The notes under the pieces: generated by a model
Databases searched by the model: none
Seen by the model: only the letters and a program-made list of their open reading frames with translations
What the model was told of the DNA's origin: nothing
Source of the DNA: Acidobacteriota bacterium
Lineage (GTDB): Bacteria; Acidobacteriota; JAAYUB01
Length of the DNA: 62,253 nucleotides
Assembly (NCBI GenBank): GCA_012517875.1
Contig: JAAYUB010000139.1
Coordinates: forward strand, 1 to 62,253
Reading direction: 5' to 3'
Translations under genes and position numbers: made by a program
Shown: positions 1 through 62,253 of the stretch, in pieces
Layout of the letters: the number at the start of each line of letters is the position of its first letter
Numbering within the stretch: position 1 is the first letter of the stretch

Positions 1-1276
1 CCGCTCCGGACGGGCCGCCGGCGGGCGGGCGGACGGCGGCGGTCTTGCGGACCGCCTGCTGCGCCGCCTGCTGGGCGCGGACCATCTGCTCCTCGCGGCT
101 CTCGCCTTCCATGGCCGCGACCTGGACGGCAAACCCTTCGTCCAGGCTGTCCTGGCCTACCGTGACCACCTTCTCCCCCGGCTGCAGGCCGCTGGTTACC
201 TCCACCCACGGCTCCTCGGTGAAGCCCAGGGTGACCTTGCGCTTCTGCACCTTGTCTCCCTCGCCGATGATGAAGACCCAATCCTCCTCTTTCTCGTGCC
301 AGATCGCCTTGCGGTAGATGCGCACCACGTCCTGGTGCACCGAGGTGGTCAGGTAGACGTTGACGAACATGCCCGGTTTGAGCTGCCGGGAGGCGTCGCG
401 GATCTCGACGGTCACCTTGCCGGTGCCGGTGGCGGCGTCGATGGTTGGGCTGATGAGCTTGACGGTGCCGAAGAAGCGCTTGTCGGGCAGCGATTCGGGC
501 TCGATACGGGCACTGAGCCCCTCGCGGAGCCGGTGCAGCTCGGTCTCGGGGACAAACACCCGGGCCAGCAGCAGGTTCAGGTCGGCCATCGCGGCGATCT
601 TGTCATTGGCCTTGACCATGTCGCCCGTTTCCACCAGCCGCTCGCTCACGACGCCGTCGATGGGCGAGAGGATTTCGGTGTTTTCGAGCTGGATCTTGGC
701 GGCGGCGTAACGTTCCCGCGCCACCTTCAGTTCGAACTCCGCGTTCTCCAGGGCCAGTTGGGAGTAGTCGTCGTCCAGTTTGGACTTTTCATACTCTTGG
801 GTGCTGACCAACTTCTCCCGGAAGAGCTCCTCGTTGCGTTTGTAATCGCTGGCGGCCTGCTCCTTGCGCACCTTCGCCTGTGACAGGGCGATCTCGGCCT
901 GGCTGACGGCCAGGGCGTTCTGGTTGTACGTGTTGCGGATCTCCCGGTCATCCAGCTTGATGAGCACCTTGCCGGCGGCGACGTAGTCGCCTTCCTCGAA
1001 GTTGACGCTGGCGGCGATGCCGGTCGCCTTGGAGAAGACGTCGACGCTGCGGACGGCGTCCAGCGTGGTGGAGGCCATGATGAAGGTGGCCACGTCGCCG
1101 CGGTCGGCCAGCTGCGCCTTGACCGAGACCGTGGGGCCGGCGCCGCCGGGCCGAATGCCGTTGGCGCCGCTGGGGCGGCCGTTGGTGCCGTTGGCGGCCG
1201 GATTGCCACACCCGGCGGCGAGCAGGGCCAGAGCGGCCAGACCGACAATCGAAATGTGACGAAGCGCGTGTTTCAT
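1..1276 (-). CDS. RND efflux periplasmic adaptor lipoprotein (HlyD/AcrA family), partial
   Basis: The membrane-fusion subunit of a tripartite RND efflux pump, linking the inner-membrane pump to the outer-membrane channel. The reading frame opens at ATG 1276 and stays open to the left edge, giving about 425 residues without a stop, so the C-terminus is outside the window. The N-terminus is a lipoprotein signal with lipobox LAAGC (Cys23), followed by a Gly/Asn/Pro-rich linker. Then come the lipoyl/barrel half (VNFEEGDYVAAGKVLIKLDD), a helical hairpin rich in Ala, Gln and Glu, the second lipoyl half (ENTEILSPIDGVVSER) and the beta-barrel (GLQPGEKVVTVGQ). The visible end is Gln/Ala-rich. The ribosome site is weak. 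A pump gene would be expected to the left. Substrate cannot be inferred. Family assignment is firm. Confidence 0.87.
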   Translation of the reverse strand, partial: MKHALRHISIVGLAALALLAAGCGNPAANGTNGRPSGANGIRPGGAGPTVSVKAQLADRGDVATFIMASTTLDAVRSVDVFSKATGIAASVNFEEGDYVAAGKVLIKLDDREIRNTYNQNALAVSQAEIALSQAKVRKEQAASDYKRNEELFREKLVSTQEYEKSKLDDDYSQLALENAEFELKVARERYAAAKIQLENTEILSPIDGVVSERLVETGDMVKANDKIAAMADLNLLLARVFVPETELHRLREGLSARIEPESLPDKRFFGTVKLISPTIDAATGTGKVTVEIRDASRQLKPGMFVNVYLTTSVHQDVVRIYRKAIWHEKEEDWVFIIGEGDKVQKRKVTLGFTEEPWVEVTSGLQPGEKVVTVGQDSLDEGFAVQVAAMEGESREEQMVRAQQAAQQAVRKTAAVRPPAGGPSGA

Positions 1277-1595
1277 GATTTTAAAACCCGTTTATGGAAT
1301 GCGAACTGCTTTCTACGCCGGTCAATGTGGAAAGTTGCAGCACCGGACAGATTCAATCCCGAATGTGTGTCCGGGATCACATGTGGAAAGATCAAGATGC
1401 GCAAAGTGCGGCCGCAGGTTCTGAAAATCCGTCGGCATCCGTCGACCGCCGCCGAGGCCCAGCGGGCGCCCGTGCAACTTTCGGGTGATTGGGAGTCCGT
1501 TCCCCCGCCGGTCGTGGCTCCAAGACATGTTCAACCCCGGACGGTCCTTTTGGTTTCTAAAAAACTGCCCGGCGTGCGATGACAGGGTCGGCCGG
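1277..1595. other. Intergenic gap between porin and efflux adaptor genes
   Basis: A 319-bp stretch between two minus-strand genes. I see no convincing gene: the open frames here are short and continue from shadows of the neighbours. It presumably carries the promoter of the efflux adaptor gene, but I could not find a well-spaced -35/-10 pair, nor a clear terminator for the porin gene. Confidence 0.5.
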
Positions 1596-2870
1596 TCAGA
1601 AACTGGCCTCCAGGTTGAATTGGAGTCTGTTCCAGCGGTCGGAGCCCGACACGTTGTCGGTGATGTAGAGGGTCGGCCCGAAGGTGATGCGATCCTGGAA
1701 GTTGTACTTGAACGTAAGCTGAGAACCCTGCCGGTTGGCGTTGCCGAAGTCGCTGTCCACGTAAGCGCCCGCCAGGGCGTTGGCGTCGATGTGGGTGTAG
1801 CGGTAGAACAGGGACCATTGGCCGGTTTTCCGGTTCTGACCGATTTGGCCGCCCAGGCTCCAGGCGGTATTTTCGTCCGCGTGGGGTCCCTTGGCGCCGA
1901 CATTGACGCCGTAGTCCGCGAAGGCCATCAGCGGATGCCGCCACCCCGTGTAATCGATCTGGACCAGGGCGTTGACAATGTTGAAATCGCCGGCGTCCAG
2001 CACGGTCGCGCCGTCGACGACGGTGGTGAAATTGCCTTTCGCGTACTTGAAGTTGGCGGCGTAGTTGTGAAAGTCGTAAAAACTGACGGCGCCGGCGAGC
2101 TGTACGGGGCCGGTGTCATACTTCAGGCCGCCCTGGTAGGCCAGCATGAAGGCGTCCTCCCCGTCGCTGACTTCGCGGATGACCGTCTGGCCCAGGGTGG
2201 CGAACACCTCGACCGGGTCGGCGGCGAAGCGGAACTGTTCGTAAAAACCTTCCGGATTGACATCGGTGTCCCAGACCATGGGGGTGGACATCCAGGGATT
2301 CTGAAATTTGCCGCCGGCGAGCGTGACGTGCCGGCCGAATTCCGGCGGCGTCCAGGCAAGGTAAGCCTGATCGAGCCAGATGCCCTTGCCGTCGAAACTG
2401 TCGGTGAATGTCTGGTTGGTGGAGATCGCATCGGCGCCGAAATCCCAGCCGGGCACTGCCTTGGCCATCCCGGAAGCCAGCCGGAAGACGCTCTTGACGC
2501 CATGGCCCAGATCGGCTTCGACCTTCACGCGGGCACGGAGACGGAAGGCTTGGCGGTCGGCCGTGGCGTCCTCGTCGAAGAAGATGCTGTCGTATCGCAG
2601 GCGCGAATCGCCGCTGAATGTGATCCGGGACAGACCGTGGGCCGCCAGTTCCTTCGCCGCTTCGGCTCGGGCAGTCTCCGGAGCGGCCGGCGGCTGGCCG
2701 GCCGCCTGCTGCCGCACCTCCGCCTTCAACTGGTCCAGCATGGCCTGCTGGGCGGCGAGCTGCTGCTCCAACTGCCGGATCCGTTCCTCCAGGGCAGCGG
2801 TGTCCGCTCGGAGGACGGGGCCGATGGCGACGGCGAGCGCCAGGATGAGAGTCCAACGCGCTGTTTTCAT
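1596..2870 (-). CDS. Putative outer-membrane porin
   Basis: A 424-residue exported protein. It starts with a signal peptide ending near the ALA-RAD junction (about residues 1-22), followed by a short heptad coiled coil (residues about 25-60, rich in Leu, Gln, Glu, Ala), as in trimeric porins anchored to peptidoglycan. The rest alternates aromatic and polar residues in short strands (RLRARVKVEADLG, FYRYTHIDANALAG, GRHVTLAGGKFQNPW) and ends in Phe (NLEASF), the usual outer-membrane beta-barrel C-terminus. This pattern fits the 'putative porin' family (Porin_5-like). It likely forms a passive channel; the substrate is unknown. It reads away from the symporter gene and lies 319 bp upstream of the efflux adaptor. 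The first ATG is used because it begins the signal peptide. Confidence 0.8.
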   Translation of the reverse strand: MKTARWTLILALAVAIGPVLRADTAALEERIRQLEQQLAAQQAMLDQLKAEVRQQAAGQPPAAPETARAEAAKELAAHGLSRITFSGDSRLRYDSIFFDEDATADRQAFRLRARVKVEADLGHGVKSVFRLASGMAKAVPGWDFGADAISTNQTFTDSFDGKGIWLDQAYLAWTPPEFGRHVTLAGGKFQNPWMSTPMVWDTDVNPEGFYEQFRFAADPVEVFATLGQTVIREVSDGEDAFMLAYQGGLKYDTGPVQLAGAVSFYDFHNYAANFKYAKGNFTTVVDGATVLDAGDFNIVNALVQIDYTGWRHPLMAFADYGVNVGAKGPHADENTAWSLGGQIGQNRKTGQWSLFYRYTHIDANALAGAYVDSDFGNANRQGSQLTFKYNFQDRITFGPTLYITDNVSGSDRWNRLQFNLEASF

Positions 2871-2949
2871 GGGATGGCTCCTTCGTCGGGCTGTTCCCCA
2901 CGGATCGGGAAACGGCTACAGCCGGAAATTAACGTTCGGTTCAGATCAT

Positions 2950-2978
2950 GTTAAAACAGCCGCCACCCATCCGGTCAA
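2950..2978 (-). promoter_or_regulatory. Candidate sigma-70 promoter for the porin gene
   Basis: On the minus strand TTGACC (2978-2973) and TTTAAC (2955-2950) are separated by 17 nt. The -35 is good and the -10 only fair. It leaves a leader of about 75 nt before the porin ATG and faces away from the symporter promoter. Confidence 0.35.
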
Positions 2979-3022
2979 CTGTTTTGAAGAGGCGGGATGG
3001 ACGGAGAGACCGGCGGAGGGGA

Positions 3023-3051
3023 TTGCCTTCGGCGGGCGATTCCGGTACATT
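3023..3051 (+). promoter_or_regulatory. Candidate sigma-70 promoter for the symporter gene
   Basis: TTGCCT (3023-3028), a 17-nt spacer and TACATT (3046-3051) lie 36 bp before the symporter ATG, with a ribosome site AAAGGAG in between. Spacing is ideal. Confidence 0.5.
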
Positions 3052-3087
3052 GGGCCCATTCTGTCCCCGTCCAAAGGAGCGCTGAAG

Positions 3088-4515
3088 ATGGTCTGGATTT
3101 TTCTCGGCTACCTGGTACTGACTCTGGTGTTGGGCCTGTGGCAGGCCACGCGCACGAAATCGCAGGCGGATTTCGTTTTGGGCGGCTCCAAGCTGCCCGG
3201 CTGGATGCTGGCGCTGTCGGAGCGGGCCACCGGCGAATCGGCCTGGCTGCTGCTCGGATTCACCGGCCTGGTGTTCGCCAAGGGGCTGTCGGCGATCTGG
3301 GTGGGAGTGGGCTGTCTCACGGGGATCAGCACCGCCTGGCTCGTGCTGGCAGCCAGGTTTCGGTCGGAATCGGAGCGGTACCGGGCCATGACCATGCCCG
3401 AGTACTTCTCGGCCAAATTCCCCGACAAGGCGAACACCATCCGGTTGCTGTCGACGCTCATCATCGTCTTCTTTTTCGTGTTCTACGTGGGCGCGCAATT
3501 CGCCGGGGCGGGCAAGACCATCCAGACCACCTTCGGGCTGGAGCCCCTCTACGGGCAGATCATCTGCGCGGCCGTCATCCTGCTCTACGCCACCATCGGC
3601 GGATTCATCAGCGTGGTGGCCGTGGACGTCTTCCAGTCCGTCCTGATGATCATCACCCTGATCGTGACGCCGGTGGTGCTGCTCGTCCAGGTGGCCGGCC
3701 AGGGGCTGAGCATCCCGGCTGCGCTGGTCGAAGCCGGTGCGGGCATGGATTCGTGGACCGGCGGCCTGGCCGGCTTCGCCGGCGGGCTCATCATCTTCAA
3801 CCATTTCGCCTGGTTCTTCGGCTACCTGGGCGGCCAGCCCCAGCTCAACGCCCGTTTCATGGGTATGCGGGACGACCGCCAGGTGCGAATCGGCCGGAAC
3901 ATTGCCATCACCTGGACGGTGCTGGCATACGCCGGAGCGGCGGGCATCGGCCTGGGGGCGCTGACCCTGTTCGGGCGCCAGGCGGTGCCCGACGCCGAGA
4001 TGGTTCTGCCCTACGTGCTCACCACGATGTTCCCCTGGTGGCTGGCCGGCGTGCTGCTCGCCGGCGCGGTGGCGGCCATGGTGTCCACGGCCGAGAGTAT
4101 GCTCATCGTCGCCGGCACATCCATCAGCCAGGATGTCTATCAGGGCATTGTCCGAAGAGGGCGGGCGCCCGACCGCACGGTGCTGATGGTGTCGCGCGCG
4201 GCGACGCTGGCGGTGGGCATACTGGGACTGGTGATGGCCCTGACGACGGAAAAGCTGATCTACACCATCGTGTCCTACGCCTGGGCCGGGATCGGTTGCT
4301 CGTTCGCGCCGGCGGTGCTGCTGTCGTTTTACTGGGACCGCTTCCGCGGCGCCGGCGTGGTGACCGCGCTGGTCGCCGGCCTGGTGACCACGGTGGTCTG
4401 GATCGCCACCGGCCTGGACGCGTCCGTCACGGCCATGGGTGTCACCTTCGCCGTCGCCATGGCTGCGGCGATACTGGTCACCTTGGCCCGGCCGGCCGAA
4501 TCAGCCGGTCATTGA
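3088..4515 (+). CDS. Sodium:solute symporter family (SSS) transporter
   Basis: A 475-residue integral membrane protein that couples substrate uptake to sodium entry. About 13 hydrophobic segments cover the whole chain. Family signatures are the early FVLGGSKLPGWMLALS segment, the ATGESAWLLLGFTG stretch (the sodium/substrate site region of PutP-type carriers) and ISVVAVDVFQSVLM, matching the conserved 'GG..V..TD..Q' block. It most resembles sodium/proline symporters, but the substrate cannot be fixed from sequence. The frame is open much further upstream (from 2380), but ATG 3088 is chosen because AAAGGAG sits 8 nt before it and the protein starts directly in the first membrane helix. It is divergent from the porin and convergent with the zinc-ribbon gene. 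Confidence 0.88.
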   Translation: MVWIFLGYLVLTLVLGLWQATRTKSQADFVLGGSKLPGWMLALSERATGESAWLLLGFTGLVFAKGLSAIWVGVGCLTGISTAWLVLAARFRSESERYRAMTMPEYFSAKFPDKANTIRLLSTLIIVFFFVFYVGAQFAGAGKTIQTTFGLEPLYGQIICAAVILLYATIGGFISVVAVDVFQSVLMIITLIVTPVVLLVQVAGQGLSIPAALVEAGAGMDSWTGGLAGFAGGLIIFNHFAWFFGYLGGQPQLNARFMGMRDDRQVRIGRNIAITWTVLAYAGAAGIGLGALTLFGRQAVPDAEMVLPYVLTTMFPWWLAGVLLAGAVAAMVSTAESMLIVAGTSISQDVYQGIVRRGRAPDRTVLMVSRAATLAVGILGLVMALTTEKLIYTIVSYAWAGIGCSFAPAVLLSFYWDRFRGAGVVTALVAGLVTTVVWIATGLDASVTAMGVTFAVAMAAAILVTLARPAESAGH

Positions 4516-4526
4516 TGGGGAACCAG

Positions 4527-4545
4527 CCTCGAGTCCCGAGCCTCG
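4527..4545 (+). repeat. Convergent-gap 19-bp repeat, copy A
   Basis: CCTCGAGTCCCGAGCCTCG, one mismatch from the consensus CCTCGAGTCTCGAGCCTCG shared with copies at 15750-15768 and 40863-40881. It lies 11 bp after the symporter stop, in the 63-bp gap between convergent genes. Confidence 0.6.
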
Positions 4546-4578
4546 CGCCATGTCGCATCATGGTGGGTTCGGCGAATA

Positions 4579-4995
4579 TCAGATCTTGAACAAATCGTCG
4601 AATGCCTTGCGGGCGTCGTTGACGGGCCCCTCTTTCCGCTCCTCCACAACTTTCTCGAAGAGGATTTTGGGCCGGAACTGCAGACACTCGTTGCGGACGT
4701 TCTTGCCGTCGATCCGCCGCGTCACCGGCTGCATGCACTCGTTGGGGGCGCCGGGGTCGAAAAACTTGCAATTGCGGCAGGTGCGCAGGTCGGCGTTGCA
4801 GCTGCGGCAGGTGTCGGTGGGCTTCAGCTCGTCCATGAACTGGACGTTGGCGGAGCACTCGGTGCAGCGGATGGTCCGCCGGTAGCGCGTCTCCACCCGG
4901 CCGCGGACGTGGTCGCCGTTACCGGCGGGGCGCGGGCGGGCCGGCCGTTCGGAATCGCCGTCCTGATAGCCCTTTTGCTTGTACTTGCGGCTCAT
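4579..4995 (-). CDS. Small zinc-ribbon protein of unknown function
   Basis: A 138-residue soluble protein I cannot assign to a named family. The first 45 residues are charged and probably disordered (Lys, Arg, Asp, Gly-rich). The core holds ordered cysteine pairs: CTEC, CRSC, CRNC, then two single Cys (NECMQ and NECLQ), enough for one or two zinc sites. The C-terminus is helical and charged (EKVVEERKEGPVNDA). The start at ATG 4995 is preferred over ATG 5007, because GGAGG lies 5 nt before it. There is no signal peptide or membrane segment, so it should be cytoplasmic. The CxxC pattern suggests binding to nucleic acid or to another protein, but that is only inference. It is a single gene, divergent from the DUF1460 gene. 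Confidence 0.75.
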   Translation of the reverse strand: MSRKYKQKGYQDGDSERPARPRPAGNGDHVRGRVETRYRRTIRCTECSANVQFMDELKPTDTCRSCNADLRTCRNCKFFDPGAPNECMQPVTRRIDGKNVRNECLQFRPKILFEKVVEERKEGPVNDARKAFDDLFKI

Positions 4996-5091
4996 GCGAG
5001 CCTCCATGGAAAGAATAATCCCGTCCGGAGGGGGCGGTCGCGTTCGTCAACCTCACCATTGGAAACGAGCGGGCGGGGTCCAGGAAACATC

Positions 5092-5097
5092 ATTATA
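5092..5097 (-). promoter_or_regulatory. Possible -10 box upstream of the zinc-ribbon gene
   Basis: A perfect TATAAT on the minus strand, about 97 bp before the zinc-ribbon start. TTGACT occurs upstream, but with only 13 nt spacing, so the -35 is unresolved. Confidence 0.3.
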
Positions 5098-5167
5098 CAC
5101 GAAACGACCGAGTCAAGAAAAGTGTTAGAATGGGGATACCCGGCGAAGGCCGGGGGCGCAATCCAAA

Positions 5168-5920
5168 ATGAATACCGGGACTTGGAACATCCGGACAGAC
5201 TATGAACCGGAGCGACTGGCAACGCTGCTGGCCGCCGCACCGGCGGAGCGGCCTTGCGGCGAGCGGATCCGCCGGTTGTGCGCCGCGCTGGCGGGCGCGC
5301 CGTATCGCACCGCGCCGCTCGGCGGCGGGCCGGGACAGCCCGAGGTGCTCACCGTCTCGCTGGACGCCTTCGACTGCGTGACGTTCCTCGAGACGGTCAT
5401 GGCGCTGGCGCGGTCGGCGGACGAGGCGGAGTTCCTCGACCACCTGCGGCTCATCCGCTACTCGGGCGGCCGGGTGGCGTGGGCGTCGCGCCGGCACTAT
5501 ATGTCCCGCTGGCTCGAGGAGAACGCGGCCGAGGGCCGTGTTGCGCCGCTGCCGCATCCGGCGGGACGGACGCCGCGGGAATGGACGCGGCACCTGGCGG
5601 TAGTGCCGGGCCTGCCGCCGGCGACTGCCGCCGTGCGGGGCTGGCCCAAGCAGGCCGTCGCCACCTTCCGCCGCGTGGTGTGCGACGGCGACTTGGCATG
5701 CTTCGTCTCCACCCGCCGCGGGCTCGACTATTTCCACGTTGGCATTCTCTTGGCCGAGGCCGGTGGGCCCATGCTGGTGCACGCGGCTCGCTCGGCGGGC
5801 GGCGTCGCGCGGACGCCCCTGGCCACGTTCCTGGCGGCGAACCGAATGAGCGGCGTGACCCTGGCCCGGCCGTGGCCCGAGCTGCCGCGGCCGGCGGAAC
5901 CGAACGGAGGGACGGTATGA
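5168..5920 (+). CDS. DUF1460 family protein (amidase-like, NlpC/P60-type fold)
   Basis: A 250-residue protein matching DUF1460, a family with a papain-like cysteine hydrolase fold seen in cell-wall amidases. The hallmark SLDAFDCVTFLETVMALA is present, with probable nucleophile Cys70, and a later DYFHVGIL block supplies the likely catalytic His190. In studied members the reaction is cleavage of an N-acetylmuramoyl-alanine amide bond or a related envelope amide. No clear signal peptide is visible from ATG 5168, which is unusual for a wall enzyme and may mean cytoplasmic recycling or a missed upstream start. The last codon overlaps the glycosyltransferase start (ATGA at 5917-5920), so the two are translationally coupled. 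Confidence 0.8.
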   Translation: MNTGTWNIRTDYEPERLATLLAAAPAERPCGERIRRLCAALAGAPYRTAPLGGGPGQPEVLTVSLDAFDCVTFLETVMALARSADEAEFLDHLRLIRYSGGRVAWASRRHYMSRWLEENAAEGRVAPLPHPAGRTPREWTRHLAVVPGLPPATAAVRGWPKQAVATFRRVVCDGDLACFVSTRRGLDYFHVGILLAEAGGPMLVHAARSAGGVARTPLATFLAANRMSGVTLARPWPELPRPAEPNGGTV

Positions 5921-7395
5921 ACCGGTGGACGGTGGCCATCCGGGTGGACGATCCGGCCGCCGCGGCGGCGGCCGCCGCCGCGTGGGCGGAGCGGGAGTGG
6001 GTGGCCCGCGTGGCGCTCCTGGTCCCGGTTGAGGCCGCGGAGAGCCTGCCGCCCGGCGTGCCGGCGGACGTCCGGCGGGTACCGGCTTTCCTCCCGGGCC
6101 GGGAACTCGAGCGGCTCATCAGCGACATGGCCGGCGAGTACCTGGCGCTGGTGGAGGAGCCGGTGGCCGCGGCCCCGGAAGCCGGCTTCCCGGAGCGGCT
6201 CGTGGCCGCGTTCGAGCATCTGGGCGCCGGGTGCCTGTACAGCCACTGGCGGCGCGAAGCGCCCGACGGCGCCGTGGAAACGGTTTTCGCACCGCCGTTC
6301 CAACCCGGTTCAGCCCGTGACACCTTCCCCTGGGGGCCGCTGACGGCCTGGCGGCGCAAGGCGGTCGCGGCCGCACTCGACGCCGAGGGGCCGCTCGCTC
6401 CCACGCGCTGGTCCGGTCTGGCGGAGCTGCGCCTGCGCCTGGCCCGCGCCGGCGCCGTCGCCCGCGTGCCGGAGCCGCTGTACCGCGTGCGGCCGCCGGC
6501 CGGCCCCTCGACCGACCGTCACTTCGAGTACCTGATGCACGAGCACCGGGACCGCCAGGCGGAACTGGAAACGGTGTTCACGGAGCACCTGCGCCGCACC
6601 GGCGCCTGGCTGCCGCCGCCGGCGGCGCCGTTGCCACCCACCGGGGAATTCCCGGTGCTCGCGAGCGTGGTGATCCCGGTGCGGAACCGGGCACGGACCA
6701 TCGGCGAGGCGGTCGAAAGCGCCGCGAGCCAACGGGTGGACTTCCCCTTCAACGTCCTGGTGGTGGACAACCACTCCACCGACGGCACCGGCGCCGTCGT
6801 GGAGGCGGCGCGGCGGCGCCACGCCTACGTCCACCGGCTGGTCCCGCCGCTCCCCGGCCGGGGCATCGGCGGCTGCTGGGGGCTGGCGGTCGAGTCGCCG
6901 CTCTGCGGGCGCTACGCGGTGCAACTCGACTCCGACGACCTCTACGCCGGGCCCGACACGCTGCAGCGCATGGTGGAAGGCCTCCGCGCCGGCGGCGCCG
7001 CGCTTGCCGTGGGGAGCTACCGGCTGGTGGACCGCGACCTCAACGAACTGCCGCCGGGTGTCATCGACCACCGCGAGTGGACGCCCGCCAACGGCCACAA
7101 CAACCTGCTCCGGGTGGAGGGGATCGGCGCGCCGCGGGCGTACCACGTGCCGGCGCTCCGCCGCGTGGGCTTCCCCGACGTGAGCTACGGCGAGGACTAC
7201 GCCGCCGCCCTTGGCCTGAGCCGCATCTGGCCGGTGGCCCGGATCTTCGAGCCGGTGTACCTGTGCCGCCGCTGGGAGGGGAACACCGACAGCGGCCTCA
7301 CCAGCCTCCAGCAGGCGCTTCATCACGAGTACAAAGATTATGTACGCACTTTGGAGCTCGCCGCAAGGCGGAAGATGGCGGGAAGTGAAGAGTGA
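5917..7395 (+). CDS. Family 2 glycosyltransferase
   Basis: A 492-residue protein. Residues 1-240 form a little-conserved Ala/Arg-rich N-terminal region that itself looks like a degraded GT-A domain. From residue about 251 a complete GT2 domain follows: SVVIPVRNRARTIGEAVES, the nucleotide-binding VLVVDNHSTDGT, and LDSDDLY with the DxD-type metal site starting at Asp338. A later YGEDYAAAL may contain the catalytic acidic residue. It transfers a sugar from an activated nucleotide donor; donor and acceptor are unknown. Start ATG 5917 has GGAGG 6 nt upstream and overlaps the stop of the DUF1460 gene, so both are in one operon. The stop codon lies inside a 7-nt tandem repeat, so the last few residues may be recently altered. 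Confidence 0.85.
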   Translation: MNRWTVAIRVDDPAAAAAAAAAWAEREWVARVALLVPVEAAESLPPGVPADVRRVPAFLPGRELERLISDMAGEYLALVEEPVAAAPEAGFPERLVAAFEHLGAGCLYSHWRREAPDGAVETVFAPPFQPGSARDTFPWGPLTAWRRKAVAAALDAEGPLAPTRWSGLAELRLRLARAGAVARVPEPLYRVRPPAGPSTDRHFEYLMHEHRDRQAELETVFTEHLRRTGAWLPPPAAPLPPTGEFPVLASVVIPVRNRARTIGEAVESAASQRVDFPFNVLVVDNHSTDGTGAVVEAARRRHAYVHRLVPPLPGRGIGGCWGLAVESPLCGRYAVQLDSDDLYAGPDTLQRMVEGLRAGGAALAVGSYRLVDRDLNELPPGVIDHREWTPANGHNNLLRVEGIGAPRAYHVPALRRVGFPDVSYGEDYAAALGLSRIWPVARIFEPVYLCRRWEGNTDSGLTSLQQALHHEYKDYVRTLELAARRKMAGSEE

Positions 7396-7412
7396 GCAGT
7401 GACCAGTGAGGG
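7385..7412 (+). repeat. Four-unit 7-nt tandem microrepeat (GTGA + 3 nt)
   Basis: Four back-to-back heptamers: GTGAAGA, GTGAGCA, GTGACCA, GTGAGGG. The glycosyltransferase stop codon (7393-7395) lies in the second unit, so the repeat spans the gene end. A purine-rich stretch follows. Confidence 0.6.
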
Positions 7413-7457
7413 ACGAGGAGGATGGGAGGGAGTAAGAGATTGGGACGTTCTGCCCGA

Positions 7458-7478
7458 GTTCATTCAAATCAAATGAAC
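7458..7478. promoter_or_regulatory. Perfect palindrome, possible operator
   Basis: GTTCATT and AATGAAC are exact inverted repeats separated by CAAATCA, 26 bp before the DUF3667 remnant. The AT-rich composition stands out from the flanks. It could be an operator; it has no U-run and is not a terminator. Confidence 0.35.
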
Positions 7479-7503
7479 AAACTGTCACATCGGTAGGCCG
7501 AAG

Positions 7504-8324
7504 ATGGACATGCGCCAGGAAGCGACCTCTGAAATCGATGCCGTTACCTGTCTCAACTGCAAGGCGGCGGCTGTGGGGCAGGCGTGCCAGGCATGCGGCC
7601 AGAAGAGAATCCCCCCAGACGCGACGAGCCTGCGCCATGTCGCGGGCACGCTGGTGGCGGAGACGCAGGAGCTGGACGGCAGGCTGCCCCGGACCTTGCT
7701 GAACCTCCTCTTTCACCTCGGCCGGCTCACCGTGGACTGCCTGGACGGTCGGCGGCAGCGCCACATCCGGCCTATCCCCCTGTGCCTGGCGCGTCGGGCG
7801 CATTTCTTTTCCTCAACCACGATGAGCCGGTCAATCTGGCCAGGCTGGTTTCCCATCAGCCGGCGGACAGCCAGCTCCTGCAACTTGTGGACGGGTAGGC
7901 CCGGGACCCCGGCCAAACCCGGCAGCAGTTCGTGGCCGAGCGGGATCCGCGCTACGTGGAGGCCCACAAGTCGGCCAGCACGGTCCTGGACCTGGGGCGC
8001 CTGGGTCCCGCCATGTTCCTGCTCTACCGACGCCGCCGGCTCTTCACGGCGCAGCACCTGGTGATGACCCTGCACATCAACAGCTTCGGCTGCCTGCTTG
8101 GACTGATGCCGCTGGCGGTCATGTCCACCAGCAGCGGTGAGTCGATCCCCGTCACCCTGTTGTTCATGGCGGTCTATTTGGGCTATATCTACCTGGCGCT
8201 CCGCCGAGTCCGCGGGCAGGGGCAAGGGATCACCGCGATCAGGCTGTTCACGCTGATTGTCCTGAACCTGGTCGCCGCGATCGTTGGCACTGCCGGCGCC
8301 ATGATCGATGCCCTGTTCAGTTGA
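7504..8324 (+). pseudogene. Decayed DUF3667 membrane-protein gene (frameshift plus amber stop)
   Basis: The first frame from ATG 7504 encodes the DUF3667 N-terminus: a zinc ribbon (CLNC, CQACGQKR), then DGRLPRTLLNLLFHLGRL and CLDGRRQRHIRPIPL, as expected for the family. Near 7790 similarity moves to another frame (ASGAFLFLNHDEPVNLARL), consistent with one missing base. That frame meets TAG at 7896-7898, yet beyond it the same frame continues the family: an RQQFVAERDP region, HLVMTLHINSFGCLLGLMPL and two further membrane helices to the stop at 8324. So two independent lesions interrupt one gene. A sequencing error could explain one but hardly both. Intact members are polytopic membrane proteins of unknown function. 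Confidence 0.7.
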
Positions 8325-8327
8325 AAT

Positions 8328-8509
8328 CGGGTACCTCGCGCTGCTGCCGTACGCGAGTTCAGCCATAACAGGAACAAGTGCCTCGCGCACTCCGTGCGCG
8401 AGATTGGCACGGCAAGATCAAACGTTGCCACTGACCAGCCGCGCAGATTACCCGAAATCCCCCGCGATCGGGCCGCTGGAACCCGCGGCCGGAGGCCGCG
8501 AGGTACCCG
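8328..8509. repeat. Inverted-repeat-bounded element after the pseudogene
   Basis: A perfect 13-bp inverted repeat (CGGGTACCTCGCG at 8328-8340, its reverse complement at 8497-8509) encloses about 156 bp of non-coding DNA. Inside lie a 9-bp perfect hairpin CTCGCGCAC-TCC-GTGCGCGAG (8382-8402) and a 7-bp hairpin CGCGGCC-GGA-GGCCGCG (8484-8500) overlapping the right arm. There is no coding sequence and no U-run. A MITE-like remnant or a structured RNA are both possible. Confidence 0.45.
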
Positions 8510-8598
8510 GAAGAAATTGCCGCATCTTTTCCCGCGCGGGATGCGTATATTAAGCTGATGTTATGGTTATGATCCGGGGAGAGGAGTGTCTGGACGAC

Positions 8599-10260
8599 AT
8601 GAGGCAAAAGACATGCAACCGGGCGATCCGGCTAATCCTGTTGTTTCTTGCCTTGGCCGCCGGCCTGTGCCCGGCGCAGGCCGCCGGCGCGGCGCGCACC
8701 GAGCAGCCGGTGCGGGACATCGAGACGCCGGTGCGGCTCGTGCACGTACAGAACCTGGCCGGTGACATTCTGGTGGAAACCTGGACCGAAGGCTACATCC
8801 GCATCCTGGCGGTGCGGCGCGACGGCGCCGAGGTGGACCCGGTGGCCGACGTGCTGGACCAGCCGGGCGATGCCGGCGAGGTGGACGTCTGGACCCGGCC
8901 GGAACTGGCCGGCGACGCGGCCGTGGATCTGCGGCTGCTGGTTCCGATCGGGGTGCAGGTGGCGGCGCGGAGCCGCACCGGCGTCATCACGGTGCGCGGG
9001 GTGGGGCGGGGGATCACCGTAGAGACCGACTCGGGCGACGTCCGCTGCGGCCTGCCCGCGGGCGCCGACGCCGACGTGTCGCTCCGCAGCCTCGAGGGGA
9101 TGGTGGAAGCGCGGCTGCCGCTGGAGTTTTTCGGCACGCCCCAGCGGGGGCTCCTCGATGGGCGGCTGGGCCGCGGCGGCACGCCCGTGATGGCGCGCAC
9201 CCGGTCGGGCCGCGTCACCGTGTTCGCCGACGACCCGGCCCGGATCGGCCGTCAAGCCGACGTCGTGCCAAGTGGCGTCCCGGCGGAGTCCACCTCCAGA
9301 CCGACGGCTGCAGACGGAAGTCCGGCGAAGCGGGAGGCCCCATCTGCTGTGCCCGCCGCGGACCCGGCGGCGGGGACAGTCGGCGGTTTCCGGATCGGCG
9401 TGAGCACCCGGCTGGTGACCCTGAACGTCCAGGTGGCCGACGCCAACGGGGCGGCGGTGACGGACCTCGTTCGCGAGGATTTCCGCGTGCTCGATAACGG
9501 CGCCGAGCAACCGATCGTCTACTTCGAGCCGCAGACCGCGCCGCTCAACCTCCTCCTGCTCCTGGACCTGAGCGGCAGCACGAAGGAGATGACCAAGGTC
9601 ATCAAGCAGGCGGCCGCCCGGTTCGTGGACATGCTGAACCCCGCCGACCGCGTCGCCGTGGCCGCCTTCACCAGCCGCTACATGCTGGTGTCGGGATTCT
9701 CCGAGAACCGCAGGCTCATCCGCCAGCGCATCGATGACATCAAGAACCGCGGCGGCGGCACCGCGTTCTACGAGGCGATGTGGTACGCTTTGGACGAAAT
9801 GGCGGAGACCAAGGGGCGCCGCAACGTTATCGTGGTGATGAGCGACGGCGTGGACAACATCCTGCAGCGGCCCGACGACTACACCTCCAAGTGGTCGTAC
9901 GAGGAGATGCGCGACCGCGTCGCTGCCGCCGACGTGACCGTCTTCCCCGTCTACATCGACACCGAGTACGAGCAGGTGGTCAAGGAGGGGAACGTGTCGA
10001 GCGTGGTCTACCGCACTGCCCGCCGGCAGATCGCCGGCCTGGCCGAGAGCACGGGCGGCCGGATGTTCCCCGTCCAGCGGTTCGAGGACCTGGAGGCGGT
10101 CTATCGGACGGTGGCCGCGGAGCTGCGCAACCTGTACAGCCTGTCGTACTACGCCCCGGCCAAGGCCGGCGCGGGGCGCGCGTGGCACGCCGTGGCGGTG
10201 GAGGTGGCCCGCCGCCCCGCCGTGCAGGTCAAGACGCGCCCGGGATATTTCCTCGAGTGA
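8599..10260 (+). CDS. VWFA-related domain protein with DUF4097-like N-terminus (acidobacterial type)
   Basis: A 553-residue exported protein. A signal peptide (LILLFLALAAGLCPAQA) is followed by a repetitive beta-strand region, residues about 35-210, with alternating V/T/G strands (GVITVRGVGRGITVETDSGD) like the DUF4097 beta-helix. A low-complexity Pro/Ala linker leads to the VWFA-related domain typical of Acidobacteria: STRLVTLNVQVADANG and the strand FRVLDNGAEQPIVYFEPQ. The metal site DLSGS starts at Asp323, with VMSDGVDN later. This fold binds protein ligands through a metal; enzymatic activity is not expected. ATG 8599 is preferred because it begins the signal peptide; GAGGAG lies 12 nt before it, somewhat far. 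An in-frame ATG at 8563 is the alternative. It is convergent with the cupin gene. Confidence 0.85.
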   Translation: MRQKTCNRAIRLILLFLALAAGLCPAQAAGAARTEQPVRDIETPVRLVHVQNLAGDILVETWTEGYIRILAVRRDGAEVDPVADVLDQPGDAGEVDVWTRPELAGDAAVDLRLLVPIGVQVAARSRTGVITVRGVGRGITVETDSGDVRCGLPAGADADVSLRSLEGMVEARLPLEFFGTPQRGLLDGRLGRGGTPVMARTRSGRVTVFADDPARIGRQADVVPSGVPAESTSRPTAADGSPAKREAPSAVPAADPAAGTVGGFRIGVSTRLVTLNVQVADANGAAVTDLVREDFRVLDNGAEQPIVYFEPQTAPLNLLLLLDLSGSTKEMTKVIKQAAARFVDMLNPADRVAVAAFTSRYMLVSGFSENRRLIRQRIDDIKNRGGGTAFYEAMWYALDEMAETKGRRNVIVVMSDGVDNILQRPDDYTSKWSYEEMRDRVAAADVTVFPVYIDTEYEQVVKEGNVSSVVYRTARRQIAGLAESTGGRMFPVQRFEDLEAVYRTVAAELRNLYSLSYYAPAKAGAGRAWHAVAVEVARRPAVQVKTRPGYFLE

Positions 10261-10272
10261 CTTTCTGTTGAG

Positions 10273-10623
10273 CTAATCCGACTGCACCGGCGGCCGTGCG
10301 CGGTAGCGGTCCCGCTGGGCGAAACAGGTGACGTCGGCATAGCCGGCGTGGATCCGCGCCGAGTGGGGCACCCCGGCGGGGATGGTGTAGGAGTCGCCCG
10401 GACCGAACGTGCGGGGCACGCCGCCGATGACGAGGTCGATGCGGCCGGCCACGACGACGCCCCACTGGGCGGCGTGGGCGTGCTCCGGCACCTCGGCATC
10501 CGCGGCGAACTCCATGAAGAGGATCTGGATGTCCTCGCCCTGGGAGAGATAGGCGCGGACACCCGGCATGGGGATGTCCGCGCGGGGCAGGCAGCGGATC
10601 ATTTCAGGGAACACGTCAGTCAT
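10273..10623 (-). CDS. Single-domain cupin protein
   Basis: A 116-residue protein filling a single cupin barrel. The two cupin motifs are visible: VPEHAHAAQWGVVVAGRIDL (metal ligands His, His and a Gln where Glu is usual) and FGPGDSYTIPAGVPHSARI (His near the end). It probably binds a metal and a small ligand; small stand-alone cupins range from isomerases to regulators, so no reaction can be named. It lies 42 bp downstream of the tricorn-type protease on the same strand and may be co-transcribed with it. Its stop is 12 bp from the convergent VWFA stop. Confidence 0.85.
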   Translation of the reverse strand: MTDVFPEMIRCLPRADIPMPGVRAYLSQGEDIQILFMEFAADAEVPEHAHAAQWGVVVAGRIDLVIGGVPRTFGPGDSYTIPAGVPHSARIHAGYADVTCFAQRDRYRARPPVQSD

Positions 10624-10665
10624 GTCACGGCGCCTCCGGGTCGCCGGAACGGGCCCGCAGGGCCT

Positions 10666-13600
10666 TTACTTGAACGCCTTCTCCGCCGATGGCGGCGGCA
10701 GGCGCTTCGGCCAGCGGGGCGGGTTCTTCCGAATCTCCTCCTTCAGCAGGGCGATGGCCGTGTCTAGCTGCGGGTCCCGCCCGGCCACGAAGGCGTTCGG
10801 GTCGTCCTCCACCACGTGGTCCGGATTGAAGCCGTAGCCGTCGGGGAGCCACTTCCCCTCGGGGGTGAAGCTCCCCTGCTGCGGGCAGGATACCATGCCG
10901 CCGTCGATGGCGGCGAATCCACCCACCGCCATGTAACCGCCCCAGGTGCGCGTTCCCACGGAGGGTCCGAGCCCCATGTAGCGGAAGCCGGTGCTGAAGT
11001 ACTCGCCGTCGGACCCGGTGCGCTCGTTGCACAGCAGCACCACCCGGCCCAGGTAGGCGGTGCGGTGGTACGGCTCCGGTATGCCATACCGGGCCTGGTC
11101 GTATTCGAAGATCACCCGGCGCAGACGCTCCAGGATCATGCCGGAGGTGATGCCGCCGCCGTTGTAGCGCACGTCGAGCACCAAACCGTCCTTGTCCAGG
11201 TTGGCGTAGAAGTGCTTGGCGAACTCGGCCATGCCGTAGTTGCCCATGTTGGGCACGTGGATGTAGGCCAGATTTTCGCCGCCGTGCCGCCGGACGTAGT
11301 CCCGGTTGCGGGCCACCCAGTCGTAGTAGCGCGCCTGATTCTCGTTGGCCATTGCCTGGACGCGGACCTGGCGCGCGCCATCGACGGCGGGCTTGTCGTT
11401 GACCTGGAGGAGAACCGGCTGGCCGCCCAACCCGACGAGCCGGGCGTTCGGATCCTGGTCCGGCGCCAGGGGCCGGCCGTTGACGGCGAGGATGTAGTCA
11501 CCCGCCTTCACCTTGAGCCCGGGCGCGAGCAACGGCGAGCGCGCCGCGTCGCCGAAGCCGTCGCCCTCGAACAGCCGGACGATCCGGTACGCCTTCCCGG
11601 CGGCGTCCCATTCAAGTTCCGCCCCCAGCGCGCCGATGCCGGGAGCGGGCGGGGCGCTGCGGCGGCTGTAGCCTCCCCGCACGTATTCGTGGGAGACGTT
11701 GAGCTCCGCCTGCATGTCGCCGATGACTTCGTTGAGCTCGTCGCGGCAGCCAACCGCCGGCAGCAGCGCCTCGTACTTGCGGCGCATCGCCTCCCAGTCC
11801 CGGCCGTGCATGGCGGGGTCGTAGAAGGTGTCGCGGTGCACCCGCCACGCCTCCAGGAAGATCTGCCGCCATTCCAGTTCGGGATTCACCTCGAAACTCC
11901 AGGCAGCGGTGTTCACCTTGGGGGCGTCGGGTTTGACGGGGGCGCCGGCGTCCACGATCTGGAAGCCGGCCCGGGTGCGGAGCGCCACCTTCTTCCGGTC
12001 GAACGACAGGTCGTACCCCGTCACACCCGCGGCCATTTCGGTGACCTTCCTGGTCTTGAAGTCGTACACCTTCAGCTTGAAAGCCGGCTGGGACGGCCCG
12101 CCGGCCGCGTCCCCCTCGTCCTCTTCGGGGGCCAGGTAGAGGAGTTTACCGGCGATGGATTGAAGGCCGGCGTAGCGCCCGGCGGGCACCGGCACCTCCA
12201 GGATCCGCCCGGCGATCCCCTCCAGGTCCACCTTCATGTCGGGGAGCTTCGGAGGCCAAGCGGGTTTGTCGGCCGAAGGCATGTCGCCGGCGGGTTTGTC
12301 ACCGGCCGGTTTGTCCCCGGCCGCGGCCTCGGGCTTGGCCCCGTCAGGCGGCACGGCGGCGTCCCTCTTCTCCTCGGTGGGACCGCCCGGCTCCTCGTCG
12401 CTTTCCACCGGAAGCGGAGACAGGGTGTCGGCAGCCAGTGTGATGACGTAGATCTTGGTGGTCCGGTCCTGGTTCATCTGGAAGTCGAAGGAATCCCATT
12501 GCGGGGTGACGCTTCGCTCGGTGAGAAAGAAGAGGTACTTTCCCTCGGCGTCGAATACGGGTCCGTGGTCGCGCGTGGGCGCGTGCGTGAGCCGCGTGGC
12601 CTGCTTGCGTTCCAGGTTGTAGAGATAGAGCGAGCGGACAAAATGATTCTCCGGCCGCACGTATACGAGCCACTTGCCGTCGGGGGCGAACCGGTAGTCG
12701 CCGACGCCGCCGTACTCGCCGCGGGCGACCTCGCTCACGGCGTGGCTCTCCACATCCACGACGTGGAGGGCCAGCGAATTGTCACAGAACGCCAGTCGCT
12801 TGCTGTCGGGCGACCAGACTGGGCCGGCCAGGCGCCGCTGCTCGATCCGGGTGAGCTGGACCGCTACGCCGCCGCCGGCCGCCGGGGCGAGCCAGAGATT
12901 CTCCTCGCCGCTGCGGTCGGAGACGAATGCGATCCACTTGCCGTCAGGGGACCACGCCGGCTCCTTGGAGCGGGCGCCGGCCAACGGCGCCACGGCGCGG
13001 ATTTCGCCGTTTTCCGCCGGCAGGGTAAAGAGCTGGCCGCGGCTTTCCGCCACCAGGCGCTTGCCGGTGGGCCCGACGCCGAACGCACCCGGCGCGCCGG
13101 CCACGCGGACCGGCCGGGCGTGGATGCGATCGGACGCCAGGGCCAGCTTCAGCGGCTGCGCCCGACCGGCGGTGATGTCGTAGACCCACAGGCCGTCGCC
13201 GTGCTGGTAGACGATCCGCCGGCCGTCGCCCGCGGGCGACTTGACGTCGTAGTCGGCGTGGCTGGTCACCCGGGCCGCCTCGCCGCTGCGCGCGTCCCAG
13301 CGCCACAGGTTGGCCGGCCCGTCCTTCTCCGAGACGTAGAACACCGCCTCGCCCGCCCACACCGGGTACTGCTCGTTGATGGAGTCGTCGTGGATCCGTC
13401 GGAAGGTCTTCGCCTTCAGGTCGGCGATCCAGATGTGGTTGGCCATGCCGCCGCGGTACCGCTTCCAGTGGTGGCTCTCCAGGGCCATGGGGCAGTAGGC
13501 GAGCCGGTTGCCGTCCGGGGCAAACGCCCCCTGCGCCGCCTTCTCCATGGGCAGCGCCTCGGGCAGGCCGCCGGCAGCCAGCACAAGGTAGAGCCGGGAG

Positions 13601-14013
13601 CCCACCAGGGGGACGCCGCGGCGGGAGCGGAACAGGATGCGCGCGCCGTCGGGGGTCCAATCCACCGCCTCGGCGCCGGCCGGGTCGAAGGTGAGCCGGC
13701 GGGGCGCGCCGCCGGCGGCGGGCATGACGTAGACGTCCTGGCCGCCGTCGTAGCCGGCGGTGAAGGCGATCCACGCGCCGTCAGGCGAGAAGCGCGGCCC
13801 GTACTCGTCCGCCTCGTGGAGGGTGAGCCGCTCGGCGGTGCCGGCGGCGACGGAGCCGAGCCACAGGTCCCCCTCGGCGCTGAAGACGACGCGGTCGCCG
13901 TGGATGTCCGGCGTGCGGACCATCCGCGGCGGCGTGATCTGGGCTGAGGCCACGGCGGCCAGCGCCAGCCAGGCGAGCGCCACGATTCCGGCGGTCACGC
14001 GGTCCTGTTTCAT
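10666..14013 (-). CDS. Tricorn-type S41 family protease
   Basis: A 1115-residue exported protease. After a signal peptide (IVALAWLALAAVASAQ) come WD40/TolB-like beta-propeller repeats with recurrent 'W(S/T)PDGKWIAF' motifs, as in tricorn protease, which degrades oligopeptides. An acidic, Lys/Pro-rich spacer with KPAGD repeats (about residues 560-600) precedes the second half. The C-terminal part has the tricorn core (NPELEWRQIFLEAWRVHRD), a PDZ domain (PGLKVKAGDYILAVNGRPL) and the S41 catalytic region: His775 in NVSHEYVRGG, and Ser1001-Asp1002 in NERTGSDGEYFS. Glu1052 may be the last catalytic residue. The order and spacing agree with archaeal tricorn. It should act in the periplasm, completing peptide breakdown with the S9 and M19 peptidases elsewhere in the window. 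AAAGGGG lies 7 nt before the ATG. Confidence 0.92.
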   Translation of the reverse strand: MKQDRVTAGIVALAWLALAAVASAQITPPRMVRTPDIHGDRVVFSAEGDLWLGSVAAGTAERLTLHEADEYGPRFSPDGAWIAFTAGYDGGQDVYVMPAAGGAPRRLTFDPAGAEAVDWTPDGARILFRSRRGVPLVGSRLYLVLAAGGLPEALPMEKAAQGAFAPDGNRLAYCPMALESHHWKRYRGGMANHIWIADLKAKTFRRIHDDSINEQYPVWAGEAVFYVSEKDGPANLWRWDARSGEAARVTSHADYDVKSPAGDGRRIVYQHGDGLWVYDITAGRAQPLKLALASDRIHARPVRVAGAPGAFGVGPTGKRLVAESRGQLFTLPAENGEIRAVAPLAGARSKEPAWSPDGKWIAFVSDRSGEENLWLAPAAGGGVAVQLTRIEQRRLAGPVWSPDSKRLAFCDNSLALHVVDVESHAVSEVARGEYGGVGDYRFAPDGKWLVYVRPENHFVRSLYLYNLERKQATRLTHAPTRDHGPVFDAEGKYLFFLTERSVTPQWDSFDFQMNQDRTTKIYVITLAADTLSPLPVESDEEPGGPTEEKRDAAVPPDGAKPEAAAGDKPAGDKPAGDMPSADKPAWPPKLPDMKVDLEGIAGRILEVPVPAGRYAGLQSIAGKLLYLAPEEDEGDAAGGPSQPAFKLKVYDFKTRKVTEMAAGVTGYDLSFDRKKVALRTRAGFQIVDAGAPVKPDAPKVNTAAWSFEVNPELEWRQIFLEAWRVHRDTFYDPAMHGRDWEAMRRKYEALLPAVGCRDELNEVIGDMQAELNVSHEYVRGGYSRRSAPPAPGIGALGAELEWDAAGKAYRIVRLFEGDGFGDAARSPLLAPGLKVKAGDYILAVNGRPLAPDQDPNARLVGLGGQPVLLQVNDKPAVDGARQVRVQAMANENQARYYDWVARNRDYVRRHGGENLAYIHVPNMGNYGMAEFAKHFYANLDKDGLVLDVRYNGGGITSGMILERLRRVIFEYDQARYGIPEPYHRTAYLGRVVLLCNERTGSDGEYFSTGFRYMGLGPSVGTRTWGGYMAVGGFAAIDGGMVSCPQQGSFTPEGKWLPDGYGFNPDHVVEDDPNAFVAGRDPQLDTAIALLKEEIRKNPPRWPKRLPPPSAEKAFK

Positions 14014-14051
14014 GTAAGCACCCCTTTGCAGGATTGGCTGAGAATCGTCTG

Positions 14052-14080
14052 AAGATACACCTGCCGCCGACGGATTTCAA
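14052..14080 (-). promoter_or_regulatory. Sigma-70 promoter for the tricorn-type protease
   Basis: On the minus strand TTGAAA (14080-14075), 17 nt, TATCTT (14057-14052). The predicted leader is about 30 nt before the protease ATG. Confidence 0.6.
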
Positions 14081-14181
14081 CGCCTCCGGCGCCGTCCGGT
14101 TGAACTCCGGAAATGAAGGGGACCGCCGGCTGGGCCGGCGGCCGGTCGAAGTTCCGCCGGCCGCGACGAGCCGAAAAAGCG

Positions 14182-14210
14182 TTGGCGCCGGCGGCGTCTT
14201 GCGCTATCAT
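14182..14210 (+). promoter_or_regulatory. Sigma-70-like promoter for the saccharopine-dehydrogenase-like gene
   Basis: TTGGCG (14182-14187), 17 nt, TATCAT (14205-14210). Transcription would begin near 14217, about 220 nt before the ATG of the next gene. Confidence 0.5.
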
Positions 14211-14439
14211 GGCGCCATGCTTCGGATGCGCCACGCCACCTTGGGCGAACTACCCACCGGCCTTGCGGCCACCATCTGTTTCGTCAACCGCTTCAGCGGC
14301 CTGCGGTAGATTCCCATCCGCTTCTCGCGACTTGCGGCCCGGTGGGCCTGTCCTGCGGGACGGGCCCGTCGTCCGGCCGGCGGCGCGGGGCGCATGACCG
14401 GGGCATGATGAACCGACACGATTCACCAGAGGAGCAGTC
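14211..14439 (+). other. Long leader with possible leaderless small ORF and hairpin
   Basis: Part of the 426-bp gene-free gap 14014-14439. If the promoter at 14182-14210 is real, the transcript has a leader of about 220 nt. It contains a 30-codon frame from ATG 14218 to TAG 14309, which would start at the 5' end of the RNA. It also contains a strong hairpin, GGGCCTGTCC-TGCG-GGACGGGCCC (14344-14367), with one G-T pair and no U-run. I do not recognise a known riboswitch. Confidence 0.3.
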
Positions 14440-15579
14440 ATGAAAATCATCGTACTCGGCGCCGGACTGGTGGGGCGGCCCATGGCGGGCGACCTCGCCG
14501 CCGACCCTGATTTCGAAGTCACCGTCGCTGACATCAATACGGACGCCCTGGCCCAGGCCGCGGCCCGCTGGCCCGTACGCACCGTCCAGGCCGACCTGCG
14601 CGACGCGGCGCGGGTCCGGGAGCTGGCCGGAGCCGGCGACCTGGTGGTGAGCGCCGTCCCCGGCTTCATGGGCTACGCCACCCTGCAGGCGGTCATCGAG
14701 GCGAAGCGGCCGGTGGTGGACATCGCCTTCTTTCCCGAGGACCCCTTCGGCCTGGATGCGCTCGCCCGGAGCCAGGGGGTGACCGCCGTGGTGGACTGCG
14801 GCGTCGCCCCCGGCATGAGCAACCTGCTCGTGGGGCACGCCGCCCGGCAGATGGACGCGGTGGACCGCGTCCTGGTGTACGTGGGCGGGCTGCCCGAGGT
14901 GCGGGAATGGCCGTACGACTACAAGGCGGTCTTCTCCCCCATCGACGTGATCGAGGAGTATGTCCGGCCCGCCCGCTACGTGGAGAACGGCCAGCTCGTG
15001 GTGCGGCCGGCGCTCTCCGACCCGGAGTTCGTCAACTTCCCGGGCATCGGCACACTGGAGGCGTTCAACACGGACGGCCTGCGGACGCTGGCCGCCACCA
15101 TCGACGCGCCGAACATGAAGGAGAAGACGCTCCGCTACCCGGGTCACATCACCAAGATGGCGCTGCTGCGCGAGACGGGCTTCTTCGGCACCGAGCCGGT
15201 GGAAATTGCCGGGGTGAAGATCCGCCCCGTGGACTTCACCGCCAAGATTCTGTTCCCGCTGTGGCGCCTGAAGGAGGGCGACACCGACCTCACCGTGATG
15301 CGCATCATGGTGGAGGGGCGCGAGGCGGGGCGGCGGGTCCGCTACACGTGGGAGCTGCTGGACCGGTTCGACGCGGCATCGGGGGTCCATTCCATGGCCC
15401 GCACCACCGGCTACACCGCCACCGCCGCCGCCCGGCTGCTGGCCCGGGGGCTGTACCGGGGCGAGGGCGTCGTCCCGCCGGAGTTCATCGGACGGGAACC
15501 CGACTGCGTCGCCTTCATGCTGGCGGAGCTGGCGCGCCGCGGCGTGATCTACCGGCAGACGGTGGAACCCGTCGCCTGA
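14440..15579 (+). CDS. Saccharopine-dehydrogenase family oxidoreductase
   Basis: A 379-residue cytoplasmic NAD(P)-dependent oxidoreductase. The Rossmann fingerprint KIIVLGAGLVGRPMAGDLA begins the protein, followed by the family SAVPGFMGYATLQAVIEA block and a VDCGVAPGMSNLL motif. The substrate domain contains FPGIGTLEAFNTDGLRTL and LRYPGHITKMALLRE, typical of the saccharopine/lysine dehydrogenase group. Length agrees with single-domain bacterial members. The likely chemistry is reversible oxidation of an amino acid such as lysine or a lysine derivative, but the exact substrate is inference. GAGGAG precedes the ATG by 7 nt. It stands alone, with its own promoter and a strong terminator after it. 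Confidence 0.85.
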   Translation: MKIIVLGAGLVGRPMAGDLAADPDFEVTVADINTDALAQAAARWPVRTVQADLRDAARVRELAGAGDLVVSAVPGFMGYATLQAVIEAKRPVVDIAFFPEDPFGLDALARSQGVTAVVDCGVAPGMSNLLVGHAARQMDAVDRVLVYVGGLPEVREWPYDYKAVFSPIDVIEEYVRPARYVENGQLVVRPALSDPEFVNFPGIGTLEAFNTDGLRTLAATIDAPNMKEKTLRYPGHITKMALLRETGFFGTEPVEIAGVKIRPVDFTAKILFPLWRLKEGDTDLTVMRIMVEGREAGRRVRYTWELLDRFDAASGVHSMARTTGYTATAAARLLARGLYRGEGVVPPEFIGREPDCVAFMLAELARRGVIYRQTVEPVA

Positions 15580-15673
15580 CCTCGGCTCGTTGGGCGCCAC
15601 CGCGGCGGTCGGTCCGCTCCGTGAGCGGAACCGGCGCCGCCATTATATAAGGAATGCGCCCGCCGCATTTCAC

Positions 15674-15714
15674 CGCCGGGGCCCGGATTGTCAACCCGGG
15701 CCCCGGCGCCTTTT
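15674..15714 (+). terminator. Strong intrinsic terminator between convergent genes
   Basis: A perfect 13-bp stem (15674-15686 with 15696-15708) closes a 9-nt loop and is followed by CCTTTTCTT. It ends the saccharopine-dehydrogenase-like transcript; the stem could also act on the opposite strand. Confidence 0.8.
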
Positions 15715-15749
15715 CTTCAGCCAACACCATGGAGTGAACGGGTCCCGAG

Positions 15750-15768
15750 CCTGGAGTCTCGAGCCTCG
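15750..15768 (+). repeat. Convergent-gap 19-bp repeat, copy B
   Basis: CCTGGAGTCTCGAGCCTCG, one mismatch from the consensus of the three-copy family. It lies between the terminator and the end of the convergent gene at 15799. The flanking words TCCCGAGC and ATCTCGAGC are related. Confidence 0.6.
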
Positions 15769-15798
15769 ATCGCAACCGACGATCTCGAGCGCGAACGC

Positions 15799-16815
15799 TC
15801 AGGGGATTTGGACGCAGCGGATCTCCGACAGGGCTTTGACCCCGCGGTCCACGAAGAAGTCGGGCCCCGCGAACAGCGGGAACCGGCCGCCCTTGGCGCC
15901 CTCGCCGCGGTCCTGAATCAGAAACTCGGCCCGGTCGCTGCGGTTGAACAGCTCGCTGTACGACACGGTGCAGCGGTAGCCGTCGGCCGCGGCGAACACC
16001 AGGTAGCCCGCCCGGAGGCGCGCGGGGGTCGGGGGAAAAGCCGCCAGCAGGACGTCCCGGGCCGCGCGGCCGCGGATTTCGTTGAAGCCGTGGAAGCCCA
16101 TCCCGTGCCCGTAGGCCACCGTCGGGTACACCCGCTCGCCGGCCGCGGCGGGCAGGCTCTCCAGCCGGCCCTTCTCCTGGCCGTCCGCCACGAGGCGGAT
16201 GGCGGGGCTGTACAGCGGCTTCAGGTCGCGGTTCACCGCGAAGCTGTGGGGGCAGGTGAGGACGGTGATCTTGACGGGTTGACGGATTTGCCGCGCGCTC
16301 ACCATGTCGTCGGCGCAGACCAGGCGCGTGTCCGTCGGGACCGGCCAGCGGTCGTCGGCGTGCGACGGGATGACCGGCGACACCCGGATGGCGATGAGGC
16401 TGCGGTGCAGGACGTTGGTGTAGAAAATTTCCCCCCAGCTCAGGACCGCCTTCTCGCCCGCGGCGTTTTCCACCACCACCAGCAGGTCGATCACGGGCCG
16501 GAACTCGGCTTCGTTTTTCTTGATCACCTTGACGTCGCGCAGGATGTCGAACAGCGAGTAGCCGTCATAGCGGTAGGCGCCCACGAACGCCGGCTGGCCG
16601 TCCTTGAGCTCGGTCTCGCGGACCGTCACCGAGCGCACGGGCAGGCGGGACACGTCCACCGGCCCGGGCGTCGCCACGTCGCCGGCGACAGCAAAATCCG
16701 GCCCGGCCAGGGTGGTGGCCGCGGCGTCGTCGAAGTAGTCGTTGTTCTCACCCGCCGCCGCCCAGCCGAACAGGAAACCAGCCACAACCAGCAGCAGCAC
16801 GCAGTTTCGGATCAT
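15799..16815 (-). CDS. Exported protein with two molybdopterin-oxidoreductase-like domains
   Basis: A 338-residue protein with a signal peptide (CVLLLVVAGFLFGWAAA). Two similar halves follow. The first has GDVATPGPVDVSRLPVRSVT, YDGYSLFDILRDV and AVLSWGEIFYTN. The second has FNEIRGRAARDVLLA and FAAADGYRCTVSYSELFNR. Both look like the oxidoreductase molybdopterin-binding fold of the sulfite-oxidase group, where a strand-rich domain carries 'G.L..LL' and 'DGY...S..EL' blocks. I cannot point to the Cys that would bind molybdenum, so this may be a cofactor-free relative that binds another ligand. ATG 16815 is preferred over 16857, because GGGGGAG lies 5 nt upstream and the signal peptide begins there. 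It is 67 bp downstream of rdgB and may share its transcript. Confidence 0.6.
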   Translation of the reverse strand: MIRNCVLLLVVAGFLFGWAAAGENNDYFDDAAATTLAGPDFAVAGDVATPGPVDVSRLPVRSVTVRETELKDGQPAFVGAYRYDGYSLFDILRDVKVIKKNEAEFRPVIDLLVVVENAAGEKAVLSWGEIFYTNVLHRSLIAIRVSPVIPSHADDRWPVPTDTRLVCADDMVSARQIRQPVKITVLTCPHSFAVNRDLKPLYSPAIRLVADGQEKGRLESLPAAAGERVYPTVAYGHGMGFHGFNEIRGRAARDVLLAAFPPTPARLRAGYLVFAAADGYRCTVSYSELFNRSDRAEFLIQDRGEGAKGGRFPLFAGPDFFVDRGVKALSEIRCVQIP

Positions 16816-16882
16816 GGTCACTCCCCCAATCGGATTGAGTTCATTCCCGGTCAACATCAGTCCGCGGACGGACCGATCCGTT

Positions 16883-17497
16883 TTACCTTTCCGCTCGCAG
16901 CCACTCCGCCAGGCGCGCCCGCAGCGCCGCCAGGGCGCGGCCGCGGTGGCTCAAGGCGTTCTTCTCCGCCGGCGGCAGCTCGGCGAAGGTGAGCGCCGTC
17001 TCAGGCACGAGGAACACCGGATCGTAGCCGAAGCCGCCCGTGCCCCGCGGGGCCTCGAGAATCCGGCCTTCGCAACTCCCCTCAGCGGCCACCACCTCCC
17101 GCCCGTCCGCCACCAGCGACACGGCGCAGCGGAACCGCGCGGTGCGGCGCTTGGCGGGCACGCCCGCCAGCTCCGCCAGCAGCTTTTCGATGCGTTGGGC
17201 GTCGGTGGCGCCGGGGCCAGCCCAGCGGGCCGATCGCACGCCGGGGGCGCCGCCCAGGGCGTCCACCTCCAGGCCGGAGTCGTCGCCCAGCGTCGGCCAG
17301 CCGGTGATGCGGCTGTAGAAAGCGGCCTTGGCGCGGGCGCCGTCGGCGAACGACTCGTCCCCCTCCTCGAAGAGCGGCACCCACGGCACCGCCTCCAGGC
17401 CGGCGACCCGCACGCCCAGGTCGCCGAGGATCTCGGCGATCTCCCGGGCCTTGCCGGGGTTGGTGGTGGCCACGAGCAGGCGGTCGATGCGGGGCAT
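16883..17497 (-). CDS. rdgB: XTP/dITP (non-canonical purine NTP) pyrophosphatase
   Basis: A 204-residue house-cleaning enzyme that hydrolyses dITP, XTP and dHAPTP to monophosphates, keeping deaminated purines out of DNA and RNA. Family motifs are all present: LLVATTNPGKAREI at the N-terminus, DDSGLEVDALGGAPGVRSARW for substrate and metal, FGYDPVFLVPE and the final LSHRGRALAAL. Length is normal. GGAG sits 7 nt before the ATG. It follows rph by 47 bp in the minus-strand operon amidase, GerMN, murI, rph, rdgB. The rph-rdgB pairing is common in bacteria. Confidence 0.95.
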   Translation of the reverse strand: MPRIDRLLVATTNPGKAREIAEILGDLGVRVAGLEAVPWVPLFEEGDESFADGARAKAAFYSRITGWPTLGDDSGLEVDALGGAPGVRSARWAGPGATDAQRIEKLLAELAGVPAKRRTARFRCAVSLVADGREVVAAEGSCEGRILEAPRGTGGFGYDPVFLVPETALTFAELPPAEKNALSHRGRALAALRARLAEWLRAER

Positions 17498-17544
17498 GTG
17501 TTCACTCCATGGAACCGGCGCGGGCGGCGCCGCGATTGTGGCGC

Positions 17545-18297
17545 TCAGCTGCGGTAATGGGGGAGCAGACGCTCCAGGTCCAGCTTGCCGGCCTCCAGCG
17601 TCCGGCGCTGCAGCTCGATGATCTCCTCGATGCCCATCCGGGCGATCTCCAGCATCTCGTAAAGCTGCTCGTGAGTAAAGGGCGTCTTTTCGGCGGTGCC
17701 CTGGATCTCCACCAACCGGCCGTCGCCCGTGGCGACGACGTTGAGATCCACGGCGGCGGCGGCGTCCTCCACGTACTCCAGGTCCAGCAGGGTGGCGCCG
17801 TTGACGAGGCCCACGCTGGTGGCGGCCACGAAATCCTTCAGCGGACTGCCGGCGACGGCCTTGCCCTTCATGAGCCGATCCACCGCCAGCGCCACCGCGA
17901 CGAAGCCGCCGTTGATGGCGGTGGTGCGGGTGCCGCCGTCGGCCTGGATGACGTCGCAGTCCACCTGGATGGTGCGCTCGCCCAGCCGCGGCAGATCCAG
18001 CACGGCGCGGAGCGAGCGGCCGATGAGCCGCTGGATCTCCTGGGTGCGCCCCGACAACTGGGCCCGCTCGCGGGGCGTGCGGGACTGCGTGGCGCGGGGG
18101 AGCATGGCGTACTCGGCGGTGAGCCAGCCGGAGCCGCCACCCCGCAGGAACGGCGGGACCTTCTCCTCGACGCTGGCCGTGCAGACCACCCGGGTGGCGC
18201 CGCAGGTGACGTAGACCGAGCCTTCCGCGTGGCTCAGGAAGTTGGGCTCGAACTGGATGGGCCTCAGCGCGTAATCGCCGCGTCCGCTGCGGGGCAT
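17545..18297 (-). CDS. rph: Ribonuclease PH
   Basis: A 250-residue phosphorolytic 3'-5' exoribonuclease that trims tRNA 3' ends using inorganic phosphate. Signatures include the N-terminal [58 protein letters not shown] (phosphate-binding Arg region) and [19 protein letters not shown]. It is complete and of normal length. A strong GGGAGGGG ribosome site lies before the ATG, 4 nt beyond the murI stop, so it is tightly coupled to murI. Confidence 0.96.
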
Positions 18298-18301
18298 GGC
18301 T

Positions 18302-19132
18302 TCACCCCTCCCGCCGCGGGGCGGCGCCCAGGTCCACCAGGCGGATGCGGTCCAGCTTGCGCTCCAGGAAGATCTCGGCCACCCGCTGAAACCGCGGGAT
18401 GGAGTCGGTGACGTAAAAATCGTCCTCGGCGGCCCCGCCGGCCTCGGGGCGCCGCTCGAGATTCAGCGCGGTGAGGATGCTGCTGATCTCGCCGGCCAGC
18501 GCCGCCGCCGAGTCGACGAGCTGGACGTCCGGGCCCAGCGTGGCGGCGAGCACGCCCTTGAGCAGGGGGTAATGGGTGCAGCCCAGGATGAGCGCATCCA
18601 CGCCCTGGGCCCGGAGCGGCTCCAGGTAGATGCGGGCGACCTCCCGGGTGACCGGGTGGTCCAGCCAGCCCTCCTCCACCAGCGGCACAAACAGCGGGCA
18701 GGCGGCGGCATGGACCTCCGTCTGCGGGCCCAGCTCCCGCAGCAGGTTCTGGTAGCTGGCGCTGCCCACCGTGGCCTCGGTGGCGATCACACCCACCCGT
18801 TTGTTCTTCGTCAACGTCAAAGCCCGGCGGACGCCGCTGGCGATGACGCCGACGATGGGCATGTCAAACCGGTCCACCAGCGCGTCGAGGGCGAACGACG
18901 AGGCCGTGTTGCACGCGACCACCAGCATCTTCACCCCGAGCGAGACCAAAAATTCGGCGTTTTGGAGGGAGTACTTGATGACCGTCTCGGCGGACTTGCT
19001 GCCGTAGGGAAGCCGGGCGGTATCGCCCAGGTAGATGAACCGCTCGTGCGGCAGCCGCGCCTTGAGTTCCCGATACACCGTCAGGCCGCCGATGCCCGAG
19101 TCGAAGATGGCGATGGGCTTGTTCTGCTTCAT
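18302..19132 (-). CDS. murI: Glutamate racemase
   Basis: A 276-residue cofactor-independent racemase that supplies D-glutamate for peptidoglycan. Both catalytic cysteines are visible: [10 protein letters not shown] and [10 protein letters not shown]. The N-terminal [18 protein letters not shown] carries the substrate aspartate and serine, and [14 protein letters not shown] is typical. The reading frame extends further upstream, but ATG 19132 is the family start and overlaps the stop of the GerMN gene by 4 bp. It sits in an envelope-related operon with an amidase, which fits its role. Confidence 0.96.
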
Positions 19133-19782
19133 TCGAGGTTCTCCTCCTGGATGAGCGCGTCCCGGCCAGTCGCGCCGACGACGAATTCGGGCGCGGCGCC
19201 GAACGAACGGTCCAGGGCCAGGTGTCCGGACAGGGTGCTGTGCTCGGATCCGTCCACCAGGATCCGCACGCCGTCGACGCCGGGCACGTTGTCCACCACC
19301 GAATTGACGATGGAATAAACAGTGGCCATTTCCCCCAGAACGCCGCCAAGGTGGCGGACGGCGATCTCGCGGGAGAAATCGATCACTGCCAGGTTGTTGG
19401 CGATGAACACCTGGCGGACGATGGTTCCCTTGGGGATGGTGGGTCCACCGCCCTGGGTCGGGCCGGCGATGAGCGCGTCGAGGATGCGGCGGATGAGATA
19501 CTCCTTGCGGATGGACTGGGGAATCGTCCGGACCTCGGGCGTGAGCAGGGCCAGCGTTCCCGCCGACGGCGCCGGCGCGCGAAAATACAGCTTGATCTGC
19601 AACTCGCCCTGGGTGACGTCGTCCGGGACGGCACCCGTCGCCATCGTTTCCGCCGCCGCCGCATCCGCTTCCTGGCGTTCGGCGGCCTGCTTGGCCAGCT
19701 CCGACCGGTACAGAATCCAGACTCCGGCCAGGGACAGGACCAGCGCCACCGCCAGCGCGATGAGCAGCACTCTCCGTGTCAT
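19129..19782 (-). CDS. GerMN domain protein, membrane-anchored
   Basis: A 217-residue protein with one N-terminal membrane anchor (VLLIALAVALVLSLAGVWIL), a charged stretch with coiled-coil character, then a GerMN domain (residues about 60-205). Recognisable parts are GELQIKLYFRAP, IRRILDALIAGPT, IPKGTIVRQVFIANNLAVID and GVDGVRILVDG. GerMN was named from spore germination proteins, but it also occurs in the envelope of non-sporulating bacteria, and nothing here suggests sporulation. It overlaps the amidase stop and the murI start by 4 bp each, so all three are translationally coupled. A role in assisting the amidase or peptidoglycan turnover is inference from this context. Confidence 0.85.
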   Translation of the reverse strand: MTRRVLLIALAVALVLSLAGVWILYRSELAKQAAERQEADAAAAETMATGAVPDDVTQGELQIKLYFRAPAPSAGTLALLTPEVRTIPQSIRKEYLIRRILDALIAGPTQGGGPTIPKGTIVRQVFIANNLAVIDFSREIAVRHLGGVLGEMATVYSIVNSVVDNVPGVDGVRILVDGSEHSTLSGHLALDRSFGAAPEFVVGATGRDALIQEENLE

Positions 19783-20567
19783 GGTGTCTCCCGGATCGGC
19801 TCGCTCGCCTTGAGGAATTCGGTGATCGCCTGGCGGAGCACTTGGGCCAGGGCGGCCCGGTGGCCGGCGTCATCGAGGCGCCGCTCGTCAGCCGGATTGG
19901 ACAGGTGTCCGGCCTCCAGCAGCACGGCGGGACAATTGACAGTCGCCAGCAATTTCAGCGGACCGCCCAGCGGCGCCCCGCTGGACCGGGAGTAGAACTC
20001 GTTGAGCCGGCGCTGGAGAATGCCCGCCATCTCCTTGCTGGCGGGAACCCACTGGAACTGGGCCAGATTCCAGGGGAGCACGCGGAGCTCGCGCCCGCCG
20101 AGCGGCGCCTTCAGGTAATGGTACGTGTCGGCCTGGTCGGCGTCCGGCTGGAAAAAGTAGATCAGGAAACCGCCCGACGACTCCTGGGGGGCATGGGCGC
20201 AGTGGAGACTGAGAAACAGATCCGCCCGCAGGCGGTTGACGTGGATGGCCCGCTCCTCGAGCGCCAGCCGCTGATCGCCCTCGCGGGTGAGCACGACCTG
20301 GATCTGTTTGTCCTGGCTCAATTCCGTCTGGAGCGCCTTAGCCAGCATCAGGTTGACATCCTTCTCGAAGGTGCCGGCCGCCGAGCGCGCCCCGTTGTCG
20401 TCGCCGCCGTGGCCGGGGTCGATGATGATCACCTTGCGGCCGGCCGCCTGTCCGAACACCGTGGCCGCGGCCAGCCATGCCGCCGCCACAACCGCCAGGC
20501 GGCGGAGCGCCGGGGTGGCAGGGCGGGCTGCTGAGGACGCCAGGCGGGCGACCGGTACGGGTGGCAT
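19779..20567 (-). CDS. N-acetylmuramoyl-L-alanine amidase (Amidase_3)
   Basis: A 262-residue zinc amidase that cuts the bond between the glycan strand and the stem peptide. An N-terminal hydrophobic segment (VVAAAWLAAATVFG) serves as signal or anchor. Zinc ligands follow the family order: His in VIIIDPGHGGDDNG, Glu in TFEKDVNLMLA and His in FLSLHCAHAP, with the catalytic Glu in AVLLEAGHLSNPADE. There is no extra targeting domain, so it is a minimal form. It heads the operon with GerMN, murI, rph and rdgB; AAAGGAG lies 6 nt before the ATG and a good promoter lies just upstream. Confidence 0.93.
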   Translation of the reverse strand: MPPVPVARLASSAARPATPALRRLAVVAAAWLAAATVFGQAAGRKVIIIDPGHGGDDNGARSAAGTFEKDVNLMLAKALQTELSQDKQIQVVLTREGDQRLALEERAIHVNRLRADLFLSLHCAHAPQESSGGFLIYFFQPDADQADTYHYLKAPLGGRELRVLPWNLAQFQWVPASKEMAGILQRRLNEFYSRSSGAPLGGPLKLLATVNCPAVLLEAGHLSNPADERRLDDAGHRAALAQVLRQAITEFLKASEPIRETP

Positions 20568-20593
20568 GCGGGTCTCCTTTCGGGCAAAGGCGG

Positions 20594-20623
20594 ATTATAG
20601 CGGCTACCGGGCGGAGGTGTCAA
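20594..20623 (-). promoter_or_regulatory. Consensus sigma-70 promoter of the amidase-murI-rph-rdgB operon
   Basis: On the minus strand a perfect TTGACA (20623-20618), 18 nt and a perfect TATAAT (20599-20594). The start of transcription would be about 20 nt before the amidase ATG. Confidence 0.8.
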
Positions 20624-20654
20624 CGCCGCCCCGCTTGCGGCACTCCGGAGACTC

Positions 20655-20684
20655 TTGACGCGCTTCATCGGTTCCATGTAAAGT
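20655..20684 (+). promoter_or_regulatory. Candidate promoter of the lipoprotein-S9 peptidase operon
   Basis: TTGACG (20655-20660), 18 nt, TAAAGT (20679-20684). The -10 is moderate. It lies 81 bp before the lipoprotein ATG, which is preceded by AGGAGG. Confidence 0.45.
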
Positions 20685-20765
20685 GCGTGCAGCAACACCG
20701 CCACCAATTGATGCCGGCAGGGATGACCCGATACCTCATTTATTATGTATTGACAGGAGGAGATC

Positions 20766-21452
20766 ATGATCCAGATGCAATGGACGATCCGCCTGATACT
20801 GGCCGGACTGGCCTTGCTCGGGCTGCTCGTGATGATGGGCTGCGGGATGTGCTCCCGGAAGCCCTCCGCAGAAAAGGCGGCCGATGAAGCCGAAGAAGCC
20901 CGGAAAGCCGCCGAGCCGGGGCTCCAGCAGATGGGCGACGCGTTGTCCCAGATGAAGGAAGTGATGGAAGGCAAGCGTGAGGCGGTTGAGCCGGTGGATC
21001 ATCAGGCGCTCAAGGCGCTGTTGCCCGAGACAGCCGCCGACCTGGCGCGCGAATCAACCGAGGGTGAAAAGTCGGGCGCCATGGGGGTCAAGGTGTCCAT
21101 GGCCCGCGCCCACTATGCCAACGAGGAATCCAGTCTGGACATCGAGATCACGGATATGGGCACGGCTTCGGGTTTGACCGCCATGGCGTCAGCCGCCTGG
21201 ACCTTGGTCGACGTTGACAAGGAATCCGCTGATGGCTACGAGCGGACCACGACTTACCGCGGCCACCGGGCGTTTGAGGAATACGACAACAACGCCCAGC
21301 GGGGCAAGATGCGCGTGCTGGTCGCCAAGCGGTTCATCGTCAACGTCCAGGGTTCCAATCTGCCCATGGATCGGATCAAGTCCGCGTTGAACGAGGTGAA
21401 CCTCGGCCAACTCGCCGCCCTCGCGAAGGAAACCGCGGAGCCCGCCCAATGA
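20766..21452 (+). CDS. Lipoprotein of unknown function
   Basis: A 228-residue protein with a lipoprotein signal: a hydrophobic stretch to VMMGC (Cys26). A coiled-coil-like, Ala/Glu/Lys-rich segment follows (residues about 32-75). The remaining globular part has a beta-rich pattern: ARAHYANEESSLDIEITDMG, TTTYRGHRAFEEYDNNAQRG and LVAKRFIVNVQG. This layout, in which the protein measures a change in its own 'fullness', recalls uncharacterised lipoproteins found in several phyla, but I cannot name a family. It ends with ATGA overlapping the S9 peptidase start, so it is coupled to it. A periplasmic role next to peptide digestion is possible. Confidence 0.75.
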   Translation: MIQMQWTIRLILAGLALLGLLVMMGCGMCSRKPSAEKAADEAEEARKAAEPGLQQMGDALSQMKEVMEGKREAVEPVDHQALKALLPETAADLARESTEGEKSGAMGVKVSMARAHYANEESSLDIEITDMGTASGLTAMASAAWTLVDVDKESADGYERTTTYRGHRAFEEYDNNAQRGKMRVLVAKRFIVNVQGSNLPMDRIKSALNEVNLGQLAALAKETAEPAQ

Positions 21453-23539
21453 GGGATTTCCGACCCCGCGGCCGGCATCTGACCGTCGTCGTGCTCGGCC
21501 TGCTCCTGGCCGGCTTGACCGCCGGCGCGTTCGCCGCGCCAGCGGCCCTGTCACCCGGCGACATGTGCCGCCTCCGGTCCGTGACCGAAGCCCGGATCAG
21601 TCCCGACGGAAAGTGGATCGCCGCGGTGGTCAGCCGCCAGCGGGAAGCCGGCGACGCGCCCGGCGGCAACTATGCCGAGTTGCATGTCTGGTCCGTGGAG
21701 ACGGGTCAGGCGCGCCCCTTCATCACCGGGCAGGTGGCGGTCAGCGCGCCGGAGTGGTCGCCCGACGGCCGCCTCATTGCGTTTCTGCTCAAACGTGGTG
21801 ACGATGCCAAGACACAGATCTGGACGATTCCCGCCGACGGGGGCGAGGCCGCGCCGGCGACGCAGTCTGCGACCGACGTCCTCGCCTTCCGCTGGCATCC
21901 GGACGGCTCCCGGCTGGCCTACGTCGCCCAGCCGTCGCCGACGGCCCGCGAGCAGGAGCTGGAGAAGAAAGGTTACAACTTCATCTATTTCGAGGAGAAC
22001 CTGAAGCCGCGCGCCCTTCACCTCGTCGGCCTGCCCGCGGGCGGGGTGTTCCCGGAACCCGTCCTCCTGGTCGGCGACCTCAGCGTCTGGGATTTCTGCT
22101 TCAGCCCGGACGGCGCACGAATCGCCCTGGCGGCCACCGAGCGCAATCTGGTGGATCACATGTACATGTTCCAAAAGATCTACCGGCTCGAGCTGGCCGA
22201 CCGCGCGCTGACCCCGTGGGTGGATCCCGACGGCAAACTGGGCCGGCTGGCCTTCAGCCCCGACGGCGCCAAACTGGCGTACACCGCGGCGGCCGAGCGC
22301 AAGGACCATGCCGAGAGCCAGGTGTACGTGGTGGCGCAGGGCGGGCGCACGCCGCGCAACCTCACCCCGCCCGACTTCGCCGGACATGTGGCGTGGGCGG
22401 GTTGGCAGGATGCGGACACCGTGCTCTACCTCGCCGGCGAGGGCGTCAGCCAAACGTTGAGCGCCGTCGCCTGGCGCGGCGGTGAGCGCCGGCTGCTCCT
22501 GGACGGCGCGGCGTGTGGTCTGGTGTTCGGCGCACCGCATGCCGCGCGGGATGGGCGGGTGATGGCGATGACCGGCCACGCCGCCGCGCATCCGACTGAG
22601 CTCTTCGTCTGGACCGGCACCGGTGAACCGCGCCGCCTGTCATGGTCCAATCCCTGGCTGCCGGAGCGCACCCTGGGCCGGCAGGAGGTCATTCGCTACG
22701 CCGCCCGCGACGGACGCTCCATTGAAGGATTGTTGGTCCATCCGACCGCGGAGGAGCCGAGCCGGAAGCCGCCGCTGGTGGTGGTCGTCCACGGCGGCCC
22801 CGAGGCGCATTATGCCAACGGCTGGCTCACCCGATACTCCGAACCGGTGCAGGTCCTGGCCGGCATGGGCTACCTGGTCTTCCTGCCCAACTACCGGGCC
22901 AGCACCGGCTACGGTGTCGCCTTCGCCGCCGAGGGGTACGGCGACCCGGCAGGCAAGGAGTTTGACGACATCGCCGACGGCATCGACCACCTCGTCTGCG
23001 CCGGGATGGCCGACGCCGGCCGCGTGGGCCTGATCGGCGGCTCCTACGGCGGCTACGCCGCGGCGTGGTTCGCCAGCTACTACACCCGCTACGTCCGGGC
23101 GGTGTGCATGTTCGTCGGCATCAGCGACCTGGTCAGCAAGCGCGGCACCACCGACATCCCGTACGAGGAACTCCAGGTCCACTCCGGCAAACCGCTGGAG
23201 CAGATGTGGGAGTTGGCGCTGCAGCGCAGCCCCCTGTATCACGCCGCCAAGAGCCGCACCGCCGTTCTCATCATCGGCGGCGCCCAGGACACCCGGGTCC
23301 ACCCGAGCCAGAGCCTCGAGTTCTACCGCCAGCTCAAGATGACCGGCCATCCGGCAGTCCGCCTGGTGCAGTACCCTGGCGAAGGGCACGGCAACCGGAA
23401 ACAGCCCGGCCGCATCGACACGCTCCTTCGCCAGCTCGACTGGCTGGACTGGTACGTGCGCGACCTCAAGCCGCTGGACGGGCCGCTGCCGCCGCTGGAT
23501 CTGAGCGACCGGTACGGTTTGACCCTGCCGGACCGTTGA
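21449..23539 (+). CDS. S9 family prolyl-oligopeptidase-type peptidase
   Basis: A 696-residue exported serine peptidase. A signal peptide (VVLGLLLAGLTAGAFAAPA) precedes a beta-propeller (residues about 40-410) with 'SPDGAKLAY'-type repeats that gate access by size. The C-terminal alpha/beta hydrolase has VVVVHGGPEAHYANGW, the nucleophile Ser532 in GGSYGGYAA, Asp614 in GGAQDTRVHP and His647 in EGHGN. These are diagnostic of the dipeptidyl/acylaminoacyl peptidase branch. It releases dipeptides or acylated residues from short peptides in the periplasm. It is translationally coupled to the preceding lipoprotein gene and followed by a terminator. Confidence 0.93.
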   Translation: MRDFRPRGRHLTVVVLGLLLAGLTAGAFAAPAALSPGDMCRLRSVTEARISPDGKWIAAVVSRQREAGDAPGGNYAELHVWSVETGQARPFITGQVAVSAPEWSPDGRLIAFLLKRGDDAKTQIWTIPADGGEAAPATQSATDVLAFRWHPDGSRLAYVAQPSPTAREQELEKKGYNFIYFEENLKPRALHLVGLPAGGVFPEPVLLVGDLSVWDFCFSPDGARIALAATERNLVDHMYMFQKIYRLELADRALTPWVDPDGKLGRLAFSPDGAKLAYTAAAERKDHAESQVYVVAQGGRTPRNLTPPDFAGHVAWAGWQDADTVLYLAGEGVSQTLSAVAWRGGERRLLLDGAACGLVFGAPHAARDGRVMAMTGHAAAHPTELFVWTGTGEPRRLSWSNPWLPERTLGRQEVIRYAARDGRSIEGLLVHPTAEEPSRKPPLVVVVHGGPEAHYANGWLTRYSEPVQVLAGMGYLVFLPNYRASTGYGVAFAAEGYGDPAGKEFDDIADGIDHLVCAGMADAGRVGLIGGSYGGYAAAWFASYYTRYVRAVCMFVGISDLVSKRGTTDIPYEELQVHSGKPLEQMWELALQRSPLYHAAKSRTAVLIIGGAQDTRVHPSQSLEFYRQLKMTGHPAVRLVQYPGEGHGNRKQPGRIDTLLRQLDWLDWYVRDLKPLDGPLPPLDLSDRYGLTLPDR

Positions 23540-23609
23540 GGCCCGTTTTTTCAATTAATCGCTTGCCAAACGGCGGGCGATTGCGATAACATGCAACTTT
23601 TGGAGCGGC

Positions 23610-23638
23610 GAACCCCGACGTGTTCGGGGTTCTTGTTT
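23610..23638 (+). terminator. Intrinsic terminator after the S9 peptidase gene
   Basis: A 9-bp stem GAACCCCGA / TCGGGGTTC (23610-23618 with 23624-23632), loop CGTGT, then TTGTTT and more T-rich DNA. Confidence 0.7.
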
Positions 23639-23648
23639 GATTTTTCGC

Positions 23649-23677
23649 TTGACGTGGGCCGCCGCCTGTGTTAGCTT
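23649..23677 (+). promoter_or_regulatory. Sigma-70 promoter of the tRNA-tuf operon
   Basis: TTGACG (23649-23654), 17 nt, TAGCTT (23672-23677), about 15 bp before the first tRNA. Confidence 0.65.
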
Positions 23678-23691
23678 AGGCGACTCGCGAT

Positions 23692-23767
23692 GCTGGCGTA
23701 GCTCAACCGGTAGAGCAGCTGATTTGTAATCAGCGGGTTGGGGGTTCAAGTCCTCTCGCCAGCTCCA
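23692..23767 (+). tRNA. tRNA-Thr (anticodon TGT)
   Basis: Acceptor arms GCTGGCG and CGCCAGC pair fully. The anticodon loop TTTGTAA gives TGT, reading ACA. GGTTCAAGTCC forms the T arm, and CCA is encoded. It is first in the order Thr-Tyr-Gly-Thr-tuf, as in many bacteria. Confidence 0.95.
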
Positions 23768-23801
23768 CAGACAGCATAGTTATTTGCACCTGCAATAAGA
23801 C

Positions 23802-23889
23802 GGAGAGGTGGTCGAGCGGTCAATGGCAGCGGGCTGTAAACCCGCCGGACTTAGGTCCTACGGAGGTTCAAATCCTCCCCTCTCCACCA
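23802..23889 (+). tRNA. tRNA-Tyr (anticodon GTA)
   Basis: Acceptor arms GGAGAGG and CCTCTCC, anticodon loop CTGTAAA with anticodon GTA, a long variable arm as expected for a class II tRNA, and an encoded CCA. Confidence 0.94.
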
Positions 23890-23983
23890 TGATTTTGAGG
23901 CGAGGTTCAGGCTTCAGAGGGAGAACGCCCCCCAGTTGTTCGCATACAGACCTCGGGCTGAATCGAGTCTTGACGCCTTGAAA

Positions 23984-24060
23984 GCGGGAGTAGCTCAGCT
24001 GGCTAGAGCATCAGCCTTCCAAGCTGAGGGTCGCGGGTTCGAATCCCGTCTCCCGCTCCA
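23984..24060 (+). tRNA. tRNA-Gly (anticodon TCC)
   Basis: Acceptor arms GCGGGAG and CTCCCGC, anticodon loop CTTCCAA with anticodon TCC, T arm GGGTTCGAATCCC and encoded CCA. Confidence 0.95.
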
Positions 24061-24090
24061 CTTTGCCTTCAAAATTTCGATCGGCTCCGG

Positions 24091-24166
24091 GCCCACGTAG
24101 CTCAGTCGGTAGAGCACTTCCTTGGTAAGGAAGGGGTCACCAGTTCAATTCTGGTCGTGGGCTCCA
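24091..24166 (+). tRNA. tRNA-Thr (anticodon GGT)
   Basis: Acceptor arms GCCCACG and CGTGGGC, anticodon loop TTGGTAA with anticodon GGT reading ACC, T arm around AGTTCAATTCT and encoded CCA. It lies 56 bp before tuf. Confidence 0.95.
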
Positions 24167-24222
24167 TCTCTCTTCATTTGGAACATGGCATTTATTAATG
24201 ATGATTTTGGAGGAGATCAGCA

Positions 24223-25413
<1,191 letters not shown>

Positions 25414-25441
25414 CCGGGCGCTTCCCGGCGGGGTTTGACCC

Positions 25442-25591
25442 ATGCGTGAACAAGTACAACTGCAGTGCAGCGAGTGCAAGAACAAGAACTATACGACGAC
25501 GCGCGACAAGAAGAAGCATAGCGAAAAATACGAGCTCAGCAAGTATTGCCCATTCTGTCGCCGGCACACGCCGCACAAAGAAGCCAAATAG
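25442..25591 (+). CDS. rpmG: 50S ribosomal protein L33
   Basis: A 49-residue ribosomal protein of the large subunit. It begins MREQVQLQCSECKNKNYTTT and ends RRHTPHKEAK. Two CxxC pairs (CSEC and CPFC) show the zinc-binding form. It sits between tuf and tRNA-Trp, before secE, which is the usual place for rpmG. No strong ribosome site is visible, though CGGGG lies upstream. Confidence 0.95.
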   Translation: MREQVQLQCSECKNKNYTTTRDKKKHSEKYELSKYCPFCRRHTPHKEAK

Positions 25592-25609
25592 TCGGAGTTT
25601 GGAGCGTGC

Positions 25610-25686
25610 AGGCCAGTAGCTCTAATGGCTAGAGCGCCGGTCTCCAAAACCGGATGTTGGGGGTTCGAATCCCTCCTGGCCTGCCA
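25610..25686 (+). tRNA. tRNA-Trp (anticodon CCA)
   Basis: Acceptor arms AGGCCAG and CTGGCCT, anticodon loop CTCCAAA with anticodon CCA, T arm GGGGTTCGAATCCC and encoded CCA. It sits between rpmG and secE, a conserved bacterial arrangement. Confidence 0.96.
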
Positions 25687-25718
25687 TTTATTCCTTTTGA
25701 TAAGCCGAGGAATAGCCT

Positions 25719-25967
25719 GTGACGAACATCATTGAAGCGGTCAAGCGTTTTTTCACCTCTGTTGTGGACACGTTCAAGCGGTTCTTCAGTTTCATCAGCG
25801 AAACGAAGTCGGAACTGAAGAAAGTCTCGTGGCCGGATCAGAAAGAGGTTTACAGCACCACGATCGTGGTCATCTTGACCTCGGTCTTCTTCGGCTTCTA
25901 CCTGTTTCTGGTGGATCTGGCCCTGCAGCACGGGATTCACTACTTGAGCACACTGTTCCGGGAATGA
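25719..25967 (+). CDS. secE: Preprotein translocase subunit SecE
   Basis: An 82-residue subunit of the SecYEG channel. The conserved amphipathic part ETKSELKKVSWPDQKEVYST is followed by a single membrane helix (TTIVVILTSVFFGFYLFLVD). It starts with GTG at 25719, with GAGG 8 nt upstream. A single-helix form is typical for most bacteria; the N-terminal 28 residues are a short Phe-rich extension. It lies 3 bp before nusG. Confidence 0.95.
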   Translation: MTNIIEAVKRFFTSVVDTFKRFFSFISETKSELKKVSWPDQKEVYSTTIVVILTSVFFGFYLFLVDLALQHGIHYLSTLFRE

Positions 25968-25970
25968 TCC

Positions 25971-26504
25971 ATGGGCGACAAGAAGTGGTACATCATCCAC
26001 ACCTATAGCGGCTTCGAGCGCCGGGTCGCCGAGAGCCTGATGAACCGCATCCAGATCGCCGGGATCGAGGGCGCCATCGGGCAGATCCTGATCCCCACCG
26101 AGGATCTCGTGGAGATCAAGGGCGGCAAGAAGGTGGTCACGTCCAAGATCGTGTATCCCGGGTATGTGCTCATCGAACTGGACATGACCGACGAGATGTG
26201 GCACCTGATCCGCTCCATCCCCCGGGTGACGGGATTCATCAGCTCCGGCGGCAAGCCGACGCCGCTGACCGAGGAAGAGATCAACAGCCTGATGAGCTCC
26301 CTGATGGCGTCGGCGGAGAAGCCCAAGCCCCGCTTCCGGTTCGAGAAAGGCGAAACCGTCAAGATCATCGACGGTCCCTTCTCCAACTTCGTCGGGGTCG
26401 TGGATGACATCAACAACGAAAAGAGCACGCTGAAGGTTTCGGTCACCATTTTCGGGCGTCAGACCCCGGTGGAGCTCAACTTCCTTCAGGTGGAGAAGAT
26501 TTAA
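25971..26504 (+). CDS. nusG: Transcription termination/antitermination factor NusG
   Basis: A 177-residue transcription elongation factor that binds RNA polymerase and couples it to Rho or the ribosome. The N-terminal NGN domain starts [20 protein letters not shown] and includes [12 protein letters not shown]; the C-terminal KOW domain is visible in [20 protein letters not shown]. Size is normal. Confidence 0.98.
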
Positions 26505-26513
26505 GGAGTTCCC

Positions 26514-26939
26514 ATGGCCAAAAAAGCGGTTGGTTTCATCAAACTGCAGATACCCGCCGGTCAGGCCACTCCGGCCCCTCCCGTGGGCCCGGCACTCGGC
26601 CAGCACGGCGTCAACATCATGGATTTCTGCAAGAACTTCAATGCGAAGACTCAGAAGGAGTCGGGACTGATCATCCCGGTGGTCATCACGGTTTACAGTG
26701 ACAAGTCCTACTCCTTCATCACCACGACGCCGCCGGCGGCGGTGCTCTTGAAGCAGATGGCGAAAATCGCCAAGGGTTCCCCCGAGCCCAACAAAAACAA
26801 GGTGGCCAAGCTGTCCATGGCTCAGGTCAAGGATATTGCCAAGACGAAGCTGCCCGACCTGAACTGCTACGACGTGGACGCCGCGGTGAAAATCATCATG
26901 GGCACCGCGCGGAGCATGGGCATCGAAATTAGTGAATAG
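26514..26939 (+). CDS. rplK: 50S ribosomal protein L11
   Basis: A 141-residue protein of the ribosomal GTPase-associated centre. It begins with the typical [20 protein letters not shown] followed by [12 protein letters not shown], and ends [10 protein letters not shown]. Its AAGGAG site lies 6 nt before the ATG, overlapping the nusG stop. Co-transcribed with nusG and rplA. Confidence 0.98.
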
Positions 26940-26951
26940 AGGTGGATTCCG

Positions 26952-27656
26952 ATGGCCAAACGCGGAAAGAAATACAACAACGCCTCCCAACTCGTGGACC
27001 TGCGGGAATATGAACTAGACGAGGCTGTTGCCCTGATCAAGAAGATCGCCTTTGCCAAATTCGACGAGACACTCGAAGTCTCCATGCGGCTGGGCGTCAA
27101 TCCCAAGTACGCCGACCAGATGGTCCGCGGCACGGTGGTGCTGCCCCACGGTCTGGGCAAATCGAAGAAGGTGGCGGTCATCACCTCGGCCGAGAAGTTC
27201 AAGGAAGCCCAGGACGCCGGCGCCGACGAAGTGGGCGCCGAGGACCTGGTGGAGAAGATCTCCAAAGGCTACCTGGACTTTGACGCCGTCGTGGCCACAC
27301 CCGACATGATGAAGTTCGTCGGCCGCCTCGGCAAGGTTCTGGGCCCTCGCGGCCTGATGCCCAACCCCAAAACCGGCACCGTAACGACGGAGGTGGGGAA
27401 GGCCATCAACGAGATCAAAGCCGGCAAGGTGGAGTTCCGGGTGGACAAGGGCGGCGTGGTCCACGCTCCAGTCGGCAAGCTCTCCTTCGATGTGAAACAG
27501 CTCATCGAGAATGCGTCGGCCTTCATCGACGCCGTCGTCAAAGCCAAGCCGCCCGCCAGCAAGGGCAAGTATATCCATAGCATCTTCGCCTGTTCGTCCA
27601 TGGGGCCCGGGATCCAGATCTCCCTGCCCGCGTTCGAAAAAGGCGCGAGGAAATAG
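26952..27656 (+). CDS. rplA: 50S ribosomal protein L1
   Basis: A 234-residue protein of the mobile L1 stalk, and in other bacteria a translational repressor of its own operon. Family blocks include [40 protein letters not shown] and [16 protein letters not shown]. The C-terminus carries the usual [15 protein letters not shown] lies before the ATG. Confidence 0.98.
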
Positions 27657-27658
27657 CC

Positions 27659-28171
27659 GTGAACAAGACCGAAAAAGAACAACTGCGCGAAGAACTGCAC
27701 CACATCTTCAAAACCCACCCGTACGCCCTCGTACTCAGCTTCAGCGGGTTGAAGGTGAACGACGTGGCCGCCCTCCGGCGCAAGCTGCGCGATTCCAAGT
27801 GCGCCTACCGGGTGGTCAAAAACACCGTGGCCAAGATCGCCGCCGACGGCACGCCCATGGCCGCCCTGCTGGATCAGTTCGAGGGGACTACGGCCATTGC
27901 CTACCACCCCTCCGATCCCGTGGTCCTGGCCAGGATCTTCAGCGACTTCACCAAGGAAAACAAGGCCATCGGGTTCAAGGGCATCCTGCTCGAAGGCCGG
28001 CCGCTGCCCGCCGACCAGCTCGAGATGGTGGTCAACATGCCCACCAAGGACCAGTCGCTCAGCAAGCTGCTGTTCCTGCTCAATTACCCGGTCACCAGTC
28101 TGGCCCGCGTGCTCCAGGCGTCGCTCCGCGACCTCTGCCTGGTCATGAAGGAAGCTCGGAAAGAATCCTGA
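27659..28171 (+). CDS. rplJ: 50S ribosomal protein L10
   Basis: A 170-residue base of the L7/L12 stalk. It starts with GTG at 27659, only 2 bp after the rplA stop, and carries [20 protein letters not shown] and [11 protein letters not shown], with a C-terminal helix that binds L7/L12. The start lies so close to rplA that the usual L10 leader between the genes is absent. Confidence 0.97.
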
Positions 28172-28204
28172 GATTGATAAGCAATTAATTCTGGAGGTAC
28201 CATA

Positions 28205-28591
28205 ATGTCTATCACCCGTGAAGAAGTCCTCAACTGGATCGAGCAGTCGACGATGCTGGAAATCGCCCAGCTGGTCAAGGACATCGAGACGAAGTTCGGT
28301 GTCTCCGCCGCCGCGGCCGCCCCGGTCATGGTGGGTGCCGCCGCCCCCGGCGCTGCCGCTGCGGCTGTGGCTGAGGAGAAGACCGAATTCGAAGTGGTCC
28401 TGAAGGAAGTGGGCGCCGAGAAAATCAAGGTCATCAAGGTGGTCCGCGAAGTCACCAGCCTGGGCCTGAAAGAGGCCAAGGACCTGGTGGAGGGCGCACC
28501 CAAGCCGGTCAAGGAAGGGGTCTCGAAGGACGAGGCCGAGTCCATCAAGAAGAAATTCGAAGAAGTCGGCGCCAAGGTTGAAATCAAGTAG
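28205..28591 (+). CDS. rplL: 50S ribosomal protein L7/L12
   Basis: A 128-residue multi-copy stalk protein that recruits translation factors. N-terminal dimerisation domain, an Ala/Pro-rich hinge ([18 protein letters not shown]) and the C-terminal factor-binding domain, with [20 protein letters not shown] and [26 protein letters not shown] lies upstream of the ATG. Confidence 0.98.
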
Positions 28592-28824
28592 GTCCGCGCC
28601 GGGGGACCGGCGAGAACCGGGAAAACGGGATGGAAGGGAGCGTTTCCCTTTCATTCCCTTTTTCCATTTAACCTTTTCTTTTTGCCCGGTTTAGGGTAGA
28701 ATTTGTGACATCCCGGCGGACGGTTGCAGCCCATCAGCTAGGCGCCCGTTGCCGCTCTGACAGATGCCGACCCCCCTTAACTGAGACGAGCCCGGACCCA
28801 TTCTTACCCTGGAGATTTACGCCC
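28592..28824 (+). other. rplL-rpoB spacer
   Basis: A 233-bp gap inside the operon. AAGGGA-GCGTT-TCCCTT (28634-28650) forms a small hairpin, followed by T-rich DNA (28656-28683). It could act as an attenuator that reduces readthrough into rpoB, as seen at this place in other bacteria. TAGAAT occurs at 28696, but no good -35 accompanies it. Confidence 0.3.
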
Positions 28825-33090
<4,266 letters not shown>

Positions 33091-33116
33091 GCGCTTCCGG
33101 CCAAGGAGGAACGAGC

Positions 33117-37313
<4,197 letters not shown>

Positions 37314-37344
37314 GTCGGGTCGGATCCTTCGTGCAAGGCCACCA

Positions 37345-37379
37345 ACCGGCCGGAGCAGATGCTCCGGCCGGTTTTTTTT
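37345..37379 (+). terminator. Strong intrinsic terminator of the rpoBC operon
   Basis: A perfect 12-bp stem ACCGGCCGGAGC / GCTCCGGCCGGT (37345-37356 with 37361-37372) closes a 4-nt loop AGAT and runs into eight T (37372-37379). Confidence 0.93.
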
Positions 37380-37592
37380 GAAGCGGGGAGAGGTGTGACC
37401 CCCAATCCGCCGCAGCGGATCGGGGACTTCCACCGGCGGGTCCCGCTGCGCCCGTTCGAGGCAGCCATGGATTTGTGGCCGGCGACGCGATCGACTGCAG
37501 GAGGCATCATGCCCACCTCTCCGTGTAGCGCAGGGGCGGTGTCGGCGCCGAGACTGGATGTGCGGGGTCCATCATGCGCGATGTTCCCCCCG
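37380..37592. other. Gene-free stretch after rpoC
   Basis: Together with the terminator and the promoter at 37593, this makes a 357-bp gap between rpoC and the dipeptidase gene. The open frame seen here is an upstream extension of the dipeptidase frame. I see no gene and no recognisable RNA. Confidence 0.45.
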
Positions 37593-37621
37593 TTGGCATC
37601 CACTCTCGAAGATGGTACACT
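37593..37621 (+). promoter_or_regulatory. Sigma-70 promoter of the dipeptidase operon
   Basis: TTGGCA (37593-37598), 17 nt, TACACT (37616-37621), with TGG before the -10 as in extended -10 promoters. The leader would be about 43 nt. Confidence 0.6.
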
Positions 37622-37670
37622 CATCGCTTGGGGCTCGATTCGGCCCAATCCGACCAGGAGATTGATCGTG

Positions 37671-38966
37671 ATGCTGATCCGCCGCCTGTTGCTGTTCGGC
37701 GCCGCCGCGGTCGCGCTGCTGCTGCCCATCGTTACGGCGGTGCCCGCGGACACCCGCCCTGCTGCGACGGCCGTGCCGCCGGCCCCGGCCGGCTACGAGG
37801 CCGGCTTGTGGCGGCGCGCCGTCACGCTGACCCATCGCGCCCTGGTCATCGACACCCATTGCGACGCCACCGGTCGGATGCAAAAAGCCGAGTACAACTT
37901 TGCCGCCGACACGCCCGAAGTTCACGTGGACATCCCTAAGATGCGCCGGGGCGGACTCGACGCCGAGTTCATGGCCGCGTTCACCTCGCCCCGCCATGAG
38001 GGCGCCGACGCGGTCACCGAGGCGCTGGGCCAGCTCGAGGCGCTGCGCGACACCGTCGACCGGCACCCTGGGGCGCTGGTCTTTGCCCGCACCGCTGGCG
38101 AGGTCGAGGCCGCGCCCAGAGCCGGCCGCCTGGCGCTGCTGGCCAGTCTGGAAAATGGCACGCCCATCCTGGAAAATCGGCTGGATCTGCTCCGGCTGTA
38201 CCACCGGCTGGGAGTGCGCTATATCGGCCTCTGTCATAACACATCCAACTTCCTGTGCGACAGCTCCACCGACACGCCCACCTCCGGCGGACTCAGCACC
38301 TGGGGGCGGACGGTGGTGCGCGAGATGAACCGGCTGGGTATCATGGTGGACGTTTCGCACCTCGCCGACGCCACCGTGCGCGACCTGTTTGAGACGAGCC
38401 AGGCGCCCGTCTTCGCATCGCATTCCGCCTGCCGGGCGCTCTGCAACGCCCCGCGCAACCTGCCCGACGAGTTGATTCGCGCGATCGGCCGGCGCGGCGG
38501 TGTCGTCCAGGTGAACTTCTACGCCAGCTTCCTGAGCGATGAGTACGGCCGCCGGGAAGAGGAGCGGCGGGAGCGGCTCCGGCCGGAAATTGACAGGGTC
38601 CGGGCTCTGTTCACCACCGACATGGACGCGTATTTCCGCGAGATCACGCGAATCTTCAAGAATCACCCCATTCCACCGCCGCCGGTGTCCGCGCTCGTGG
38701 ACCACATCGACCACGTGGTCCGGTTGGCGGGAATTGACCATGTGGGGATCGGCTCCGATTTCGACGGCATCTCGGCCATGCCCGAAGGGATGAACGGCTG
38801 CCAGGACCTGCCCATGGTGACCTACCACCTGCTGCAGCGCGGCTATTCCGAGCCGGACATTGAAAAAATCCTCGGCCGCAACTTCTTGCGCTACTTCCGG
38901 GAGGTGGAGCGGACCGCCGCCCGGCTGCAGCGGCCGGAACCGGCCGCTGTCGAGGCGGGCCAGTGA
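37671..38966 (+). CDS. Membrane dipeptidase-type peptidase (M19)
   Basis: A 431-residue exported zinc dipeptidase. A signal peptide (LLLFGAAAVALLLPIVTAVPA) is followed by the amidohydrolase barrel of M19. Metal-binding blocks are visible: VIDTHCDA, LASLENGTPI (bridging Glu), LCHNTSNFLCDS, VDVSHLADATVRDL, FASHSACRALCNAPRNLPDE and VGIGSDFDG. It splits dipeptides in the periplasm and would complete peptide breakdown begun by the tricorn and S9 enzymes. The frame is open upstream to 37359, but that would cross the promoter; GTG 37668 and ATG 37671 are both possible, with CAGGAG 7-10 nt upstream. The last codon overlaps the GTG start of the next gene. Confidence 0.9.
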   Translation: MLIRRLLLFGAAAVALLLPIVTAVPADTRPAATAVPPAPAGYEAGLWRRAVTLTHRALVIDTHCDATGRMQKAEYNFAADTPEVHVDIPKMRRGGLDAEFMAAFTSPRHEGADAVTEALGQLEALRDTVDRHPGALVFARTAGEVEAAPRAGRLALLASLENGTPILENRLDLLRLYHRLGVRYIGLCHNTSNFLCDSSTDTPTSGGLSTWGRTVVREMNRLGIMVDVSHLADATVRDLFETSQAPVFASHSACRALCNAPRNLPDELIRAIGRRGGVVQVNFYASFLSDEYGRREEERRERLRPEIDRVRALFTTDMDAYFREITRIFKNHPIPPPPVSALVDHIDHVVRLAGIDHVGIGSDFDGISAMPEGMNGCQDLPMVTYHLLQRGYSEPDIEKILGRNFLRYFREVERTAARLQRPEPAAVEAGQ

Positions 38967-40093
38967 ACCGGTTCCTGCCAGCGCTTTGGGTGGCGCTACT
39001 CCTCGTCGCGGCCTGGCTGCTCACCCTGACGGCCTTTGCCGTGCTCGAGGGGAATGACAGCGGCCTCTACTGCCGCGAGGAGGACCGATCGCTGGCGGTC
39101 ATCGGAGTCATCCCCGGCTCGCGGTGGGCGACCGCGGGATTCCGGAGCGGCGATCGCATCACGGCCATCGACGGAGACACCGACCGGCTGCTCGACCGTC
39201 TGTATGCCGTCAAGATCGCCCAGCGCGAAGGGGATGCATACCGGTTCACGACCGTCCGGAGCGGAGTCGAAACGGAACGGGTCTATACCGCCGGGCCCAG
39301 CACCGCCCCGTGGCATAATTCGGCCAGTGTCTCCATCCTCTGCGAGACGGCGGTCAAGCTCGTCTATCTCGGCGCCGCGTTCTATTTTTTCTTCCTGTTC
39401 CAACCCGCCGGGCCCGTGAGCCGGGCCAGCGGAGCGCTCTTCCTGCTGCTGGCCCTGTTGACGCCGTTCTTTCAGCTCAACTTCGCCTACCTGTGCGATG
39501 TGCTGGGCGTCTGGAGCACCCGGGCGCTGACCGTGCCGCTGCTGACGGTGTGTCTGCTGCCGCTGGCGGTGTTGTGCGTGGGGAGCCGGCTGACGGAAGG
39601 GAATGCCCCGGGGCCGCCCACGGGGTTCGCCGGCCGCAGTCTCGTGGCGGTGTCGCTGCTGCTGTACGCCTCGTTCCTGTATGTGGCGCAGGACTATATC
39701 ACGGTGTTGGCCCGTGGAGATCCGCCGTCGGCCCTGGTGCCCATCTTCAGCGTCTTCATGGTGCTCAACGGCCTGCTGCTGTTGCTGCTGGTCACCGCGA
39801 CGGTGGTCGCCTTCCTGCTGGTCATCACCCGACTGGCCGGTTGGTCCGGAATCCGGCGCATGCCGGCCACCAACCGCCTGGTGGGCCTCCTGACCCTGGG
39901 CCTGGCCCTGCCCCTGCTGGCGGGCTTTTATCTGATGTACACGGATCAGCAGTTCACGCGCCTGTACGGACTGCGCAAGCTGCTGTACCTGATCTTCCCG
40001 GTGCTCTACATCCACGCCGTCACATTCTTCATGCGAAGCGCCGGCGGGGAGGATGTTGCCACCGGCCCCACCCCGCGGAGCGAAAACCCCTGA
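38963..40093 (+). CDS. Polytopic membrane protein with PDZ-like domain
   Basis: A 376-residue protein of unknown function. One N-terminal helix (LWVALLLVAAWLLTLTAFAV) is followed by a periplasmic PDZ-like domain (residues about 45-105), with GVIPGSRWATAGFRSGDRIT and an AIDGD turn. Then come about seven membrane helices from residue 125 to the end. This is like the sensory half of some bacterial histidine kinases, but no kinase, cyclase or other output domain follows, so it would need a partner. It starts with GTG 38963, overlapping the dipeptidase stop. The last 15 residues are polar. The neighbours suggest envelope or nutrient sensing, but that is only inference. Confidence 0.75.
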   Translation: MNRFLPALWVALLLVAAWLLTLTAFAVLEGNDSGLYCREEDRSLAVIGVIPGSRWATAGFRSGDRITAIDGDTDRLLDRLYAVKIAQREGDAYRFTTVRSGVETERVYTAGPSTAPWHNSASVSILCETAVKLVYLGAAFYFFFLFQPAGPVSRASGALFLLLALLTPFFQLNFAYLCDVLGVWSTRALTVPLLTVCLLPLAVLCVGSRLTEGNAPGPPTGFAGRSLVAVSLLLYASFLYVAQDYITVLARGDPPSALVPIFSVFMVLNGLLLLLLVTATVVAFLLVITRLAGWSGIRRMPATNRLVGLLTLGLALPLLAGFYLMYTDQQFTRLYGLRKLLYLIFPVLYIHAVTFFMRSAGGEDVATGPTPRSENP

Positions 40094-40125
40094 GCGCGGG
40101 GCCGGCCCCGCCGAGGAGATGCATC

Positions 40126-40767
40126 GTGACCGTCGCGACGACCACCCTGATTCTGATCCGACACGGCGAGACCGCCCTGAACGTGGAGAATATCTTCCGC
40201 GGCCGGACCGACATTCCCCTCAACGCCAACGGCCGCGAGCAGGCCGTGCGGCTGGCCGAGGCGCTCCGGACGCTGCCGCTGGCCGCCGTCTACTCCAGCC
40301 CCATGGACCGCGCGATGGCCACGGCGGCGCCTCTGGCCGCCGCCCACGGACTGACGGTTCAGCCGGCGGCGGCGTTCCATAACATCTGCTTGGGCGTGTG
40401 GGAAGGGCAGTCCAAGCGCGACGTCCAGCGGGAGCATCCGGAGCTCTGGCACCAGTGGGTGCACGACCCGGAGCACCTCCGCATCCCCGGCGGCGAAACG
40501 CTGGACGACCTGCGCGCCCGCGTCGAGGCGGGGCTGGCGGGGATCGTGGCCGCCCATACCGGGGCCACTGTGGCGGTGGTGTCGCACCGCAGTGTGCTCA
40601 AGGCGGCGCTGGCCGCCATCCTGGGCCTGGAACGACGGTACTTCTGGAAGTTCTACCTGGACAACGGCGCCTACACCACGGTGGAGCATCGTGCCGATAT
40701 TGGCTACACCATCACCCGGCTCAACGAAGGCTGCCATCTGGGGGAGCGGACGGAGGAGCTGTTCTAG
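40126..40767 (+). CDS. Histidine phosphatase family protein
   Basis: A 213-residue phosphoglycerate-mutase-like phosphatase. The catalytic LILIRHGETALNVENIF carries the phosphate-binding Arg-His-Gly, YSSPMDRAMATAAPL holds the second Arg, and VAVVSHRSVLKAALA the second His, all as expected. It lacks the insertions of true 2,3-bisphosphoglycerate-dependent mutases, so a small-molecule phosphatase (alpha-ribazole phosphatase or similar) is more likely. GTG 40126 is the start, with GAGGAG 7 nt upstream; the frame runs open further left as a shadow of the neighbour. It is the last gene of the dipeptidase operon. Confidence 0.88.
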   Translation: MTVATTTLILIRHGETALNVENIFRGRTDIPLNANGREQAVRLAEALRTLPLAAVYSSPMDRAMATAAPLAAAHGLTVQPAAAFHNICLGVWEGQSKRDVQREHPELWHQWVHDPEHLRIPGGETLDDLRARVEAGLAGIVAAHTGATVAVVSHRSVLKAALAAILGLERRYFWKFYLDNGAYTTVEHRADIGYTITRLNEGCHLGERTEELF

Positions 40768-40827
40768 GAGCCGGGCTGGAGGCTCGGGGCTCGTTGCTGA
40801 TCATCGTACTTCGGATATCGCGCTCGT

Positions 40828-41065
40828 AATTCGTAATCGTCATCGTAATCGCAATTCGTAATCGAGGCTCGAGACTCGAGGTTCGTGCCCGTAACGTGGA
40901 CATCGGAATTCGGACCTGGGTTCCGGGATCTGGGTCACAGAACCCGGATCCTGTTAGCTATCCGCGAACCTGTGTACCTGCTAACGTGGGAACCTGCGAA
41001 CATTCCAACGATCAAACCTTCGAACGGCTCGATTACGATCACGATTACGATGACGATTACGAATT
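40828..41065. repeat. Perfect 24-bp inverted repeat
   Basis: The 24 bases 40828-40851 (beginning AATTCGTAATCG) are the exact reverse complement of 41042-41065 (ending GATTACGAATT), with 190 nt between. Neighbouring words extend the match imperfectly over about 60 nt. The arms could pair in RNA or as a cruciform. Confidence 0.75.
40863..40881 (-). repeat. Convergent-gap 19-bp repeat, copy C
   Basis: The minus strand reads CCTCGAGTCTCGAGCCTCG, the consensus that joins copies A and B. It is flanked directly by the left arm of the inverted repeat. Confidence 0.6.
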
Positions 41066-41107
41066 GCGATAACGAATTACGAGTACGATTACGATTCAGA
41101 GCGCGGG

Positions 41108-42409
41108 TTAGGCGAGGCGGGCGTTCAGTGACAGGGCGAGGAGCTGCAGGTCGCGGTAACGCGCGCCGGCCCGCAGCATGGTCAGGGTTTTGTTGTGGCG
41201 GAGCGGCTCATCGCCGATCGCCGGATCCTGCTCCCGTGCCCGCTCGAAGTCGGGTGTGCCCGGGATGGGCGAGAAGCTGGCCAGCTGGATTTTAATTCCC
41301 AGCCGGTGCACGTACCGGATATCGACTTCCAACTCCGCCGGGTCCAATCCGGGCAGACCGAACAGCAGATAGGCGCCCATTTCACGCGCCGTGAAACCGG
41401 CCGCGCGCAGCGCAGCCACCGCCGCCTCGGCCGCGCCCCTGTCCACCTTGCCGGACGAGCGCGCCCGCGCCGCCTCTCCCATCCCCTCAAAGCCCAGTCG
41501 GATGGTGGCGAATCCGGCGGCTTGCAGGAGCCGGGCCGTGTCGCGGTCGATGTAGCGCGGATGGACGGCGTTGGGCAGATGGAACCGGATCGGCGGTCGC
41601 CACCGTGCGATCCCCTCCAGGATGGGCAGGAAGTGACGTTCGCGGTCGGCGAGCAGAGCGTCGTCATAGAAGGCCACGTGGCCCGCCCCCGTGACCGCCA
41701 CCGTCTGCCGCAGCTCGTCGAGGACCGCTCCGGGCGCCTTGCGTCGCAGCCCGTCGTACATCATGGGGGTGGCGCAGTAAGTGCAGTGGAACGGACATCC
41801 CCAGCCGGTGAGCACGGCGGCGTGCCGCAGCGGATGGCCGTAGAGATGATAGGCCGGCCGGAGAGAATCGAGCGCCGCCACCGGCAGCCCGGTGATGGCG
41901 GCAACCGCCCGGGCGGCCGCCATCGGTTCCGCCGCGGCTACCACGTCGTCGAACAGCCCCGACCGCTGCGCGTGCTCCGGGCAGAGCGCGGCGTAGACGC
42001 CGCCGAGCACGATCCGGGCGCGGGGGAACGCGGCCCGCAGCCGGCGTGCCGCCCGAAACACGCCGCTGTACCAATACGTCATGGTGCTGCCCAGGAGGAC
42101 AAAATCGGGCTCGGCCATCGCCGCCAGGCGGGCGTCGAAATCGATGTCGCCCATCCCGAACCGGTAATAGTGGCGGCGCGTGCCGGCCAGCGGCGCCGGC
42201 TTGGGGATCCGCACGGACGGGAACCGGCCGGTGGCATGGAACCGGTCCGGGCCGCCCACCACCTCTCGGGCCAGGCAGTCGAGCAGTGTCACGCCGGCGC
42301 CCGCTGCCTCGAGCAGTGCGCCGACGTGCAGCAAGCCCAACGGCCGGAGCCAGAGGTCGTAGGCGGTGAAATCCTCGATCCAGGGATTGACCAGCAGCAC
42401 CCGGCTCAT
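41108..42409 (-). CDS. B12-binding-type radical SAM protein
   Basis: A 433-residue protein. Residues 1-170 look like a cobalamin-binding-type Rossmann domain (RVLLVNPWIEDF, VLLGSTMTYWYSG, ARIVLGGVYAALCPE), although no clear DxHxxG cobalamin motif is seen. The radical SAM domain has the iron-sulfur motif GCPFHCTYC (Cys205, Cys209, Cys212), followed by FYDDALLADRERHF and RLGFEGMGEAARA. It makes a 5'-deoxyadenosyl radical; the substrate is unknown. The frame is open far upstream, but ATG 42409 is the family start, overlapping the DUF4416 stop by 4 bp, so the two proteins are made together. C-terminal residues 340-433 form a small helical domain. Confidence 0.87.
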   Translation of the reverse strand: MSRVLLVNPWIEDFTAYDLWLRPLGLLHVGALLEAAGAGVTLLDCLAREVVGGPDRFHATGRFPSVRIPKPAPLAGTRRHYYRFGMGDIDFDARLAAMAEPDFVLLGSTMTYWYSGVFRAARRLRAAFPRARIVLGGVYAALCPEHAQRSGLFDDVVAAAEPMAAARAVAAITGLPVAALDSLRPAYHLYGHPLRHAAVLTGWGCPFHCTYCATPMMYDGLRRKAPGAVLDELRQTVAVTGAGHVAFYDDALLADRERHFLPILEGIARWRPPIRFHLPNAVHPRYIDRDTARLLQAAGFATIRLGFEGMGEAARARSSGKVDRGAAEAAVAALRAAGFTAREMGAYLLFGLPGLDPAELEVDIRYVHRLGIKIQLASFSPIPGTPDFERAREQDPAIGDEPLRHNKTLTMLRAGARYRDLQLLALSLNARLA

Positions 42410-42951
42410 GGTTGCGCCTGGGTCAGTTCGCGCCGGTAGGCGTCGCGGAGCTCCGTGAAGAAGGCCTGGTACGCGGGGGAGCGAAAGTCGGGGAACGTCC
42501 AGGGGAGCGCTTCCCAGCGCCGGTTCCGCCACTGGAGGGTCACTTCGCCCCAGATGCCCTCGGCGAGGTACACGCGGTGGGCAAAATTCTTTGTGCTGGC
42601 CAGCACGATTTTGGCCTGCTCCAGGTAGCCCGGGTCCAGGTTCACCGGCCGGCGGAGACCCGTCGCCTCGTCGGCGGCCAACTCCGCCTCGAGGCGGTTG
42701 GTAGTCACTTTCAGTGCGGGCAAGCCGCCCGGCGGCGCCAATCCCGCGAAGGCGGCAAACCGGCGCCACACCACCGGCCCCATGTCGTCGCGGTAGTAAT
42801 CGGTGAAGTTGAATGGCAGCGGTTCGCTCAGCCGGTCGACGGGACCGCATGCGGATGTGAGCCGCTCCAAGACCGCCGCCCACGGGAAGCCGTCGGCATA
42901 GAGCACGCCGCAGAACAGCTTCACCGGCGGGACGGATCGGATCTGGCCCAC
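42406..42951 (-). CDS. DUF4416 family protein
   Basis: A 181-residue protein matching DUF4416: VKLFCGVLYADG at the start, FTDYYRDDMGPVVWRRFAAF, LKVTTNRLEAELAAD, RRPVNLDPGYLEQAKIVLAS, TKNFAHRVYLAEGIWGEVTL and LPWTFPDFRS. Function is unknown. The NLDPGY and HRVYL blocks hold conserved polar residues that could form an active site. GTG 42951 is the start, with AGGAGG 5 nt upstream. It is the first gene of a two-gene operon, translationally coupled to the radical SAM protein, suggesting that the two act in one pathway. Confidence 0.87.
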   Translation of the reverse strand: MGQIRSVPPVKLFCGVLYADGFPWAAVLERLTSACGPVDRLSEPLPFNFTDYYRDDMGPVVWRRFAAFAGLAPPGGLPALKVTTNRLEAELAADEATGLRRPVNLDPGYLEQAKIVLASTKNFAHRVYLAEGIWGEVTLQWRNRRWEALPWTFPDFRSPAYQAFFTELRDAYRRELTQAQP

Positions 42952-42974
42952 GACAGCCTCCTGGATCAGCCGCC

Positions 42975-43003
42975 ATTATGCCCCAGACGCGGTGATTTGG
43001 CCA
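42975..43003 (-). promoter_or_regulatory. Candidate promoter of the DUF4416-radical SAM operon
   Basis: On the minus strand TGGCCA (43003-42998), 17 nt, CATAAT (42980-42975), 24 bp before the GTG start. The -10 is good, the -35 fair. Confidence 0.4.
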
Positions 43004-43063
43004 GCCGCGGAATCCCTCCGGCCGCTACCGCGTCATAATTGTGTGAATCGAACGCCGGGGATC

Positions 43064-43072
43064 TGGTACAAT
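43064..43072 (+). promoter_or_regulatory. Extended -10 promoter of the HD-GYP regulator
   Basis: TGGTACAAT matches the extended -10 form TGnTANAAT, 24 bp before the ATG. No good -35 is present, which such promoters do not need. Confidence 0.5.
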
Positions 43073-43096
43073 CATCTTTCTGAACCGGGAGGCCGC

Positions 43097-44197
43097 ATGC
43101 TGGATTTCTCCCACCTCAGACCCGAAGAGCGCCACGTCCTCATCGCCGACGACGAACCCATGGTGCACTCCGTGCTCACGGCGATCCTCAACCGGCTGGG
43201 TTTCACCGCCATCAGCGCCTTCGACGGGCTGGAAGCCGCCAAGCAGCTTCAGGCGGTGCGGCTGCCCCTGGTGTTCACCGACATCAACATGCCCGGGATG
43301 AACGGCATCGACCTCTGCCGCTGGGTGCGGACCCACGCGCCGGACACGTCGGTCATCGCCATCTCCGGCGGCACCGACCTGACCACGGTGGTGGAGGTGA
43401 TGCAGCTCGGCGCTTGCGACTACATCCAGAAGCCGTTCACCGTCCAGGCCATCGCCATCAGCCTGCAGAAGACGTTCGAAAAGCGCACTCTGGTCATCGA
43501 GAACCGCAACTACGTGGCCAACCTGGAGAACATGGTCCAGGAGCGGACCGTTGAACTGCGCAAGGCGCTCCACGAAGCCGAGCGGAGTTTCGACAACACC
43601 ATCATCGCGTTCGCCCTGGCCCTGGAAATGCGCGAGCATGAAACCCACGAGCATTCCATCCGGGTGCGGGACTACGCCATGCTCCTGGCGCGCCGGGCCG
43701 GTCTGGCCGGAAGCGAAATCCACAACCTGTCGGTGGGCGCCATCCTTCACGACATCGGCAAGATCGGCGTCCCGGACCGCATCCTGCTCAAGCCCGGGCC
43801 GCTGACCCCCGACGAATGGACGGTGATGCGCCAGCACCCTGTCATCGGGGCCCGCATGATCGACCGCATCGATTCGCTGCCGGGGGCCACCCACGTGGTG
43901 CTGTCCCATCACGAATGGTTCGACGGCAGCGGCTACCCCCACGGTCTCAAGCAAGACCAAATCCCCCTGGAGGCCCGCCTGTTCGCGGTGGTCGACACTC
44001 TGGACGCCATGACCTCGGACCGGCCGTACCGCCGCGCCCTGAGTTTCGAGGATGCGTACGCGGAAGTCGGCCGGAACACCGAACGGCAGTTCGATCCCGA
44101 AATCGTCCGCGTCTTCCGCGACATCCCCATGGACGATTTTCTGGCCATCCGGGACCGGGTGGCCACCGCCGCCCCGGTCCCGTCAGCCGGCTCCTGA
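43097..44197 (+). CDS. Response regulator with HD-GYP output domain
   Basis: A 366-residue signalling protein. The receiver domain ([31 protein letters not shown] with phosphoacceptor Asp62, [18 protein letters not shown] and YIQKPF) is followed by a coiled-coil linker. The HD-GYP domain carries His218-Asp219 in [38 protein letters not shown] (from His271) and DRPYR. HD-GYP enzymes degrade cyclic-di-GMP, and all metal and GYP residues seem to be present, so it is probably active. The partner kinase is not adjacent. ATG 43097 is chosen because GGGAGG lies 4 nt before it; the frame is open to 42992. Confidence 0.93.
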
Positions 44198-44206
44198 CGC
44201 CGATGC

Positions 44207-44229
44207 GGGACCGGTGTCCGGCCGGTCCC
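44207..44229 (+). terminator. Hairpin after the HD-GYP gene, possible terminator
   Basis: GGGACCGG / CCGGTCCC (44207-44214 with 44222-44229) with a 7-nt loop, 9 bp after the stop. No U-run, so termination may be weak or factor-dependent. Confidence 0.4.
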
Positions 44230-44351
44230 TCGAATCCACCCCGACCGCCCCGCATCAAAACCATTCCGGCGATTCGGATTCCCGCGAACCGCCGGTGATC
44301 ATGTGCAACATCATTCCGGCACTCACATTCTGTCTGACGAGGGAAAGCGAC

Positions 44352-44987
44352 ATGGACAAACTGCTCAATCAAACCTATCCGTTTCAATTGCCGGCGCTGG
44401 GATTCGCGTACGATGCCCTGGAGCCCCACTTCGATGCCCGGACCATGGAGATCCATCACACCAAGCACCACGCCGCCTACGTCAACAATCTCAACGCCGC
44501 CATCGAGAAGCACCCACACCTGCACCGGACGTCGCTCAGCGATCTGCTGCGCAACCTCGCGTCCCTGCCCGCCGAGATCCAGGCCGCGGTTCGCAACAAC
44601 GGCGGCGGGCATTTCAACCACGCCTTGTTCTGGCAAATGCTCCAACCCGGCGGATCCGCCGTGCCCGGCGGCAAGCTCCGGCAGGCCATCGACGACGCCT
44701 TCGGTTCGTTCGGTGCGTTCCAGGAGAAGTTCGCCCAGGCGGCCGCAACCCGGTTCGGCTCCGGCTGGGCCTGGCTGGCCGTTGACGCATTCGACCGGCT
44801 TCAGGTGCTCTCCACCGCCAACCAGGACGGCCCGCAAATGGACGGCATGCGCCCCATCGTCGGTCTGGACGTATGGGAACACGCATATTATCTCAAGTTC
44901 CAGAACCGCCGGCCTGAATACATCCAGACATTCTGGAATGTGCTGAATTGGGACGTGGTGGACGGCTGGTTCACCGCCCGGCGCTGA
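44352..44987 (+). CDS. Superoxide dismutase (Mn/Fe family)
   Basis: A 211-residue enzyme that converts superoxide to hydrogen peroxide and oxygen. The metal ligands are in [25 protein letters not shown] and [11 protein letters not shown]. The segments NNGGGHFNH and STANQD are more like the manganese or cambialistic group than the iron-only group. No signal peptide, so it should be cytoplasmic. The frame is open upstream, but ATG 44352 has GAGGG 8 nt upstream and fits family N-termini ([20 protein letters not shown]). A glutathione-peroxidase-like gene follows, so the pair would clear superoxide and peroxides. Confidence 0.95.
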
Positions 44988-45014
44988 CCCCGTCCAGTGT
45001 GATAAACCCGGTCA

Positions 45015-45038
45015 GTCCGGCGGGACAGACCGCCGGAC
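45015..45038 (+). terminator. Hairpin between the SOD and peroxidase genes
   Basis: A perfect 9-bp stem GTCCGGCGG / CCGCCGGAC (45015-45023 with 45030-45038) around GACAGA. No U-run directly after it. Confidence 0.4.
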
Positions 45039-45065
45039 CCACCACCTTTATGCAAGGAGATCGTC

Positions 45066-45623
45066 ATGATCCGAGTCGTATTCCTGCTGGCCCTGGCGGC
45101 GATCGCGACGGCCGTGGTCAATGCCGGCGCCGGTTCCGATGATGAAGGCACCGTCCACGCGTTCACCCTGAATACCATCGACGGCCAGCCCCGCCCGCTC
45201 TCGGCCTACGCGGGACAGGTCCTGTTGATCGTCAACACCGCCTCCCGGTGCGGGTACACCCCCCAATACGGTCCCCTGGAAAAATTGTACGAGAAGTACA
45301 AGGATCGCGGACTGCGGGTGCTGGCGTTTCCCGCCAACGACTTCGGCGCCCAGGAGCCGGGAACCAACGAGGATATCCGGGAATTCTGCGGCCGCACCTA
45401 CGGGGTTACGTTCGACCTGTTCGCCAAGATCAGCGTCAAAGGCGACACCATGCATCCCCTGTACGCCTACCTGACCGCGCACGGTCCCAACCCCGGACCC
45501 ATCCGGTGGAATTTCACCAAGTTTTTGGTGGATCGGCAGGGCCGCGTGGTCGCCCGCTTCGAGCCCAAGGCGGACCCGCTGTCCGAAGAAGTTGTGGCCC
45601 GGGTGGAGGCGTTGTTGCAGTGA
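45066..45623 (+). CDS. Glutathione-peroxidase family protein, exported
   Basis: A 185-residue thiol peroxidase with an N-terminal signal peptide (VVFLLALAAIATAVVNAGA), so it acts in the periplasm. The active-site segment VNTASRCGYTPQY has Cys62 where animal enzymes have selenocysteine. LAFPANDFGAQEPGTNEDI and IRWNFTKFLVDRQGRV complete the catalytic Gln, Trp and Asn set. Such Cys forms often use thioredoxin rather than glutathione. AAGGAG precedes the ATG. It follows SOD by 78 bp and converges with ptsI. Confidence 0.93.
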   Translation: MIRVVFLLALAAIATAVVNAGAGSDDEGTVHAFTLNTIDGQPRPLSAYAGQVLLIVNTASRCGYTPQYGPLEKLYEKYKDRGLRVLAFPANDFGAQEPGTNEDIREFCGRTYGVTFDLFAKISVKGDTMHPLYAYLTAHGPNPGPIRWNFTKFLVDRQGRVVARFEPKADPLSEEVVARVEALLQ

Positions 45624-45635
45624 GGCCCGCGGCGG

Positions 45636-45653
45636 CGGCGCCTCGAGGCGCCG
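45636..45653. terminator. 18-bp palindrome between convergent genes
   Basis: CGGCGCCTCGAGGCGCCG is a perfect palindrome filling the 30-bp gap between the peroxidase and ptsI stops. It could serve both strands as a stem-loop, though T-runs are absent. Confidence 0.4.
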
Positions 45654-47432
45654 TCAGGCGTGCAGCTGGTAGAGCTCGAGGAGCGTATCGGCGAACGGTT
45701 CGGGGAAGAACTCGGGCAGCCGCTCCAGAAACAGACGCCCGATGGCGTCCAGGGTGCTCAGCTTCGACAGCTCCGCGTGGAAGTGGGCCAGGGCCGGCTC
45801 ATCCACATTCCGGAGCACGTAGCGCGCCAGCGGCAGCGCGGGCTTGTTCACGCTGAATCCCCGGAAGCCCACCGCCAGCAGCAGGAGCAGGAAGAATGGG
45901 TGGGCGGCCATCTCGCCGCAGCAGATGACCTCCTTTCCTTTATCCCGCACGCCCGCGAAGATCATTTCCAGCCCCCGCCGCACGGCCGGGTGAGCCGGCG
46001 CAAAAGCGGATGCGTCGGGGCTCGCGTTGCGGTCGTGGGCGACGGTGTACTGGACCAGGTCGTTGGTGCCCAGGGCGAAGAAATCCACCTCCTCGGCCAG
46101 GGCATCGACGATGAAGATGGTGCTGGGGATCTCCAGCATCACGCCGAGGGGTAGGGGGAGCCGGTGCTGGAGGTCCGCCTTCGCGGCGACGTCGGCGAGG
46201 ATCGCTTTGGCGGTGCGCACCTCGTCCACGCTGGAGACAAACGGAAAAGTCAGGCGCAGGTTGCCCCGATCGTTGGCCCGAATGACCCCTTCAAGCTGCC
46301 GCCGGAACGCTTCCTGCAGAAAGATGCTGAGCCGGATACCGCGCATGCCCAGGGCCGGGTTGGTCTCATGGAACTGCTCACGCAGTTGGGGGATCTTGTC
46401 CGCGCCCAGGTCGAACGTGCGGATGTTGGCGGTGGCCGGGTACGCCTGCTCAGCCAGACGGCGGTAGACCGACTCGTGCTCGGCGACGGTGATGGCGTCC
46501 AGCGGCCGTCCCAGGTACAGGAACTCCGAACGGAACAGCCCGACTCCAGCGACGCCCAGCCCGGCGTAGTCGTCGAGATCCTGCGGAAGTTCGGCGTTGA
46601 TATACAGGGCGCCGAGCGCCGGGGTCGGCCTCGGCCGGTCGTCTCCCCGCGCTTCCAGGAGACAGTAGGGGCCGCTGACCTCGCCGGCTGGCTGTCCCTG
46701 CTGGTGGCGGAAGCGTTCGATGGTCTCGCGGTCCGGATTGACCACCACCGCACCGCCGCTGCCGTCCACGATGAGGAAGTCGCCGGTGTGCACCTCCGCC
46801 GAGACAGCCTTGAGGTGGGTCACCGCCGGAATGTTCAGCGAGCGGGCGATGATGCTGGTGTGCGAGGTCCAGCCGCCGAAGTCCACGGCGAATCCCTTCA
46901 AGTGCTTGAGATTGATTTCACTGAACAACGACAGGCTGATCTCCGGACAGATCACGATCACGTCGTCGTACTGCTTGGTGTTGCCGTTGGGGATCCGCCC
47001 GGCGATGTTGTGCAGCAGGCGGTCGGCGATGTCGGCGATGTCGTGGAGCTTCTCGCGGAGATAGGCGTCCTGGAGTCCGACGTACACCGTCTGCAGATGC
47101 TCCGACACCACCTTCACCGCCCACTCGGCGTTCACCGCGTCGGCGGCGATGCGGCGCCGGATGGCCCCGCTGAAGTGGTCGTCCTGCAGGATGAGGATAT
47201 GCGCGCTGATCATCGCCGAGTGCTGGCGGCCGAGCTCGTGCTCGAGCATCGCCTCGACCTGCTGCAGCTGGGCGGTGGTGCGAGCGACCGCCTCGTCGAA
47301 CCGCCGCAGTTCGGCCGGAATGTCGTCCGGCCGGAGGCGGATCTTGAAGACGGGCGGGAGACCCGGGTCAACCTTCACCGCGTGGCCCATGGCGATGCCC
47401 GGTGACACGCCCTGTCCCGTCAGTTCCTTCAT
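45654..47432 (-). CDS. ptsI: Phosphoenolpyruvate-protein phosphotransferase (PTS Enzyme I)
   Basis: A 592-residue first enzyme of the PTS. It takes phosphate from phosphoenolpyruvate to an active histidine and passes it to HPr. The phospho-histidine is His191 in GGWTSHTSIIARS. PEP-binding motifs are FLYLGRPLDAI-like, FDLGADKIPQL, NPALGMRGIRLS, MLEIPSTIFIVDAL, FFALGTNDLVQYTVAHDRN and CCGEMAAHP. Length is normal. It overlaps the HPr stop by 4 bp and ends the operon. No sugar-specific EIIB/EIIC genes lie near, so it probably feeds regulation through EIIA-Man and HPr rather than sugar uptake. Confidence 0.96.
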   Translation of the reverse strand: MKELTGQGVSPGIAMGHAVKVDPGLPPVFKIRLRPDDIPAELRRFDEAVARTTAQLQQVEAMLEHELGRQHSAMISAHILILQDDHFSGAIRRRIAADAVNAEWAVKVVSEHLQTVYVGLQDAYLREKLHDIADIADRLLHNIAGRIPNGNTKQYDDVIVICPEISLSLFSEINLKHLKGFAVDFGGWTSHTSIIARSLNIPAVTHLKAVSAEVHTGDFLIVDGSGGAVVVNPDRETIERFRHQQGQPAGEVSGPYCLLEARGDDRPRPTPALGALYINAELPQDLDDYAGLGVAGVGLFRSEFLYLGRPLDAITVAEHESVYRRLAEQAYPATANIRTFDLGADKIPQLREQFHETNPALGMRGIRLSIFLQEAFRRQLEGVIRANDRGNLRLTFPFVSSVDEVRTAKAILADVAAKADLQHRLPLPLGVMLEIPSTIFIVDALAEEVDFFALGTNDLVQYTVAHDRNASPDASAFAPAHPAVRRGLEMIFAGVRDKGKEVICCGEMAAHPFFLLLLLAVGFRGFSVNKPALPLARYVLRNVDEPALAHFHAELSKLSTLDAIGRLFLERLPEFFPEPFADTLLELYQLHA

Positions 47433-47713
47433 GTCGATTCCATCCCTTCGTCGAATGCGTTCGCGAACAGGCGCTCGATCTCGGCCATCGCCGCCGCCTC
47501 GTCATCACCCGTCACGGTCACCCGGAGCCGGGAGCCCCGGGAGGCGGCCAGCATGAGGATGCCCAGGATGCTTTTGCCGTCGATCTGCTCCTGCCGGTCC
47601 GGCCGGGCCAGATAGACCCGTGACCGGAAGCGGGAGGCCGCGGCCACCAGGCGAGCGGCGGCGCGGGCATGGATGCCCAGCGGATTATTCACCGTCAGCA
47701 CTTTCTGCACCAT
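47429..47713 (-). CDS. ptsH: HPr phosphocarrier protein
   Basis: A 94-residue PTS phosphocarrier. The phospho-acceptor His15 lies in NPLGIHARAAARLV. The regulatory serine, here Ser48 (equivalent to Ser46), sits in IDGKSILGILMLAA, exactly where HPr kinase acts, which fits the nearby hprK. The longer frame from 47758 is discarded because ATG 47713 gives the standard HPr N-terminus. It is 103 bp downstream of the EIIA gene and coupled to ptsI by a 4-bp overlap. Confidence 0.94.
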   Translation of the reverse strand: MVQKVLTVNNPLGIHARAAARLVAAASRFRSRVYLARPDRQEQIDGKSILGILMLAASRGSRLRVTVTGDDEAAAMAEIERLFANAFDEGMEST

Positions 47714-47816
47714 GCGCGTTCCATTCCCGCAAAGGCGGCATTGTACACCCGGAGTCAAACGATGCGCCCGGCCGCGGACGGATGGGGCCGGCCGGCGGAG
47801 GGAACCCGGGCATCGC

Positions 47817-48218
47817 TCACAACTCGGCGAGGAACTGGGAGGCCACCGTGATGTTCGATTTGCCTTTCTCGCAGATCTTTTGGGCCAGCGAGGCGGCGGT
47901 CTCGCCGTCCGCCTGGTTGGCCGCCTTAATGATCATGGGCAGGTTGACGCCGGTGATCACCTCCACCCGATACTGGTCCATGAACGAGATGGCCAGGTTG
48001 GACGGCGTCCCGCCGAACATGTCGGTGAGGATGAGGATCCCCTGGGTGGCATCGAGGGAGCCGAGGATTTTGGCGATCTCCTCGCGGGCCTCGCTGACGT
48101 CGTCATGCCATCCGATGCATACGGGGATGATGTGTTCGATTTCGCCCACGATCATCTCGGCCGCCGCCACCAGCTCGCTGGCAAGCTGGCCGTGCGTCAC
48201 CACCACACAGCTGATCAT
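47817..48218 (-). CDS. PTS EIIA component, mannose family
   Basis: A 133-residue EIIA-Man-type domain. The phospho-acceptor His9 is in CVVVTHGQLASELV, and LILTDMFGGTPSN and EVITGVNLPMIIKAA are characteristic. In sugar PTS it would pass phosphate to EIIB-Man, but no EIIB, EIIC or EIID lies in the window, so it may be a regulatory end-point of the phosphorelay. ATG 48218 is supported by GGAGG 7 nt upstream and by the 4-bp overlap with the hprK stop; the longer frame is a shadow of hprK. Confidence 0.93.
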   Translation of the reverse strand: MISCVVVTHGQLASELVAAAEMIVGEIEHIIPVCIGWHDDVSEAREEIAKILGSLDATQGILILTDMFGGTPSNLAISFMDQYRVEVITGVNLPMIIKAANQADGETAASLAQKICEKGKSNITVASQFLAEL

Positions 48219-49198
48219 GGTGCCACCTCCTCGGTTCCAGCTGATGATGAGTTGGGATCCATCAGCGTCCGGTACAGGTCGCCCGTGGGATGTTGCCCGC
48301 TGGAGCGCATCAGGAAGACGCGGCAGGCCACCTCCACCAGCACCGACAAGTTGCGGCCCGGCGCCACCGGAATGCTCATGCTGGGCAGCTCGACGCCGAA
48401 GATCTCCCGCCGCTGCCAGGAGAAGCCGAGGCGGTCGTACTCCTTCTGGGGGTGCCAGCGCTCCAGCTCGATGTAGAAGACCACCTCCTTCATCCGGCTG
48501 ACCGCCGAGATCCCGAACATCTCGCGCACGTTGAGGATGCCGATGCCCCGCAACTCGAGCAGATTCTGCACCGGCGGCGGCGACTCGCCAATGAGGTGCT
48601 TGCCGCCCACGTTGCGCAGGTCCACCACGTCGTCGGCCACCAGCCGGTGGCCGCGGAGGATCAGCTCCAGCGCGCACTCGCTCTTGCCGATGCCGCTTTC
48701 ACCGCCGATGAGCACGCCCAGACCGTAGACGTCCATCAACAATCCGTGCAGGATCATCCGCGGCGACAACTCGATTTCCAGAAATTCGGTGAACCGGTAG
48801 ATCGCCGTGGAACTGTCCAGTTCGGTGAGCAGGACGGGCAGGCCCTGCGTCCGGGCGAACTCGGCCAAGACCGGCGGCAATGCCAGCCCCTGGGTGACCA
48901 TGAGGGCGGTGTTCAAGCGGGGCGCCAGTTTCGTGATCACGTCGCGGAGCTGGTCGGTCGGCCGGGACTTGCAGTAGCTGTCCTCGGTGTTTCCGAACAC
49001 GTAGATCCGGCCGTCCTGGATATATTCGGTGAAGCCAGCCAGGGCCATGCCGAGTTTCTGCAACCGCTTTTTGGTGATGCGCCGCGTCAGCAGGACCGGA
49101 TCCGAGCCTGGGTCCAGCCGGACAAACGACCGGTTCTTCTCGAGAAACCCGCCCACCGTCAAAGCGGGCGTCTGTGTCTGGGGGGCGTGGTCCTCCAT
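48215..49198 (-). CDS. hprK: HPr kinase/phosphorylase
   Basis: A 327-residue bifunctional enzyme that phosphorylates and dephosphorylates the regulatory serine of HPr in response to metabolites. The C-terminal kinase domain has the P-loop GESGIGKS (residues 166-173), the conserved ADDVVDLRN-like segment and the family signature LELRGIGILNVREMFG. The N-terminal domain is complete. It is placed between hpf and the EIIA gene, as in many proteobacteria and acidobacteria. With HPr Ser48 present, the kinase has a matching target two genes downstream. Confidence 0.95.
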   Translation of the reverse strand: MEDHAPQTQTPALTVGGFLEKNRSFVRLDPGSDPVLLTRRITKKRLQKLGMALAGFTEYIQDGRIYVFGNTEDSYCKSRPTDQLRDVITKLAPRLNTALMVTQGLALPPVLAEFARTQGLPVLLTELDSSTAIYRFTEFLEIELSPRMILHGLLMDVYGLGVLIGGESGIGKSECALELILRGHRLVADDVVDLRNVGGKHLIGESPPPVQNLLELRGIGILNVREMFGISAVSRMKEVVFYIELERWHPQKEYDRLGFSWQRREIFGVELPSMSIPVAPGRNLSVLVEVACRVFLMRSSGQHPTGDLYRTLMDPNSSSAGTEEVAP

Positions 49199-49213
49199 GA
49201 CCGATTGACCGGA

Positions 49214-49759
49214 TTACGGGCGGATCAGTCCGAAATTGCCGTCGCTGCGACGGTACAGCACGTTGATCTGCTCCGACTGCGCGTTGTAGAACACCACGAA
49301 GCTGCCGCCCAATTCCCGCAGCTCCAGGATCGCCTCGTCAACGGCCATGGGCCGGGGATTGAGCGCCAGCTCCACCACCTGCGGATTCTCCGCCAGGACC
49401 GCCGGGCTGCCGAGGTCCGTGATGGAGTGGTGAAGCAGCCGCTCGTGGAGTTCCTCCTTGCCGGTGCCGCGGGCGATATCCTTCCGCCGGTCCTTGAAGC
49501 GGCGGATCTGTTTTTCCAGTTTTTCCACCACCGTGCCGATGGAGGCATACAGATCCTTGGACTCCTCGGTGGCGGTGAACGTGCCGTGCCGGGTGTTGAG
49601 CACCCCCTCGGCGATCTGACGGTGTTTCTCGACGGTGAGCACAAAATGGAAATCGCACTCGCCACCCACCAGCTTGGTGAATTTGTTGACGCGTTTCTGC
49701 ACGTGTTCGCGGATGGGGGGGGTGATCTCGATGTGGCGGCCGGTGATTTCGATGTTCAT
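49214..49759 (-). CDS. hpf: Ribosome hibernation-promoting factor, long form
   Basis: A 181-residue ribosome-associated factor that pairs 70S ribosomes into inactive 100S dimers under starvation. The N-terminal domain (MNIEITGRHIEITPPIREHV, then VNKFTKLVG) is followed by a C-terminal dimerisation domain (MAVDEAILELRELGGSFVVF, YNAQSEQINVLYRRSDGNFG), so this is the long form. GAGGAG lies before the ATG. It is directly downstream of rpoN, the classical position. Confidence 0.95.
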   Translation of the reverse strand: MNIEITGRHIEITPPIREHVQKRVNKFTKLVGGECDFHFVLTVEKHRQIAEGVLNTRHGTFTATEESKDLYASIGTVVEKLEKQIRRFKDRRKDIARGTGKEELHERLLHHSITDLGSPAVLAENPQVVELALNPRPMAVDEAILELRELGGSFVVFYNAQSEQINVLYRRSDGNFGLIRP

Positions 49760-49772
49760 GGCTCCTCCTTGT

Positions 49773-51218
49773 TTAGTTTTTCCGTCGTCGAGAGCGGGAG
49801 TTGGGCAGATCCATCTCCTCGCGGTACTTGGCCACGGTCCGGCGCTTGATCTCGATGCCGTCCCGGTTGAGGATGTCGGTCAGATCGTTGTCGGACAGCG
49901 GCCGGTCGGGATTCTCTTTCCCGATGAGATCCCGGATTTTCTCCTTCAGGATGTGGACCGAGATGTCGTCGCCTGCGTCCGTTTTGAAACCCAGGGTGAA
50001 GAACTGGCGAAGTTCCAGAATGCCCTGGGGGCAGTGCACCCACTTGTTGGTCACGGCACGGCTGACGGTGGACGTATGCAGCCCCAGCTGCTCAGCGACG
50101 TCCTTAAGCAGCATCGGCCGGAGATGGGCGATGCCGTTGTCGAGAAAAGCGCGCTGCCGCTCGATGATGATCTCGCAGACGCGGTAAATGGTGCGCCGGC
50201 GGTGGTCCAAGTTGCGGATGAGCTCGATGGCGCTGCGAAATTTATCCCGGATGAACCGTTTGTCCTCGCGGTTGGCCTGCCCGCCTTCGAGGATGCGGCG
50301 GTAGTAGGCATTGATGTGCAGGCGGGGCAGGCCGTCCTCGTTGAGAGTGATCACGTAGTTGCTGCCCACCTTGAGGATATAGACATCCGGCTGGATGTAG
50401 ATGGTGTTGTCCGGCTGGTGCTGCAGACCGGGCTTGGGATTGAGATGGCGGATGCGCGCCACCGCCGCCTCCACATCAGCCGGCGGGCAGCCTTCGAGTT
50501 CGGCGATCCGGTCCAGCTGGCCGGCTTCCACGAGATCGGCGTGGCGCTCCAACACCCGGTAAGCCAGGGTGTCGGATTCCTCCCAGTAGCGCAGCTGGAT
50601 GAGGAGGCATTCCCGCAGGTCCCGGGCGCCGACGCCCGGCGGATCGAAGCCCTGGACCAGGGTCAAGGCATCGGCGGCGTCGGCCGCCCCGACCGCGGCC
50701 GCGGCGGCGATCTCATCCAGGCCCACCTGCAGGTAGCCGTCCTCCGCCAGGTTGCCGATGATCTCCCGCGCCGCCCGCTCCACTTCCGGCCGCGTCTCGA
50801 CCAGGTTCAGCTGCCAGTTCAGGTGCTCGTAGAACGAGACCGGGCGCACGGCGAATGTGTCGTACTCCGGCCGCTCGTAATGCTCGTACTCCGCGGTTTT
50901 GAAGCCGGGCGACAGGTACTCCTGGAAGTAGCTGTCCATCTCGACGTCGTCGAACGAGTCGCGGCCCGGTTCTTCGGTTTCCGCCGCGTCAGCGGCCGCA
51001 GCCGTCGGTGGTCCGTCCGCAAGGGGCCTCTCCGCAGCGTCTTCGGCCGTCTCGTCCAGAAACGGGTTTTCCAGCAGCTCGTTCTTGATGAATTCGCTGA
51101 GCTCCAGATGCGGCAGGGTGACCAGCTCGATCTTCTGGAGCAGGGCCGGGGTGAGGGTCAGCTTCTGAATGGGGGCGATCCGCAGGCTCTGGCGGAGATA
51201 GGGATTCTTATTCACCAT
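49773..51218 (-). CDS. rpoN: RNA polymerase sigma-54 factor
   Basis: A 481-residue alternative sigma factor that needs an AAA+ activator. Region I is Gln/Leu-rich (QKLTLTPALLQKIELVTLPH). The acidic region II spans about residues 50-100. The core-binding region has LLIQLRYWEESDTLAYRVL-type blocks. The DNA-binding end carries LGLHTSTVSRAVTNKW and the RpoN box in RRTVAKYREEMDLPNS. It is complete. No enhancer-binding activator is in the window. It lies between lptB and hpf and has its own extended -10 promoter. Confidence 0.97.
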   Translation of the reverse strand: MVNKNPYLRQSLRIAPIQKLTLTPALLQKIELVTLPHLELSEFIKNELLENPFLDETAEDAAERPLADGPPTAAAADAAETEEPGRDSFDDVEMDSYFQEYLSPGFKTAEYEHYERPEYDTFAVRPVSFYEHLNWQLNLVETRPEVERAAREIIGNLAEDGYLQVGLDEIAAAAAVGAADAADALTLVQGFDPPGVGARDLRECLLIQLRYWEESDTLAYRVLERHADLVEAGQLDRIAELEGCPPADVEAAVARIRHLNPKPGLQHQPDNTIYIQPDVYILKVGSNYVITLNEDGLPRLHINAYYRRILEGGQANREDKRFIRDKFRSAIELIRNLDHRRRTIYRVCEIIIERQRAFLDNGIAHLRPMLLKDVAEQLGLHTSTVSRAVTNKWVHCPQGILELRQFFTLGFKTDAGDDISVHILKEKIRDLIGKENPDRPLSDNDLTDILNRDGIEIKRRTVAKYREEMDLPNSRSRRRKN

Positions 51219-51246
51219 GCGTTCGTTAAACCGTCACTCTGGGCCC

Positions 51247-51255
51247 ATTATACCA
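51247..51255 (-). promoter_or_regulatory. Extended -10 promoter before rpoN
   Basis: The minus strand reads TGGTATAAT, a perfect extended -10, in the 69-bp gap between lptB and rpoN. It may allow rpoN and the PTS genes to be expressed apart from the lpt genes. Confidence 0.6.
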
Positions 51256-51287
51256 GATCTGCGGGCGGGCGGGGAACCACGCCGGCG

Positions 51288-52013
51288 TCAGAGCAACTGG
51301 AAGTGTTCGCCGAGGTAGACGCGGCGAACTTCCTCGTCCGCCGCCAGCTCTTGCGGCGTGCCGTTCCGGAAAATTCGGCCTTCGTGGATGATATAGGCGC
51401 GGTCGGTGATCCGGAGCGTTTCACGGACGTTGTGATCGGTGATCACGACACCGATGCCCCGGGACTTGAGATGCACGATCAGCTTCTGAATGTCGATGAC
51501 GGCCAGCGGATCGATGCCGGCGAATGGCTCGTCCAGGAGGATGAACGACGGTTTCAGCAGCAGGCAGCGGGCGATCTCCACGCGGCGGCGCTCGCCGCCC
51601 GAGAGGGTGTACGCCTTGTTCTTGCGCAGGTGGGCGATGCCGAACTCCTGCAGCAGATCGTTGGCGAGCTTCTCTTCCTGGCTGGCGGTGAGATTGAGGG
51701 TTTCGGCGATGGCCAGGAGATTCTCTTCGACGGTCAGCTTGCGGAAAACGGACGGCTCCTGGGGCAGGTAGCTGATCCCCTTCTGGGCCCGCAGGTACAT
51801 GGGCATGTGTAGGATGTCTTCGTCGTTGTAGAACACCCGCCCGGCGTCGGGATGGGTGAGGCCGACGACAATATAGAACGTGGTGGTTTTACCCGCGCCG
51901 TTCGGTCCCAGCAATCCGACGATCTCGCGGTCGTTGATCGCCAGGTCGATGCCCTTGAGTACCTGGCGGCCACGGTACGACTTGGTGATCTGTTCGGTTC
52001 GGAGTTGGGGCAT
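51288..52013 (-). CDS. lptB: LPS export ABC transporter ATP-binding protein LptB
   Basis: A 241-residue ATPase that powers LPS extraction by LptFG. Walker [21 protein letters not shown], signature [17 protein letters not shown], Walker [17 protein letters not shown] and the H-loop [12 protein letters not shown] are all present. The [20 protein letters not shown] block is typical of LptB. It lies 12 bp after the lptC/lptA-like gene. Confidence 0.97.
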
Positions 52014-52025
52014 GCTGTTAAATTC

Positions 52026-54461
52026 TTATTTTTTAATGGTTTGCGAACTGGAATCCACGCGGATTTTATCATCCCCCCGGTGGAATGTCAATTGCGTCCC
52101 CCGGGTGGTGCGGCCTTCGACCCGGTCCACCACGACGGCCGGAGCACCGCTGAGCACGAACAGTCCGGCGGCCAGATCCAGTCGCAGCTGGTCGCCGGCG
52201 GCATCCCGGGCGGCCTGGTTGAGCCGCACGTGGCCGCGGGCGATCAGCTCGGACAGGCCGCCGCCCTCGCGGAACAGGCCGTCCAAGGTGTCGGCGCTCA
52301 TCACGCCCTGGTCGGTTCGGGTCCTGACCTGGTCTTCGAAGCGGATCTCGCGGCGCTCGGGGTCGTACTGCATCCGCTCGGAGGTGATCTCGAACCGCTG
52401 CTCCTTTCCCTGGCCGTCCCGGGTGAAGAAAATCCCCCGGACCTTGTCTTTGGCGCTGAAACGGCCCCCGCGCTGCTCCAGCTCGAATTGGCCGGCCGTC
52501 AGGATGTTTCGGCCCTGGACCATCCGGCAGGGGCCCCGGTAGACCAGGCGCCCGGCCGCCTCATCGCCTTCCAGCCCGCTGGCGTGGAGGTAGACCGGCT
52601 CCCGTTTCCCCTCACCGTTGCTCATGGCCGACAGGTCGAACTTGGCACCGGGCTGGCCCGGCATGATCGTGGTCTGCACGGGTCCCTGACCGGCCAGCGT
52701 CCGGCGCCGGACGTCATAGACGAAAATCTCAGCGCGAGTGACGGCGCCGCCGGTTTCAAACCGCGGCTCTCCCTTGAGCCGGAGCAGATCGTCCTTGAGG
52801 TTGGCTTCGGCCGCCCGCACCTGCTGCTCGGGGTCCTTGTAGGTCACGCCACCCTTCAGGACCATCGTGTCGATTCGGTTGCGCTCCTTGGGCCGGAGCG
52901 ATCCGGCCAACGATCGACCGGTGGCCTCGCTCCATCGGCCGCCCGCCGCCGTCCGGTGCAACCGGACAGCGCCGTCGGCTTCGAACGCCGAGGCGTCGGC
53001 GCTGCCGGGGAAGAAATCCACCCGGAAGCGGTCGGCTTGAATGGTCGTCGTTTCGTTCGACGCCGGGCGGTGGAGCTGGCAGTCGCCGTGGCCCCGTCCC
53101 TCCGCCTGCGCCGGGAATCGGCCCTCGGCATCGTACTGCACCAAAAGTTCGTCCGCGGTCGCCTGATATGCATCACCACCGGCGGTGGTAGCGGTCACCC
53201 GGCCGCGGTCAAGAACTGTGATCCGGCCGACGGCGGGAGCGGACGTTCCGGTTTGGAATGCGATCCGGATCCGGCCGCCCGACAGGCGGTTGACACGCCG
53301 CTCGACCTGCTGGCTGATCGATGCCTCGCCGTCCAGCTGCAGGGTTTCCGGCTGCAAGTCGGGGCCGATCGCCAGCCGGAGGCTCTGACTCGTCATCTCC
53401 TGGCCGGTCCGTGCGGCGGTGAACCGGCAACCACCCGTCGCCTGCGTGGCGCTGATCCGGCCGGTGGGGTCCGCGTCGATGCGGATTTGCGCCGCCGACA
53501 GCTCGTCGCCGTTCATCCGCAGCCGTGCGTGGCCGTCGGCGTTCACCGATTCCAGTCGGTCGTTGGCGGGAGTGAGCCGGAAAACGACGGTGTCGCCGGC
53601 CAGTTCCATCTCGCCGGCCGTGTCGCGGCGGGAGAACACCGCTGCACCCGAGGTCACGGTCTCCTGGACGCGGTGCTCCGCGTCGAGTCGGACCAGCATC
53701 TCGGCGCCGGTCAGACGGGAGAGCGCACTGCGCAAGGTTACCCCGTCCTCCAGCCGGATGGTTCGGCCTTCGTCAAGGATCCAGCCCGAACCGGCCGCCA
53801 GATCAAGGTACTTTTCCCGCCCCTCGGGACGGTCCCGCACCTCGTCGGGCAACGTGTATTTCAACTCCAGCGGCTGCGTGAGCCGGAAGGTTCGCTCGCG
53901 CAACGACACCCGGAAGCCTCGCCCCTGTCCGGCGAGCCCCGGGGCCTCGAGCCGGAAGTCCGCCTCGTTCACCACCTGCTCCTGCGCCTTGTTGTAATCG
54001 AGCCGGGAGGTGATGACGGTGTAGCCCTGCGAGTGGAGGCGCACATCCCCCTGGAAGCGGACGTTCTGATCCAACACCGAATAGCGGCACTGTCTGGCTT
54101 CGATACGGTCCTGACGTTTCCCCTGCGGCCCGTGGTAGACGGCGGTGATCCCTTCCAGGTCGTTGATGCCGCCCCGGGTGGCCACGTTCTTCCGGGCGGT
54201 GATGATGAACAGGGGACGTCCGTCGCGTGACTCGACATACCGGATCTCCCGGATGTCGCTGGCGACATCCCGATCCAGCATCGCGGCTCCAGAGCCGGGC
54301 CCGTTGTCGCCGCCGCGTCGGATGAAGAAGAAGAAAGCGACTGCCAGCAGCACGACCGCCGCCATGCCGATGCTGAGTCTCTTGATGTGCCTGAAAAATC
54401 GAGTGATGTCCAGGGCCCCGGTCCTCCGGAGGTGGATCGGACGGGATGATTTTACCACCAT
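52026..54461 (-). CDS. LptC/LptA-like LPS transport fusion protein
   Basis: An 811-residue envelope protein. One N-terminal membrane helix (MAAVVLLAVAFFFFI) anchors a LptC-like region (residues about 60-200: REIRYVESRDGRPLFIITAR, VRFQGDVRLHSQGYTVITSR). Long OstA/LptA-type beta-jellyroll repeats follow, ending in IRFEDQVRTRTDQGVMSADT and LSELIARGHVRLNQ. So both bridge components, normally about 190 residues each, appear in one long chain, which would span much of the periplasm. The start is uncertain: ATG 54461 is preferred (GGGGA 3 nt upstream); ATG 54479 and GTG 54512 are alternatives. It heads the lptB-rpoN-hpf-hprK-PTS operon. LPS binding is family knowledge; the fusion is seen here. Confidence 0.82.
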   Translation of the reverse strand: MVVKSSRPIHLRRTGALDITRFFRHIKRLSIGMAAVVLLAVAFFFFIRRGGDNGPGSGAAMLDRDVASDIREIRYVESRDGRPLFIITARKNVATRGGINDLEGITAVYHGPQGKRQDRIEARQCRYSVLDQNVRFQGDVRLHSQGYTVITSRLDYNKAQEQVVNEADFRLEAPGLAGQGRGFRVSLRERTFRLTQPLELKYTLPDEVRDRPEGREKYLDLAAGSGWILDEGRTIRLEDGVTLRSALSRLTGAEMLVRLDAEHRVQETVTSGAAVFSRRDTAGEMELAGDTVVFRLTPANDRLESVNADGHARLRMNGDELSAAQIRIDADPTGRISATQATGGCRFTAARTGQEMTSQSLRLAIGPDLQPETLQLDGEASISQQVERRVNRLSGGRIRIAFQTGTSAPAVGRITVLDRGRVTATTAGGDAYQATADELLVQYDAEGRFPAQAEGRGHGDCQLHRPASNETTTIQADRFRVDFFPGSADASAFEADGAVRLHRTAAGGRWSEATGRSLAGSLRPKERNRIDTMVLKGGVTYKDPEQQVRAAEANLKDDLLRLKGEPRFETGGAVTRAEIFVYDVRRRTLAGQGPVQTTIMPGQPGAKFDLSAMSNGEGKREPVYLHASGLEGDEAAGRLVYRGPCRMVQGRNILTAGQFELEQRGGRFSAKDKVRGIFFTRDGQGKEQRFEITSERMQYDPERREIRFEDQVRTRTDQGVMSADTLDGLFREGGGLSELIARGHVRLNQAARDAAGDQLRLDLAAGLFVLSGAPAVVVDRVEGRTTRGTQLTFHRGDDKIRVDSSSQTIKK

Positions 54462-54486
54462 TCGTCCCCGACCGCTCATCTGAAAG

Positions 54487-54515
54487 TTGCCATTTGTCGA
54501 CTGCTGTGGCACAAT
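54487..54515 (+). promoter_or_regulatory. Sigma-70 promoter of the GTPase-TPR operon
   Basis: TTGCCA (54487-54492), 17 nt, CACAAT (54510-54515), with TGG before the -10. Transcription would start near 54522, leaving a leader of about 113 nt. Confidence 0.55.
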
Positions 54516-54634
54516 GAGCGTGTTCCACTAAGGCATGTTCTTTCAGTCAGATCGATGCAGGCCCGTCAGCCGTGAACCCGTTCCGGATCCGGGGCCTTCT
54601 GATGCGTGGTGCAACCGAGGAAGCAAAGGGGACT

Positions 54635-56881
54635 ATGGCGCAGATCTCCCACGCCGAAAAGGAAATCAAGCTCAAGATCGTCTATTACGGCCCGGCCCTC
54701 AGCGGCAAGACCACCAACCTGATCTACATCCATCAGGTGCTCTTCCCCAACCAGGCGGTCAAGCTGTTCTCGATCAACACCGGTGATGACCGCACCCTGT
54801 TTTTCGACCTGCTGCCCCTGGAGCTGGGCCGGGTCAACGGTTACGACCTCAAGCTGCAGTTGTTCACCGTGCCCGGCCAGGTCCGCTACAATCAGACGCG
54901 GCGCGCGGTGTTGAGCAAGACCGACGGCGTGGTGTTTGTTGCGGATTCCCAAAAGGGCTTCGAAGACTCCAATCTCGAAAGCTACACCAATCTCAAGGAA
55001 AATCTCGCGCTGAACCACCTTTCGTACGCCAGCATCCCCCTGGTCATTCAGTACAACAAGCAGGACTTGGACGGGATCCACTCCGTCGAGGCCCTGGACC
55101 GTCAGCTCAACGATCGCCGGGTGCCCAGCTTCGGCGCCATCGCTATCACCGGCGTCGGCGTGCTCCAGACGCTGAAACAGTCGATCCTGCAGGTGCTGGG
55201 GCAATTCAGCCGGACATTTCCCGAGTTCCCCGTCTCTGAAATCGAGGACCGGATCGACCGCAGCTTCGAGGCGGTGCTCGACGCCTATCAGCAGGGCAGC
55301 CGCGCCGCGGCGCCGGTGGCCGAACCCGAAACCGCCTTCCGCGAGAAGCTCCAGGCCTCGGCGCACAACATCAAGGTGCGGGAAAGCCGGGATGAGATCT
55401 CTCAGGCCGAGCTGTTGGAGAAGGCCGTCGAGACCAACATCGAAATGGCCGAGCTCTACAACGCCCTGAACACCACGAAGAATCAGCTGGAACAGAAGAG
55501 CCGCGAGCTGACCATCCTGACTCAGGTGACGCAGGCGCTGGTGGAACCGTTCGATCCCGAACAGCTTCCGCGAATGCTGTTCAAGTCGGTGCTGATGACG
55601 TTCCAGACATCATACGGCTCGATCCTGCGGCTCGACCCCGGCAGCGGAAGGTTCCGGGAGTTGTTCATCTCCGGTTTCAGCAAAGACCCCCTGGACAGCC
55701 TCGCCTTGAGCGGCAGCGATTCCCTGGCCCGGCACTTGTTCGAACAACAGAAACCGTATTTTTTCAACGCCTTCTCCTTTGACGCGGACGCGCTGCCGGG
55801 CATGCCGCCGGCAGAGCTTGCCGAACAGCTGAAGAAGCGGCACATCATGGCGTTCATGAGCGTTCCCCTGCGCGCGGCCGATGCCCAGTTCGGCCTGGTG
55901 ACTCTCTACCAGCTCATCAACGAAGCCAGCGTCCTGAAGGCATACGGGGCGGATGAACTCCGATTCCTGAACCGGCTCGGCGCCGTCATCTCCCTGGCCT
56001 TCGAGCGGATGGAGCAGGTCAAGCGGCTGCATGCGGTCGACAGCCAAGCGGACACCCTTATCGCCGAGCGCACCGCCGCGCTCGAGCAACAGGCCCACAC
56101 GCTGTCCGCCCAGAACGCCGACTACCAGAACCGCCTCCACAAGCTGGAAACCCTGCTGGTGCCCCTCGTCCGGATGGACCAAGAGCGCTACCAGCGGGTG
56201 CAGGCTTTCCGGACCGACATCAGCAAACCGCTCTCGTCGGTGCTGACCGCGGGCAAGATCCTGGAAAAATTCGGCGTGACCAGCAAGGACAATTTGGACA
56301 AGTTCCTGGAGGTGCTGCGCGAAGAATCCGCCCGGCTGAACCAGGTGCTGGCGGGATTCGAAGCGGTCACGACCCGCTATTTCCGACCGGCAGATTTCGT
56401 CGAGGGCTCGTTCCCCCTGAGCGAGCTGCTGGCGAGGGTGCGCGAACTCTATCTGCCCGTCATCAAGATGAAGCGGCTGGAGTTCCGGGAGGACATCCCC
56501 GACGAACTGCCCAACGTGCTGGGTGATCGGCACAAACTCCAGTACGTGCTGAACCAGCTCGTGGAGAACGCCCTGCAGTTCACCGCCAGCGGATACTTGG
56601 AAATCCGCGCCCAATTCAATCCCGTCCTCAACGATCGGTTCATGGTGGTATCCGTTGCCGACACCGGCAGCGGGATCAGCCGGGAAAACCTGCCGCGGAT
56701 TTTCGATCGGTTTTTCCGCGAGGCCGGCGATTTCGGCACGCAGCAGGTCAACTTCGGGCTGGGGCTGGCGTTCAGCAAGGAGATCATCGAGCATTACAGC
56801 GGCCGCATCTGGGCCAAGAGTGAAGAAGGGCTCGGCACCACGGTCTACGTGGAGCTGCCGGTCCACCAACGCGGGAGATGA
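54635..56881 (+). CDS. MglA-like GTPase - GAF - histidine-kinase-like ATPase fusion
   Basis: A 748-residue cytoplasmic protein. Residues 1-200 are a MglA-type small GTPase: P-loop YYGPALSGKTTN, DDRTLFFDLLPL with Arg53, TVPGQ (Thr78, Gln82) and NKQD from Asn141. By recall these numbers equal those of Myxococcus MglA, which supports ATG 54635 over GTG 54572. A charged linker leads to a GAF domain (about 292-458) and a coiled coil. The C-terminus is a HATPase_c domain: QLVENALQFT, VADTGSGIS, IFDRFFRE and FGLGLAFSKEIIEHY. In the expected dimerisation/phosphoacceptor helix the segment FRTDISKPLSS has Thr527 where SHELRTPL-type kinases have His, so classical phosphotransfer seems impossible. Coupled by ATGA to the TPR-DUF4388 gene. 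Confidence 0.88.
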   Translation: MAQISHAEKEIKLKIVYYGPALSGKTTNLIYIHQVLFPNQAVKLFSINTGDDRTLFFDLLPLELGRVNGYDLKLQLFTVPGQVRYNQTRRAVLSKTDGVVFVADSQKGFEDSNLESYTNLKENLALNHLSYASIPLVIQYNKQDLDGIHSVEALDRQLNDRRVPSFGAIAITGVGVLQTLKQSILQVLGQFSRTFPEFPVSEIEDRIDRSFEAVLDAYQQGSRAAAPVAEPETAFREKLQASAHNIKVRESRDEISQAELLEKAVETNIEMAELYNALNTTKNQLEQKSRELTILTQVTQALVEPFDPEQLPRMLFKSVLMTFQTSYGSILRLDPGSGRFRELFISGFSKDPLDSLALSGSDSLARHLFEQQKPYFFNAFSFDADALPGMPPAELAEQLKKRHIMAFMSVPLRAADAQFGLVTLYQLINEASVLKAYGADELRFLNRLGAVISLAFERMEQVKRLHAVDSQADTLIAERTAALEQQAHTLSAQNADYQNRLHKLETLLVPLVRMDQERYQRVQAFRTDISKPLSSVLTAGKILEKFGVTSKDNLDKFLEVLREESARLNQVLAGFEAVTTRYFRPADFVEGSFPLSELLARVRELYLPVIKMKRLEFREDIPDELPNVLGDRHKLQYVLNQLVENALQFTASGYLEIRAQFNPVLNDRFMVVSVADTGSGISRENLPRIFDRFFREAGDFGTQQVNFGLGLAFSKEIIEHYSGRIWAKSEEGLGTTVYVELPVHQRGR

Positions 56882-58431
56882 GCATGCTGTTCTACAACAA
56901 GGCGCGCCTGAAGAAATCCGGCGAGAAGCTGGTTGCCCAGGGTCAGCTCGACAAAGCCGTGGCCGTGTTCGACAAAATCTTGGCCAACGAGCCGGAGGAG
57001 ACGGACATCCTGTTCCTGGCCGGCGAGCTCAAGATCCGGCTCAAGCAGCGGGAGTCGGGCCTGGCCCTGCTGCACAAGGCCGCCTCCCTCTACGATCAGG
57101 GCAACGAAACGCAGAAGGCCATCTCAATCTTCAAGAAGTATCTCCAGCACGATCCGGATAACCTGGATATCCTGTCGAAACTGGCGGACCTCCACCTCAA
57201 GGCCGGCCACCCGGGCGAGACTTCGCAGACGCTGCTCCGCGCCGCGGCCGTCGCCAGCGCGAAGGACCCGTCGCAGGCCATTTACTACTACGAGAAGGTG
57301 CTCAAACATGAGCCCGACAATCCGGAGGGCCTGGCATCGCTGGCCGAGCTGTACCTGAAACAGAAGCTCATCCCGAAGGCTGTGGAGTGCAGTTTCCGGG
57401 CCGGCCAGAAGTTTTTCGAGAAGGGGAACTACGCCAAAAGTTACATGCACCTTTACACGGTGATCCAGCACGAGCCGGACAACCTGTCCGCCAACCTGAT
57501 GATCCTCGAGACGCTCATCCGGTTGCAGAGCTACGAGGACGCGCTGGTCCACTGGAACGCGATGAGCCAGGGGGAGAAGGAGACCGATCTGAAGCTGCTG
57601 CAGTACCGCGGCGACATCCTGCTGGAACTCGGCCGGAAGGACGAGCTCAAGAACCTCGTCCACAAGATGAGCTTCATGGTGCCGGACAGCTACACCGTCA
57701 TCTTCCGGTTCGTGGATCGCGCCCTGGGCTCCAAGCGCCACGCGATGGCGGTGGAGCTGCTCGACCTGCTCGATCTCTCCCAGTATCATTCTTTCAGCAG
57801 CAAGATCACCGAGGCGCTCTCCCGGATCTTGGCCGAGGACGAGGACAACGTGGGCGCCCTGCAGAAGATGGCCGAGCTGAAGATCTTCACCGGCGACATT
57901 CAGGGCGTCACCTCGATGTATGCCAAGCTGTATCAGAATTTCCTCAAGAACGAGGATCACCGCCGGGCGTACCAACTGCTGGAGAAATGGCTCAACCTCG
58001 AGGAGAGCAACGACTGGATCCGCCAGGAGATGCGCCGGCTGAAGCTGATCCTGGACGAGAAATCCGACCGCAACCTCGACCTGATGCGGGGCAAGCTCGA
58101 GGAGATCAGCCTGGCCGACCTGATCCAGATGCTGGAATCCGCCCGCAAGACGGGCGTCCTGCAGATCCGCTACACCGACCGGGTGGGCAAGATCTATTTC
58201 AACAAGGGCGCGATGATCCACGCGGCCTACCTGGACTCCATCGGCGCGGATACCATCTACCACCTGCTCAAGCTGCCGGGCGGCGATTTCACCTTCGACC
58301 CCAACCTCCCCGCCGGTCTGGTCACCAGCATCCAGCATTCCAACACCCAGGTGGTGCTGGACGCGCTGCGGGTCATCGACGAGGAAACCCATCGGCTCCG
58401 CGAGTCCGGCGAGGCGTCCGACGCGACCTGA
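56878..58431 (+). CDS. TPR-repeat protein with C-terminal DUF4388 (PATAN) domain
   Basis: A 517-residue cytoplasmic protein. Residues 1 to about 390 are tetratricopeptide-like helical repeats (AVAVFDKILANEPEETDILF, AISIFKKYLQHDPDNLDILS, EKVLKHEPDNPEGLASLAEL) used for protein-protein contacts. Residues about 404-505 form a DUF4388/PATAN domain: GKLEEISLADLIQMLESARK, TGVLQIRY, KIYFNKGAMIHAAY and GGDFTFDP. PATAN domains are output or adaptor modules in bacterial signalling and motility proteins. The first ATG overlaps the stop of the GTPase-kinase-like gene; a second ATG two codons later is also possible. It is a likely partner of that protein. Confidence 0.87.
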   Translation: MSMLFYNKARLKKSGEKLVAQGQLDKAVAVFDKILANEPEETDILFLAGELKIRLKQRESGLALLHKAASLYDQGNETQKAISIFKKYLQHDPDNLDILSKLADLHLKAGHPGETSQTLLRAAAVASAKDPSQAIYYYEKVLKHEPDNPEGLASLAELYLKQKLIPKAVECSFRAGQKFFEKGNYAKSYMHLYTVIQHEPDNLSANLMILETLIRLQSYEDALVHWNAMSQGEKETDLKLLQYRGDILLELGRKDELKNLVHKMSFMVPDSYTVIFRFVDRALGSKRHAMAVELLDLLDLSQYHSFSSKITEALSRILAEDEDNVGALQKMAELKIFTGDIQGVTSMYAKLYQNFLKNEDHRRAYQLLEKWLNLEESNDWIRQEMRRLKLILDEKSDRNLDLMRGKLEEISLADLIQMLESARKTGVLQIRYTDRVGKIYFNKGAMIHAAYLDSIGADTIYHLLKLPGGDFTFDPNLPAGLVTSIQHSNTQVVLDALRVIDEETHRLRESGEASDAT

Positions 58432-59400
58432 TCACGTTCGGCGCGCCGTCCGTCGGCCCATGAACAGCAGGCTCAGCGTGCTGGCCAGGATCAGGGCGCT
58501 GCCCAGCAGCGACCGACCGTCCTGCACCTCGCCGAAGAGCCACCAGCCCCAGGTCACCGCGAACACCACATTGGCGTACGTGACGATGGAAATCCGCCCG
58601 GCCGGCGCCAGCCGGTAGGCATGGGTCATGGTGAGCTGGCCCACCGCGGCGCTGACGCCGACGCCGAGGACGGGCAGCCAGCCGGCGGCCGTTGGCATCC
58701 GGAAGCCGGCGACGGTGGGCGGCAGCGCCATGACCACCGAGACCAGCGCGAAACAGAGGATGATGTGGAGGGGGGAGAACCACGCGGTCAGCTTCTTCAC
58801 CGACAGGTAAGCCGCCGCCGAGAACACGGCTGACAGCAGGCCCACCAGCCCGGCGGTCAGCTCCATCGACAGGTCGGGCTTGACCACGTGATAGACGCCG
58901 TAGAATCCCACCGCCAGGGCCAGCAGCAGGCCGCCGGTGATCCGCTCTTCCAGCATCAGCGCGGCGAAGAGGAGGACAAACACCGGACTGGTCTTGTTCA
59001 GGATTACCGCGTCCGCCAGCTTCATCCGGCTGATGGCATACAGGTAACAGACCAGGCCCAGGCTGCCGAATACCCCCCGCGAGACCAGCAGCCACGCGTT
59101 GCGGTCGGCCAGCAGGCGGCGCCAGCGGCCGCCGTCGGCGGGGACCGCACGGTCGGCGAGGCGCCGTCGGCCGTGCGCGGAGTCGGCGCCGCGTTGGCGC
59201 CGCGTCTGCAGCCGGATCAAAGCGGCCATGATCACCGCCAGCATCACACCCCGGTAACAGGTCAGCGGCCACACGCCCACGTCGTTGACCGCCAGCTTGG
59301 AACACACGTCCATCAGGCTGAAGGCCAGGCTGCTGCCCAGCATGAGCCAGACCGCCCGATTTTCCTCCCGGCTTTTCAGCCGACTCACCGGTTCCGCCAT
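58432..59400 (-). CDS. DMT-superfamily transporter (EamA family)
   Basis: A 322-residue inner-membrane protein with ten predicted helices in two EamA halves. The first half has SSLAFSLMDVCSKLAVND and VFGSLGLVCYLYAISRMKLA, followed by AVILNKTSPVFVLLFAALML. The second contains GVSAAVGQLTMTHAYRLAPA and ISIVTYANVVFAVTWGWWLF. The family exports or exchanges metabolites such as amino acids or nucleotide sugars; the substrate is unknown. A charged insert (residues about 65-95) joins helices of the first half. Start is uncertain: ATG 59400 is preferred, with 59418 and 59433 as alternatives. Its stop directly abuts the convergent TPR gene stop. Confidence 0.9.
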   Translation of the reverse strand: MAEPVSRLKSREENRAVWLMLGSSLAFSLMDVCSKLAVNDVGVWPLTCYRGVMLAVIMAALIRLQTRRQRGADSAHGRRRLADRAVPADGGRWRRLLADRNAWLLVSRGVFGSLGLVCYLYAISRMKLADAVILNKTSPVFVLLFAALMLEERITGGLLLALAVGFYGVYHVVKPDLSMELTAGLVGLLSAVFSAAAYLSVKKLTAWFSPLHIILCFALVSVVMALPPTVAGFRMPTAAGWLPVLGVGVSAAVGQLTMTHAYRLAPAGRISIVTYANVVFAVTWGWWLFGEVQDGRSLLGSALILASTLSLLFMGRRTARRT

Positions 59401-59516
59401 GAAGGATTGACGCTCCATCCCCGACGGAATCATTTACAATAGCCGCGTACCGGACTATCTTACCGGATGACAGCCGGTCCGCGCACCAAAAAGCGCACCG
59501 CAGGAGGTAGCTGCCG

Positions 59517-60560
59517 ATGGCCCCAGACCTGTGCGATCCGGATCGATACTCGCGGCAGATCCGCTTCCGGCCGATGGGGGCCGAGGGGCAGGCCCGTCTG
59601 GCGCGGGCGGCGGTGCTGGTGGTGGGATGCGGCGCCCTGGGCAGCTCGATCCTCGAAACGCTGGCCCGGGCGGGCGTGGGGCGCCTCCGGTTTGTGGACC
59701 GCGATACCGTCGAGTTGTCCAATCTTCCCCGTCAGGCGCTCTACACCGAGGTCGATGTCGTGCAGTGCCGTCCCAAAGCCGTCGCGGCCCGTGACGCCCT
59801 GCGGGCCATCAATTCGGCTGTCGTCAGCGAGGCGGTCGTAGCCGACTTCAACGCCACCACGGCGCCGGCGCTGGCCGCGGGGATGGACCTGATTCTGGAT
59901 GGCACCGACAACTTCGAAACCCGCTTCCTGATGAACGAACTCGCGGTCCGGCTCGACACGCCGTACATCTACGGAGCCGCGCTCTCGGGGGTTGGCACGA
60001 TCATGCCGGTGGTACCCGGCCGCACTCCGTGCCTGCGCTGCATCATGCCCGAGCCGCCCGAGCCGGGCACCGTGCCCACCTGCGACCAGGTGGGGGTCAT
60101 CGCCCCGGTGGTCCGCATGGTGGCCGCACAGGAGGCCGCGCTGGCCATGCGGGTGATCGTCGCCGGCCGGGAGGAGCTGCCGGCCCGGCTGATCCAGTTG
60201 GACGCGTGGACGCCCGAATTCACCGTCATCGACGTCTCCGCCGGGCGCCGGCCCGATTGCCCGGTGTGCGGCTGCCGGCGGTTCGCCCTGCTCGATGGCG
60301 TCGGCGCGGAGGACGCGGCGCTGGACGGCAAGGCGATCGTCCAGCTGCAGCCGCCGCCCGGCCCGCCTCCCGACCTGGAGCGGCTGGCCGCCCGGCTGGC
60401 CGGCATCGGGGCGGTGACTCACAACCCCCACCTGCTCCGCCTCACCGTACCGCCGCACGAACTGGTCCTCTTCCACGACGGCCGCTGCGTCGTGCGGGGC
60501 ACCACCGACCCGGCTGAAGCCCGCCGGCTGCGCGACCGGTACCTGGGCGCCTCCGTGTGA
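59517..60560 (+). CDS. ThiF/MoeB-type E1-like adenylyltransferase
   Basis: A 347-residue enzyme of the ThiF/MoeB/E1 superfamily, which adenylates the C-terminus of a small sulfur-carrier or ubiquitin-like protein. The start DPDRYSRQIRF is the family opening; the ATP site VLVVGCGALGSSILETLARA and VDRDTVELSNLPRQALY follow. LDGTDNFETRFLMNELAV and a cysteine at Cys189 in PTCDQVGVIAPVV (the position of the sulfur-relay or thioester Cys) are present. CLRC and CPVC supply the structural zinc. The last 80 residues form an extra small domain (FHDGRCVVRGTTDPAEARRL). No carrier protein (ThiS, MoaD or CysO type) is adjacent. AGGAGG precedes the ATG. Confidence 0.9.
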   Translation: MAPDLCDPDRYSRQIRFRPMGAEGQARLARAAVLVVGCGALGSSILETLARAGVGRLRFVDRDTVELSNLPRQALYTEVDVVQCRPKAVAARDALRAINSAVVSEAVVADFNATTAPALAAGMDLILDGTDNFETRFLMNELAVRLDTPYIYGAALSGVGTIMPVVPGRTPCLRCIMPEPPEPGTVPTCDQVGVIAPVVRMVAAQEAALAMRVIVAGREELPARLIQLDAWTPEFTVIDVSAGRRPDCPVCGCRRFALLDGVGAEDAALDGKAIVQLQPPPGPPPDLERLAARLAGIGAVTHNPHLLRLTVPPHELVLFHDGRCVVRGTTDPAEARRLRDRYLGASV

Positions 60561-60603
60561 TCCCCGCGCTCCGTCGCCGGCCGCGAGTAAACCCAGGCAG
60601 TGC

Positions 60604-60632
60604 TTGCAATCCACCAGGGGGCGGTCTATACT
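60604..60632 (+). promoter_or_regulatory. Sigma-70 promoter of the cysteine synthase gene
   Basis: TTGCAA (60604-60609), 17 nt, TATACT (60627-60632). Well matched; the leader is about 30 nt. It means the gene need not depend on readthrough from the E1-like gene. Confidence 0.7.
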
Positions 60633-60667
60633 CTGCTTTATTTTTTTCCCAGTGAGGTATCATCCAG

Positions 60668-61588
60668 ATGTCCCGTACGTCCGTCCTCGACCAGGTGGGT
60701 CACACGCCCCTTGTGGAGTTGCAGCGTTCGTCGCCGCACCCGGGCGTCCGCCTGTTTGCCAAACTCGAACACATGAATCCCAGCGGGTCGCTGAAGGATC
60801 GCATCGTCAAATACATCATCGAACAGGCCGAAGCGAACGGAACGCTCACCAAGGACAAGATCATCGTCGACGCCTCCAGCGGCAACACCGGGATCGCCAT
60901 GGGCCTGATCGCCACGGCCATGGGCTACCGGTGCCGCGTGTACATGCCATCTTCCAAGAGCCGCGAACGCCGCATTATGATGAACTTCTACGGGGTTGAG
61001 CTGATCCTGACCGCACCGGACAACCCCCATTCCCACATCCACGCCTGCGAGGAAGTCGTTGCGGCTCACCCGGAGCAGTTTTTCTACCTGAACCAGAACG
61101 GCAATCCCGGCAATTACTGGGCCCACTACTACGGCACCGGCGCCGAGATCATCGCCGACATGGACGGCCTGCCGGTGGACGCCTTCCTGACCGGCCTGGG
61201 CACCGGCGGCATGCTGATGGGCGTCGGCCGCCGCCTGCGGGAGGCCCATCCCAAGGCCCGCGTCATTGCCATCGAACCCACCCAGGGGATTTCCAAGATC
61301 GAAGGCCTGCTTCACCTCGACGGCAGCTACCTGCCCCCGATCTGGGAGGAGCGCTGGGTGGACGAGCACATCTACGTCCCCGACGACACGGCCATCGAGT
61401 ATGCCCGTCTGCTGGCGCAGCGCGAGAGCCTCTTCGGCGGCATCAGCTCCGGCGCCAACTACTGGGCGGCCCTGCAGGTCGCCGACCGGATCGGTTCCGG
61501 CAACATCGTTTTCGTCTGCTGCGACCGCGGGGAGCGCTACCTGTCCACCACCATGTGCCAGGGCATGGACGGCGGGAAGACGCTCTGA
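60668..61588 (+). CDS. Cysteine synthase family (PLP-dependent O-acetylserine sulfhydrylase)
   Basis: A 306-residue PLP enzyme that makes cysteine from an activated serine and a sulfide donor. The PLP lysine is Lys43 in NPSGSLKDRIVKYI. SSGNTGIAMGLIATAMGYRC, GLGTGGMLMGVGRRL (phosphate loop) and GGISSGANYWAAL complete the active site. Length fits CysK/CysM. I cannot decide whether O-acetylserine or O-phosphoserine is the substrate. An E1-like adenylyltransferase lies just upstream, which recalls the CysO-CysM route using a protein thiocarboxylate, but no carrier gene is here. Expression is likely from its own promoter. Confidence 0.92.
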   Translation: MSRTSVLDQVGHTPLVELQRSSPHPGVRLFAKLEHMNPSGSLKDRIVKYIIEQAEANGTLTKDKIIVDASSGNTGIAMGLIATAMGYRCRVYMPSSKSRERRIMMNFYGVELILTAPDNPHSHIHACEEVVAAHPEQFFYLNQNGNPGNYWAHYYGTGAEIIADMDGLPVDAFLTGLGTGGMLMGVGRRLREAHPKARVIAIEPTQGISKIEGLLHLDGSYLPPIWEERWVDEHIYVPDDTAIEYARLLAQRESLFGGISSGANYWAALQVADRIGSGNIVFVCCDRGERYLSTTMCQGMDGGKTL

Positions 61589-61733
61589 GGCCGCAAGATC
61601 CGGCGGCACCATTTCCGGCTCACCCCATATCCGACGAACCGCGGGCGGCATTCCCGGTCCGGTTGCAACCGGCCCGACTTTCGGCTGGTTGACTGACCGG
61701 GTGTGTCCCGCGCGGCCGACGCCGGTGCTCCCA

Positions 61734-61742
61734 TGCTATAAT
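61734..61742 (+). promoter_or_regulatory. Extended -10 promoter before the last gene
   Basis: TGCTATAAT is a perfect extended -10, 28 bp before the ATG at 61771. No good -35 at the correct distance; TTGACT at 61689 is too far. Confidence 0.55.
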
Positions 61743-61770
61743 ATCCCCAGCTTGTCTCCGGGGGTGCCTC

Positions 61771-62253
61771 ATGAGAGTTGCGGCTGCCCTGACTCTGATC
61801 CTGCTGGCGGCCGGGTTTGCCGCCGCAGATGCCCAGTATCTGCCCCACGTGGTCGTCGGCGGCGGCTACACCACCACGATCAACGCAACCAACCTGGTGC
61901 CGGATCAGACCGACTGGATCCTGATCTATTTTTACCGCGAGAACGGCGCCGCGTGGACGGTGCCCACGAACCTCGGCAATTACAGCCGCGTGGACCTGTG
62001 GTCCGGTCCGAACCAGACCCAGACGGTCGTTCTCTCCAGCCAGAGCACCGTCATCGAGAGCGGCTGGGCCATGGTGATGAGCCCGGGGCCGGCGATCGTC
62101 GCGGCCTCTTACGCCGCCACCGTGGATGCCGCCCCCGTCGCCTCGGCGGGAGTGCTGCCGGCCATGCCGGATGTGTGGAGCGTCCTCCCGGTGTCCGTCG
62201 CCACGGCGGCCAGCCGGGATACGGGCATCGCCCTGGTCAACCCGTCGAAGACC
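61771..62253 (+). CDS. Exported protein of unknown function, partial
   Basis: A frame of 161 codons that runs off the right edge. It starts with a signal peptide (LTLILLAAGFAAADAQ) and continues YLPHVVVGGGYTTTINATN, with short beta-strand-like segments rich in Thr, Val, Ser and Asn (SQSTVIESGWAMVMS, VSVATAASRDTGIALVNPS). Such 'HVV.GG.Y.T....NP' proteins are common extracellular or surface proteins with repeated beta-sandwich domains in Acidobacteria-like genomes, but I cannot name a family. A perfect extended -10 promoter precedes it. The C-terminus is unknown. Confidence 0.75.
   Translation, partial: MRVAAALTLILLAAGFAAADAQYLPHVVVGGGYTTTINATNLVPDQTDWILIYFYRENGAAWTVPTNLGNYSRVDLWSGPNQTQTVVLSSQSTVIESGWAMVMSPGPAIVAASYAATVDAAPVASAGVLPAMPDVWSVLPVSVATAASRDTGIALVNPSKT

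Follow-up and report, generated by a model that had tools for sequence, protein, structure and literature searches.

An MglA-type GTPase fused to a histidine kinase module without its phosphoacceptor His, encoded beside a TPR-DUF4388 protein in an order of Acidobacteriota

The window, a 62,253-nucleotide stretch of DNA from a 4.0-Mb Acidobacteriota genome, contains a pair of same-strand genes (Table 1). The upstream gene encodes a 748-residue protein in which an MglA-type GTPase leads through a linker and a GAF domain into a histidine kinase module. Its downstream partner, P0002, encodes a TPR array ending in DUF4388. The genes overlap by ATGA (56878-56881). Long open frames on the opposite strand lie to either side of the pair, which therefore resembles a self-contained two-gene operon. 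Alignment showed that orthologues of the fusion begin at the matching Met. An alternative Met of P0002, at 56884, agrees with the start in another genome of the order (G003).

Table 1. Features of the fusion gene and of P0002, in window positions
Feature	Position	Strand	Length or basis
MglA GTPase-linker-GAF-coiled coil/DHp-HATPase CDS (pseudo-histidine kinase)	54635..56881	+	748 aa; open frame, Pfam, phmmer, model
MglA (Group 1-like) GTPase domain, aa 1-190	54635..55204	+	phmmer, motif alignment, Foldseek 6izw
Linker, aa 191-274, with His244 (codon 55364-55366) in an HNIxV motif	55205..55456	+	conservation confined to the order
GAF domain, aa 308-458	55556..56008	+	GAF_3 exceeds the Pfam gathering score
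DHp-like helical hairpin, aa 509-600 (model helices to 546; 551-581)	56159..56434	+	model pLDDT about 55-70; alignment
Thr527 codon, phosphoacceptor-His position	56213..56215	+	alignment with relatives
HATPase_c, aa 630-744; N, G1, F and G2 boxes intact	56522..56866	+	Pfam, alignment
TPR array + DUF4388 CDS (P0002)	56878..58431	+	517 aa; ATGA overlap with the upstream stop
TPR superhelix, aa 3-385	56884..58032	+	model; colinear with the N-terminus of a 1,064-aa SgmX-like protein, same genome
DUF4388 (PATAN-type, short form), aa 404-503	58087..58386	+	Pfam

A preliminary description, made from the letters alone, had read the N-terminal domain as a complete MglA-type GTPase, and this was borne out. 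Residues 2-189 matched Myxococcus xanthus MglA (phmmer, E 5e-50), and G19, GKTT 24-27, R53, T78, G81, Q82, N141, K142, and D144 were all present. The domain shares the GTPase fold, P-loop, R53, T78, Q82, TVPGQ, and NKxD with Group 1 MglA proteins (M. xanthus, Thermus) and is 38-49% identical to solved MglA structures (Foldseek). The Roc model (PF08477) gave no match to it. Unlike Group 1 MglA, the domain is not a single-domain small GTPase; it is fused to a GAF-pseudokinase and has no adjacent mglB. As already noted in that description, no MglB/roadblock gene was found within the window. Elsewhere in the genome there is a canonical mglB-mglA pair (G000:C134:12391-13446), separate from the fusion, where one MglB adjoins the stand-alone MglA.

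Within the C-terminal half, Pfam and alignment confirmed the GAF domain (GAF_3, E 7.7e-7) and a HATPase_c domain (E 3.7e-23) in which the N, G1, F, and G2 boxes expected of a HisKA-type kinase are intact. Pfam HisKA itself had no match in the window fusion, and neither the acceptor His of the H box nor an adjacent response regulator was found. Thr527 aligned with the canonical phospho-His (H-E-x-x-T-P-L becoming T-D-I-S-K-P-L), where the SHEMKTPL or SHELRTPL of relatives reads RTDISKPL in the window fusion; the earlier placement of Thr527 at the His position was thus correct. The acid at +1 is retained (Asp528), while the phosphatase Thr/Asn at +4 is replaced by Lys531. As in the DivL-type pseudo-histidine kinases, the His is replaced and the kinase fold and boxes are retained.

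Structure prediction, which had been proposed for residues 460-620, was performed on the fusion as a single chain (AlphaFold2, 14-sequence alignment, mean pLDDT 74). The model comprised an MglA fold, the GAF domain, a long helix (439-546) bearing Thr527, a hairpin helix (551-581), and a GHKL domain, with modest confidence in the DHp region (pLDDT 55-70). Foldseek matched the model to MglA-GTPgammaS (6izw), an ATP-bound histidine kinase (4u7o), and DivL (4q20), with TM scores on target of 0.91, 0.81, and 0.68, respectively. The P0002 model gave a good TPR superhelix and a DUF4388 region with pLDDT below 50.

Among the matches listed, the closest named record was the metagenome-assembled genome Go_SlDig_bin_198 (JAGOHA010000019.1), from the same genus. 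Identity of orthologues to the fusion was 96-97% in two other species of its genus, 56% in a second genus of the family, and 44-46% in a second family of the order. Each orthologue is full length and without the His. The six genomes of the order form a 100/100 clade in the fusion tree, and carry T, T, T, S, E, and E at the phosphoacceptor position (Ser in G003), with His in none. In the window's family (f1), Thr/Ser and Asp/Glu are kept and the nucleotide boxes are intact; in its sister family (f2), Glu occupies the acceptor position, the H box is eroded (EEGEKEI), and the G2 box is degraded (GISL).

Within the genus, dN/dS of the fusion was 0.07-0.09 at 96-97% identity. Values by domain were 0.04-0.08 for DHp and 0.04-0.06 for HATPase, both near the 0.03-0.04 of MglA. 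The kinase half is therefore maintained under strong purifying selection, and the low values in DHp and HATPase led us to reject a decaying pseudogene. An assembly chimera, or a recent gene fusion devoid of function, had been a conceivable source of this architecture. We rejected the chimera, since in three genera of the order independent assemblies carry full-length orthologues without the His, and purifying selection acts on the kinase half; with the same fusion also found in about 13 families of the phylum, the chance of either origin is close to nil.

A conserved His elsewhere in the helix would have challenged the idea of signaling without phosphotransfer. No second conserved His was found in the DHp helices across the clade, and that idea survived; H466, H488, and H502, considered as alternative phospho-His residues, vary within the clade and were rejected. 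The only clade-invariant His, His244, sits in the linker behind the MglA domain; we record it without favoring it.

The homologue search and alignment of position 527 suggested in the preliminary description placed the window's order, without His in six of six genomes, within a large family. A profile search of 396 Acidobacteriota genomes recovered about 45 full-length MglA-kinase fusions in about 13 families. Together with a genome contig scan (matches listed), this gave an aligned set of at least 57 distinct fusions. The phosphoacceptor His was present in 39 and absent from 17 of the 56 scorable fusions. Among the matches listed in the contig scan, MglA-kinase fusions came from Acidobacteriota only, and no relative was found in the viral contigs searched. 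The architecture is not an isolated one; the fusion family is widespread in Acidobacteriota and mostly canonical. The fusion of Geothrix fermentans, a culturable relative, has a degenerate HATPase.

On a fusion tree built without the H-box columns, the His state requires five changes. His-less groups comprise the window's order (T, S, E), a Thermoanaerobaculia-like lineage (A, A, N, D, S), family f67 (Q), one paralogue in f31 (G), and some Holophagaceae (N). Although the count alone cannot separate gain from loss, the roughly five changes are sensibly read as losses, since the shared state is that of the canonical HisKA motif. A group containing the canonical, His-bearing f76 and a second His-less lineage, f44, is the sister of the window clade (95/90). 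Canonical His-bearing fusions elsewhere in the phylum likewise point to a canonical ancestor.

Gene neighborhoods differed between the two states. A same-strand receiver gene adjoined 26 of the 39 His-bearing fusions, compared with an adjacent response regulator at 0 of 16 scorable His-less loci. Because of shared ancestry, these loci reduce to only five independent pairs; the receiver shifted with the His in one or two of these contrasts and in the opposite direction in none. The association is therefore suggestive and one-directional, and not significant once phylogeny is counted; for p < 0.05, six or more differing independent pairs would be required.

The downstream gene had been described as an overlapping TPR-DUF4388/PATAN gene. 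The ATGA overlap, the TPRs (E 3.7e-33), and DUF4388 (E 1.3e-21) were upheld by the open frames and Pfam, whereas a classical PATAN domain was not. DUF4388 scored 77.3 bits against a gathering score of 25 (PF14332), yet its 100 residues cover a profile of about 121-122 positions, so the helical insertion that defines classical PATAN is probably absent. P0002 thus resembles PatA and PixE in a DUF4388 that exceeds the Pfam cut-off, and departs from them in its short form and in carrying TPRs where they have a receiver domain. A TPR-DUF4388 gene follows the fusion in G001, G002, G003, and G005, while the contig of G004 ends. Among 40 relatives, full-length P0002 orthologues were confined to those four. 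A different DUF4388 gene, on the opposite strand, is found near the fusion in L219, L097, L221, and L098, all of the f44 lineage.

The TPR module of P0002 resembles the N-terminus of an SgmX-like protein. Residues 3-382 aligned with residues 1-381 of a 1,064-aa TPR protein from the same genome (25% identity, 3 gaps, E 5e-26), for which the best NCBIfam match was SgmX (E 1.3e-41, far under the curated cut-off). P0002 itself matched NCBIfam SgmX over residues 8-204 (profile 3-200; E 8.6e-12), with 44 bits against a cut-off of 1800. SgmX promotes pilus formation as a TPR effector of MglA-GTP (PMC7519303, PMC7668184); in M. xanthus, its last three TPRs are the ones that bind MglA-GTP, and those at the N-terminus activate type IV pili (PMC7519303, PMC7668184, PMC11580455). 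P0002 shares with SgmX a long TPR array tied to MglA and the N-terminal TPR module, but DUF4388 stands in place of the MglA-binding C-terminal TPRs. As the likeness covers the pilus-activating half and not the MglA-binding repeats, homology lends no support to MglA binding by P0002. PATAN genes are known near mglA/mglB (PMC4316618), and in cyanobacteria PATAN-type proteins are thought to act on PilB, the pilus extension motor (PMC7690835). By open-frame length, the genome encodes two long PilB-like and four PilT-like motor ATPases, some of which could belong to type II secretion; no pilus gene was found adjoining the fusion/P0002 locus.

With moderate confidence, we propose that the pseudokinase of the window fusion governs the MglA switch joined to it in cis, with the TPR-DUF4388 protein as effector toward type IV pili. 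The starting point would be the MglA-sensor-kinase fusion common in Acidobacteriota, whose kinase, in the window's order, would have become a pseudokinase on losing its acceptor His and phosphatase residue. The GAF domain and a nucleotide-binding pseudokinase dimer would sense an internal signal, and a change in helix register would set either the nucleotide state of the N-terminal MglA domain or the access that effectors have to it. MglA-GTP may then act on P0002, its SgmX-N-terminal-like operon partner with DUF4388, which would steer a polar machine, most likely the type IV pilus motors. The output of the system would be MglA, not a response regulator. For the window proteins, the binding of ATP and GTP, a GAF ligand, and contact between MglA and the TPR protein are inferred. 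With its His lost and a probable pilus regulator encoded in the operon, the kinase half would appear to serve as a control arm of the polarity-type switch and no longer as a phosphate donor.

The preliminary description envisaged a GTP-gated ATPase that signals by conformation. Its phosphotransfer-free part held up: signaling without His phosphotransfer is a reasonable reading because the His is absent from all six genomes, purifying selection persists, and f1 keeps its ATP-binding boxes. The neighbors argue in the same direction, since in relatives a response regulator usually adjoins the His-bearing and never the His-less versions and the TPR-DUF4388 gene is conserved beside the fusion wherever the contig allows. 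The GTP-gated direction seems the less likely one. Every GTPase residue tested (including R53, T78, Q82, and NKxD) is kept in 57 of 57 collected fusions, while the His, the H box, and even the G2 box drift; we therefore favor control running from the kinase arm to the GTPase.

A kinase half without His might also be a reader, docking a phosphorylated response regulator encoded elsewhere and reporting its state to the cis-MglA. DivL provides the precedent: it has no His but keeps the kinase boxes, and it reads DivK~P (PMC4211667). Our model matched its structure. Most His-bearing relatives adjoin receivers, and in M. xanthus the receiver protein RomR, with RomX, regulates MglA (PMC7519303). However, no receiver gene lies near the His-less fusions, and f2 has an eroded H box, a region that forms part of the surface where receivers dock. 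We consider such a reader unlikely, if still worth weighing.

We give somewhat less credence to a scaffold, in which the kinase half only dimerizes or tethers, ATP binding is vestigial, and MglA acts as a stand-alone protein would, except that it is always held in a dimer. DHp and the coiled coil are dimerizing folds, and the erosion of the G2 box in f2 fits this role, but f1 retains its nucleotide-site residues at low dN/dS. Continued catalysis, with phosphorylation of Thr527 (Ser in G003) or of another protein by way of the +1 acid, would account for the intact N, G1, F, and G2 boxes and the Thr/Ser and Asp/Glu kept in f1. We judge it very unlikely: f2 combines Glu at the acceptor position with a degraded G2 box, the remaining His-less lineages carry Q, A, N, D, S, or G, and we know of no DHp Thr kinase of the HisKA-type fold.

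Small-GTPase and two-component signaling are usually studied apart, meeting through adaptors such as RomR or in conservons. The actinobacterial conservon (CvnA kinase, CvnB, CvnC, and CvnD GTPase) links a kinase with a GTPase of the MglA family and needs no response regulator to do so (PMC4316618, PMC13343842), as appears to hold for the window fusion. It is composed of separate proteins, including an MglB homologue, and CvnA8 autophosphorylates on H183; the window has one polypeptide without the His, in a two-gene operon and with no roadblock gene, in place of the four-gene cvnABCD with its roadblock CvnB. DivL, from Caulobacter, is a His-less kinase that signals by conformation without kinase activity (PMC4211667). 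It shares the replaced His and retained boxes with the window kinase half, but has PAS sensors, no GTPase, and Tyr for His, and senses DivK~P, whereas the window fusion has GAF, an MglA GTPase, and Thr. A literature search of partial coverage found no published description of MglA-kinase fusions; the main survey of prokaryotic Ras-like GTPases centered on single-domain proteins (PMC4316618).

Across Acidobacteriota, histidine kinases may repeatedly have come to use a Ras-like GTPase as output in place of the response regulator, a joint reading that we advance tentatively and with some doubt. The kinase would have been fused to MglA and the acceptor His then lost in several lineages; the His-less kinase might retain no more than allosteric control of the GTPase that depends on nucleotide; and TPR/DUF4388 effectors dedicated to the pilus machinery might take over from there. 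In the role proposed here, DUF4388 would be a regulatory head on an SgmX-like pilus activator. A phylum-wide family of single polypeptides, some canonical, some His-less, and one apparently intermediate, makes both a kinase-to-GTPase drive without phosphotransfer and the origin of pseudokinases testable. That intermediate, L098 of the f44 lineage, keeps its His, has no receiver, and has a DUF4388 gene nearby, and may show the order of events.

In the MglA-GAF-DHp-HATPase fusion of the window, His244, which lies within the HNIxV linker motif, is invariant across the His-less clade. The phosphoacceptor position itself retains His in family f15 and is occupied by Gln in f67, a separate His-less lineage. 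At two loci of each family (f15, L073 and L208; f67, L100 and L217), receiver genes are absent beside the fusion, and the gene downstream, identified by eye, resembles mqnA, a menaquinone pathway gene.

A related MglA fusion with a HATPase domain degenerate at G1 and G2 is present in Holophagae. At a further locus of this class, L080, PAS replaces GAF and a receiver occupies the C-terminal end, a hybrid variant of the MglA-kinase fusion theme. Acidobacteriota also encode proteins in which MglA is joined to PAS or to GAF and the kinase domain is missing altogether, and MglA-sensor fusion is therefore more general in the phylum.

TPR frames of 800-1,200 aa, similar to the SgmX-like protein of the window's genome, were found in most Acidobacteriota searched. 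The genes upstream of the fusion and its TPR partner form an ordinary cluster.

Coordinates of the fusion relatives and other features
Feature	Location	Strand
His244 codon	window 55364-55366	
RpoN, LptB, LptA/LptC-like protein (read by eye)	window 49773-54512	-
Related fusion, Holophagaceae/Geothrix	L131, L141, L110, L114, L115, L106, L112, L107, L105	
Further Holophagae fusion	L080:1365-3731	
MglA-PAS and MglA-GAF proteins	L085:7526-8767, L078:9413-10786	
SgmX-like TPR protein, 1,064 aa	L233:2879-6073
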